From Nanobdellota archaeon (GTDB lineage Archaea > Nanobdellota > Nanobdellia > Woesearchaeales > UBA11576), in NCBI GenBank assembly GCA_018830225.1, contig JAHJSS010000035.1:1-36664 (forward strand): a DNA stretch of 36,664 nucleotides, in the 5' to 3' direction. How positions within the stretch are numbered: position 1 is the first letter of the stretch; each line of letters starts with the position of its first letter. Below, piece by piece: positions 1 through 36,664 of the stretch. The translations under genes and the position numbers were made by a program. The notes below the pieces were generated by a model that worked only from the letters and a program-made list of their open reading frames with translations, was not told the origin of the DNA and did no database searches.

Positions 1-49
1 GCCTTAACAAACGCTTAACCTTTTTAACCAGCTTAACCTCTTTCTCCAT

Positions 50-98
50 GGTGGGGGAACACTCCCCACCCCCAGAACAGCCTAACAGCTGTTCCGGG
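50..98. repeat. Tandem hairpin pair (module 1)
   Basis: Two adjacent hairpins. The first has arms GGTGGGG (50-56) and CCCCACC (64-70). The second has arms GAACAGC (75-81) and GCTGTTC (88-94), extended past one A/C mismatch by CCC/GGG (71-73, 96-98). This is the same two-hairpin architecture found at 31713, 34097 and 36376, with different sequence. It may end an upstream gene outside the window or be a dispersed structured element. Confidence 0.5.
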
Positions 99-153
99 TT
101 ATAATTTTAACCATCAAAAAGGGATTCGGGACATAGCCGCAACCAAGCAAAGC

Positions 154-161
154 TTTATAAA
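154..161 (+). promoter_or_regulatory. TATA box for the small ORF at 197
   Basis: TTTATAAA. An archaeal TATA box here would start transcription near 180-188, about 10-15 nt before the GTG start at 197, giving a near-leaderless transcript. Confidence 0.4.
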
Positions 162-196
162 CGGACGATTTCTCAAGCAGATATTCGCTTTTAGCG

Positions 197-322
197 GTGG
201 ACACGTTGAAAAAAAGAGATTACCTGACAAAACTGTTGTTGTTTGCCATCTTCGGACTGGTATTCGGCAATTTCGTGACAAACGCGATACTTATTCTGAA
301 CACACTGAATTATAATGTTTGA
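197..322 (+). CDS. Possible small membrane peptide (41 aa)
   Basis: Unrecognised short ORF. It opens with GTG at 197 (alternative TTG at 206) and ends with TGA at 320-322. A short basic N-terminus (Lys-Lys-Arg) precedes one long hydrophobic stretch rich in Leu, Phe, Ile and Val that could span the membrane once. A TATA-like box lies about 40 nt upstream, so the transcript could be near-leaderless. No Shine-Dalgarno is visible. The composition fits a one-TM small protein, but chance cannot be excluded at this length; homologues in relatives would be needed to confirm it. Confidence 0.35.
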   Translation: MDTLKKRDYLTKLLLFAIFGLVFGNFVTNAILILNTLNYNV

Positions 323-429
323 GTTTTATTGCAGGTTCTCATTCCCCACTCCCCACGCTTGCCCCCTTCGGGCGCTGGCCCATTGACTCGTTCCACTCGT
401 CACTGGACACTGGACTTGCCCGGATGAGC
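323..429. other. Intergenic stretch with short direct repeats
   Basis: No gene seen. It holds a short hairpin (GCCC at 361-364 with GGGC at 370-373) and two short direct repeats: ACTCGT twice near 385-400, and a CACTGGA doublet near 401-414. It is followed by the Hef promoter. Confidence 0.4.
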
Positions 430-438
430 TATTTAAAG
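430..438 (+). promoter_or_regulatory. TATA box for hef
   Basis: TATTTAAAG. The predicted transcription start is near 456-460, giving a leader of about 40 nt that contains a GAGAGG Shine-Dalgarno (486-491) just before the ATG at 496. Confidence 0.5.
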
Positions 439-495
439 GGTGCATGCGTTAATTCTGAGCATTGACAATAATAATTAATAATAAAGAGAGGACAC

Positions 496-2814
496 ATGAT
501 GATAGAATCAACAACAAGGACTCTCACTGACTGGAGCAATGCAGACTGCAGGCAGAAACCGCGTGTCGAGGTGCCAAGATACAAGATGATGCTCAAGAAC
601 ATCACACCAAGGCTGTACCAGGAGACAATACTGGGCACATGCGTGGACAAGAACTGCCTGGTAGTCCTGCCAACAGGGATGGGAAAGACAGTCATAGCGC
701 TCATGCTCGCATCACAGAGGCTGAAGTGCTTCCCGAACAGCAAAGTACTCTTCCTTGCGCCGACAAGACCTCTCGTGGAGCAGCACCTCCAGACATTCTC
801 AAACCACTTTGACATCGAAGAGGAACAGCTGGCAGTGTTCACAGGATTCGTCAAGCCAGAGAAGAGGGCGCAGCTGTGGAAACAGGCAAAAGTCATATTC
901 AGCACGCCGCAAGGACTCGAGAACGACATCATAACGAACAAGATAGACCTCTCAGAAGTCAGCCTGGTAATATTCGACGAGGCGCACAGGGCAACAGGAG
1001 ACTACGCATACACATTCATAGCGAAACAGTACAACAAGAAAGCACGCTACCCGAGGATGCTCGCGCTGACAGCGAGCCCTGGAAGCGAACTCGAGAAGAT
1101 AAACGATGTGTGCAAGAACCTCTACATCGAAGGCGTCGAGCTAAGGACAGACGCAGACCCTGACGTAAGGCCGTACATACAAGAGACAAAAGTCCAGTGG
1201 GTACAGGTAGAACTGCCCCCAGAGTTAGAGAAGATAAAGCAATACCTGAAAGCATGCTACAACAGCAAGCTGAACGAGATCAAGAAGCACGGCTACGCAG
1301 ACGCGTCCAGGATGCTCAGCAAAGTAGACCTCCTAAAGCTGCAGGGACACCTGCACTCAGAGATAGCGAAGGGGGACAAGTCATTCGAGATAATGAAATC
1401 AGTCTCGCTCATAGCAGAGGCAATGAAGACAGAGCACGCGGTAGAGCTCATAGAGACACAGGGTGTCGCGCCGCTGCACAACTACTTCGAGAGGATATAC
1501 GAAGAGGCGAAGTCATCGAAGGTGAAGGCAGTCCAGAACCTTGCCAGCGACCTCAACTTCAAGTCAGCAGCGATACTTACGAGAAACCTGATGCAGGAGG
1601 GCGTCGAGCACCCCAAGCTGGCGACGCTCAAATCACTCGTCGAGAAAGAGGTCGAGGCCAACAGCAAGGTCAAGATAATCATATTCAACCAGTACAGGGA
1701 GAGCGCAAAGAAGATAGAGGAGACGCTCAACACCATACCAGGCGCAGAGGCAAGGGTCTTTGTCGGGCAGGCAAAGAAGAACGGCACAGGCCTCACGCAG
1801 AAAGAGCAGAAACAGATGCTCGAGGAATTCAAGCAGTGCGAGTTCAACTGCCTTGTGGCCACATCAGTCGCAGAAGAAGGCATAGACATACCCTGCGTCG
1901 ACCTTGTCATATTCTACGAGCCTATACCCTCAGGCATAAGGACGATACAGCGCAGAGGAAGGACAGGCAGGCAGGACAGCGGAAGGGTCATAATCCTCAT
2001 GACCCGCGGAACCAGGGACGAAGGATACAAATGGAGCGCACACCACAAGGAAAAACGCATGTACAGGGAGCTCGACAACCTGAAGACCAAGTTCAAAGGG
2101 TTCGACCGCAGGGCAGAAGAGAAGATCGAGAAGTACATAGCGCCGGAGATGGAGCTGAAAGTCTTTGCTGACTTCAGGGAGAAGGCATCAGGCGTGATAA
2201 AAGAGCTCATCGACATGGGGATATCAGTCAACATGCAGACCCTCAATGTCGGGGATTATCTCCTGTCCACAAGAGTGGGCGTAGAGTACAAGAAAGTCCC
2301 TGACTTCGTGGACTCTATCATCGACGGAAGGCTGCTCGACCAGATAAAGAGCCTCAAGCAGAACTTCGAAAGGCCCATGATAATCATCGAAGGCCAGGAA
2401 GACATCTACGCGATGAGGAAGATAGCAGCAAACGCTATACGCGGCATGCTCGCGACAATAATGGTCAGCTACGGAATACCGGTCATACAGACAAAGACAG
2501 TGAAAGAGACAGCGTCATTGATGGCGGTGATCGCTAAGAGGGAGCAGGATCCTGACTTCAGGGAATTCAACCCGCACGGAAGCAGGAAACCGATGACGAC
2601 GAAAGAGCTGCAGGAATACATAGTCTCAGCGCTGCCGGGAATAGGACCGACACTGGCAAAGCCATTGCTGGAGAGGTTCGGCAGCGTCAAGAACCTCGTC
2701 AATGCATCTGAGGAAGAGCTCAAGGAGATAGAGAAGATAGGAGAGAAAAGGGCAAAAGAGATACAGAGGCTGCTGACCGAGAGATACGAGAATGAAAACA
2801 ACAGCAGGCATTAA
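496..2814 (+). CDS. hef: Hef-type helicase/nuclease (XPF/FANCM family)
   Basis: Fork- and junction-processing repair enzyme combining an SF2 helicase with an XPF-like nuclease. Visible in order: Walker A PTGMGKT (K64), Walker B DEAH (161-164), TAS motif III, the QRRGRTGR motif VI, then an ERCC4 nuclease domain (about 555-700) and a C-terminal tandem helix-hairpin-helix (about 712-762, PGIG). At 772 aa it is full length for euryarchaeal Hef. The nuclease signature is altered: the usual ERKxxxD reads E597-Y-K599-x3-D603, so Tyr replaces Arg, while D587 of the upstream GD is kept. Start chosen at the first of two ATGs after GAGAGG; the second, at 499, is equally possible. It is transcribed alone and converges on htpX with a 4-nt overlap. 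Confidence 0.95.
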   Translation: MMIESTTRTLTDWSNADCRQKPRVEVPRYKMMLKNITPRLYQETILGTCVDKNCLVVLPTGMGKTVIALMLASQRLKCFPNSKVLFLAPTRPLVEQHLQTFSNHFDIEEEQLAVFTGFVKPEKRAQLWKQAKVIFSTPQGLENDIITNKIDLSEVSLVIFDEAHRATGDYAYTFIAKQYNKKARYPRMLALTASPGSELEKINDVCKNLYIEGVELRTDADPDVRPYIQETKVQWVQVELPPELEKIKQYLKACYNSKLNEIKKHGYADASRMLSKVDLLKLQGHLHSEIAKGDKSFEIMKSVSLIAEAMKTEHAVELIETQGVAPLHNYFERIYEEAKSSKVKAVQNLASDLNFKSAAILTRNLMQEGVEHPKLATLKSLVEKEVEANSKVKIIIFNQYRESAKKIEETLNTIPGAEARVFVGQAKKNGTGLTQKEQKQMLEEFKQCEFNCLVATSVAEEGIDIPCVDLVIFYEPIPSGIRTIQRRGRTGRQDSGRVIILMTRGTRDEGYKWSAHHKEKRMYRELDNLKTKFKGFDRRAEEKIEKYIAPEMELKVFADFREKASGVIKELIDMGISVNMQTLNVGDYLLSTRVGVEYKKVPDFVDSIIDGRLLDQIKSLKQNFERPMIIIEGQEDIYAMRKIAANAIRGMLATIMVSYGIPVIQTKTVKETASLMAVIAKREQDPDFREFNPHGSRKPMTTKELQEYIVSALPGIGPTLAKPLLERFGSVKNLVNASEEELKEIEKIGEKRAKEIQRLLTERYENENNSRH

Positions 2815-3671
2815 GCCTGCATCTTCCTCAGTCTCCTGATGCGCTCGTCCATGGGCGGATGGGTGCTGAAAAGAGAAGTCAACCCCTTTGCAGAGAAAGG
2901 GTTTGCGATGAACAACGAGGATGTGGTAGGGTTTCCGAACCTCAGCGGATTCTTGTGGATGCCATGCTCCAACTTCTCAAGCGCACTGGCAAGAGCCAGA
3001 GGATTGTGGATCGTCTTCGCGCCTGTCTCGTCAGCCAGGTATTCTCGTGAGCGCGAGATCGCAAGCTGGATTATCAACGCAATGATGGGAGCGAGTATGG
3101 CAAGCGCGAGCCAGCCGAGTATGCCGCCTCCGTTATTGTTCCTGTCGCCGCCGAAACCGCCGAAGATAGCAGCCCATCTCGCCATCATCGCGACGTAGGA
3201 GATGACTCCTGCAATCGTCGCAGCGATGGTCTGTATGAGGATATCACGGTTCTTTATGTGCGCAACCTCGTGGGCGATGACGCCCTTGAGCTCATCCTTG
3301 CTGAGCAGGCGCATGATGCCCTCTGTGCAGGCGACAACAGCATTTTTTGGGTTCCTGCCTGTCGCGAAAGCGTTTGGGCTGTCGCTGGGGATGATATACA
3401 CCTTGGGCATGGGAATGTTTGCAAGCTTTGCCACCTCACGCACTGTCTTGAAAAGATCCGGATGCTGTGACTCCTTCGCCTCCTTGGCCTTGTACATGAA
3501 AAGCACGAGCTTGTGAGAGAAGAAATAGCTCAGCCCGTTCATCAACAGGACTATTACGAAAGCTATAGTCAGGCCCTGCATTCCTCCGACAAGCTGGCCC
3601 ACAAGAAGCAGCACGACTGTCAATGCAAGCAGAAGCACAAAAGTCTTGAACTGGTTGGTAGCAGCAGACAT
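2811..3671 (-). CDS. htpX: Membrane zinc metalloprotease HtpX (M48)
   Basis: Integral membrane protease of the M48 family that degrades damaged membrane proteins. The zinc site HEVAHIKNRD supplies two His ligands and the catalytic Glu, and the third ligand lies in REYLADETGA. Two hydrophobic segments near the N-terminus and two after the active-site helix fit HtpX topology. A Gly/Asn-rich loop (GGFGGDRNNNGGG) sits between the latter. The start is the ATG at 3671 (286 aa) because a strong Shine-Dalgarno (AGGGGGATGA) lies immediately upstream. An in-frame ATG at 3749 would add 26 residues that overlap the promoter. Its 3' end overlaps the hef stop region by 4 nt, convergently. Confidence 0.95.
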   Translation of the reverse strand: MSAATNQFKTFVLLLALTVVLLLVGQLVGGMQGLTIAFVIVLLMNGLSYFFSHKLVLFMYKAKEAKESQHPDLFKTVREVAKLANIPMPKVYIIPSDSPNAFATGRNPKNAVVACTEGIMRLLSKDELKGVIAHEVAHIKNRDILIQTIAATIAGVISYVAMMARWAAIFGGFGGDRNNNGGGILGWLALAILAPIIALIIQLAISRSREYLADETGAKTIHNPLALASALEKLEHGIHKNPLRFGNPTTSSLFIANPFSAKGLTSLFSTHPPMDERIRRLRKMQA

Positions 3672-3712
3672 GGTATCATCCCCCTGATGTGTAATGTGTG
3701 TTGTATCGGGGT

Positions 3713-3721
3713 GTTTATAAG
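3713..3721 (-). promoter_or_regulatory. TATA box for htpX
   Basis: On the minus strand this reads CTTATAAAC. Transcription would begin near 3690, leaving a leader of about 20 nt occupied by the purine-rich Shine-Dalgarno. This supports the ATG at 3671. Confidence 0.5.
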
Positions 3722-3814
3722 CTTTATGAATCCGTTTATACCATCCCAATCAGATCAATAAATAATCAACGCCTGCGGCGAAGAAAGATACGTGAGCGGT
3801 CTTAGCTCCTGGGT

Positions 3815-4207
3815 TCATGGTCTTTCTGCTGCCAAGTTCCTGAAATAAGTATCAATGCCCTCTATATGGCTCAGGTCAGAGTTCCTGAACAGGAACTCGC
3901 GGAAGAAACTGTCCACCTTGACGCCGTTCCTGGTAAGGTTGGTCTTTAGGGATGCGTAGAGCTTCTTGCCCTCCTTGTCAAGGTCTGTGAGGATGATCGC
4001 CTCTTTATGCTCTTTTGCTAGCTCCTCTGCGACAGCGAAGGCAGCCTTGTTGAGACGACGGATACGGTCACGCGGAATGCCCAGCCTGACTAATGCATTA
4101 ACGTCCTTGATGCCCTCAACTATGATAATCTTATCAGAGGCCTTCAGCTTCTCAAGCCAGCCGAGCATGGCGTCCCGGTCATTCTTATCAAGCATCTTTT
4201 TATCCAT
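3815..4207 (-). CDS. Small Toprim-domain protein (UPF0292/COG1658-like)
   Basis: A stand-alone Toprim domain of 130 aa. The conserved Glu lies in IIVEGIKDV and the Asp-x-Asp pair in ILTDLDKEG, the Mg-binding acidic residues of Toprim nucleotidyl-transfer or hydrolysis enzymes. The archaeal small Toprim family is related to RNase M5 and DnaG-type cores, but its substrate is not established, so I give no gene symbol. Start taken at ATG 4207; a TTG at 4231 would add eight residues. It is divergent from the primase gene, with a 265-nt spacer holding an 11-bp inverted repeat. Confidence 0.8.
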   Translation of the reverse strand: MDKKMLDKNDRDAMLGWLEKLKASDKIIIVEGIKDVNALVRLGIPRDRIRRLNKAAFAVAEELAKEHKEAIILTDLDKEGKKLYASLKTNLTRNGVKVDSFFREFLFRNSDLSHIEGIDTYFRNLAAERP

Positions 4208-4227
4208 ATTTATGTGCAGCTCCAAGA

Positions 4228-4391
4228 GCAAAATCGCGACCGTAGCCGCCTGTTAAGCACGCAATCACACGAAACATAATCGATAACAGTCAAGGCCTTC
4301 GGCAAAAAACTTTACACCAGCTACGAAGGCGTGCGTGGCGGCGCGGGAGCTTGCGAGCATAGCGAGCAAGCGGAGCAGGGCGCGATTTTGC
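4228..4391. repeat. Long-range inverted repeat in the toprim-primase spacer
   Basis: GCAAAATCGCG (4228-4238) is matched by CGCGATTTTGC (4381-4391), a perfect 11-bp inverted repeat about 142 nt apart. Between them is a shorter hairpin, GCTTGC/GCAAGC (4349-4371). No gene seen in the spacer. Function unknown. Confidence 0.45.
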
Positions 4392-4405
4392 GATTTTTGC
4401 ACCTG

Positions 4406-4454
4406 GTTTTAAAGCAGTGCAAATGTTTTAAAGACCAGACCAACATGTTTTAAA
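4406..4454 (+). promoter_or_regulatory. Primase promoter with three GTTTTAAA copies
   Basis: GTTTTAAA occurs at 4406-4413, 4425-4432 and 4447-4454. The middle copy is best placed as a TATA box (start near 4452, leader about 20 nt). The last copy would put the transcription start at or past the ATG. No Shine-Dalgarno is seen before 4473. Confidence 0.4.
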
Positions 4455-4472
4455 TATGTTTCTCAATTATTC

Positions 4473-6182
4473 ATGCGCATGGCAGAAAGGATGGACCCTG
4501 TGACATTGAGCAGGGTGCTCAAGCACTACAAGCGCGTCGAAGTCCAGAACGAGATAGTCCGGGCTGCGCAGAACAAGGAGGCAGTCGGCAGCTTCGGCGG
4601 CAAAGGATACGCCAAAAGGCCTGACGTGCTGATCTACCCTAACGATGTGATGGAGCAGGTCAAGAACGGCGTGACCAGCTTCCATCTCTCTGAAGAGCTC
4701 TGGTCCAACCCGCAGAGGATAAGCACAGAGATGAAGAAGCAGGAGTACGAGACCCTCAGGATAGGATGGGACCTTGTCCTCGACATAGACTGCCCGCAAT
4801 GGGAATTCGCAAGGATAGTCACGTGGCTCTTCATCAAGGCGCTCAGGGAGCACGACATCGACGCAATCACTGCAAAGTTCTCAGGAAACAAAGGGTTCCA
4901 CATAGCAGTGCCTTTCGAGGCATTCCCTGAACGCGTCCATGACGCGCAGACAAAAGACCTTTTTCCCGACGGTCCGCGGAAGATAGCGGCATACCTCCTC
5001 GACTACATAGGGAAGAGACACGTCGCTGTCAAGGAAGACAACATCGTTTTCGGCGAAAGGTTCAGCTACACCATGGACGAGCTGAAAGAGAAGACAGGGA
5101 AATCGACAGAGGAGCTGGTCCAGACATGCTGCACCAACTGCGGAAAGAAAAAGTCGTCCCAAGGCGGCAGGCAGGTACAGTTCATCTGCCCGCAATGCAC
5201 CTCTACGATCGCGGGCAGCGAGGACGAGCAGTACAGGACCTGCCCCAAGTGCAAGATAATAATGGAGAAGGCAGTGATAGACACATCAAAGAAATGCTGC
5301 CTCAAGCCAAGGATGACAACAGTGTTCAACCCATTGTCCATCGTCGAGGTGGACACGGTGCTCATAGCGCCCAGGCACCTCTACCGCGCACCATACTCAT
5401 ACCACGAGAAGTCAGGGCTCATATCATTGCCCATACACCCTGACAAGATACTCGAGTTCGAGAAGAAAGAGGCAGAGCCAGACCGCATAAAGATCGGGAG
5501 ACACCCTTTCCTCGACAGGGAAGGCATCGTTGCCGGCCAGGCAAAGAAACTGCTGGTGGAAGCGTTCGACTTTGTCGCGCGCAAGGAACAGAAGACGCGG
5601 GAGATAGAGGAAGGCACAAAGATAGAGCGGCACTCACTCAACAAGGAATTCGAGGAGGTGCAGACAGCGATACCAGAGAAGTTCTTCCCTCCATGCATAC
5701 AGCTGATAGCAAAAGGACTGCCAGACGGCAAGAAAAGGGCAGTGTTCATACTGACGAACTTCCTAACAAGCTGCGGCTGGGACTATGACCAGGCAGAGGA
5801 ATGGATAAAGGCATGGAACCAGCGCAACGTAGAGCCATTGAGGGACCAGTACTACCTGGGCCAGATAAGGTATGCCAAACAGCAGAAGAAGAAAGTCCTG
5901 CCGCCCAACTGCGACAACAACGCATACTACAAGAGCTTTGGGGTGTGCAAGCCAGACAACTTCTGCAAGTACATCAAGAACCCTGCAAACTACGCGATCA
6001 AGAGGGCCAGATACTCGCAGAGAGAGGAAGGGAAAGGAGTGAGGAAGGGGAAGAAGGCAGGGGGAGCCGGAAAACAGGCAAAAGAGCCCGCAAGCCAAGT
6101 TCCTGAACCGCCTAAATCTGTCCAGCCAAGCAAAGCCAAAGTTTATAAAGAACCGAAATTTCGGGTTGATAGTTCGGAATAA
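4473..6182 (+). CDS. Fused single-chain DNA primase (PriS-PriL type)
   Basis: Makes RNA/DNA primers for replication. The N-terminal part matches the archaeal-eukaryotic primase catalytic core: metal-binding D104-x-D106 (LVLDIDC), the nucleotide-binding SGNKGFHI (137-144), a Cys-rich insert with zinc-ribbon-like pairs (C220/C223, C239/C242, C257/C260, C275/C276), the third acidic position near D294, and RHLYRAPYSYHEKSGL (301-316). The C-terminal part resembles the PriL iron-sulfur domain, with candidate cluster ligands C408, C480, C492 and C498. A Lys-rich tail of about 55 residues follows. At 569 aa this is longer than a lone PriS (about 350). No separate PriL gene is in the window. Start at ATG 4473, with another ATG two codons later. 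Fusion of this kind is known from Nanoarchaeum and other DPANN archaea. Confidence 0.88.
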   Translation: MRMAERMDPVTLSRVLKHYKRVEVQNEIVRAAQNKEAVGSFGGKGYAKRPDVLIYPNDVMEQVKNGVTSFHLSEELWSNPQRISTEMKKQEYETLRIGWDLVLDIDCPQWEFARIVTWLFIKALREHDIDAITAKFSGNKGFHIAVPFEAFPERVHDAQTKDLFPDGPRKIAAYLLDYIGKRHVAVKEDNIVFGERFSYTMDELKEKTGKSTEELVQTCCTNCGKKKSSQGGRQVQFICPQCTSTIAGSEDEQYRTCPKCKIIMEKAVIDTSKKCCLKPRMTTVFNPLSIVEVDTVLIAPRHLYRAPYSYHEKSGLISLPIHPDKILEFEKKEAEPDRIKIGRHPFLDREGIVAGQAKKLLVEAFDFVARKEQKTREIEEGTKIERHSLNKEFEEVQTAIPEKFFPPCIQLIAKGLPDGKKRAVFILTNFLTSCGWDYDQAEEWIKAWNQRNVEPLRDQYYLGQIRYAKQQKKKVLPPNCDNNAYYKSFGVCKPDNFCKYIKNPANYAIKRARYSQREEGKGVRKGKKAGGAGKQAKEPASQVPEPPKSVQPSKAKVYKEPKFRVDSSE

Positions 6183-6233
6183 GCGTTTAAACGACTCATT
6201 TGATGTTTAAATGCGAGATAGGAATAAATGAGC

Positions 6234-6253
6234 CTGAAAAGATGCTTTTTCAG
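6234..6253 (+). terminator. Possible hairpin/T-run terminator after the primase gene
   Basis: CTGAAAA (6234-6240) pairs with TTTTCAG (6247-6253), and the 3' arm begins in a run of five T. It lies 51 nt after the primase stop, in AT-rich DNA. Confidence 0.35.
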
Positions 6254-6261
6254 TACGAGTT

Positions 6262-6270
6262 TATTATAAT
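6262..6270 (+). promoter_or_regulatory. Promoter and structured leader of the ribosomal protein operon
   Basis: TATTATAAT is the best TATA candidate before uL3. A start near 6292 leaves a leader of about 100 nt. The leader contains a TAGGCCTA palindrome (6341-6348) and a possible stem GATAG (6339-6343) with CTATC (6369-6373). It could be an autoregulatory r-protein site, but this is not demonstrated by the sequence. Confidence 0.35.
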
Positions 6271-6394
6271 TAAGCTCTAATTCTTGAAAAAGCGTCAGAA
6301 ATAGGTTTTTACTGCCAAAAAAGCCCTGAAGAGGTCTAGATAGGCCTATTCGACTCAATCAGGCTAGTCTATCCTACGTTGTTAAAGGTAAAAA

Positions 6395-7381
6395 ATGCCG
6401 AGAGCACATAAATCAAGACGCGGAAGCATGCAGGTATGGCCTAGAGTCAGGGCTAAACGCATCTATCCAAGGATAAAGCACTTCCCGGCAGCAAAAGACG
6501 CCAAGCTGCAAGGCTTCGCAGGATACAAGGCAGGCATGACACACATTATAATAACAGACGGCAGGAAGAACTCCATGACAAAAGGTGAAGACATAACACT
6601 CCCTGTCACGGTAGTCGAATGCCCTCCAATCAAGATTGCTGGAGTCAGGCTGTACAAGAGAGGATACAAATCAATGCAGCCGACACTGGACATCCTCGCA
6701 AAAGCAGACAAGGAGCTCGCGAGGAAGATAACAACACCAAAAAAAGAGAGCAAGAAGCTAGATTCTATCAAACCAGAGGATTACGATGAACTGAGAGTCC
6801 TTGTCCAGACGCAGCCGAAGATGACAGGCATAGGCAACAAGAAGCCAGAGATATTCGAAGTCAACCTCGGCGGCAAGAAAGAGGACAAGCTCGCATTCGC
6901 GAAAGAGAACCTCGGCAAAGAGCTGAGCGTCAAGGACGTGTTCAAGGACGGCCAGCTCATCGACATACACGCGATAACAAAAGGAAAAGGATTCCAGGGA
7001 CCTGTCAAAAGGTTCGGAATAAAAGTAAGGCACCACAAGTCAGAGAAGACCAAGAGAGGGCCAGGCTCGCTCGGCGGATGGTCAAAGCAGGGCCATGTCA
7101 TGTACAGGGTCGCACACGCAGGACAGATGGGATTCCACTCAAGGGTAGACTACAACAAGCAGATCATGATGATAGGCGATGACCCAGAGCAGATAAACGT
7201 CTCAGGAGGATTCATCAGATACGGACAGGTCAAGGGCACATACCTGCTCGTCAAGGGAAGCATACCCGGACCTTCAAAGAGGGTGCTCAGGTTCCAGAAC
7301 CCGATAAGGCCAAACAAGAAGGTAGAGCAGGTCCCGCAGACAATACAATACATCAGCATAAGATCCAAACAAGGGAAATAA
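6395..7381 (+). CDS. rpl3: Ribosomal protein uL3
   Basis: Large-subunit protein whose long loop reaches the peptidyl-transferase centre. Recognised by the archaeal N-terminus (KSRRGSMQVWPR), the FAGYKAGMTH segment, and the basic loop region around residues 194-232 (TKGKGFQGPVKRFG, then KSEKTKRGPGS and GGWSKQGH). 328 aa is normal for archaea. It is the first gene of the cluster; the ATG at 6395 follows a weak AAAGGT Shine-Dalgarno. Confidence 0.98.
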   Translation: MPRAHKSRRGSMQVWPRVRAKRIYPRIKHFPAAKDAKLQGFAGYKAGMTHIIITDGRKNSMTKGEDITLPVTVVECPPIKIAGVRLYKRGYKSMQPTLDILAKADKELARKITTPKKESKKLDSIKPEDYDELRVLVQTQPKMTGIGNKKPEIFEVNLGGKKEDKLAFAKENLGKELSVKDVFKDGQLIDIHAITKGKGFQGPVKRFGIKVRHHKSEKTKRGPGSLGGWSKQGHVMYRVAHAGQMGFHSRVDYNKQIMMIGDDPEQINVSGGFIRYGQVKGTYLLVKGSIPGPSKRVLRFQNPIRPNKKVEQVPQTIQYISIRSKQGK

Positions 7382-7426
7382 AATACTCCACAATAAACAA
7401 TCAAACAACAGATCATACTCGCCAAA

Positions 7427-8383
7427 ATGAAACTGAAAATACTCGACGCGAACAACACCGAGAAAGGAAGCAAGGATCTTCCGCAGGTCTTCAGCGAACA
7501 GGTAAGGCCTGACCTCATAAAGAGGGCTGTGGAGTCGCTCCAGTCGAGGGCAAGGCAGAGATACGGATCAGACCTGATGGCAGGAAAGAAATCCAGCGCA
7601 AAGGTCTCGAGAAGGAGAAGGGACTACAGGGGAAGCTACGGCCACGGAATATCAAGAGTGCCGAGGAAAGTCATGTCCAGGAACGGCATGAGGTTCAACT
7701 GGGTAGGAGCGTTCGCGCCAGGCACAGTCGGCGGAAGAAGGGCGCACCATCCGAAAGCAAGTAAGATCTGGGAGAGGAAGATAAACATAAAGGAGAGGAG
7801 AAAGGCCATACGAAGCGCAATAGCCGCGACATCTGCCAAGGAGCTCGTCATGGAGAGGGGGCACATCCCGCCAGACAAATACCCATTCATAATCAACAAT
7901 GAATTCGAATCACTGTCAAAGACAAAACAGGTCCTGGAGGCCCTGAACAAGCTCGGCTTCGGCAAAGAGCTCGAGAGGGCATCAGAAAGGACATACAGGA
8001 CAGGGAAAGCAAGGCTTAGAGGAAGGAAGTACAGGAAGAGGAAAGGGCCGCTCTTTGTCGTCGCACAGGACTGCCCGCTGCTCAAGGCAGCATCGAACAT
8101 CAGCGGCGTCGACGCAGTGAGCGTCGAATCCCTCAACGCAGAGCTGCTCGCACCAGGAGCAGTGCCAGGAAGGCTCACGCTATTCACTGAATCAGCGATA
8201 GAAAGGCTGGAGAAAGAGAAGCTGTTCTACGACACGCCAGCAACAGCGACGCCCAAGAAGGGTGAAGAGAAGAAAGAAGCAAAGAAAGAAGCAAAGAAAG
8301 AAGCAAAGAAAGAAGCAAAGAAAGAAGCAAAGAAGGAAAAACCTGCCAAAGCACCTAAAGCGCCCAAGGCAGCCAAGAATTGA
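7427..8383 (+). CDS. rpl4: Ribosomal protein uL4 with KKEA-repeat tail
   Basis: Large-subunit protein lining the exit tunnel. The core (about residues 1-270) has the archaeal/eukaryotic uL4 signature, including the tunnel-loop region with RRRDYRGSYGHG and the GGRRAHHPK segment. After about residue 275 an unusual low-complexity tail begins: a 12-nt DNA unit (AAGAAAGAAGCA) repeats about five times (near 8271-8335), encoding KKEA units, followed by a Lys/Ala/Pro end. The tail is absent from typical archaeal uL4 and is probably disordered. The tandem DNA makes it prone to length change. Gap to uL3 is 45 nt. Confidence 0.97.
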   Translation: MKLKILDANNTEKGSKDLPQVFSEQVRPDLIKRAVESLQSRARQRYGSDLMAGKKSSAKVSRRRRDYRGSYGHGISRVPRKVMSRNGMRFNWVGAFAPGTVGGRRAHHPKASKIWERKINIKERRKAIRSAIAATSAKELVMERGHIPPDKYPFIINNEFESLSKTKQVLEALNKLGFGKELERASERTYRTGKARLRGRKYRKRKGPLFVVAQDCPLLKAASNISGVDAVSVESLNAELLAPGAVPGRLTLFTESAIERLEKEKLFYDTPATATPKKGEEKKEAKKEAKKEAKKEAKKEAKKEKPAKAPKAPKAAKN

Positions 8384-8385
8384 AA

Positions 8386-8646
8386 ATGGACATAGAGAAA
8401 GTCATCAAACATCCATTGTCGACAGAGAAGTCGATCAGGCTGATGGAATCCGAGAACAAGCTAGTGTTCGTCGTAGACCTCAAGGCAAGGAAGCCGGAGA
8501 TAAAGAAGGCCATAGAAAAGACATTCAAGGTCAAGGTCCTCAAGGTCACCACGCATATAATGCCATCAGGGCAGAAAAGGGCATATGTCAGGCTCTCACC
8601 AGAGACGCCAGCCCTCGACGTGGCAACAGACCTCGGACTGATGTAA
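8386..8646 (+). CDS. rpl23: Ribosomal protein uL23
   Basis: Binds 23S rRNA domain III at the exit-tunnel mouth, where it docks SRP and the translocon. Recognised by KHPLSTEKS at the N-terminus, KPEIKKAIEKTFKVKV in the middle and the C-terminal KRAYVRLSPE. The 86-aa length is typical. I use ATG 8386; a TTG at 8380 overlaps the uL4 stop and would add two residues. It starts two bases after the uL4 stop, suggesting translational coupling. Confidence 0.97.
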   Translation: MDIEKVIKHPLSTEKSIRLMESENKLVFVVDLKARKPEIKKAIEKTFKVKVLKVTTHIMPSGQKRAYVRLSPETPALDVATDLGLM

Positions 8647-8659
8647 CTGGATTGAGAAA

Positions 8660-9376
8660 ATGGGAAAAAACCTAATCCAACAGGCAAGGGGAAAAGGCGG
8701 CCCGACATACAGGGCGCCGAGCTTCAGGTACAAGGGAGCAGCAAAGCACAATAGGCTCACTGCTGAAACTGTCCAAGGAGAGGTGCTCGACCTCATCCAC
8801 TGCCAAGGCCACTCAGCGCCCCTCGCACAGGTACACTACAACAGCGGCGAGACATGCCTGGTCCTCGCTCCAGAAGGCATGAAGGTAGGCCAGACAGTCC
8901 AGAGCGGACCAGAGACAGAAGTCATGCCAGGAAACACAGCCCAGCTGATGAACATCCCTGAAGGAACTGTCGTGTTCAACATCGAAGCGATACCAGGAGA
9001 CGGTGGAAAGTTCGTCAGGGCATCAGGCACATTCGCCAAGGTCATAGGGAGATTCAAGGACAGCGTCATAGTCCAGCTCCCGTCAAAGAAAAGGAAATCA
9101 TTCAACCCGAGATGCAGGGCATCGATAGGTGTCGTCGCAGGAGGGGGAAGGACAGAGAAGCCGTTCCTCAGGGCAGGCACCAAGTACTTCAAGATGAAGG
9201 CGAAGAACAAGCTCTGGCCAAAGATCAGCGGATCCGCGCAGAACGCAGTCGACCATCCGTTCGGAAACAAGAGGACGTCGAGGAAGTCGAAGGCCAGGCC
9301 GATATCAAGAAACGCACCTCCAGGAAGGAAGGTAGGAATGATAGCAGCCAGAAGGACCGGCAGAAGGAAGAGGTAA
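8660..9376 (+). CDS. rpl2: Ribosomal protein uL2
   Basis: Core large-subunit protein needed for subunit association and peptidyl-transferase activity. Signatures: the N-terminal RGKGGPTYRAPS of archaeal uL2, the OB and SH3-like middle, and the C-terminal loop NAVDHPFG carrying the conserved His close to the peptidyl-transferase centre. 238 aa equals the family norm. It follows uL23 by 13 nt. Confidence 0.98.
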   Translation: MGKNLIQQARGKGGPTYRAPSFRYKGAAKHNRLTAETVQGEVLDLIHCQGHSAPLAQVHYNSGETCLVLAPEGMKVGQTVQSGPETEVMPGNTAQLMNIPEGTVVFNIEAIPGDGGKFVRASGTFAKVIGRFKDSVIVQLPSKKRKSFNPRCRASIGVVAGGGRTEKPFLRAGTKYFKMKAKNKLWPKISGSAQNAVDHPFGNKRTSRKSKARPISRNAPPGRKVGMIAARRTGRRKR

Positions 9377-9396
9377 AAACACGATAAGGAGACAAA

Positions 9397-9780
9397 ATGG
9401 CCAAGAAGGAATTCATCTACATGGGAAAAACTCTTGAGGAGCTCCAGACCATGGGCCTGAAAGAGCTTGCACAGCTTCTGCCTTCGCGTGTCAGAAGGAA
9501 ACTCAAGCGAGGGTTGACAGACGCAGAAAAGATATTCCTGAGGAACCTCAAGACAAGCAAGAAGCCGGTAAAGACCCACTGCAGGTCGATGATAATACTA
9601 CCGGAGATGGTCAACAAGGCCATAAAGGTCCACAACGGAAAGACATTCGAGGACGTCATGGTCCAGCCAGAGATGATCGGGCACTACCTCGGGGAATTCG
9701 CGCTCACAAGAAGGAAGGTCTCGCACTCCGCACCAGGAGTCGGAGCCACCAAGTCATCATCAAACATATCAGTCAAATAA
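9397..9780 (+). CDS. rps19: Ribosomal protein uS19
   Basis: Small-subunit head protein. Recognised by KTHCRSMIILPEMVNKAIKV, then the HNGKTFEDVMVQPEMIGHYLGEFALTRRKV region characteristic of archaeal/eukaryotic S15/S19. 127 aa with the archaeal N-terminal extension. It has one of the clearer Shine-Dalgarno sites in the cluster, AAGGAGA, eight bases before the ATG. Confidence 0.98.
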   Translation: MAKKEFIYMGKTLEELQTMGLKELAQLLPSRVRRKLKRGLTDAEKIFLRNLKTSKKPVKTHCRSMIILPEMVNKAIKVHNGKTFEDVMVQPEMIGHYLGEFALTRRKVSHSAPGVGATKSSSNISVK

Positions 9781-9796
9781 ACCGTGACAGAATAAA

Positions 9797-10357
9797 ATGG
9801 CAAGCTACAACTACGCGTTCCAGAACTTCAACGAGGAACTCATGGCAAGAGCAGTAGGCAGAGACCTGGGAATAAGCACAAAACAGTCGATAGAGATATG
9901 CAACTACCTGCGCCACAGGAAACTCGAGCAGGCCAAGAGGCTCCTTGAGGAAGTGATAGGGAAGAAGCGCGCAATACCGTTCAAGAGGTTCACAAACGGG
10001 CTCGGCCACAGGTCAGGAAAGATCGCTGCGGGGAGATACCCGCTGAAAGCGTGCACAGCAATCCTGAAGCTGCTCGAGTCTACAGAGGCAAACGCGCAGA
10101 CGAAAGGGCTCAACACAGGAGAGCTCGAGATAATCCACATATGCGCACACAGGGCGAGCCAACCAGTGCATTACGGAAGGCACCACGGAAGGGAGTTCAA
10201 AAGGACGCATGTGGAGGTAGTCGTGCAGGAGACAGTCGCCAAGAAGAAAGGCGAGAAGCAAGGCAAAGAAGCAGAGCCTAAGGAGAAGGAGCACGCGCCG
10301 AAAGAGAAGCACGCACAAAAAGCCAAGACCAAGGAAGGCAAAGAGGACAAAAAATGA
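9797..10357 (+). CDS. rpl22: Ribosomal protein uL22 with charged tail
   Basis: Exit-tunnel protein. The core (about 1-150) shows the archaeal pattern, including the GKKRAIPFKRF and GRYPLKACTAILKLLES stretches and the C-terminal PVHYGRHHGREFKRTHVEVVV strand. About 35 extra residues rich in Lys and Glu follow. The last codons overlap the uS3 start by 4 nt (ATGA), so the two are likely translationally coupled. Confidence 0.97.
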   Translation: MASYNYAFQNFNEELMARAVGRDLGISTKQSIEICNYLRHRKLEQAKRLLEEVIGKKRAIPFKRFTNGLGHRSGKIAAGRYPLKACTAILKLLESTEANAQTKGLNTGELEIIHICAHRASQPVHYGRHHGREFKRTHVEVVVQETVAKKKGEKQGKEAEPKEKEHAPKEKHAQKAKTKEGKEDKK

Positions 10358-11340
10358 TCGAAAGACAGATTGTCGCGTCAAACGTCAAGGAGCTTGAGAT
10401 ACAGGAATACGTGACAACTGTCCTCAAGAACCTCGGCCAGAGCCACATAAAGCTGCAGAAGACACCCCTCGGAGAGAAGATCATAATCCATGCATCAAGG
10501 CCAGGCCTCATAGTAGGGAGGAAAGGCCAGAACATCAAGAAGCTCACAGAAGACCTAAAGGAGAAATTCAAGCTCGAGAACCCGCAGATAGAGATAAACG
10601 AGGTGGAATCACCAGACCTTGACGCGCAGATAGTCGCCGAGAGGGTGGCAAGCTCCCTCGAGAAGTTCGGCACCCAGAGGTTCAAGGGGATAGGCCACAG
10701 GGTAATGGCTGACGTCATGAACGCGGGGGCGATGGGAGTCGAGATACTGATATCGGGAAAGATCCCGAGCTCAAGGGCCAAGAGATGGAGGTTCTACCAG
10801 GGATACCTCAAGAAGTGCGGCGACATAGCGATAATCGGCGTAAGGAAAGCATACTCCGCAGCCCAGCTGAAGACAGGGACTGTCGGCATACAGGTTAGGA
10901 TAATGCCGCCAGACATCAAACTGCCTGACGAGGTAGTGCTGTACCAAGAAGAGCAGCAAGTGACGAAAGAGATGAAGAGCGAGATCAAGAAGAAGGCTGG
11001 CAAGGACGAGAAGAAAGAAGACAGCAAAGAGAAGAAGGAAGAGAGGGCGAAGGCAGAGAAGGAAGGGGATGCCCAAGGAGAGAAGAAGAAAAGGACAAGG
11101 AAGACAGTCAAGAAGGCCGAGCCGAAGGGCAAGCCCGCGGAAGAGAAGAAAGACGCGGAGCAGGAGAAGAAAGCTGCAGCGCCTGCCGCATCACCTGCCG
11201 TATTACCTGCCGCATCACCTGCTGTATCACTTGCTGCATCACCTGCCCAGCCAGCCGCAAAAGAAGAGCCTCAAGAGGCACAGGCCGACAAGGCAGAAAC
11301 CGAAGCGCCCGCGGATGAAGGCGCAGGGAGTACCAAATGA
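10354..11340 (+). CDS. rps3: Ribosomal protein uS3 with long low-complexity tail
   Basis: Small-subunit head protein at the mRNA entrance. The N-terminal KH domain carries the GxxG loop (VGRKGQNI, near residues 52-60), followed by the uS3 C-terminal domain (GVEILISGKIPSSRAKRWRF and the GTVGIQVRIMPPD strand). The conserved part ends near residue 205. About 120 extra residues follow: first Lys/Glu-rich, then an Ala-Ser-Pro segment built from degenerate repeats (near 11183-11250), then an acidic end. Typical archaeal uS3 is 200-240 aa, so this is long. Its stop overlaps the uL29 start (ATGA). Confidence 0.97.
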   Translation: MIERQIVASNVKELEIQEYVTTVLKNLGQSHIKLQKTPLGEKIIIHASRPGLIVGRKGQNIKKLTEDLKEKFKLENPQIEINEVESPDLDAQIVAERVASSLEKFGTQRFKGIGHRVMADVMNAGAMGVEILISGKIPSSRAKRWRFYQGYLKKCGDIAIIGVRKAYSAAQLKTGTVGIQVRIMPPDIKLPDEVVLYQEEQQVTKEMKSEIKKKAGKDEKKEDSKEKKEERAKAEKEGDAQGEKKKRTRKTVKKAEPKGKPAEEKKDAEQEKKAAAPAASPAVLPAASPAVSLAASPAQPAAKEEPQEAQADKAETEAPADEGAGSTK

Positions 11341-11531
11341 AAATGAAGGACATAGACCCTACCAAGATGAGCAAAGAGGAGCTCCAGGCAAAGATGCTCG
11401 AGCTCAGGAAAGAGCTCATCAAGCTTAACGCTCAAACAGCCACGGGCACAGCACCAAAGAACCCGCGGCAGATCAAAACAACAAAGAAAAACATAGCTAG
11501 GCTGATGACAGCCTTGAAAGCGAAGGAGTAA
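11337..11531 (+). CDS. rpl29: Ribosomal protein uL29
   Basis: Short two-helix protein near the tunnel exit, part of the SRP docking site. Recognised by position and by MSKEELQAKMLELRKELIKL, then the NPRQIKTTKKNIARLMT helix. 64 aa is typical. It overlaps the uS3 stop by 4 nt; an in-frame ATG two codons in is an alternative start. Confidence 0.96.
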   Translation: MKMKDIDPTKMSKEELQAKMLELRKELIKLNAQTATGTAPKNPRQIKTTKKNIARLMTALKAKE

Positions 11532-11536
11532 AACAA

Positions 11537-11845
11537 ATGAGTGAGATTTGCTCCACGTGCGGACTACCAAAAGAGCTTTGCGTTTGCGAGACAATCGCAA
11601 AGGAGAACCAGCTGATCGAAGTGTATGTCGAAAAAAGGAAGTTCGGCAAGCAATACACCGTCGTGACAGGCATCGACAACAAGGAGATCGACATGGAAAA
11701 GCTCGTCAAGAAGCTGAAGCACAAGCTCGCCTGCGGCGGGACAGCCAAGGACGGGAAGATCGAGCTCCAGGGCAACCACAAGCAGAAGGTCAGGGAAGCT
11801 CTCTTGGACGTGGGGTTCGCACCTGAAACCATAATCGTAAAATAA
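11537..11845 (+). CDS. Translation initiation factor aIF1 (SUI1 family)
   Basis: Homologue of eIF1, which controls start-codon selection on the small subunit. The N-terminus is a small Cys cluster (C5, C8, C15, C17), likely zinc-binding, as in many archaeal aIF1 proteins. The SUI1 fold follows, with the KRKFGKQYTVVTGI strand, the KLKHKLACGGTAKDGKIELQG core and the C-terminal VREALLDVGF. 102 aa, family-typical. Its place between uL29 and Rpp29 is a conserved euryarchaeal arrangement. Confidence 0.96.
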   Translation: MSEICSTCGLPKELCVCETIAKENQLIEVYVEKRKFGKQYTVVTGIDNKEIDMEKLVKKLKHKLACGGTAKDGKIELQGNHKQKVREALLDVGFAPETIIVK

Positions 11846-11846
11846 T

Positions 11847-12095
11847 ATGTCAAAACAAAGAAAGTCCGCGCGAGTCGCGCTTATAGGCATGACGCTCGAA
11901 GTGGTAAGCGCAAGAAACGCGACGCTCGTAGGGCTCCGCGGCAAGGTAACAGACGAGACGAAGAGCACAATCAAGATACAGACGCAAAATGGGACCAAGA
12001 CCATCGTCAAGGACCAGACGACGGTCAAGGTCGGAGACAAGACAATCGACGGCAAAGACCTCCAAGGAAGGATCGAAGCGAGGATCAAGCAATAA
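11847..12095 (+). CDS. rnp1: RNase P protein component 1 (Rpp29/POP4)
   Basis: Protein subunit of archaeal RNase P, which removes 5' leaders from pre-tRNA; it pairs with Rpp21. The Sm-like barrel shows LIGMTLEVVSARNATLVGLRG, a KIQTQNGTKTIVK strand and GKDLQGRIEARIK at the end. 82 aa, at the short end of the family (often 90-125), lacking the longer N-terminal extension. It starts one base after the aIF1 stop (TAATATG). Confidence 0.94.
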   Translation: MSKQRKSARVALIGMTLEVVSARNATLVGLRGKVTDETKSTIKIQTQNGTKTIVKDQTTVKVGDKTIDGKDLQGRIEARIKQ

Positions 12096-12144
12096 TAAAG
12101 CAAATCAACAACACAATATCAATAATACAATAATGGTGAACTAA

Positions 12145-12567
12145 ATGGCCAGAACAAGGAAAGCGGGTTTCGACATCGAACTGCCAAAGGAGAGCTGCAA
12201 TGACAAGAACTGCCCTTTCCACGGTACGCTCAAGGTAAGGGGCAAGCAGTTCACAGGCAAGGTCGTGTCGGACAGGATGCAGCACTCAGTCATAGTCGAA
12301 TGGCTGGGCTGGAGATACATCCCGAAATACGAGAGGTACAAGAAGACGAGGACCCGTATCATAGCGCACAGCCCGCCGTGCATAAACCCTGTGGAAGGCG
12401 ACATAGTCAAGATAGGAGAGTGCAGGCCGCTCAGCAAGACAAAGAACTTCGTCGTGCTCAAGGTGCTCGGCAAGGTCGAGAAGTATGAGCTCGAGAAGGA
12501 GGCACTTGCGGAAGGCAAGCGCAAGGAGAAGCCAAAAGAAACATCCAAGGATGAGGTAGAGAAGTAA
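12145..12567 (+). CDS. rps17: Ribosomal protein uS17
   Basis: Small-subunit body protein with an OB fold. Signatures: CPFHGTLKVRGKQFTGKVVS near residues 23-42, then the R-Y-K-K-TR motif and HSPPCINPVEGDIVKIGECRPLSKTKNFVVL. A charged tail of about 28 residues extends it beyond the usual 110 aa. The ATG is preceded by GGTGA, and the 49-nt gap after Rpp29 is AT-rich. Confidence 0.97.
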   Translation: MARTRKAGFDIELPKESCNDKNCPFHGTLKVRGKQFTGKVVSDRMQHSVIVEWLGWRYIPKYERYKKTRTRIIAHSPPCINPVEGDIVKIGECRPLSKTKNFVVLKVLGKVEKYELEKEALAEGKRKEKPKETSKDEVEK

Positions 12568-12568
12568 A

Positions 12569-12970
12569 ATGCAGGCAAGAAAAGCGAGAGTGACAAGAGG
12601 ACTGATGGCGGGATCCACAATACCGACCTGCGACAACTCAGGAGCCACTCTCATCAGGATAGTCTCGATCAAGAACATGAAGACGGCGAAGAAAAGAAGC
12701 CCATCATGCGGAGTGGGCGACCTCGTGCTCGCGGCAGTCAAGAAAGGCAAGCCCGAGATGAGGAAACAGGTAGTGTTCGCTGTCATAGTCAGGCAGAAGA
12801 GGGAATATAGGAGGCCCGACGGCATGAGGATATGCTTTGAGGACAACGCCGCCGTTGTGCTGAAGGACGACAAGGGAAACCCGAAAGGCACGATATTCAA
12901 GGGACCCATAGCCAAGGAAGCGGCAGGCAGGTGGCCTGGAGTGGCGAAGATCGCGAGCATAATAATATGA
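12569..12970 (+). CDS. rpl14: Ribosomal protein uL14
   Basis: Large-subunit protein at the subunit interface. Recognised by the archaeal/eukaryotic uL14 stretches PTCDNSGATLIRIVSIKN and CFEDNAAVVLKDDKGNPKGT, and the end GPIAKEAAGRWPGVAKIAS. 133 aa, normal length. Its ATG begins one base after the uS17 stop (TAAAATG). Confidence 0.98.
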   Translation: MQARKARVTRGLMAGSTIPTCDNSGATLIRIVSIKNMKTAKKRSPSCGVGDLVLAAVKKGKPEMRKQVVFAVIVRQKREYRRPDGMRICFEDNAAVVLKDDKGNPKGTIFKGPIAKEAAGRWPGVAKIASIII

Positions 12971-13025
12971 TTCAGATAATATGGTCATTAACATAATGCG
13001 ATAGGAAGACAAAACAGGACGCAAA

Positions 13026-13451
13026 ATGAAAAAGACATTTTCAACAAGCTGGAAATCAAGCAAGAGGCCATCAAAGCAGCGCAAGTACAGGCACAACGCC
13101 CCGCTGCACCTCAAGCAGAAGTTCCTCTCAGCGCACCTGTCAAAAGAGCTGAGGAAGAAATACGGCAGGAGAAGCCTCCCTGTCGTGAAGGGCGACAAGG
13201 TGAAGGTGGCGCGAGGCCAGTTCAAGGGCAGGGAGAACAAGGTGGAGAGGACAGATCACAAGAAACTTCGCGTCTACATAACAGGGATAGAGCGGGCCAA
13301 GAAGGAAGGCTCGAAGTCCATGCAGCCGATAAACCCGTCAAACCTCATAATCACCGAGCTCAACCTCGACGACAAGAAGAGGAAGGCATCATTAGAGAAG
13401 AGCAAAGCCGCGGCAAAGCCGAAGGCGCAGAAGCCCGAAGAGGGAAAATAA
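13026..13451 (+). CDS. rpl24: Ribosomal protein uL24
   Basis: Assembly-initiating large-subunit protein. The KOW motif is clear (VVKGDKVKVARGQFKGRENKV), followed by a strand with KKLRVYITGIERAK and the archaeal GSKSMQPINPSNLIITEL. A Lys/Ala-rich tail of about 20 residues ends it at 141 aa. The 55-nt gap upstream is one of the larger ones in the cluster and could hold an internal promoter, though I see no convincing TATA box. Confidence 0.97.
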   Translation: MKKTFSTSWKSSKRPSKQRKYRHNAPLHLKQKFLSAHLSKELRKKYGRRSLPVVKGDKVKVARGQFKGRENKVERTDHKKLRVYITGIERAKKEGSKSMQPINPSNLIITELNLDDKKRKASLEKSKAAAKPKAQKPEEGK

Positions 13452-13452
13452 A

Positions 13453-14166
13453 ATGGTCAAGAACCACATGAAAAGGATAGCAGCACCGCGCACATGGCGC
13501 ATCAACAGGAAGGAGTCCAAGTACATAACCAGACCCAAGCCAGGCCCGCACAAGCTGCAGCACGGCATGCCGCTCTCAGTGGTCATAAGGGAGCTCATCA
13601 AGTTCGCAAAGACAGCCAAGGACGCCAAGCAGATACTGAAGACAAAGGATGTCTTCGTCGACAAGAGGAAAAGGGACGACGAGAGGTATCCAGTCGGCCT
13701 GATGGACATCATAGAGTTCCCGCAGCTCGAGGATTACTACAGGATGCTGCTTGACGGGAAAGGGAAGATTGCCGCCATCAAGGCCACTGCGAAGGAAGCC
13801 AACACCAAGCTGTCAAGGATAGAGTCGAAGACAAAGGTCAAGGGCGGCAAGACCCAGCTCAACCTGTTCGACGGAAGGAACATAACCGTCGACAAGGACG
13901 ACTACAAGGTCGGAGACACTGTCCAGCTGTCGCTGCCGGAACAGAAGATACTTGACCATCTCAAGCTCGAGAAAGGGGCCCTGCTCATGCTCATAGGAGG
14001 GAAGCACTCCGGCACCATAGCCAAGATTGAAGACATCAGCAAGAACGTGATCACGCTCAGGTCATCAAAGAACCAGAAGTTCGAGACGCTGAAGAGGCAC
14101 GCTTTTGTCGTAGGCAAGGACAAGCCGGCGCTCGACAGCATAAAACAGCTGACAGCAGCCAAATGA
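13453..14166 (+). CDS. rps4e: Ribosomal protein eS4
   Basis: Archaeal/eukaryotic small-subunit protein. N-terminus NHMKRIAAPRTWRINRK, an S4-type RNA-binding segment (LIKFAKTAKDAKQILK), the DVFVDKRKRDDERYPVGLMD block, and a C-terminal KOW-like GKHSGTIAKIEDI. 237 aa is typical. It starts one base after the uL24 stop (TAAAATG). Confidence 0.98.
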   Translation: MVKNHMKRIAAPRTWRINRKESKYITRPKPGPHKLQHGMPLSVVIRELIKFAKTAKDAKQILKTKDVFVDKRKRDDERYPVGLMDIIEFPQLEDYYRMLLDGKGKIAAIKATAKEANTKLSRIESKTKVKGGKTQLNLFDGRNITVDKDDYKVGDTVQLSLPEQKILDHLKLEKGALLMLIGGKHSGTIAKIEDISKNVITLRSSKNQKFETLKRHAFVVGKDKPALDSIKQLTAAK

Positions 14167-14187
14167 TGAAAGGACATAAATGATAAT

Positions 14188-14700
14188 ATGAACAGCTCAA
14201 CAGAGATCAGGATCGCGAAGGTCACCCTGAACATAGGAGCAGGGAAGAACACGGACAGGTTAGATAAAGGAGTGAAGCTGCTCGAGATGCTCACAGGCAA
14301 GAAGCCGGTCAAGACGATCACCAACAAGAGGATAGCGGGCTGGGGCCTGCGACCCGGACTCCCAATAGGGTGCAAGGTCACCGTAAGAGGGAGCAAGGCT
14401 GGCGAACTGCTCCAACAGCTGCTCGGGGCGCTCGACAACAAGCTCAAGGAAAGACAGTTCGACGACGAGGGGAATATATCGTTCGGGATAAGGGAATACA
14501 TAGACATACCGGGCGTAGAATACACCCCTGATATAGGCGTGCTGGGCTTCCAGGTCTGCGCGACACTCGAGAGGCACGGCTTCAGGATAAAGAAGAGGCG
14601 CCTCATGAAGAAGAAGATAGGCAAGAACCACAAGATAAAGAAGGAAGCATCCATAGAATTCATGAAAAAGCACTTCAAGGTACAGCTCGAGGAGGAATAA
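14188..14700 (+). CDS. rpl5: Ribosomal protein uL5
   Basis: Large-subunit central-protuberance protein that contacts 5S rRNA and P-site tRNA. Signatures: RIAKVTLNIGAGKNTDRL, then KRIAGWGLRPGLPIGCKVTVRG and FGIREYIDIPGVEYTPDIG. 170 aa is normal for archaea. ATG 14188 follows an A/T-rich 21-nt gap with no clear Shine-Dalgarno. Confidence 0.98.
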   Translation: MNSSTEIRIAKVTLNIGAGKNTDRLDKGVKLLEMLTGKKPVKTITNKRIAGWGLRPGLPIGCKVTVRGSKAGELLQQLLGALDNKLKERQFDDEGNISFGIREYIDIPGVEYTPDIGVLGFQVCATLERHGFRIKKRRLMKKKIGKNHKIKKEASIEFMKKHFKVQLEEE

Positions 14701-14706
14701 GACAAG

Positions 14707-14937
14707 ATGACAGCCTCAGACTACAGGAAAATGCTGGCACAGCTCAAGGTCAAGCCGGCAATCTACCAGAAATTCATAAAGCATAATGCTCCAAAGAAGC
14801 GGAGCTGCGGCATAAACACGAAAAGATGCAGGCGATGCGGCACATGCCATGGCCACATCAGCAAGTATGGCCTCAACCTCTGCAGGAGATGCTTCAGGGA
14901 AGTCGCGGTCAAGATGGGATTCAAGAAATTCAGCTAG
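14707..14937 (+). CDS. rps14: Ribosomal protein uS14 (zinc-binding)
   Basis: Small-subunit head protein. The zinc ribbon is formed by C41-x2-C44 and C59-x2-C62, with [17 protein letters not shown] matching archaeal/eukaryotic S29. 76 aa, about 20 residues longer than the common archaeal form because of an N-terminal extension (1-25). It begins six bases after uL5. Confidence 0.96.
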
Positions 14938-14947
14938 GTGGAAAAAT

Positions 14948-15340
14948 ATGTCACTGAACGATCCATTATCAAACTTGATGTCGAAGATACTGAACTACGA
15001 GAAAGTCGGCAAGAAGGAATGCGTAATGAAGCCTACATCCGTAGTCATAAAGAAGGTGCTCGACATCCTCAACGCAGAGGGATATGTCGGGAAATACGAA
15101 GAGGTAGATGACGGCAGGGGCAAATATATCAAGATAAGCCTGCTCGGCAACATAAACAAGTGCGGCTCAATAAAGCCAAGATTCGCGGTCACTGTCGACA
15201 ACTACGAGAAGTTCGAGAAGAGGTTCCTTCCATCAAAGGACTTCGGGCTGCTCATAGTGTCCACATCACAGGGGATGATGACTCACTACGCCGCCAAGGA
15301 GAAGAACCTCGGCGGAAGGCTCATCGCATACTGCTACTAA
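14948..15340 (+). CDS. rps8: Ribosomal protein uS8
   Basis: Small-subunit assembly protein. ATG 14948 gives the standard N-terminus (DPLSNLMSKILN) at 130 aa; the open frame extends upstream over uS14 but that part is not protein-like. Other signatures: TSVVIKKVLDILNAEGYVG and the C-terminal STSQGMMTHYAAKEKNLGG. A GGTGG Shine-Dalgarno precedes the start. Confidence 0.98.
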   Translation: MSLNDPLSNLMSKILNYEKVGKKECVMKPTSVVIKKVLDILNAEGYVGKYEEVDDGRGKYIKISLLGNINKCGSIKPRFAVTVDNYEKFEKRFLPSKDFGLLIVSTSQGMMTHYAAKEKNLGGRLIAYCY

Positions 15341-15353
15341 AACAAGAGAGAAA

Positions 15354-15902
15354 ATGAGAATACCAGAACTGACAGAGGAAATAGAACTGCCTGATAAGGT
15401 TGAGGTCAAGGTAGAGGGCAGGACAGTCACAGTGAAAGGTCCCAAAGGAGAGCTGAAGAGGACATTCAACTTCCCGAAGATGTTGATCAAGGTCGAGAAG
15501 GACCTCGTCACGCTTCTCTTCAAGAACGCCACCAAGAGGGAGAAGACGCAGATGGGCACGGCAGAGGCTCACCTGGTGAACATGGTCAAAGGGGTCACAA
15601 ATGGCCACTCATACACCCTCAAGATATGCTCAGGCCACTTCCCCATGAACGTAAGCATCAGCGGAGACACATTCACGATAAAGAACTTCCTGGGAGAAAA
15701 GATCCCAAGGACGTTCAAGATAAAGCAAGGCGCGAAGGTCAAGATCGAGGGGAATGAAGTGACCGTCGACAGCAATGACATAGAGATCGCCGGACAGGTG
15801 GCTGCAGACATAGAGCAGCTCACAAGGATAACCAACCGGGACATAAGGATATTCCAGGACGGGATATACATAATCAAAAAATCAGGGAAGGAAATGCAAT
15901 AA
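15354..15902 (+). CDS. rpl6: Ribosomal protein uL6
   Basis: Large-subunit protein near the factor-binding site, built of two similar domains. Domain 1 has VKVEGRTVTVKGPKGELKR; domain 2 includes NFLGEKIPRTFKIKQGAKVK. 182 aa, normal. The start follows uS8 by 13 nt with an AGAGAG purine stretch. Confidence 0.98.
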   Translation: MRIPELTEEIELPDKVEVKVEGRTVTVKGPKGELKRTFNFPKMLIKVEKDLVTLLFKNATKREKTQMGTAEAHLVNMVKGVTNGHSYTLKICSGHFPMNVSISGDTFTIKNFLGEKIPRTFKIKQGAKVKIEGNEVTVDSNDIEIAGQVAADIEQLTRITNRDIRIFQDGIYIIKKSGKEMQ

Positions 15903-15903
15903 A

Positions 15904-16518
15904 ATGGACGTAAAAGAACTGCTCCAGAAGCGAAGGCTGCTCAAGAAGAAAAAGCCGAAATTCATAAGACAGGACGCTCACAAGAGAAAGAAGCTCTCCT
16001 GGAACTGGCGGAAGCCCAAAGGATCCGACAGCAAGATGCGCGTCAGCAGGAGAGGCTACAAGAGGTCAGTCAGGAAAGGATGGGGCTCACCATCACTGGT
16101 CAGAGGACTCGACAGGACAGGACTCGTCCCTTTCACCGTCAACAGGCCAGCCGATCTGGCGAACGCAGACCCGAAAAAGCACATAATAGTCATAAGCAGC
16201 ACAGTCGGCACCAAGAAAAGGGTGGCCATAATAGAGCAGGCGCTCAGCAAGAACCTGAAGATAGCCAACTTCAAGGAGCCCGCCAAGCTCGTCACCGAGG
16301 TGAAAGAGCAGTTCGAGAAGAAGAAGAAAGAGAAGGAAAAGCTCAAGGAAGAGCGGGCGAAGAAGAGAGAGGCGGCGAAGAAAGAGGCAGAGAAGAAGAA
16401 GGAGAAGGAAAAGAAGGAGAAGGAGAAATCCGAAGAGGAAGCCGCCGAACTGACAGAAGAAGAGAAGAAGATAGAAGATAAGAAGGAAAAAGACAAGATG
16501 CTCATATCAACCCAGTGA
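15904..16518 (+). CDS. rpl32e: Ribosomal protein eL32 with long K/E tail
   Basis: Archaeal/eukaryotic large-subunit protein. The core (about 1-125) has KPKFIRQDAHKRKKL, WRKPKGSDSKMR and GWGSPSLVRGLDRTGLVPF. About 80 further residues are almost entirely Lys and Glu with Ala, predicted to be a charged helix or coiled coil. Family members are usually 130-150 aa without this, though N-terminal extensions occur elsewhere. It begins one base after uL6 (TAAAATG). Confidence 0.96.
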   Translation: MDVKELLQKRRLLKKKKPKFIRQDAHKRKKLSWNWRKPKGSDSKMRVSRRGYKRSVRKGWGSPSLVRGLDRTGLVPFTVNRPADLANADPKKHIIVISSTVGTKKRVAIIEQALSKNLKIANFKEPAKLVTEVKEQFEKKKKEKEKLKEERAKKREAAKKEAEKKKEKEKKEKEKSEEEAAELTEEEKKIEDKKEKDKMLISTQ

Positions 16519-16533
16519 GGCTGAAAAGACAAA

Positions 16534-17001
16534 ATGAAACTCAAGGTCCAAAAAAGGCTCGCAGCAGCACTCTTCAAGTGCTCTGAGAAGAGGGTCTGGT
16601 TCGACGAAGACAGGCTTAGCGACATAAAGGAAGCGATAACCAAGCAGGATATCAAGGGCCTTGTCATCGACGGAGCGATAAGGCTCAAGCCCACAAGGTC
16701 GACATCCAAGGGACGGGCCAGGAAGAAGAGGAGCCAGAAGTCCAGAGGCATGCAGAAAGGTCCAGGGTCAAGGAAAGGCGGCCTCAAGGCAAGGACCCCG
16801 AAGAAGCTGCAATGGATGAACAAGATACGCGTCCAGAGGGAGTTCCTCAGGAGCCTGCGTGAAGGCGGGCTGCTGCAGAAAGGTATCTACCAGAACCTAT
16901 ACTCAAAGTCAAAAGGAGGCTTTTTCAGAAGCAAGAGGCACATCAAGCTCTACATAGAAGAGCACAACATTATACAGAAAACAGTTAAGACGGGAAAGTA
17001 A
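16534..17001 (+). CDS. rpl19e: Ribosomal protein eL19
   Basis: Archaeal/eukaryotic large-subunit protein with a long C-terminal helix. Signatures: QKRLAAALFKCSEKRVWFD at the N-terminus, a basic linker (KGRARKKRSQKSRGMQKGPG), and IRVQREFLRSLREGGLL. 155 aa, typical. Its place between eL32 and uL18 is canonical. Confidence 0.97.
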   Translation: MKLKVQKRLAAALFKCSEKRVWFDEDRLSDIKEAITKQDIKGLVIDGAIRLKPTRSTSKGRARKKRSQKSRGMQKGPGSRKGGLKARTPKKLQWMNKIRVQREFLRSLREGGLLQKGIYQNLYSKSKGGFFRSKRHIKLYIEEHNIIQKTVKTGK

Positions 17002-17008
17002 CTGAAAA

Positions 17009-17599
17009 ATGTCAAGAACAAAATACGGCAAGACGAGAACAGTCCCTTACAGGCGGAAGAGGGAAGGCAGGACAAACTACAAGAAGAGGCTGACCCTGCT
17101 CAAGTCAGGAAGCCCCCGGCTGGTCCTTAGGAAATCCCTCAACATGATAACCGCGCAGATAATCGAGTACAACCCAGACGGAGACAGGATACTGGTCTCA
17201 GCGACGTCAAAAGACCTCCATAAGATGGGGTGGAAGATGCACAGGGGCAACATACCCAGCGCATACCTGACAGGACTGCTGCTGGGAGTCAAGGCAAAGA
17301 AGAAGAAGATCAACAACTTCGTGCTCGACATAGGCCTGCAGACACCGATCAGGGGAGGCAGGCTCTTCGCGGCGCTCAAGGGGCTCATCGACTCAGGCGT
17401 CGAGATGAACTTCAGCAAAGAGGCGTTCCCGAGCGACGCCAGGATAAGCGGAAAGCACATCGCAGAGTACGCCAGCAAGCTCAGCAAGGACCCCCAGAAG
17501 TACCAGAAGCAGTTCTCAGGATGCATCAAGCAGGGCGTGAAGCCAGAGGACATGTGCAAGCATTTCGAGGACACGAAGAAGAAGGTAATCGCAAGCTGA
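17009..17599 (+). CDS. rpl18: Ribosomal protein uL18
   Basis: 5S rRNA-binding protein of the central protuberance. The N-terminus (PYRRKREGRTNYKKRLTLL) and SGSPRLVLRKSLNMITAQI are diagnostic, followed by the LDIGLQTPIRGGRLFAALKG stretch and a C-terminal Cys/Lys-rich end. 196 aa, normal for archaea. Confidence 0.97.
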   Translation: MSRTKYGKTRTVPYRRKREGRTNYKKRLTLLKSGSPRLVLRKSLNMITAQIIEYNPDGDRILVSATSKDLHKMGWKMHRGNIPSAYLTGLLLGVKAKKKKINNFVLDIGLQTPIRGGRLFAALKGLIDSGVEMNFSKEAFPSDARISGKHIAEYASKLSKDPQKYQKQFSGCIKQGVKPEDMCKHFEDTKKKVIAS

Positions 17600-17644
17600 T
17601 GACAAAGCATCAGGCATAACTAAAAATCAAACTGAATGATTAAA

Positions 17645-18469
17645 ATGGCAAAAGAAGAAAAGGAACAGAAGAAGATATCCCCGGTCGCCGAGGAAAATGA
17701 AAACAAAGAGACAGAAGCTCTCGAGGAAGGTCACGTCGTCACTCCGGTCGAAGAGGAAGAGATAGTCAAGACGGTCCCGAAAGCCTCAATCGATGTCGCA
17801 GCATGGAACCCCAAGACAATCATGGGCAAGAAGGTAAAGACAGGCGAGATAGCAGACATCGACCAGGTCCTCAACAGCGACAAGAAGCTCCTCGAGGCAG
17901 AGATAGTGGATGTCCTCATCCCCACGCTCGAGTCAGACCTCCTGCTCATAGGCCAGTCGAAAGGAAAGTTCGGCGGCGGACAGAGAAGGGTCTTCAGGCA
18001 GACGCAGAAGAAGACCAAGGAAGGCAATAAGCCCAGCTTCGCCACCTGCGCGGTCGTAGGCGACAGGAAAGGCCACGTCGGCATAGGATACGGCAAGTCA
18101 AGAGAGACTGTCCCCGCAAGGGAGAAGGCAATAAGGAAGGCGAAGATAAACCTCATCAAGATACGAAGGGGCTGCGGATCATGGCAGTGCAACTGCAAAG
18201 AGCCCCACTCAATACCCTTCGCGGTCGAAGGCAAGTGCGGATCAGTGAAGGTGATGCTGAAGCCGGCACCTAAAGGAACAGGACTCTGCGCAGGGAGCGA
18301 GATCGCCAAGATACTCAAGCTCGCAGGCGTCAAGGACGTGTGGTCCCAGACATCAGGCAAGACCACTTCAAGGATAAATCTCACAAGCGCAGTCGTCGAG
18401 GCGCTCAAGAAGCTGACCTCCATGAAGGTCCAGGAAAGATACAAGGAAAAACTTAACATCGTAGAATAA
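17645..18469 (+). CDS. rps5: Ribosomal protein uS5 with acidic N-terminal extension
   Basis: Small-subunit decoding-fidelity protein. The first 45-50 residues are a Glu/Lys-rich extension. The double-stranded RNA-binding domain and the uS5 C-terminal domain follow, with KFGGGQRRVFRQTQKKTKEG, VVGDRKGHVGIGYGKSRET and VMLKPAPKGTGLCAGSE. A short Cys insert (RRGCGSWQCNCKEPH) is the usual archaeal type. Start placed at ATG 17645; ATG 17636 would add three residues. Confidence 0.97.
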   Translation: MAKEEKEQKKISPVAEENENKETEALEEGHVVTPVEEEEIVKTVPKASIDVAAWNPKTIMGKKVKTGEIADIDQVLNSDKKLLEAEIVDVLIPTLESDLLLIGQSKGKFGGGQRRVFRQTQKKTKEGNKPSFATCAVVGDRKGHVGIGYGKSRETVPAREKAIRKAKINLIKIRRGCGSWQCNCKEPHSIPFAVEGKCGSVKVMLKPAPKGTGLCAGSEIAKILKLAGVKDVWSQTSGKTTSRINLTSAVVEALKKLTSMKVQERYKEKLNIVE

Positions 18470-18483
18470 GACGGAACAGCAAG

Positions 18484-18933
18484 ATGGAACAAGAGAAAAA
18501 AACCCAAAAGGAACCTAAGAAGGCGGAACCTGCAAAGGCACCAGCCAAGGAACCGGCCGCATCAGGCAATGTAGCGGTGATCCTCATCAGGAACACCACC
18601 GGCGCCAGCTGGGCCCTAAGGGACACACTCAAGATGCTGAACCTGCACACAAAGTTCTCATGCTCGTTGTTCAAGAAGAGCGGAAGCATCCTCGGCATGC
18701 TCAAAAAGGCCAAAGGCTACATCACCTATGGCGAGATAGACGGCGAGACAGAGAAGCTCCTCGAGCAGAAGAGAGCCAAGAAAGGCAGCGAGAAAAAAGC
18801 CAAGATGAGCTACAACCTCCACCCGCCGAGAGGAGGGTTCGAGAGGAAGGGCATAAAGAAGAGCTATGCCCAAGGAGGCGTCCTAGGATACAGAGGCGCA
18901 AGGATCAACGAACTGATCAAGAAGATGATATAA
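18484..18933 (+). CDS. rpl30: Ribosomal protein uL30
   Basis: Large-subunit protein. A Lys/Ala/Pro N-terminal extension of about 20 residues precedes the conserved start (VAVILIRNTTGASWALRDTL), followed by LNLHTKFSCSLFKKSGSILG and YNLHPPRGGFERKGIKKSY. At 149 aa it is close to the archaeal form (about 155). Confidence 0.96.
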   Translation: MEQEKKTQKEPKKAEPAKAPAKEPAASGNVAVILIRNTTGASWALRDTLKMLNLHTKFSCSLFKKSGSILGMLKKAKGYITYGEIDGETEKLLEQKRAKKGSEKKAKMSYNLHPPRGGFERKGIKKSYAQGGVLGYRGARINELIKKMI

Positions 18934-18946
18934 GAGATGATCTAAC

Positions 18947-19498
18947 ATGACTGTCCACACAAGAAAAAAGAACACCCGGCTGAGGGGAAGCAAGACCCAT
19001 GGCTGGGGCGCGATGAAGAAGCACAGAGGGGCAGGTAACCGAGGAGGCAGAGGCATGGCCGGCACAGGTAAAAGGGGCGACCAGATGAAGCCGCTCATAT
19101 GGAAGGACCGGCAATACTTCGGAAAATGGGGATTCACATCAAAATCAAGGGCTCCTGAGACAGAGCCGATCAACATAAAGACCATCGAGGACAGGGCAGA
19201 CACGCTCGTGAAGAAGGGGCTGGCCAGGTTCGAGAACGGAGCATATATCATAAACCTCAAGGACATAGGCTACAACAAGCTGCTCAGCACCGGAAGAGTG
19301 ACAAAGAAGCTCATGATAACTACAGACTTCGCGACAGACGAAGCAGCGGACAAGGTGAAGAAAGCAGGCGGAGAAGTGACAGTCCTGGTGGCGAAGAAGC
19401 CGCGCAAGGAAAAACCCGCCGCGCAGGCAAAGAAGAAGGAGCCGGCCAAGAAATTAGCCAAAGAAACTGCTGAATCGGCTGAAGCTGCTGAAGAGTAA
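18947..19498 (+). CDS. rpl15: Ribosomal protein uL15 with charged tail
   Basis: Large-subunit assembly protein. The Gly-rich N-terminus (LRGSKTHGWGAMKKHRGAG, then GGRGMAGTGKRGD) is diagnostic for archaeal uL15. The globular part ends near residue 150, followed by about 30 residues rich in Lys, Ala and Glu. It is the last ribosomal gene of the cluster; secY follows after 46 nt. Confidence 0.96.
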   Translation: MTVHTRKKNTRLRGSKTHGWGAMKKHRGAGNRGGRGMAGTGKRGDQMKPLIWKDRQYFGKWGFTSKSRAPETEPINIKTIEDRADTLVKKGLARFENGAYIINLKDIGYNKLLSTGRVTKKLMITTDFATDEAADKVKKAGGEVTVLVAKKPRKEKPAAQAKKKEPAKKLAKETAESAEAAEE

Positions 19499-19544
19499 AT
19501 CTTTTCCGCATAAAACATCCTAAAAACCATCCAAACGAGGAACA

Positions 19545-20933
19545 ATGGGACTCTTCGAAAAAGTCATATCATATCTTCCTGAGGTCGCAAGACCCACGCA
19601 AAGAAGGCTTTCTTTCAAGGAAAAACTCAAATGGACAGCCATCTGTCTTGTCATATTCTACGCAATGGGGCTTATCCCCCTGTTCGGGCTCGGCCAGAAC
19701 GCGCTGCAGCAGTTCGAGTACCTCTCGATAATCCTGGGAGCGCAGTTCGGGTCGATAGTCTCCCTGGGTATAGGACCCCTGGTCACGGCATCAATCGTCC
19801 TGCAGCTCCTCAACGGGTCAGGACTGGTCAAGTTCGACCAGACAACACATGAAGGAAGAAGGAGATTCCAGGGCACACAGAAGATAATGAACATAGGGTT
19901 CATAATCTTCGAGGCATGCATATACGTGTTCATGGGCGGACTCGCTCCGCCGGCAGAACTAGTAGGGACAGCGATGTTCTTTCATCTTGAGCTATTCCTG
20001 GTATTCCAGCTCTTCCTCGGCGGAATACTCATAATGTTCATGGACGAACTCATATCAAAATGGGGATTCGGATCAGGAATCAGCCTCTTTATCGTCGCAA
20101 ATGTAGCACAGGAGATATTCACAAGGGCACTGAGCCCGATGCCAAGCCCGACAAACCCAGGCATAGCAACAGGAGCAATACCTGCGCTCTTCCAGAGCCT
20201 AGCGGCAGGGGACGCAGTCACAGCAGGCCTCGAGCTAGCAGCAGTCATAGCGACAATAGCGGTCTTTGTCATCGCTGTCTACACGCAGGCCATGAAGATA
20301 GAGATACCATTGTCATTCGGAAGGGTAAGAGGCCACGGAATAAGATGGCCGCTGGCATTCATCTACACATCAAACATCCCGGTCATACTCGTGGCAGCGC
20401 TGCTTGCCAACGTACAGCTCTTCGGAAAGCTGCTACAGAACTGGGGCCACCCGATACTCGGCACGTTCGTCGGGAACACACCCTCCTCAGGACTGGTGTC
20501 ATGGCTCTACTCCCCTGACATCGTCGGCAAGATAATCAGGGGAAGCATCACGCTTGCAGATTTCGGCCACGCAGCAGTCTATATGCTATTCATGATAGGC
20601 GGCGCGGTCATGTTCAGCGTCTTCTGGGTACAGACATCAGGCATGGACGCAAGGAGCCAGGCAGAGAAGATAATGGCATCAGGGCTCCAGATACCTGGCT
20701 TCAGGAAAGACCAGCGCATACTCGAGAAGGTCCTCGACAGGTACATAGGGCCGCTGACCATAATGGGCGCGATAGCAGTAGGTTTCCTCGCGGCAATAGC
20801 AGACCTTTCAGGCGCGCTGGGCCACGGGACAGGAATACTCCTGGCTGTGATGATAGTATACAGGATGTATGAAGACATAGCAAAACAGCACATGATGGAC
20901 ATGCACCCCATGATGCGCAAGTTCATGGAATAA
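19545..20933 (+). CDS. secY: Protein translocase subunit SecY
   Basis: Channel subunit of the Sec translocon, working with SecE and Sec61-beta in the cytoplasmic membrane. Ten hydrophobic segments are visible. The N-terminal QRRLSFKEKLKWT, a plug-region segment, GFGSGISLFIVANV and the C-terminal tail (about residues 435-462) fit archaeal SecY/Sec61-alpha. 462 aa, normal length. A GAGG Shine-Dalgarno precedes the ATG. Position directly after uL15 is conserved; the DUF106 gene follows two bases after its stop. Confidence 0.98.
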   Translation: MGLFEKVISYLPEVARPTQRRLSFKEKLKWTAICLVIFYAMGLIPLFGLGQNALQQFEYLSIILGAQFGSIVSLGIGPLVTASIVLQLLNGSGLVKFDQTTHEGRRRFQGTQKIMNIGFIIFEACIYVFMGGLAPPAELVGTAMFFHLELFLVFQLFLGGILIMFMDELISKWGFGSGISLFIVANVAQEIFTRALSPMPSPTNPGIATGAIPALFQSLAAGDAVTAGLELAAVIATIAVFVIAVYTQAMKIEIPLSFGRVRGHGIRWPLAFIYTSNIPVILVAALLANVQLFGKLLQNWGHPILGTFVGNTPSSGLVSWLYSPDIVGKIIRGSITLADFGHAAVYMLFMIGGAVMFSVFWVQTSGMDARSQAEKIMASGLQIPGFRKDQRILEKVLDRYIGPLTIMGAIAVGFLAAIADLSGALGHGTGILLAVMIVYRMYEDIAKQHMMDMHPMMRKFME

Positions 20934-20935
20934 AA

Positions 20936-21709
20936 ATGGTCTTTGAGACGATACTCAACCCGATTTTCTCGCCGCTTCTAAAGCTGCCGACAGTCGTCGC
21001 AGTAGGAATAATCTCGCTAATCATATCCCTGATAATCACCCTTGTCTACAAGTACATGACAGACCAGACAATGATGAAAGACCTCAAGAAGAGGCAGAAG
21101 GACTTCCAGAAGAAGATGAAGGAGCTAAAGGGCGAGCCTGACAAGCTGATGAAGGTCCAGAAAGAGGCCATGGAAGTCAACATGCAGTACATGAAGCAGA
21201 GCTTCAAGCCGACACTCATCACATTCCTTCCGATAATAATCATATTCGGATGGCTAAACGCCCACATGGCATACGACCCAATACTGCCTGGACAGGAATT
21301 CACGACTACGCTTGTCTTTGACCAGGGATTCGAGGGAAATGTCAGCGTAAGCGTACCCGAAGGAGTGGAGGTCGTCGGAGAGGATACAGCCACGATAAAG
21401 GAAGGCATCGCTGAATTCAGGTTCAAAGGACAGGAAGGGGACTACCTCCTGGTATTCGGCTACGACGGCAAGAGCTTCGACAAGGAGCTGACGATAACAG
21501 AAGAGCCAACATACGCCCCTGTGATGAAGCAGTTCAGCAAGCAGCCGGTCAAGACAATAACCCTGGGCAACAAGAAGCTCATCGCAATAAACCTCTTCAG
21601 CCTCGAGGAAGGAGGGCTATCAAAAGGAAGGGTGGGATGGCTCGGCACATACATCATATTCTCTTTGGCATTCAGCCTCGGGCTCAGGAAGATACTTAAG
21701 ATATACTGA
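20936..21709 (+). CDS. DUF106 membrane insertase (EMC3/YidC-like)
   Basis: Member of the archaeal DUF106 family, related to EMC3, TMCO1 and Get1 and to YidC, thought to insert membrane proteins beside the translocon. Visible: TM1 (about 18-40), a charged cytoplasmic coiled coil (about 45-80) rich in Lys, Met and Gln, TM2 (about 93-112), then about 100 residues of beta-rich, non-hydrophobic sequence with Gly and Glu, and TM3 (about 232-250). 257 aa exceeds the roughly 200 aa of classical members, the excess being the extracytoplasmic part between TM2 and TM3. Tight linkage to secY supports a shared job. Confidence 0.88.
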   Translation: MVFETILNPIFSPLLKLPTVVAVGIISLIISLIITLVYKYMTDQTMMKDLKKRQKDFQKKMKELKGEPDKLMKVQKEAMEVNMQYMKQSFKPTLITFLPIIIIFGWLNAHMAYDPILPGQEFTTTLVFDQGFEGNVSVSVPEGVEVVGEDTATIKEGIAEFRFKGQEGDYLLVFGYDGKSFDKELTITEEPTYAPVMKQFSKQPVKTITLGNKKLIAINLFSLEEGGLSKGRVGWLGTYIIFSLAFSLGLRKILKIY

Positions 21710-21718
21710 TCATCCAAG

Positions 21719-22738
21719 ATGACAGACCTCAAACAACTTCTAGAACGAGCAAGCACGGTCTACAGTCAGAACTTCCCGCCGGTCACGTGGTTCGGGAGGT
21801 GCATATTCCTCTCATGGTACTGCGACGTTGGCACGTGCGCGTTCTGCTTCAGGTCGACCATAAAGCACAAGATAAGGCACGCTGCCTCAGCAAAGAGGAC
21901 TGTCGCATCCATACTGACAGACGCGATTATAGGAAAGAACCTCGGCTGGCGCATCGAGTTCCTGACAGGAGGATACAGGATATTCCCTTTCGAAGAGCAG
22001 CTGGAGATATGTGAATTGGTATCTAAAGTCTGTGGCTCTAAGATATGGGTCAATCTAGGATCAATAGATAAGGAACGGCTTCGCCGAATGGAACGGTACG
22101 TCGAGGGAGTCTGCGCGTCAATCGAGTGCGTGGATCCAGAGCTCCACGCGAGGATCTGCCCTGACAAGCCCGTCGAACCTTATTCAAAGATGCTCAAGGA
22201 AGCAAAGGAGATGGGATTCAAGACCAGCTGCACGATTGTAATAGGGTTGGGGGAGAAAAAATCTGACTTCGAGAAGCTCGCTGAGTTCATCGAATCACAC
22301 CAGCTGGACAGGATAACCTTCTACGCACTCAAGCCTGTCGCTGGAACACCCTACACTAAAAGCCCTGAGCCAGAAGAGTACGCGTGGTGGGTAGCGCAGA
22401 CCAGGGTGAGGTTCCCGAAACTCGAGATAATGGCTGGCCTGACACCCCAAAGGTCCTCTGATTACGCAGGAGTGCTGTTGAAGGCAGGCGCCAATGCACT
22501 CACCAAGTTCCCAGCAGTCAAACGGTTCGGAAGCCCGCAGGCTGCGGAGATAGAGAGGCAGGCAGCAGAAGCTGGCAGGGAGTTCCAGGGAAGCCTGACA
22601 AGGATGCCTGAGGCGGACTGGGAAGCAGAAGTAGAGAAGCTGGGGCTGGAACCTGAGCTCGAGAGGCAGGTCAAGCAGAAGCTGGGAGAGTACCTAAAGG
22701 GCATGGCAGGAGAGTGTCCTGAGAATAGCAATAAATAA
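21719..22738 (+). CDS. Radical SAM protein, biotin synthase-like
   Basis: Radical SAM enzyme of unknown substrate. The cluster-binding triad is C35, C40 and C43 (WYCDVGTCAFC), spaced Cx4CxxC rather than the standard Cx3CxxC. A Gly-rich SAM-binding segment (FLTGGYRIFP) follows, with the barrel strand CTIVIGLGEKKSDFEKL and TFYALKPVAGTPYTKSPEP downstream, as in biotin synthase and related proteins. The last 80 residues are Ala/Glu-rich helices. 339 aa. It follows the DUF106 stop by nine bases, so probably sits in the same transcript. The C-terminal part could mark a substrate- or partner-binding region. I cannot assign a reaction. Confidence 0.82.
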   Translation: MTDLKQLLERASTVYSQNFPPVTWFGRCIFLSWYCDVGTCAFCFRSTIKHKIRHAASAKRTVASILTDAIIGKNLGWRIEFLTGGYRIFPFEEQLEICELVSKVCGSKIWVNLGSIDKERLRRMERYVEGVCASIECVDPELHARICPDKPVEPYSKMLKEAKEMGFKTSCTIVIGLGEKKSDFEKLAEFIESHQLDRITFYALKPVAGTPYTKSPEPEEYAWWVAQTRVRFPKLEIMAGLTPQRSSDYAGVLLKAGANALTKFPAVKRFGSPQAAEIERQAAEAGREFQGSLTRMPEADWEAEVEKLGLEPELERQVKQKLGEYLKGMAGECPENSNK

Positions 22739-22797
22739 ATACTCAAACATCTCAACAGCAGTCATAAGCAAATCATAAGCACTTATAAGTGGGGGAC

Positions 22798-23727
22798 ATG
22801 GCATTCACACTCGGTCAAACAGCGTATCTCGTCCTACTGTTGTTCACATTCTACGGCTGCCTCAAGTCACTGATGGCATACAAGGCCAAGAGGGAATTCA
22901 AGTACCTTGTCATACTCGCGTTCTTCATAATACTCACGCCTCACCTGTGGATGAAGGCCTACGGAGTCAAGATGCAGGAGTTCCTGCTCACGTTCCAGTT
23001 CACCATAACTCTCGTGCCGCTGGCGCTCTTCCTGTTCTATGACTACTGGGAACGCAAGAGGCTCGAAGAGCAGAAGGACAAGATAAAGATAAAGACCTTC
23101 TTCGAGAGATACGTCAACCCCAAGATAATCAACGAGCTCCTGCAGAAGGAAAAGCTCGAGCTGAAGGGCAAAAGAAAGGAAGTCACGGTCTTCTTCATGG
23201 ACATAAGGGGCTTCACCAAGATGTCAGAGAAGATGTCGGCTGAAGAGGTGGTCAACATACTCAACAGGTACTTCGACATCTCCACATCAATCATATTCAA
23301 GCACGACGGCACCGTCGACAAGTTCGTCGGAGACTCAGTCATGGCGCTGTTCAACGCGCCTACCAACGTGAAGGACCACGAGCTCAAGGCTGTCACCGCT
23401 GCTATCGAGATACAAGAGGCGATAAGGAAGGACGGCCTGGTAGACACGGGCATAGGGATAAACACCGGCGAGGCTGTCGTCGGAAACATAGGCAGCAAGC
23501 ACAAGATAGACTATACTGCAATAGGGGACACAGTGAACACGGCCGCAAGGCTCGAGGGCGCGACAGGCGCAGGAGAGATAGTCATAAGCAAGGTAGTCTA
23601 TGACAAGGTCAAGCACGCGTTCCCGACAAAGCACAAGGAGATGATCACTCTCAAAGGCAAGGCAAAGCCTCTCGAGATATACAGGTACAAGACAAAGACA
23701 GAGAGCTACATCAAGAAGACAAAATGA
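22798..23727 (+). CDS. Membrane-bound class III adenylate cyclase
   Basis: Makes cyclic AMP from ATP, by homology. Three hydrophobic segments (about 7-27, 37-55, 63-82) are followed by the linker FFERYVNPKIINELL and a class III catalytic domain (about 120-295). Catalytic residues are all present: metal Asp D135 (FFMDIRGFT) and D179 (KFVGDSVMALF), base-recognising K175 and T240 (the adenine-type pair), and N247 and R251 (VNTAARLE). No HAMP domain or separate sensor domain is evident, so the membrane part may itself sense a signal. ATG 22798 follows GGGGGA; a GTG at 22789 is possible. Its stop overlaps the next start (ATGA). Confidence 0.9.
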   Translation: MAFTLGQTAYLVLLLFTFYGCLKSLMAYKAKREFKYLVILAFFIILTPHLWMKAYGVKMQEFLLTFQFTITLVPLALFLFYDYWERKRLEEQKDKIKIKTFFERYVNPKIINELLQKEKLELKGKRKEVTVFFMDIRGFTKMSEKMSAEEVVNILNRYFDISTSIIFKHDGTVDKFVGDSVMALFNAPTNVKDHELKAVTAAIEIQEAIRKDGLVDTGIGINTGEAVVGNIGSKHKIDYTAIGDTVNTAARLEGATGAGEIVISKVVYDKVKHAFPTKHKEMITLKGKAKPLEIYRYKTKTESYIKKTK

Positions 23728-24419
23728 AAATCGGAAGACTTAAACTACCTGACGTGGGAAAGCTGAGCATAGGCGACAAGGCCAGAGAGCACCACAGGAA
23801 GATCCAGGCGCATATAAGGAAAGTAATGCCACAGAGCGGCGAAGACTTCGGAAAGAGCATAGAGAAGAAGATCTCAGCATCACAGAAGATATGGAGCAAT
23901 GTAGGGATAGCTGTATTCAGCCAGAAAGCCGTCGAGAACGTAAGCCACTTCTCCAGCTTACTGCTCGGGACGTTCATGCTCCTGCTTGTGGACATAGTGC
24001 TCATCTTCCCGACAGACAATAAATCGCTAGCACTGGACTCCCTAATCACAAACTTCTTCGTAGTGCTCGCAGGGCTCCTCCTCATAAACATACTCACTTT
24101 CGTGGCGATGAGGGCGATGGGGTCGAAGACGCCGTTCAGGGTGTTCTTCAGCACAGTGAACACAGCGCTCTTCATGAGCCTGCTGGTCGTGTCGATACCT
24201 CTCGCGCTGATATCATTTGCGCTATTCTCCACGATGCTAAAGAGCGAGTCAGCGATAAACATGTTCTTCAGCCTGATACCCTTCTACAACTACCTGGTAT
24301 ACGGCTGGGGAGCAGAGACCCTGTCTAAGCTAAAAGGCATAAAGTCGGTTCTTGTCGCACTGATAGCGCTGCTTCTGATACTGTTCTTCAACCTGCTCCT
24401 GCCGCAGTTCATGGCGTGA
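23724..24419 (+). CDS. Yip1-like five-TM membrane protein
   Basis: Unassigned integral membrane protein. A soluble basic N-terminus of about 70 residues precedes five hydrophobic segments (about 75-97, 105-127, 140-165, 170-190, 203-227). The arrangement and the SLIPFYNYLVYGWG stretch before the last TM resemble Yip1/YIF1-domain proteins, which are widespread in archaea with undefined roles. It overlaps the adenylate cyclase by 4 nt, so the two are surely co-translated and may work together, for example as an accessory of the cyclase. The family assignment is by topology and is tentative. Confidence 0.65.
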   Translation: MKIGRLKLPDVGKLSIGDKAREHHRKIQAHIRKVMPQSGEDFGKSIEKKISASQKIWSNVGIAVFSQKAVENVSHFSSLLLGTFMLLLVDIVLIFPTDNKSLALDSLITNFFVVLAGLLLINILTFVAMRAMGSKTPFRVFFSTVNTALFMSLLVVSIPLALISFALFSTMLKSESAINMFFSLIPFYNYLVYGWGAETLSKLKGIKSVLVALIALLLILFFNLLLPQFMA

Positions 24420-24446
24420 GGCGCTGCGTCAGCGCCGAGGTATAAA

Positions 24447-24468
24447 TGGCTGCAGCCACGCTGCTATC
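24447..24468. repeat. Dispersed palindromic repeat, copy 1
   Basis: TGGCTGCAGCCACGCTGC followed by TATC, with the 12-bp palindrome TGGCTGCAGCCA. It lies just after TATAAA at 24441-24446. Confidence 0.6.
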
Positions 24469-24580
24469 GGTCAAGCAGGCTGCTAACTGATGATTTTACC
24501 AACCATGCTGCGCAATAACCGCTGTTTGTTCTAGAAGTGCAGCCCAGTCCGCTTTGCTTATCTGAGGACACGCAATGAGC

Positions 24581-24604
24581 GGTGGCTGCAGCCACGCTGC
24601 TATC
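24581..24604. repeat. Dispersed palindromic repeat, copy 2
   Basis: GGTGGCTGCAGCCACGCTGC followed by TATC. It contains the perfect 14-bp palindrome GTGGCTGCAGCCAC (24582-24595), 23 nt upstream of the TATA box of the surface-protein gene. The 24420-24662 gap has no gene. Confidence 0.65.
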
Positions 24605-24617
24605 TGTTCCCGCCACA

Positions 24618-24630
24618 ATATTTAAATAAT
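24618..24630 (+). promoter_or_regulatory. TATA box for the surface protein at 24663
   Basis: ATATTTAAATAAT. Transcription would begin near 24650, leaving a leader of about 12 nt and no room for a strong Shine-Dalgarno. Confidence 0.5.
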
Positions 24631-24662
24631 GCATAGCATGTATAATGCCATAGAACCGTAAT

Positions 24663-25814
24663 ATGGCTGCCCAAAAAAGAGAGAGGAAAACAGGCAGAAA
24701 CCAGACCCTGCCGACAAACAACCTTTTCGCGCTAATCGTGTTATTGTTCATCCTGAGCTCTGTCTTCTCAAGCTACCTCACATACAACAGGTCACGGCAG
24801 ATAGTCCAGGAGCTGACAGGAGAGGTGGTGACGACAGAAGGCAAGGCAAGGCTCTGCGTGAACAAGCAGCCGTCAATAAACCAGAGCTGCAACACCACCG
24901 CGACCGTAGGAGTCGGCTACTACTGTGATGTTGACGCGACAGACCCTGACAACGACACCATCACATTCTATGACAACACAGCGCTCTTCAGCATAGACCC
25001 TAACACAGGAGAGATAATATTCACTCCTGCTGCAGGAGATGCAGGCACACACAGCATAACCATCACAGCAACGGACGGGAAAGGATGCTCCAACTCGAAC
25101 GCCACGATATCCTTCACGATAACAATACCTGCGGTGCCTGGAGTGCCAGGAGGAGGTGGCGGCGGGGGCGGAGTCACAAGGGAATGCACTCCGCAGTGGG
25201 AATGCACCCCTTGGAGCACGTGCAGGCAGGACGGGACAAAGACCAGGACATGCTACACCCTCAACAACTGTCCCAAAGACATACCTCTGGAGAAAGAGAG
25301 CTGCATATACGTACTGCCCCCTGCACCGAGAGAGCCAAAGTTCAAGCAGTTCGAATTCTGCGATTTCGACATAGAGGACTCGTGCACGAGGAATGTCGGC
25401 ATGAACGAGGACTGGCTGCTGACCTACAGGGGCAAGGCCGGAGTGATGAACTTCCTCAGGATAGATTGGGAGGGCATAGACGTGAGCATCGACGATGAGC
25501 TGCTGTTCTCAGTGGGCATGAAAAGGATAAAGCCTGTCGACCTCGACGGAGACGGAGTGGACGACGTAGAGTTCATATACCACAGCACATCAGCAGGAAG
25601 GGCTGATGTCACAGGCAAGCGCCTAAGTCAGCTGGAAGTCGTGCGGGAAAGGCCGGTATACATCCAGATGCTGCCGTGGTGGCTGACTGCAACACTCATC
25701 TTCGTGTACAACAACGCATGCGCGATACTCCTCATAGTAATCATACTTGCTGCAGTGCTCATCTACGCAGGCATCATGCGGAAGATGGAAGAAGACAAGA
25801 AGAAAAAGGAATGA
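24663..25814 (+). CDS. Membrane-anchored surface protein with cadherin-like and TSP1-like parts
   Basis: Predicted envelope protein with both ends in the cytoplasm: TM1 (about 21-42), a large exterior part, TM2 (about 345-372) and a charged KKKKE tail. The exterior holds a putative-Ig/cadherin-like domain (about 60-155, with DATDPDNDTITF and NPNTGEIIFTPAAGDAG), a Gly8 linker, a Cys-rich thrombospondin type-1-like motif (WECTPWSTCRQDGTKTRTC, about 175-215), and a domain with a DLDGDGVDD loop that could bind calcium. The Cys content suggests extracytoplasmic disulfides. Function unknown; cell-cell contact or envelope scaffolding is plausible by domain type only. Confidence 0.8.
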   Translation: MAAQKRERKTGRNQTLPTNNLFALIVLLFILSSVFSSYLTYNRSRQIVQELTGEVVTTEGKARLCVNKQPSINQSCNTTATVGVGYYCDVDATDPDNDTITFYDNTALFSIDPNTGEIIFTPAAGDAGTHSITITATDGKGCSNSNATISFTITIPAVPGVPGGGGGGGGVTRECTPQWECTPWSTCRQDGTKTRTCYTLNNCPKDIPLEKESCIYVLPPAPREPKFKQFEFCDFDIEDSCTRNVGMNEDWLLTYRGKAGVMNFLRIDWEGIDVSIDDELLFSVGMKRIKPVDLDGDGVDDVEFIYHSTSAGRADVTGKRLSQLEVVRERPVYIQMLPWWLTATLIFVYNNACAILLIVIILAAVLIYAGIMRKMEEDKKKKE

Positions 25815-25850
25815 GAGATAAATAAGAATAAAAATCAAGGGCCCGCAGCA

Positions 25851-26573
25851 TCATCCATTCTCTCTCAGGAGCGCTATATCCCTGTGCTGCTTCCTGAACT
25901 CGTGGGCAGTCTCTATGAGCAGACGGCCGCCCTTCGGGATAAGCTTCTCGAAATACCAGAGCCTGAGGTTGCCCTCCTTCATGTGGAGGTGAAGGTCCTT
26001 CCTGTTCTGTATGCGCGTGTCAGAGATGTGGAAATACCTGGGCTTCAAGGCCATGAGCCTCTTGATGAACTGGATGTAATCCAGGCCATGATGGTGCGCA
26101 TATTCCGCAGCATGGGGGAAGTCAAGACACATGCTTTTCCTGGTATCGCGAAGGATACTCCTCATTTCAGATAGACTCCCGCCTATCCTCTTACCGCCAG
26201 GCCCTAAGGCGGGCATGTTCTCGACAACAAACCTTGAGTCTATCCTCTTTATGAATGATATGGTGTGCTTAATGCTGCAGGTCTTGTCCTCCAGGTATCC
26301 TGGATGGACCACTATGGTTTCTGCGCCGAGGATATCTGCAGCCTTCTTTGCTGTCTCGACGCCGACCCTGTTGATTGTGTCTTTCTTGGCAGGGTCTGCA
26401 GGGTTGAACCCCCAGTGGGAGTGGATTGTGTGGACTGTGAAAGGCCTCTTTATTGCCTTGAGGGCGCGGAAGTTGGACTTGGGAATAGCAGTGACCTCGA
26501 AGAAATCACAATACTTCGCTATGCGCTTAGCATATTCCAGGTCTTCAGGATAGATCTTTATGCCGATATCCAT
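25851..26573 (-). CDS. TIM-barrel protein of the sugar isomerase/endonuclease IV superfamily
   Basis: Xylose isomerase-like TIM barrel (AP endonuclease 2 family). Candidate metal ligands are spread as in that family: HTIHSHWG, VVHPGY, VVENMPALG, CLDFPHAA, YFHISDTR and LLIETAHE. 240 aa, a bare barrel without the extra loops of bona fide endonuclease IV, so sugar-phosphate isomerase/epimerase-like chemistry is as likely as DNA repair. A Shine-Dalgarno GAGGTTA overlaps the upstream permease stop. It ends the minus-strand ABC operon, though its role there is unclear. Confidence 0.75.
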   Translation of the reverse strand: MDIGIKIYPEDLEYAKRIAKYCDFFEVTAIPKSNFRALKAIKRPFTVHTIHSHWGFNPADPAKKDTINRVGVETAKKAADILGAETIVVHPGYLEDKTCSIKHTISFIKRIDSRFVVENMPALGPGGKRIGGSLSEMRSILRDTRKSMCLDFPHAAEYAHHHGLDYIQFIKRLMALKPRYFHISDTRIQNRKDLHLHMKEGNLRLWYFEKLIPKGGRLLIETAHEFRKQHRDIALLRENG

Positions 26574-26582
26574 CGCATAACC

Positions 26583-27791
26583 TCACTCGTATCTTAATGC
26601 ATCAACAGGCTTCATCTTAGAGGCCTGCCGCGCAGGGAGCGTGCCCGCAATCGCGCCTACAGCGAATGAGAATAGCAGGGCTCCGAATGTAAGGTACCAT
26701 GGGAAAAGCGTCTGGATGAATGTCCAGCCAGCGCTAGCGGCGCCGAAAGCCACAAGCTTGCTGAGGCCAATGCCTGCAGCAATGCCCGCAATCCCGCCGA
26801 CAACACCCAATATCCCTGACTCGATGAGGAACAGGAAGAATATGTCGCTGTTCCTGGCCCCTATCGCCTTCATGATGCCTATCTCGTTCGTCCTCTCAAG
26901 GACTGAAGTGTACATCGTGTTGGCGATGTTCACGCCACCTACAATCAGGGATATTGCTGCTATCCCTATTAGTACTATCTGGACCACTGTCAGGACGATG
27001 CCGAAGGTCTCCATGTAATCCTCAGTCGTAGAGACTGTAAAATCCTCATCACCCTCTTTAACATCATGCAGTTTCCTGAGCTTCTTCTTGATCCGGTCAC
27101 CAACTTTCGCAGGCTCTTCTCCCTGCCTAACAGTCACATATATGAAATCAAGCTCGTCTTCAGATATGTCTAATATATCAAGCACAGCATCAATCGTGAG
27201 GTATACATTAGCATCATCCTGGGGATTCCCGACCTCGCTGACAGAACCGACAACCCTGAATTTCTTGCCTTCTATCTCGATCTTGTCTCCGACCTCGACC
27301 TGAGCATCAAAAAAATCCCCTGAGATGAAATTCTTACCCAGGACAGCTTCCCTGTCACCTTCGGCGCCGCGTCCTTGAGCCATCTCTACCCCGAAACTCT
27401 CTATCATCGTCTCGAAATCGATATCCGGATCGTCCATGCCCATGACAAAGGTGTACTTGCTCTCTCCCTTGAACGTGATCCTTGACAGCTTGAACACCAT
27501 GGAGCTCGCGCTCTCCACGCCTGATATGCCCCTCACGGCCAACAGGTCATCATTTGAAAGCTTGATTGTCATAGTAGGGTCCAAGCCTACGCTGGTTCCT
27601 GGCTGTATGAATATCTTGTCAGTCCCTAAAAGGTCAAACTGGCGGTCAATGCTCGCCTTCAGCCCCTGTCCGAGTGATATGAGTGACACTACAGCCGCTA
27701 TGCCTATGAATATGCCTATAAGTGTGAGTGCGGTTCGCTTCTTCTGGCTGGTGAATGTCTTGAACGCCAGCTTGAAATAATCTGTCCACAT
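26583..27791 (-). CDS. MacB/FtsX-type ABC transporter permease (copy 2)
   Basis: Membrane subunit of a type VII (MacB-like) ABC system. TM1 (LTLIGIFIGIAAVVSLISLGQG, shown only in part: GIFIGIAAVVSLI) precedes an extracytoplasmic MacB_PCD-like domain of about 220 residues, then an FtsX domain with three TMs (EIGIMKAIGARNSDIFFLFL marks the first loop). 402 aa, typical. It is a close paralogue of the next gene: both carry a KKLRKL-x-DVKEG-x-EDF stretch. A GGAAGTGA Shine-Dalgarno overlaps the paralogue's stop. Such transporters use ATP on one side to move an exterior domain; the substrate is unknown. Confidence 0.9.
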   Translation of the reverse strand: MWTDYFKLAFKTFTSQKKRTALTLIGIFIGIAAVVSLISLGQGLKASIDRQFDLLGTDKIFIQPGTSVGLDPTMTIKLSNDDLLAVRGISGVESASSMVFKLSRITFKGESKYTFVMGMDDPDIDFETMIESFGVEMAQGRGAEGDREAVLGKNFISGDFFDAQVEVGDKIEIEGKKFRVVGSVSEVGNPQDDANVYLTIDAVLDILDISEDELDFIYVTVRQGEEPAKVGDRIKKKLRKLHDVKEGDEDFTVSTTEDYMETFGIVLTVVQIVLIGIAAISLIVGGVNIANTMYTSVLERTNEIGIMKAIGARNSDIFFLFLIESGILGVVGGIAGIAAGIGLSKLVAFGAASAGWTFIQTLFPWYLTFGALLFSFAVGAIAGTLPARQASKMKPVDALRYE

Positions 27792-27798
27792 CTTGTTT

Positions 27799-29022
27799 TC
27801 ACTTCCGCAACGCGTCTACTGGATGCATTTTTGACGCTTGTATCGCAGGCAGGGTTCCTGCTATCGCTCCGACGACAAACGCGAAGAGCAACGCTCCCAT
27901 TATGAGAGGGAACCCGGTATACGCCTGGAGGGAGGTTATGTCGAACTGCATCGCGACAATCTCTGCAATCTTCCCTATCCCTAGCCCGAGGGCCACGCCG
28001 ATGGCGCCGCCAACAGCGCCAAGAAGGCCGGATTCTATGAGAAATATTAGCATTATTGTAGAGTTCCGGGCACCTACTGACTTCATTATGCCTATCTCTT
28101 TTGTCCTTTCTACCACAGATGTATACATTGTGTTCATGATACCAATACCTCCGACAAGGAGGGATATCGCAGCCAGCCCTACAAGAACGGCCTGGACAAC
28201 GCCGAGTATCTGCTCAAAAGCAGCAATCACCTGGGCAGAGGTCTGAACACTGAAATCCTCTTCCCCTTCCTTGACATCCCTGAGCTTCCTCAGCTTCCTT
28301 TTGACACGCTCAACCACCTCATCGACATCATACCCTTCATCGACCCGCATGAATATTGCGCTGACCTCGTCAGCCTCATCGAATATCTCCCTAGCAGCCT
28401 CTTTCGGGACCCTTATCATACTGTCACCAGCCATGCCAGCCATCCCGCCCATCTTCTTATGGATACCGACGACCTCGAATTCAACACCATTGATGTAGAT
28501 CTTGCTGCCGACCTTTATCTTCTTGTCGAAGAACTCATTGGCGGTGCTCCAGCCGACCAGCGCCTTATATTTGTCACCAGGCCGCAAGAGGCGTCCTTCT
28601 TCTATATCAAACATGGATTGAGTCCTGTAAAACTCTCTGCGTTCACTGTCAAACGGGAAACCCCACACCATCTCCTGTTTCGTCTCCTTGCCGAAAATGA
28701 TATATGCCGTCTTGCTGTAGATGCTGGCAGACATTTCGACCCCGCGCAGGTCCTTGACTGCGTCGTAATCATCCTCAGTGAACTTTGTAGCGCTCAACGA
28801 GCCGCCTACAGGGCCCATCCCAGCCCCTCCCGGGGATATGACGATGCGGTTGGTGCCGAGCTTCTTGAACTCAGAAAGAAGCGCGTTCTCCATGCCCTGA
28901 GAAAGAGAGACAAGGCCGACGACAGCCATTATGCCTATGAATATGCCTATCACGGTCAGCCAGGACCTGAGCTTTCTCCTTGTGAGATTGCTGAAAGCAA
29001 TCCTGAAATAGTCGAATATCAT
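27799..29022 (-). CDS. MacB/FtsX-type ABC transporter permease (copy 1)
   Basis: Paralogue of the adjacent permease with the same layout: TM1 near the N-terminus (GIFIGIMAVVGLVSLSQG), a MacB_PCD-like exterior domain (about 45-260), and an FtsX domain with three TMs and EIGIMKSVGARNSTIMLIFL. The exterior domain has a Gly-rich loop (GGAGMGPVGG) near residue 67. The pair likely forms a heterodimer driven by the ATPase at 30426-31199. 407 aa. A 56-nt gap separates it from the upstream CARDB-like gene, with no evident promoter. Confidence 0.9.
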   Translation of the reverse strand: MIFDYFRIAFSNLTRRKLRSWLTVIGIFIGIMAVVGLVSLSQGMENALLSEFKKLGTNRIVISPGGAGMGPVGGSLSATKFTEDDYDAVKDLRGVEMSASIYSKTAYIIFGKETKQEMVWGFPFDSERREFYRTQSMFDIEEGRLLRPGDKYKALVGWSTANEFFDKKIKVGSKIYINGVEFEVVGIHKKMGGMAGMAGDSMIRVPKEAAREIFDEADEVSAIFMRVDEGYDVDEVVERVKRKLRKLRDVKEGEEDFSVQTSAQVIAAFEQILGVVQAVLVGLAAISLLVGGIGIMNTMYTSVVERTKEIGIMKSVGARNSTIMLIFLIESGLLGAVGGAIGVALGLGIGKIAEIVAMQFDITSLQAYTGFPLIMGALLFAFVVGAIAGTLPAIQASKMHPVDALRK

Positions 29023-29078
29023 TTTTCAGGCATCATCAATGAAAACAAAACATAAAGACAAAAGAAATTATTTCGCGG

Positions 29079-30419
29079 CTACTTCTTCTGCGCCTCCTTC
29101 CTCTTCCTGCGCCTGTCCCACCAGCGGTAGCCCAGCCAGACAGCCACTATTATGACTATTGCCAGGACTATCATCAAGGCGCTCTGGCTCTTGATCTCAC
29201 CCTTCTCAGCAGCGGTGCGGATCTGGTATTCCAGAGTCACATCCTTGTCGTAATCCACATTGTTCGCGTCCTTGAACTCGATGTGCAACGGAAAACTTAT
29301 AACCGCGCTGTGGTCAGCATCGCCGTTGTCGTTCAGGTATATGGAGAAGTCCACGCTCTCGAAATCATCCGAGTCTATGTTGCCGATGTACTCCTTGTTT
29401 GCAGACACTATCTTGTAGTCTTCAGTCTCCTTGAGCGACACGTCCAGGAACTTGACGTCTGTCACGCCCTTGTTCACGAACTTGAAGGACACTTTCCCGG
29501 TCTTCTTGCCCGCGACAAGGTCGGTCTGGTCTATAACCACGTAGATGTCAGGGGCAGACCCAACTACAACACCGATTATGTCATTCTTGGTGAACTCTGT
29601 GCCGAGCTCATCCTTGTAGGTGATTATTATCGGCAGCTTGTAAACCCTTGACGTCGCGTCAGGATACACCATCAGGTCGTAAGACACTATGGCCGTGCCG
29701 CCTGGCTTTATTGACTGGACCCTCCTCTCGCTCGCGGAAGTGGTTGGCGCGAAAGGCAACGCGTCATACAGGAGGCTAGACTCAGCGCCTGTCGCAGACC
29801 TCGGGATCGTCGAAAGCGTAAGGTCCAGCTTGACATTCACATCCTTCATGAGCGAGTCTGCCAGGTTCCTCAGCTTGATGTTGAGCTTCCCTGTGCTCCC
29901 AGGAGTTATCCTTGAAGGTTCCATGAGTATATCATCTATCACTACCGCAGCATCGACGCTCTGGACCCTTGTCTCGAAAAGGTCGAGCTTTGTCCAGCCA
30001 TCCATACCCTTATACCGGTACTTGAGCGTCAGCTTGTTCACACCCTCAGCGGCGTCCTCGTCGATGCGCACCTTATAATAGAGCACGACACCTTCCTCTC
30101 CCTTCTGGTGGCCCTGGATAGTTCCAATCTTTCTGATACCATTATCAGTGCCGAGAAGCTGCAACGGATAGTCCGGGACCAGCATGAACTCGACATCCTC
30201 CAGCGGAGTCGAGCCATAGTTGATCACCATCCACCTGAGCTCAAGATACTCCCCTGGCTTCACAGGGTCGGGGTCCTGGCTGATCATCGAGACGCGTATG
30301 CTCGCGCCGGAGACATATGTATCACTGTCAGCGAAGGCAGATGCGCCCAGAAATATCATCAATAAAAGTGCAGTGCCCATAAATACAGCCATTCCATTCT
30401 TTTTGCATCCTGTTCTCAT
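29079..30419 (-). CDS. Secreted tail-anchored CARDB-like protein (COG1361-like)
   Basis: Extracytoplasmic protein anchored at its C-terminus. A signal peptide (about 1-31, ending GASAFA) is followed by several beta-rich Ig/CARDB-like domains of the NPF-like type found in archaeal S-layer-associated proteins (for example LRNLADSLMKDVNVKLDL). One TM near residues 410-430 and a basic tail (RRRKRKEAQKK) follow. It sits six bases after the ABC ATPase and before the permeases, so it is probably a functional part of the transporter, comparable to an exterior substrate-binding or adaptor subunit. Domain naming is by pattern and approximate. Confidence 0.78.
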   Translation of the reverse strand: MRTGCKKNGMAVFMGTALLLMIFLGASAFADSDTYVSGASIRVSMISQDPDPVKPGEYLELRWMVINYGSTPLEDVEFMLVPDYPLQLLGTDNGIRKIGTIQGHQKGEEGVVLYYKVRIDEDAAEGVNKLTLKYRYKGMDGWTKLDLFETRVQSVDAAVVIDDILMEPSRITPGSTGKLNIKLRNLADSLMKDVNVKLDLTLSTIPRSATGAESSLLYDALPFAPTTSASERRVQSIKPGGTAIVSYDLMVYPDATSRVYKLPIIITYKDELGTEFTKNDIIGVVVGSAPDIYVVIDQTDLVAGKKTGKVSFKFVNKGVTDVKFLDVSLKETEDYKIVSANKEYIGNIDSDDFESVDFSIYLNDNGDADHSAVISFPLHIEFKDANNVDYDKDVTLEYQIRTAAEKGEIKSQSALMIVLAIVIIVAVWLGYRWWDRRRKRKEAQKK

Positions 30420-30425
30420 TTTCAG

Positions 30426-31199
30426 CTACCTCTTGTGTTTTTTTTGGATCTTGCTCTTCAGCCTCTTCCTGCAGGGAGACTCCTTGTCGTGAGAATGCTT
30501 CCTGCCCTTCTTCGAGCTCACGATGCTCCCATCCCTCAGGAACTCGATGCGCTCGGCATGCTCTGCCACGTTGGCGTCATGCGTAACCATGACTATTGTC
30601 TTGCACTTGGTGCTGTGGAGCCTCTTCAGGAAATCCAGGACTATACCGCCTGTCTTCGAGTCAAGGTTCCCTGTCGGCTCGTCCGCAAGTATGACTTCAG
30701 GATCGTTCGCGAGGGCCCTGGCGATCGCGACGCGCTGCTGCTGCCCGCCGGACAGCTCTGTAGGTTTGTGCTCCATCCTGTCGCCGAGCTCCACCATCTC
30801 GAGAAGCTCGACACCCCTCTCTTTCCTCTGGCTGCTCGGTATGCCCTGGAATGTCATAGGGAGCATGACATTCTCCAGAGCGGTGAGGGTGCCTATCAGG
30901 TTGAACTGCTGGAAGATGAACCCTATCTTCTTCCCCCTTATCTGGGCGAGGTCAGACTCTGAGAGGTGTGAGATGTCCCTGCTGTCCAGGAAGATCTTCC
31001 CCTTTGTGGGTATGTCCAGGCAGCCTATCATGTTCATGGCAGTGCTCTTGCCGCTGCCGCTCGGCCCCATCACAGCGACGAACTCGCCTTTCTTGATCTC
31101 CAGGTTCAGGCCCCTCAATGCAGGGACCTCTACCTCTCCCATCCTGTATATCTTCCACACATCCTTTATCCTGATGACTGTCCCGTTATTCCCCATCAT
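30426..31199 (-). CDS. ABC transporter ATP-binding protein (MacB/LolD type)
   Basis: Motor subunit for the permease pair downstream. Walker A GPSGSGKS (45-52), Q-loop FQQF (96-99), signature LSGGQ (149-153), Walker B with E174 (VILADEP) and the switch H207 are all intact. The sequence is of the LolD/MacB/YtrE class (ALRGLNLEI, NLIGTLTALENVMLP). An unusual basic C-terminal tail of about 28 residues (Lys, Arg, His) follows the last conserved segment. Start at 31199, or at the adjacent ATG 31196; one base separates it from the regulator gene. Confidence 0.95.
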   Translation of the reverse strand: MMGNNGTVIRIKDVWKIYRMGEVEVPALRGLNLEIKKGEFVAVMGPSGSGKSTAMNMIGCLDIPTKGKIFLDSRDISHLSESDLAQIRGKKIGFIFQQFNLIGTLTALENVMLPMTFQGIPSSQRKERGVELLEMVELGDRMEHKPTELSGGQQQRVAIARALANDPEVILADEPTGNLDSKTGGIVLDFLKRLHSTKCKTIVMVTHDANVAEHAERIEFLRDGSIVSSKKGRKHSHDKESPCRKRLKSKIQKKHKR

Positions 31200-31200
31200 A

Positions 31201-31680
31201 TCACTTTTCCAGGTCTTTCCTTATCTTCTCGAATACCTTCTCGACCTCGAGGAGCTGGCTGTAGTAACCCTGCACTATCTCTATCTTCTGCCTCTCCTCG
31301 GCGCTCATCCTGGACTTCCTGCACTTCTCTATCATCGCAGGGAGGGAGCTCCTCGCAGGGCCCAGGAACTGGTCGAATATGACATTCAACTTGCGCCGCA
31401 TGATCGCGTGAACATCCTTCTCGATGAAATAGAAAGCCTTCTTTGTGCCTGGCTTCCTGACCCTCACGACCATCTGGTGCATCTCGAGCATCTTCAGCTT
31501 GTTCGAGACAGATGCGAGGCTGTAGCCTGTCCTCTTGGCGAGCTCCTCCATAGAAATCTCCTTGGGATCCAGGAATATCATCCCGACAAGCCGGCTGCTC
31601 AGCTGGTCAAGGCCGAAACCGCTGAATACGCCTGACATTAAATCTAAAAATTCCTCTTCCAGGCAGGGGTGTTCCTTCAT
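31201..31680 (-). CDS. GbsR/MarR-like winged-helix regulator
   Basis: Transcription factor heading the ABC operon. The winged helix (about 38-92) includes EISMEELAKRTGYSLASVSN as helix-turn-helix and KPGTKKAFYFIEKD as wing. A long C-terminal helical region (about 95-159) probably dimerises. The layout resembles GbsR (COG1510) proteins. Start ATG 31680 follows an AGGAAG Shine-Dalgarno. First gene of a minus-strand transcript whose leader contains the hairpin pair at 31713-31764; local position suggests it controls the transporter, perhaps itself. Confidence 0.82.
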   Translation of the reverse strand: MKEHPCLEEEFLDLMSGVFSGFGLDQLSSRLVGMIFLDPKEISMEELAKRTGYSLASVSNKLKMLEMHQMVVRVRKPGTKKAFYFIEKDVHAIMRRKLNVIFDQFLGPARSSLPAMIEKCRKSRMSAEERQKIEIVQGYYSQLLEVEKVFEKIRKDLEK

Positions 31681-31712
31681 CTTCCTGTTGTCTCTGTTAT
31701 TTTTACTATGCT

Positions 31713-31764
31713 CAAACGGCTTTGCCGTTTGGCATCCTAAAAATCCGTCTGCGACGAATTTTTA
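31713..31764. repeat. Tandem hairpin pair (module 2), in the GbsR operon leader
   Basis: Hairpin 1 has perfect 8-bp arms CAAACGGC (31713-31720) and GCCGTTTG (31724-31731). A 6-nt spacer separates it from hairpin 2, with arms TAAAAAT-x-CGTC (31738-31749) and GACG-x-ATTTTTA (31753-31764), one mismatch. It lies between a minus-strand TATA box (31792-31801) and the regulator start, so it is probably in the 5' leader. Confidence 0.6.
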
Positions 31765-31791
31765 TGATTTATTAAATTTTATCAATTCTGC

Positions 31792-31801
31792 TATTTATAA
31801 T
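31792..31801 (-). promoter_or_regulatory. TATA box for the GbsR-ABC operon
   Basis: On the minus strand this reads TTATAAATAG. Transcription would begin near 31768, giving a leader of about 90 nt that would include both hairpins of the pair. Confidence 0.45.
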
Positions 31802-31850
31802 AAGTAGTGAAAATACTTATATTTAAATGTTGCGGATATCGGGCGCGCTT

Positions 31851-31869
31851 GTGGCAGCTGCCATGCTGC
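31851..31869. repeat. Dispersed palindromic repeat, variant copy
   Basis: GTGGCAGCTGCCATGCTGC. The palindromic core is changed (TGGCAGCTGCCA) in a self-compensating way, and the trailing GCTGC is kept. A second, non-palindromic relative (TGGCGGCTGCTACGCTGC) lies at 31881-31898. Confidence 0.5.
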
Positions 31870-31906
31870 CAGAATACTATTGGCGGCTGCTACGCTGCTA
31901 AGTTGT

Positions 31907-31926
31907 GGTGGCTGCAGCCACGCTGC
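31907..31926. repeat. Dispersed palindromic repeat, copy 3
   Basis: GGTGGCTGCAGCCACGCTGC, identical over all 20 bases to 24581-24600. It lies 44 nt upstream of the TATA box of the gene at 32004. Confidence 0.65.
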
Positions 31927-31970
31927 AACGATGGCGCTGACAACCTGGATCATCGCTCAAATCCATAAAT

Positions 31971-31979
31971 AATATAAAT
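31971..31979 (+). promoter_or_regulatory. TATA box for the gene at 32004
   Basis: AATATAAAT, about 25-33 nt before the ATG. Transcription would begin within a few bases of the start codon, so the message is probably leaderless. Confidence 0.55.
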
Positions 31980-32003
31980 AGACCTATTCAACTGCTGTGC
32001 AGC

Positions 32004-32636
32004 ATGTCAAGGATAAGGAAACACAGGGTAAAGAAGGCTCTCATCAGGCATGAACAGCCAAAGAAGAAGATGTCCAAGAAGATGCTCATGACAATAATAA
32101 TAGGCGGGCTGATGGTGCTGAGCGTCTTCGGCATAATGTTCAGCAGCTACAACTCAGGCAACGAGAAGGTCGAGTACGGAGAATACACCTTCCAGCGGAC
32201 AGCCAAGGGCTGGACAACAGAGATAGGCGGCAAGAAGGCTGAGTTCAGCTACCTGCCGGAGGACATAGAGGAGCTGGAGATCAGCAAAGAGGTCGCTGAC
32301 AAGCTGAAAGCGTCAAAAGTAGTATACATAACCTTCAACCCAAACACAAAGAGCGTGCAGAAATTCGAGCTCATGCGCTTCGAGCTCGGCAACGCGATGT
32401 CGCAGCTCAGAGGGGTCTATACAATGGCAGGCGTCTCAGAAGAGAACGAGAAATACAACCAGCCGCTGGTAGACTGCAGCAACGCGACAGCGACCGTGCC
32501 GGTCATAAGCATCACAGAGGGCAATGAGACCAAGGCATATCTCGACGGGGAATGCATAGTCCTGGAGAGCGACGAGTATGCTGCAGGCGTGCTCAAGGAC
32601 CGCGTGCTGTACGCCCTTCTTGGCATAATCAAATAA
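32004..32636 (+). CDS. One-TM protein of unknown function (paralogue A)
   Basis: Not recognised. A strongly basic cytoplasmic N-terminus (about 1-25, Lys/Arg) precedes one TM (about 26-46), then about 160 residues outside. The exterior domain has two Cys (CSNATATVPVISITEG and DGECIVLES) that could form a disulfide, and a YITFNPNTKSVQKFELMRFE strand region. The end (AAGVLKDRVLYALLGI) is hydrophobic. 210 aa. It precedes a paralogue by 29 nt with the same order of elements, so the two probably form a complex or divided function. The palindromic repeat lies upstream of its promoter. Confidence 0.75.
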   Translation: MSRIRKHRVKKALIRHEQPKKKMSKKMLMTIIIGGLMVLSVFGIMFSSYNSGNEKVEYGEYTFQRTAKGWTTEIGGKKAEFSYLPEDIEELEISKEVADKLKASKVVYITFNPNTKSVQKFELMRFELGNAMSQLRGVYTMAGVSEENEKYNQPLVDCSNATATVPVISITEGNETKAYLDGECIVLESDEYAAGVLKDRVLYALLGIIK

Positions 32637-32665
32637 ATCTCATCAACGCTTTTTCGGTGCTTCTC

Positions 32666-33484
32666 ATGGGAAAACTCAAGGAAGAACAACTCCAGCGGAT
32701 GAAGAGGATACAGGACATAGACGACGATGACTTAGAGCTGGACATAACAAAAAGGCGAAGGCTGAGGATAAAAGACACCTCAGACATGCCTGCAAAGGGA
32801 GCAAAGGGTGCAGAGGAGTCAGAAGGGTCCGGCGCAGACAGCAAGCAGGACACGAAGAAACTCCTGATACTTATCGCAGGGGTGTTAGGAATATTCCTTC
32901 TGGTTATACTCCTGCTCATATTCTACAGGCCCGGAAGGCACGTCATGACTGTCGACGAGCTGCACGAGGCCAACCTGCTGGGAGAGCTCAAGCCAAGCCA
33001 AGGATACATCTACAACGGCTTCTCATTCGTGAACTTCACAGGAGTGTGGTACTCAAGGGTCCAGAAAGGCGGCACCACATACGATATAACATTCAACAAC
33101 GACCCAAAGAGCGTGGAGGACATACCTGTCGAAGGCCAGCTGAGCAAGAGATTCATGCAAGGGGGCGACTTATACATCACGTTCGATATTGATGCGACAG
33201 GCACCAAGTACATAACAGTCGCGAACGCGGGACTATCGATGGCATTGATCAGGGGATTCGGCTATAACCTCACTGCAAGCTGCACAAGCAACGAGAGCAG
33301 CATATGCCTGAGGAATGGGGTAGTCACGTGCGACGACAAGGACAAGGCAGTCATATACTTCAAGGAGGCTGCAGAGCCGAAGATATCGCTTTCTGACAAC
33401 TGCGTGACAGTGCAGGGCTACGGCCCGGACATGGTCAGAGCCAAGGACAGGCTCCTGATGAGATGGTACGGGATGATGGACTGA
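32666..33484 (+). CDS. One-TM protein of unknown function (paralogue B)
   Basis: Paralogue of the preceding gene. A charged cytoplasmic N-terminus of about 65 residues (Lys, Glu, Asp, Arg; possible coiled coil in the first 30) precedes one TM (about 70-90) and about 180 exterior residues. Shared features: a YSRVQKGGTTYDITFNN strand pair, a LYITFD strand, Cys pairs (CTSNESSIC, then GVVTCDDKDK), DNCVTVQG, and the end MVRAKDRLLMRWYG, which parallels KDRVLYALLGI in paralogue A. The open frame extends upstream but ATG 32666 gives a plausible N-terminus. Role unknown. Confidence 0.75.
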   Translation: MGKLKEEQLQRMKRIQDIDDDDLELDITKRRRLRIKDTSDMPAKGAKGAEESEGSGADSKQDTKKLLILIAGVLGIFLLVILLLIFYRPGRHVMTVDELHEANLLGELKPSQGYIYNGFSFVNFTGVWYSRVQKGGTTYDITFNNDPKSVEDIPVEGQLSKRFMQGGDLYITFDIDATGTKYITVANAGLSMALIRGFGYNLTASCTSNESSICLRNGVVTCDDKDKAVIYFKEAAEPKISLSDNCVTVQGYGPDMVRAKDRLLMRWYGMMD

Positions 33485-33513
33485 TGTCTGTCGAGAAAAC
33501 CCATCCAGAAATC

Positions 33514-33524
33514 TGTTTTTTTTT
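33514..33524 (+). terminator. T-run terminator between convergent genes
   Basis: A run of nine T (33516-33524) lies 32 nt after the stop of paralogue B and touches the stop of the convergent minus-strand gene. Archaeal termination commonly uses such T-runs. Confidence 0.45.
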
Positions 33525-33970
33525 CAAGGCCTCAGGAACATTACCTTTGCTTCGCCTGTATATATTCCTGTCTTGTTGAATCCCTCAGGAACAACAGCAT
33601 ATACCTTAATTTTCCTGAACTCCTTCGGCTGCATGATGAATGTATTGTTCTCGACGCTGATGAACGGGGCAGCATCACCTTTCACCCTAATCATAAGCAG
33701 AAGAGGGATGTCCCAGTCATTGAAAAGGTTGAGCTCCTTCTCTGCCTTTCCTCCTACCTCAGGGAGCTTGCCGAAATGCAGAGTGGGGTCTGCGTTGAAG
33801 CCTATCGCTTTGCTGCCAGGTACGATCTTTATCTCGATATCGAACACCTGGATATATGCCACCTTATAGAGTGCGTAGTACCACGCAGTGCCGCCCATAC
33901 CCAGCAGAAAGATGATAAGGATGAGAGCGGTGGTTGTCCTCAAGCTCAATCCTTTTGATTTGCTTTTCAT
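33524..33970 (-). CDS. One-TM exterior beta protein, unknown function
   Basis: Signal-anchor protein of 148 aa. A basic start (KSKSKG) and one TM (about 13-33) are followed by a beta-rich exterior domain with strands such as AYIQVFDIEIKIV and KVYAVVPEGFNKTGIYTGEAKVMFL. It resembles small Ig-like or CARDB-type proteins. ATG 33970 follows GAGGGG. The TATA box TTTATAAAT on the minus strand (33994-34002) lies about 28 nt upstream, so the leader is very short. Confidence 0.7.
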   Translation of the reverse strand: MKSKSKGLSLRTTTALILIIFLLGMGGTAWYYALYKVAYIQVFDIEIKIVPGSKAIGFNADPTLHFGKLPEVGGKAEKELNLFNDWDIPLLLMIRVKGDAAPFISVENNTFIMQPKEFRKIKVYAVVPEGFNKTGIYTGEAKVMFLRP

Positions 33971-34017
33971 GCCATACCCCTCACTACTAATTATTTATAA
34001 ATTTTTCCTTGTTCTTT

Positions 34018-34093
34018 ATTGCAGATGGTGCAATACCTCTTTTTTTAAGGTGAGGATGTAGCGCCTTTAGTCGCGGATTGCGCCATCTGCAAT
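34018..34093. repeat. 17-bp inverted repeat flanking a 42-nt loop
   Basis: ATTGCAGATGGTGCAAT (34018-34034) is complementary to ATTGCGCCATCTGCAAT (34077-34093), with one G-T pair if transcribed. Each arm is itself partly palindromic (ATTGCA/TGCAAT). No ORF inside. The hairpin pair at 34097 follows four bases later. Confidence 0.6.
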
Positions 34094-34096
34094 GCT

Positions 34097-34142
34097 CAAA
34101 ATCGCTTTGCGATTTTGGCACACCAAAATGCTTCGCATTTTG
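34097..34142. repeat. Tandem hairpin pair (module 3)
   Basis: Hairpin 1 has perfect 9-bp arms CAAAATCGC (34097-34105) and GCGATTTTG (34109-34117) with a TTT loop. After a 6-nt spacer, hairpin 2 has perfect 8-bp arms CAAAATGC (34124-34131) and GCATTTTG (34135-34142) with a TTC loop. ACAC just before and GTGT just after hairpin 2 extend its stem past a bulge. Confidence 0.65.
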
Positions 34143-34149
34143 CGTGTCC

Positions 34150-34211
34150 CGCAGACTCGCCTGTCAAAAGCGAGTCCCGTAAATGTTGTAGGGACGAGCG
34201 GCGAGTCTGCG
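34150..34211. repeat. 12-bp inverted repeat after the 34212 gene
   Basis: CGCAGACTCGCC (34150-34161) pairs with GGCGAGTCTGCG (34200-34211), which abuts the stop of the minus-strand gene. Inside, GTCCC and GGGAC form a second stem. It could act as a transcription-termination structure, but its length and nesting exceed a simple terminator. Confidence 0.6.
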
Positions 34212-35402
34212 TTATTCTTTCTTTTTCCTGTAAATCGCGAGGAATATGTTGACAGCAGTCAGTATCACCACCACAATCACGAGAATGATTGTGAGGGCGG
34301 TTGTGCTGATCCCTGATTTCTGCGGCGCTTCCTGCTCAGCAGCAGACGGCACGGCCTCTGCCACTGCGCCAGGCTGAGGAGCAACCATCCTGATCTTGCC
34401 TTCAAAGACACTGCTCTTCTCAGCATAGAAAACATTGATTTTTACGCTGTACTCCTTCTCCTCAAGCTTTGAGGTATCTACGAACGCCTCCAGGTCAAGG
34501 GTCTTCCAAGGCTGAAGCTTGTTAGTGGATGTCTTGGCAGTCACAGAAGAGTTGCTGTCAAATATCACTATTTCAGCATAAGCATCAAGAGGGTCATTCC
34601 ATACGCTCTCAACCTTGGTGACAAACCGCTTTATGCCGCCGGTCTCGAGCTCCTTGGTGTAATCGACAATCTTCACATCAAGGGTGCCAATCCTGAAGCT
34701 CGCATTCGCGTCCTTTATCGTGCCGTCGCAGTCGATGTCGGCTGTGGCAGTGTAGTTGCCAGGCAGGAGACCTGCAGTGTTGAACAGCGCATCCAGCTGC
34801 ACTGTCTCGGCAGACTTGACAGGCCTGCTTATGACCTGTGCGACACCTGCCTTTGTGCGTTGGAGGTCAAACACATCAATCGTGCCTGCGCAAGATGCTA
34901 TATCATCCTTCCCGAGGTTGTTCACAGAAACCTTGAAGCTGACAGCCTGGTCCCTATTGACATTCGGGGCGGAAAGAGAGACCACAGGGTTTATCCCTGG
35001 GTAGAGGACCATGAAGTTCAGGCCTGCGCAGGCGCTCGCCCTGCCGCACACAGTGCCTTTCACAGTGCATCCCTCCTCGACGCAGATATATGTCAGATGC
35101 CAGCCAGGAGGGTCAATCTCTGAAGGGAATATTATCCTGCCATAGAAAGGTATCCTGCTGCCAGGAGAGACATTCTCAAAACTAGTCCTGTCAAGCACAA
35201 CATACTTGGCGAGGCCACCTGTGGCAGAGACAGTATAATCATTGATGACATAGCCAGCGACAAGCTCATAATTGAACTCATAGACCGAGCCAGGCACAAA
35301 GAGCTCGCGCCTGTTGGTATCAAGGCCTGCGATGCCGACAGCGCCTGCACTGTATGCGCATATCATCAAAAGAACAATCAATAAGGGGAATAAATTTTTC
35401 AT
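34212..35402 (-). CDS. Secreted tail-anchored CARDB-like protein
   Basis: Envelope protein with a signal peptide (about 1-24, ending YSAGAVG), beta-rich domains of the CARDB/COG1361 type (NPVVSLSAPNVNRDQAVSFK, then NLGKDDIASCAGTIDVFDLQ), and paired Cys (CVEEGCTVKGTVCGRASAC, about 107-127) that suggest disulfides outside the cell. One C-terminal TM (about 372-392) with a KKKE tail anchors it. 396 aa. The layout matches the CARDB-like protein of the ABC operon, but no transporter genes adjoin it. The start lies in T-rich DNA without a Shine-Dalgarno, 34 nt after the preceding gene. Confidence 0.75.
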   Translation of the reverse strand: MKNLFPLLIVLLMICAYSAGAVGIAGLDTNRRELFVPGSVYEFNYELVAGYVINDYTVSATGGLAKYVVLDRTSFENVSPGSRIPFYGRIIFPSEIDPPGWHLTYICVEEGCTVKGTVCGRASACAGLNFMVLYPGINPVVSLSAPNVNRDQAVSFKVSVNNLGKDDIASCAGTIDVFDLQRTKAGVAQVISRPVKSAETVQLDALFNTAGLLPGNYTATADIDCDGTIKDANASFRIGTLDVKIVDYTKELETGGIKRFVTKVESVWNDPLDAYAEIVIFDSNSSVTAKTSTNKLQPWKTLDLEAFVDTSKLEEKEYSVKINVFYAEKSSVFEGKIRMVAPQPGAVAEAVPSAAEQEAPQKSGISTTALTIILVIVVVILTAVNIFLAIYRKKKE

Positions 35403-35407
35403 TTTAT

Positions 35408-35424
35408 AAAAAAAAGAAAAAAAA
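35408..35424 (-). terminator. Poly-T terminator after the 35437 gene
   Basis: On the minus strand, two runs of eight T separated by one C follow the stop of the gene at 35437-36096 by about 12 nt. This could end that transcript before the next gene begins. Confidence 0.5.
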
Positions 35425-35436
35425 TAAGGAACTGCC

Positions 35437-36096
35437 TTAATAGTTCCTCAGTGCAGTGAACTTGACTCCTTCATCCTCACACTCTCCTGCAGGACCCGAA
35501 GGCACCCTTAACTCGATGGTGACGTTCACACGGTCATCTCCAGTATCAGTAGTCAGGTTACCGCATATCCGCTGAGGCGAGCCTGTAAAGTTAGCAAGAG
35601 CAACCTGGTTGCCTGACTGGCATCCACCGCCTGTCGTAGGATCAGCGCTGCTGAACATGTACTGAGGATCGCCGCCGATGATTGTCGTTGTGGTGCAAGA
35701 GTTAAAGAAATCTGCGCTCACTGTCCCGTTAATCGTGACGTTAACCGGCACGTTTCCGTCGTTCTCAACCTGGAAGTCACCGCTGTTGGCCAGGTAGTTG
35801 CTCCCTGTGTCGTTCCAGCAGCTAGGGATTGGTTGGCTCGAAGTGAGGTTGCACTCAGAATCTGTCGCGTAGGCTGAATCCCTTCTTCCTGTACCGAAAT
35901 CAACAGTGTTCTTTATCAGTGTTATCGATGTTTGCTCTGAAATGTTGACCTTTGCTGTACCGGTCGCAGTCTGTGCGCCGCTTATAATGTTTGTGACCTG
36001 TGAGACGCCCCTCATTGCGAAGAATGTCCCGGCCAAAGAAATCACGATCGCGACGACAAGCAATGTAGCCAATGTCTTGTTAGATATCTCGTCCAT
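35437..36096 (-). CDS. Signal-anchor surface protein, 219 aa
   Basis: Probable envelope or pilus-like protein, not recognised in detail. A short charged N-terminus (MDEISNKT) precedes one hydrophobic segment (about 9-27), a layout reminiscent of pilin-like or SipW-type archaeal proteins; no clear class III cleavage motif is seen. The exterior is Asn/Thr/Ser-rich with many N-x-S/T sites (VNVTINGTVS, NLTTDTG), suited to glycosylation, and has about seven Cys. The start is fixed by an excellent Shine-Dalgarno in a 22-nt leader identical to that of the upstream gene. Confidence 0.7.
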   Translation of the reverse strand: MDEISNKTLATLLVVAIVISLAGTFFAMRGVSQVTNIISGAQTATGTAKVNISEQTSITLIKNTVDFGTGRRDSAYATDSECNLTSSQPIPSCWNDTGSNYLANSGDFQVENDGNVPVNVTINGTVSADFFNSCTTTTIIGGDPQYMFSSADPTTGGGCQSGNQVALANFTGSPQRICGNLTTDTGDDRVNVTIELRVPSGPAGECEDEGVKFTALRNY

Positions 36097-36114
36097 CTTT
36101 TCTAACCTCCTTTT
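36093..36114 (-). promoter_or_regulatory. Ribosome-binding leader, copy 1
   Basis: The minus-strand leader AAAAGGAGGTTAGAAAAG followed by ATGG is repeated identically at 36347-36368. AGGAGGT is a near-perfect complement to the archaeal 16S 3' end, the strongest site in the window. Confidence 0.75.
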
Positions 36115-36116
36115 AC

Positions 36117-36350
36117 CTATTTGACTATGTTAATTGCTACTTTCCCGCCTTCCTCAGCAAGAACCGGGGCTGCAGGCGTGGCGTCATTAATATTCAGCTG
36201 CACCTTACCATGTACGGGCTGACCAAGCTCGACTGTCCTGTAGATAGTTGTCGGTTGAGAGAGAATTGTCCAAGTCCCAACAACAGAAACAACGAGCGTC
36301 AGAATCAAGAGAACTAGAACGGTTCGTTTCGATATGTCGTTATTCTCCAT
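36117..36350 (-). CDS. Small signal-anchor protein, 77 aa
   Basis: Short companion of the 35437 gene. Charged start (MENNDISKRT), one TM (about 11-31, Leu/Val-rich), then a short exterior part with VELGQPVHGKVQLNI strands. It shares the N-terminal design and exact 22-nt leader with the downstream gene, 20 nt away, so the two are co-transcribed and perhaps co-regulated. No family recognised; it could be a minor subunit or a chaperone for the larger protein. Confidence 0.7.
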   Translation of the reverse strand: MENNDISKRTVLVLLILTLVVSVVGTWTILSQPTTIYRTVELGQPVHGKVQLNINDATPAAPVLAEEGGKVAINIVK

Positions 36351-36368
36351 CTTTTCTAACCTCCTTTT
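36347..36368 (-). promoter_or_regulatory. Ribosome-binding leader, copy 2
   Basis: Identical to 36093-36114 over 22 bases, including the ATG. Its upstream flank holds the hairpin pair at 36376-36428. Confidence 0.75.
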
Positions 36369-36375
36369 GAAACTT

Positions 36376-36428
36376 CAAAATCCCTTACAGGATTTTGTGT
36401 GGTCAAAAACTGTTAAAGCAGTTTTTGA
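36376..36428. repeat. Tandem hairpin pair (module 4), in the 36350 gene leader
   Basis: Hairpin 1 has perfect 8-bp arms CAAAATCC (36376-36383) and GGATTTTG (36390-36397) with a 6-nt loop. Hairpin 2 has perfect 10-bp arms TCAAAAACTG (36403-36412) and CAGTTTTTGA (36419-36428), and TGTG before and CACA after lengthen the stem past a bulge. A smaller hairpin CCCTT/AAGGG follows at 36436-36449. All lie between the TATA box and the ribosome-binding site. Confidence 0.65.
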
Positions 36429-36460
36429 CACATTACCCTTTGAGAAGGGCTGGTTTCTGC

Positions 36461-36470
36461 TAAATATAAC
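36461..36470 (-). promoter_or_regulatory. TATA box for the 36350 gene
   Basis: On the minus strand this reads GTTATATTTA. It predicts a start near 36438 and a leader of about 87 nt that contains both hairpins of module 4. Confidence 0.45.
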
Positions 36471-36499
36471 GATAATTGATATCAACCAACATTTATTAT

Positions 36500-36622
36500 C
36501 TATATAAATCTTTCGGTGGTCAGGGCCTTCAGGAAACCCTTTAGTTTTAGCGTCGTGACCTTTTCCTTTTCAATTCCTTTGATTTTTTTAACCTCGACGG
36601 TGTATTTTGGGTAGTTTTTCAT
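36500..36622 (-). CDS. Small basic protein, 40 aa
   Basis: Unrecognised. ATG 36622 to TAG at 36500-36502. Very Lys-rich (KNYPKYTVEVKKIKGIEKEK and LKLKGFLKALTTERF), with beta-strand- and helix-like halves and no TM. Support for its being a gene: a GAGGTGA Shine-Dalgarno at 36629-36635 at ideal distance, matching the archaeal 16S end. It could be a regulator or nucleic-acid-binding peptide; there is no motif to say. It precedes the surface-protein pair in the same direction. Confidence 0.6.
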   Translation of the reverse strand: MKNYPKYTVEVKKIKGIEKEKVTTLKLKGFLKALTTERFI

Positions 36623-36664
36623 AAAATCTTCACCTCTTAAAACCCCAGAATTATGAGCCTATCA

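Follow-up and report, generated by a model that had tools for sequence, protein, structure and literature searches.

The hairpin pairs described here are probably copies (we put the probability at roughly two in three) of a non-coding, non-autonomous mobile DNA element that resembles REPINs: an inverted dimer of bulged hairpins closed by 3-bp feet, gained and lost as a unit of 50-60 bp, and moved by a putative trans-acting enzyme other than Y1/RAYT. Four kinds of observation underlie this reading, namely a fixed grammar, feet and arms that stay paired through double changes, a patchy distribution at high copy number across DPANN archaea, and sites found both filled and empty. The window, meaning the whole stretch of DNA that was analysed, is the whole of contig C30 (36,664 bp) of the archaeal genome G000 (1.32 Mb, 81 contigs), which was compared with its nearest relatives of the same genus, the sister genome G001 and the genomes G002 and G003 (G003 being more distant than G001).

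The element is gene-free, 50-60 letters long, and reads NNN-T-CAAA[arm]loop[arm']TTTG-N'N'N', followed directly by MMM-CAAA[arm]loop[arm']TTTG-A-M'M'M'. As an inverted dimer it has the same reading on either strand, with 3-bp feet, a bulged T on the left and a bulged A on the right. An earlier note on this DNA had placed hairpin pairs at four sites in the window and read them as four copies of a common design. All four pairs are present, with DNA-fold z-scores of -6.5 (31708-31768), -6.2 (34092-34147), -6.3 (36371-36433) and -3.9 (45-100). Searching simply for perfect stems of 7 bp or longer recovered 50-94, 34097-34142, 36376-36429 and hairpin 1 at 31713-31731; hairpin 2 of the pair at 31713-31764 has a single internal mismatch. 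The common design holds for the last three places (copies 1 to 3, Table 1), where the 6-nt spacer and the stem extended by 3-4 bp beyond a one-base bulge are as described, the spacer being the two foot strands that meet there, the 3' one from hairpin 1 and the 5' one from hairpin 2 (GCA+CAC, GTG+TGC, GCA+CGC). A covariance model of the family gave exactly three matches in the window, which are these three copies. The place at 50-98 is G+C-rich, lacks the CAAA/TTTG frame and the feet, was unmatched by the model in the window search and could be assigned to no family, so that the four copies become three. This place lies inside a replaced stretch (window 1-127) that has no alignable counterpart in G001; positions 128-4168 align at 85%. 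Scans of the whole window gave no Rfam match at the gathering score and no tRNA.

Table 1. Hairpin features of the window, with coordinates and the basis for each call
Feature	Position	Strand	Basis
Two adjacent G+C-rich hairpins, non-member	50..94	.	Perfect-stem scan; no model match; other frame and feet
Copy 1	31708..31768 (insert about 31708-31766)	.	Model matches both strands, 42.1 and 31.8 bits, E 3e-9
Larger composite repeat rich in hairpins (core CGCAGACTCGC..GCGAGTCTGCG and others), copy 2 nested inside	34018..34215	.	Block absent in G001
Copy 2, canonical form	34092..34147	.	Model 78.6 bits, E 1e-18
Copy 3	36371..36433 (59 bp, about 36374-36432, missing in G001)	.	Model 22.6 bits, E 4e-4

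Copy 1 is composed of ATGC-T-CAAACGGC/ttt/GCCGTTTG-GCAT and TAAAAATcCGTC/tgc/GACGaATTTTTA, its second hairpin belonging to a subfamily with TAAAAA arms and having related copies elsewhere in G000. Copy 2 reads TGC-T-CAAAATCGC/ttt/GCGATTTTG-GCA, then CAC-CAAAATGC/ttc/GCATTTTG-C-GTG, and the composite repeat around it has further copies on contigs C71, C54, C52, C4, C9, C62 and C15. Hairpin-in-hairpin repeats with the CGCAGACTCGC..GCGAGTCTGCG core were seen at the window block and at L028, L031, L034, L044, L046, L072, L087 and L091, with extra hairpins nested between 7-bp GACTCGC direct repeats. Copies at L032:7921-7977, L108:2642-2694, L035:204-257 and L150:5486-5536 form a second subfamily, in which the arms carry TCAGAAA and the bulge is apparently on the junction side.

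The excess of tandem hairpin pairs over chance is decisive. In 335 kb of G000, a sample mostly picked around earlier matches, pairs with stems of 7 bp or more numbered 54, where local dinucleotide shuffles gave 0.2, and those with stems of 8 bp or more numbered 33, where shuffles gave 0; a 647-kb sample, about half of it picked irrespective of matches, held 68 pairs versus 1.0. The comparison with dinucleotide shuffles proposed in the earlier note returned a large excess and not equality. In the larger sample, intergenic DNA held 47.6 pairs per 100 kb and coding DNA, which was crudely called, 5.9. The sister genome had 18 pairs versus 1.7 shuffled, and 16 genomes outside the genus, pooled, had 6 versus 1.7.

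The covariance-model search across the genome and its relatives, also proposed earlier, yielded many more copies with covarying stems: G000, G001, G002 and G003 gave 84, 20, 53 and 54 matches, respectively (most places being matched on both strands), and the 647-kb sample, about half of G000, contained 46 or more separate places. Across the phylum, 107 of 236 genomes had matches at E <=0.001, in a search that scored at most 24 candidates per genome and used covariance-model E-values that are rough. In the Aenigmatarchaeota (the phylum of G254) matches were found in 8 of 57 genomes, with 34-78 in three of them and top counts of 60-78. Those matches from other genera that were printed follow the grammar, feet and bulges included, and in control DNA (E. 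coli, 200 kb; phage G, 100 kb) the best E-value was 0.23. An exact pattern (CTCAAA, TTTGG-YRYR-CCAAA and TTTGAG fixed, 8-17 free bases per arm, complementarity not used for selection) was scanned against 84,980 genomes of bacteria and archaea and found 19 stretches against a chance expectation of about 0.2 (uniform-base estimate), all of them DPANN, in records labelled Woesearchaeota, Nanoarchaeota, Aenigmatarchaeota, DPANN group, or simply archaeon; it had 0 matches in IMG/VR viral contigs. Near-identical copies form species-specific sets, and there are genus-specific sets as well. Such a patchy distribution at high copy number is expected of a mobile element.

Nearly all of these genomes are MAGs, and contig ends hold several of the copies, as might be expected if the family were a product of chance or assembly. 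The probability of such an artefact is practically negligible, as the same grammar recurs in several DPANN phyla, in genomes assembled independently of one another, and in the single-contig genomes G019 and G104, and the shuffle excess, the DPANN-only matches to the exact pattern and the covariation described below refute it. Assembly breaks were seen to coincide with these repeats at the ends of contigs C4, C7, C14, C19, C41, C43, C52 and C54, so copy numbers in MAGs are probably underestimates.

The proposal that structure is kept while the letters of the arms differ is strongly supported by arm pairing and double changes. In 25 distinct pattern hits (from the 84,980-genome scan and the genus genomes), 180 of 192 free arm positions were Watson-Crick, versus 36% with arms re-dealt, as were 98 of the 104 outer foot positions that the pattern does not fix. 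An alignment of 11 equal-length elements (A1) had 98.8% of its cells paired, with changes on both sides in 13 of 23 pairs and one-sided changes in none; its covariation of 0.49 (0.15 shuffled) was reached by 0 of 500 shuffles. In a model-aligned set of 80 distinct elements, where part of the pairing is expected from the model itself, 96.6% of pairs were Watson-Crick, 1.1% G-T, 1.3% A-C and 1.1% other. Because G-T is no commoner than A-C, it is as DNA that the stems are kept paired. The missing wobble is informative: G-U is tolerated in an RNA fold and would show, depending on the strand, as an excess of G-T or of A-C.

The same figures bear on a structured RNA, a regulator or processing signal in untranslated regions that is selected as RNA, which was among the candidates first suggested. 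A conserved fold with compensatory changes would suit it, as would the position of copy 3, which directly precedes a likely ribosome-binding site and its ATG, read on the minus strand, and which has hairpin orthologues in G003. It is nevertheless improbable, since G-U pairs make up 1.1% and are no commoner than A-C, positions relative to genes are mixed, the sister species is without the element at orthologous loci, and no Rfam family matches; the regulator idea found no support, and near absence of wobble and gain or loss between sister species disfavour it.

Turnover of the stems is also seen in G003. Hairpin 2 of its copy 3 orthologue carries three compensatory double changes (TCAAAAACTG/CAGTTTTTGA vs TCAGGAATTG/CAATTCCTGA), and about ten near-identical double hairpins sit inside a longer mosaic with a third hairpin, CCCCGTAGGGG, and closing stems. 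One closing stem, xxxGAC/GTCxxx, has CGT, CAG, CAT, CTT, CCC, CTC or ATC as xxx and is complementary in 8 of 8 full copies. These mosaics show that stem letters turn over faster than pairing. The mosaics around the double hairpin at L079, L080, L082-L086 and L200 of this genome are about 200 bp long, and their outer stems differ per copy and stay complementary.

A link to envelope genes had been suggested from the window; copies are scattered over many contigs, so the envelope neighbourhood is incidental. Three of the 46 places in G000 lie in called ORFs and 14 at contig ends, and the remainder lie between divergent (14), tandem (13) or convergent (2) genes. Counted as distinct loci (n=23) these become 9, 12 and 2, respectively, compared with 72, 154 and 33 among 259 background gaps (all longer intergenic gaps, with genes crudely called), and the divergent excess counted by locus is not significant. 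Intrinsic transcription terminators, another of the first candidates, would agree with left arms that are A-rich and right arms that are T-rich, and would need gene ends. The locations do not fit, with 9/23 distinct internal loci divergent and 2/23 convergent (background 72/259 and 33/259), and the conserved bulges, feet and paired design are foreign to terminators, which makes this reading very improbable.

Comparison of filled and empty sites, together with loop nesting and the patchy high copy number, indicates mobility, and of the candidates first suggested the mobile palindromic element is the one that empty sites and copy number favour. The G001 sequence reads ...CCTTTTGAAAC / TTACCCTTTGAG... 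at the site of copy 3 (36374-36432, 59 bp) and ...GTTATTTTTAC / (A)ATTTATTAAA... at that of copy 1 (31708-31766), and a 49-bp double hairpin at L034:15465-15515 is exactly missing from this genome. An element-free composite repeat at L034 reads CTGCAAT / CCCGCAGACTCGC, where the window version reads CTGCAAT-element-CCCGCAGACTCGC; the surroundings of copy 2 without the element are found in this in-genome paralogue and also at L031 and at L087 of G001. Arrays grow stepwise by entire hairpins (where the window reads CCCTACAACA / TTTACGGG, L091 has one hairpin and L046 has five), the L032 array differs from its paralogue, and several insertions lie inside the loops of other hairpins (L074 vs the L034 hairpin apex). 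The direction of change, loss or gain, was polarised at a single site, that of copy 3: G003 carries it at the orthologous place, so the G001 difference is a loss, and precise removal also occurs.

Insertions occupy intergenic DNA, other repeats made of hairpins, and the loops of hairpins. No target-site duplication or fixed target sequence was recognisable at the filled and empty sites of the double hairpin, whose ends are ambiguous by 0-2 bp; longer direct repeats occur at other element types only. One hairpin-rich insertion (L090:16111-16176 vs L152) is flanked by a 15-bp direct repeat, ATGCCCCCGTAGCAT, an event unlike the double-hairpin insertions.

Several observations speak against the mobile element: no transposase was found, the one polarised difference is a loss and not a gain, neither a fixed target nor a duplication was seen, and stems differ even among copies of one genome, a difference that plain copying does not predict. 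For arms that differ yet match, the best explanation is either template switching at hairpins (PMC8794818) or selection for folding. Taken further, replication template switching (snap-back copying) could itself create, multiply and perfect hairpins in place, with no dedicated mobility, making the copies mutational products and not transposons. Template switching makes and maintains perfect stems (PMC8794818), and perfect complementarity with hardly any single-step intermediates, hairpins nested in hairpin loops, arrays growing by hairpin units and the lack of any transposase found all agree with this. We consider it unlikely as the whole account, as it leaves unexplained the species-specific sets of near-identical copies and also the frame (CAAA/TTTG), bulges (T/A), junction (GGYRYRCC) and comparable lengths that are common to loci with no relation to one another and to different DPANN phyla.

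If the copies are mobile elements, as we prefer, each may fold when its DNA is single-stranded, as on the lagging strand, and a nuclease or transposase acting in trans, non-Y1/RAYT, might recognise the shape formed by the bulged T/A and the foot. The arms would then stay complementary either because folding is needed for movement or because replication template switching copies one arm onto the other. Action of a trans-acting enzyme on a folded single strand is established for IS200/IS605 ends and has been put forward for REPINs (PMC3116915, PMC6006769). The broader picture, of selfish hairpins throughout the DPANN that spread as folded single-stranded DNA, are recognised through shape alone by a putative non-Y1 archaeal enzyme and have their arms rewritten by template switching, such that structure is inherited and sequence is not, is more tentative, and we hold it less likely than not. 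Since contig ends and larger mosaic repeats harbour some of the copies, the moving unit could also exceed the double hairpin.

A Y1 transposase (PF01797) was found in none of 8 genomes (G000 and seven relatives, 66-96% complete), with control genomes positive. The TnpB domain (PF07282) was present as a single copy, in G000 only. Tyrosine recombinases (PF00589) were absent in G001 and G002, both carriers of the element (G002 being 66% complete), and an integron attC-like site was rejected on this ground.

The element resembles the RAYT-associated REPINs, REP dimers and BIMEs of bacteria (PMC3116915, PMC3733652) in being short, non-coding, extragenic and present in many copies with species-specific sets, and in its inverted pairs of bulged hairpins, compensatory changes and insertion in other palindromes. 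As an extragenic, inverted pair of imperfect palindromes in many copies, it agrees with REPs and REPINs. It differs in being archaeal, in feet that are base-paired and covarying, and in arms that are far more variable. No GTAG tag was found in the alignment, where the foot is TGC, CAC or CGC paired with its complement, and the unpaired CGTC tag is likewise missing, CGTC occurring in some copies only and with opposite polarity (PMC3733652). GTAG REPs often show GT pairs, whereas the DPANN element has almost none; CGTC REPs are likewise without a dedicated transposase, and their tag polarity relative to the hairpin is opposite. Since the tag and the transposase that define REPINs were both looked for and not found, we do not file the element as a REPIN. 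The kind as such is familiar, since REP dimers inside palindromes and a class of REPs (CGTC) for which no transposase is known have been described before (PMC3733652); what is new here is the DPANN distribution, the paired feet, the extreme turnover of the arms and the missing wobble.

Other systems share parts of the design. Allomyces-type double-hairpin elements of fungal mitochondria (related hairpin elements, PMC2800124) also consist of two adjacent hairpins as one short unit whose presence or absence as a whole differs between close relatives, which is likewise seen in the DPANN element; they are organellar, have no known shared sequence frame, and are compared here by design. MITEs are similarly small, non-coding, dispersed and intergenic, whereas the DPANN unit lacks the usual terminal inverted repeats and shows no target-site duplication. 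IS608 has an extrahelical base near the foot of the hairpin stem, is recognised as single-stranded DNA and inserts with no target duplication. The ends of IS200/IS605 elements of this type are comparable in having hairpins with an extrahelical base by the foot and insertion without target duplication; the DPANN element differs in being geneless, with no tnpA found and no tetranucleotide target seen. No description of DPANN hairpin repeats was found in a literature search that left many subscription journals outside its reach, and RepRanger treats REPs in archaea generally with DPANN not mentioned.

DPANN archaea are usually regarded as streamlined. On the mobile-element reading, numerous genomes in one phylum, and some in a second, would carry up to dozens of structured mobile elements, which ordinary similarity searches would miss as it is mainly the fold that is conserved. 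The family offers a test case for how REP-like elements move without a known transposase (as with CGTC REPs), and for whether it is selection or template switching that produces compensatory changes in DNA hairpins.

A tRNA gene with three apparent introns (in the D-loop, anticodon loop and T-loop), which ARAGORN does not detect, was noted at L035:3637-3870 (contig C17 of G000), L161:150-385 and L074:2602-2710. Its T-loop insert contains a double-hairpin element, and the G001 orthologue is without it.
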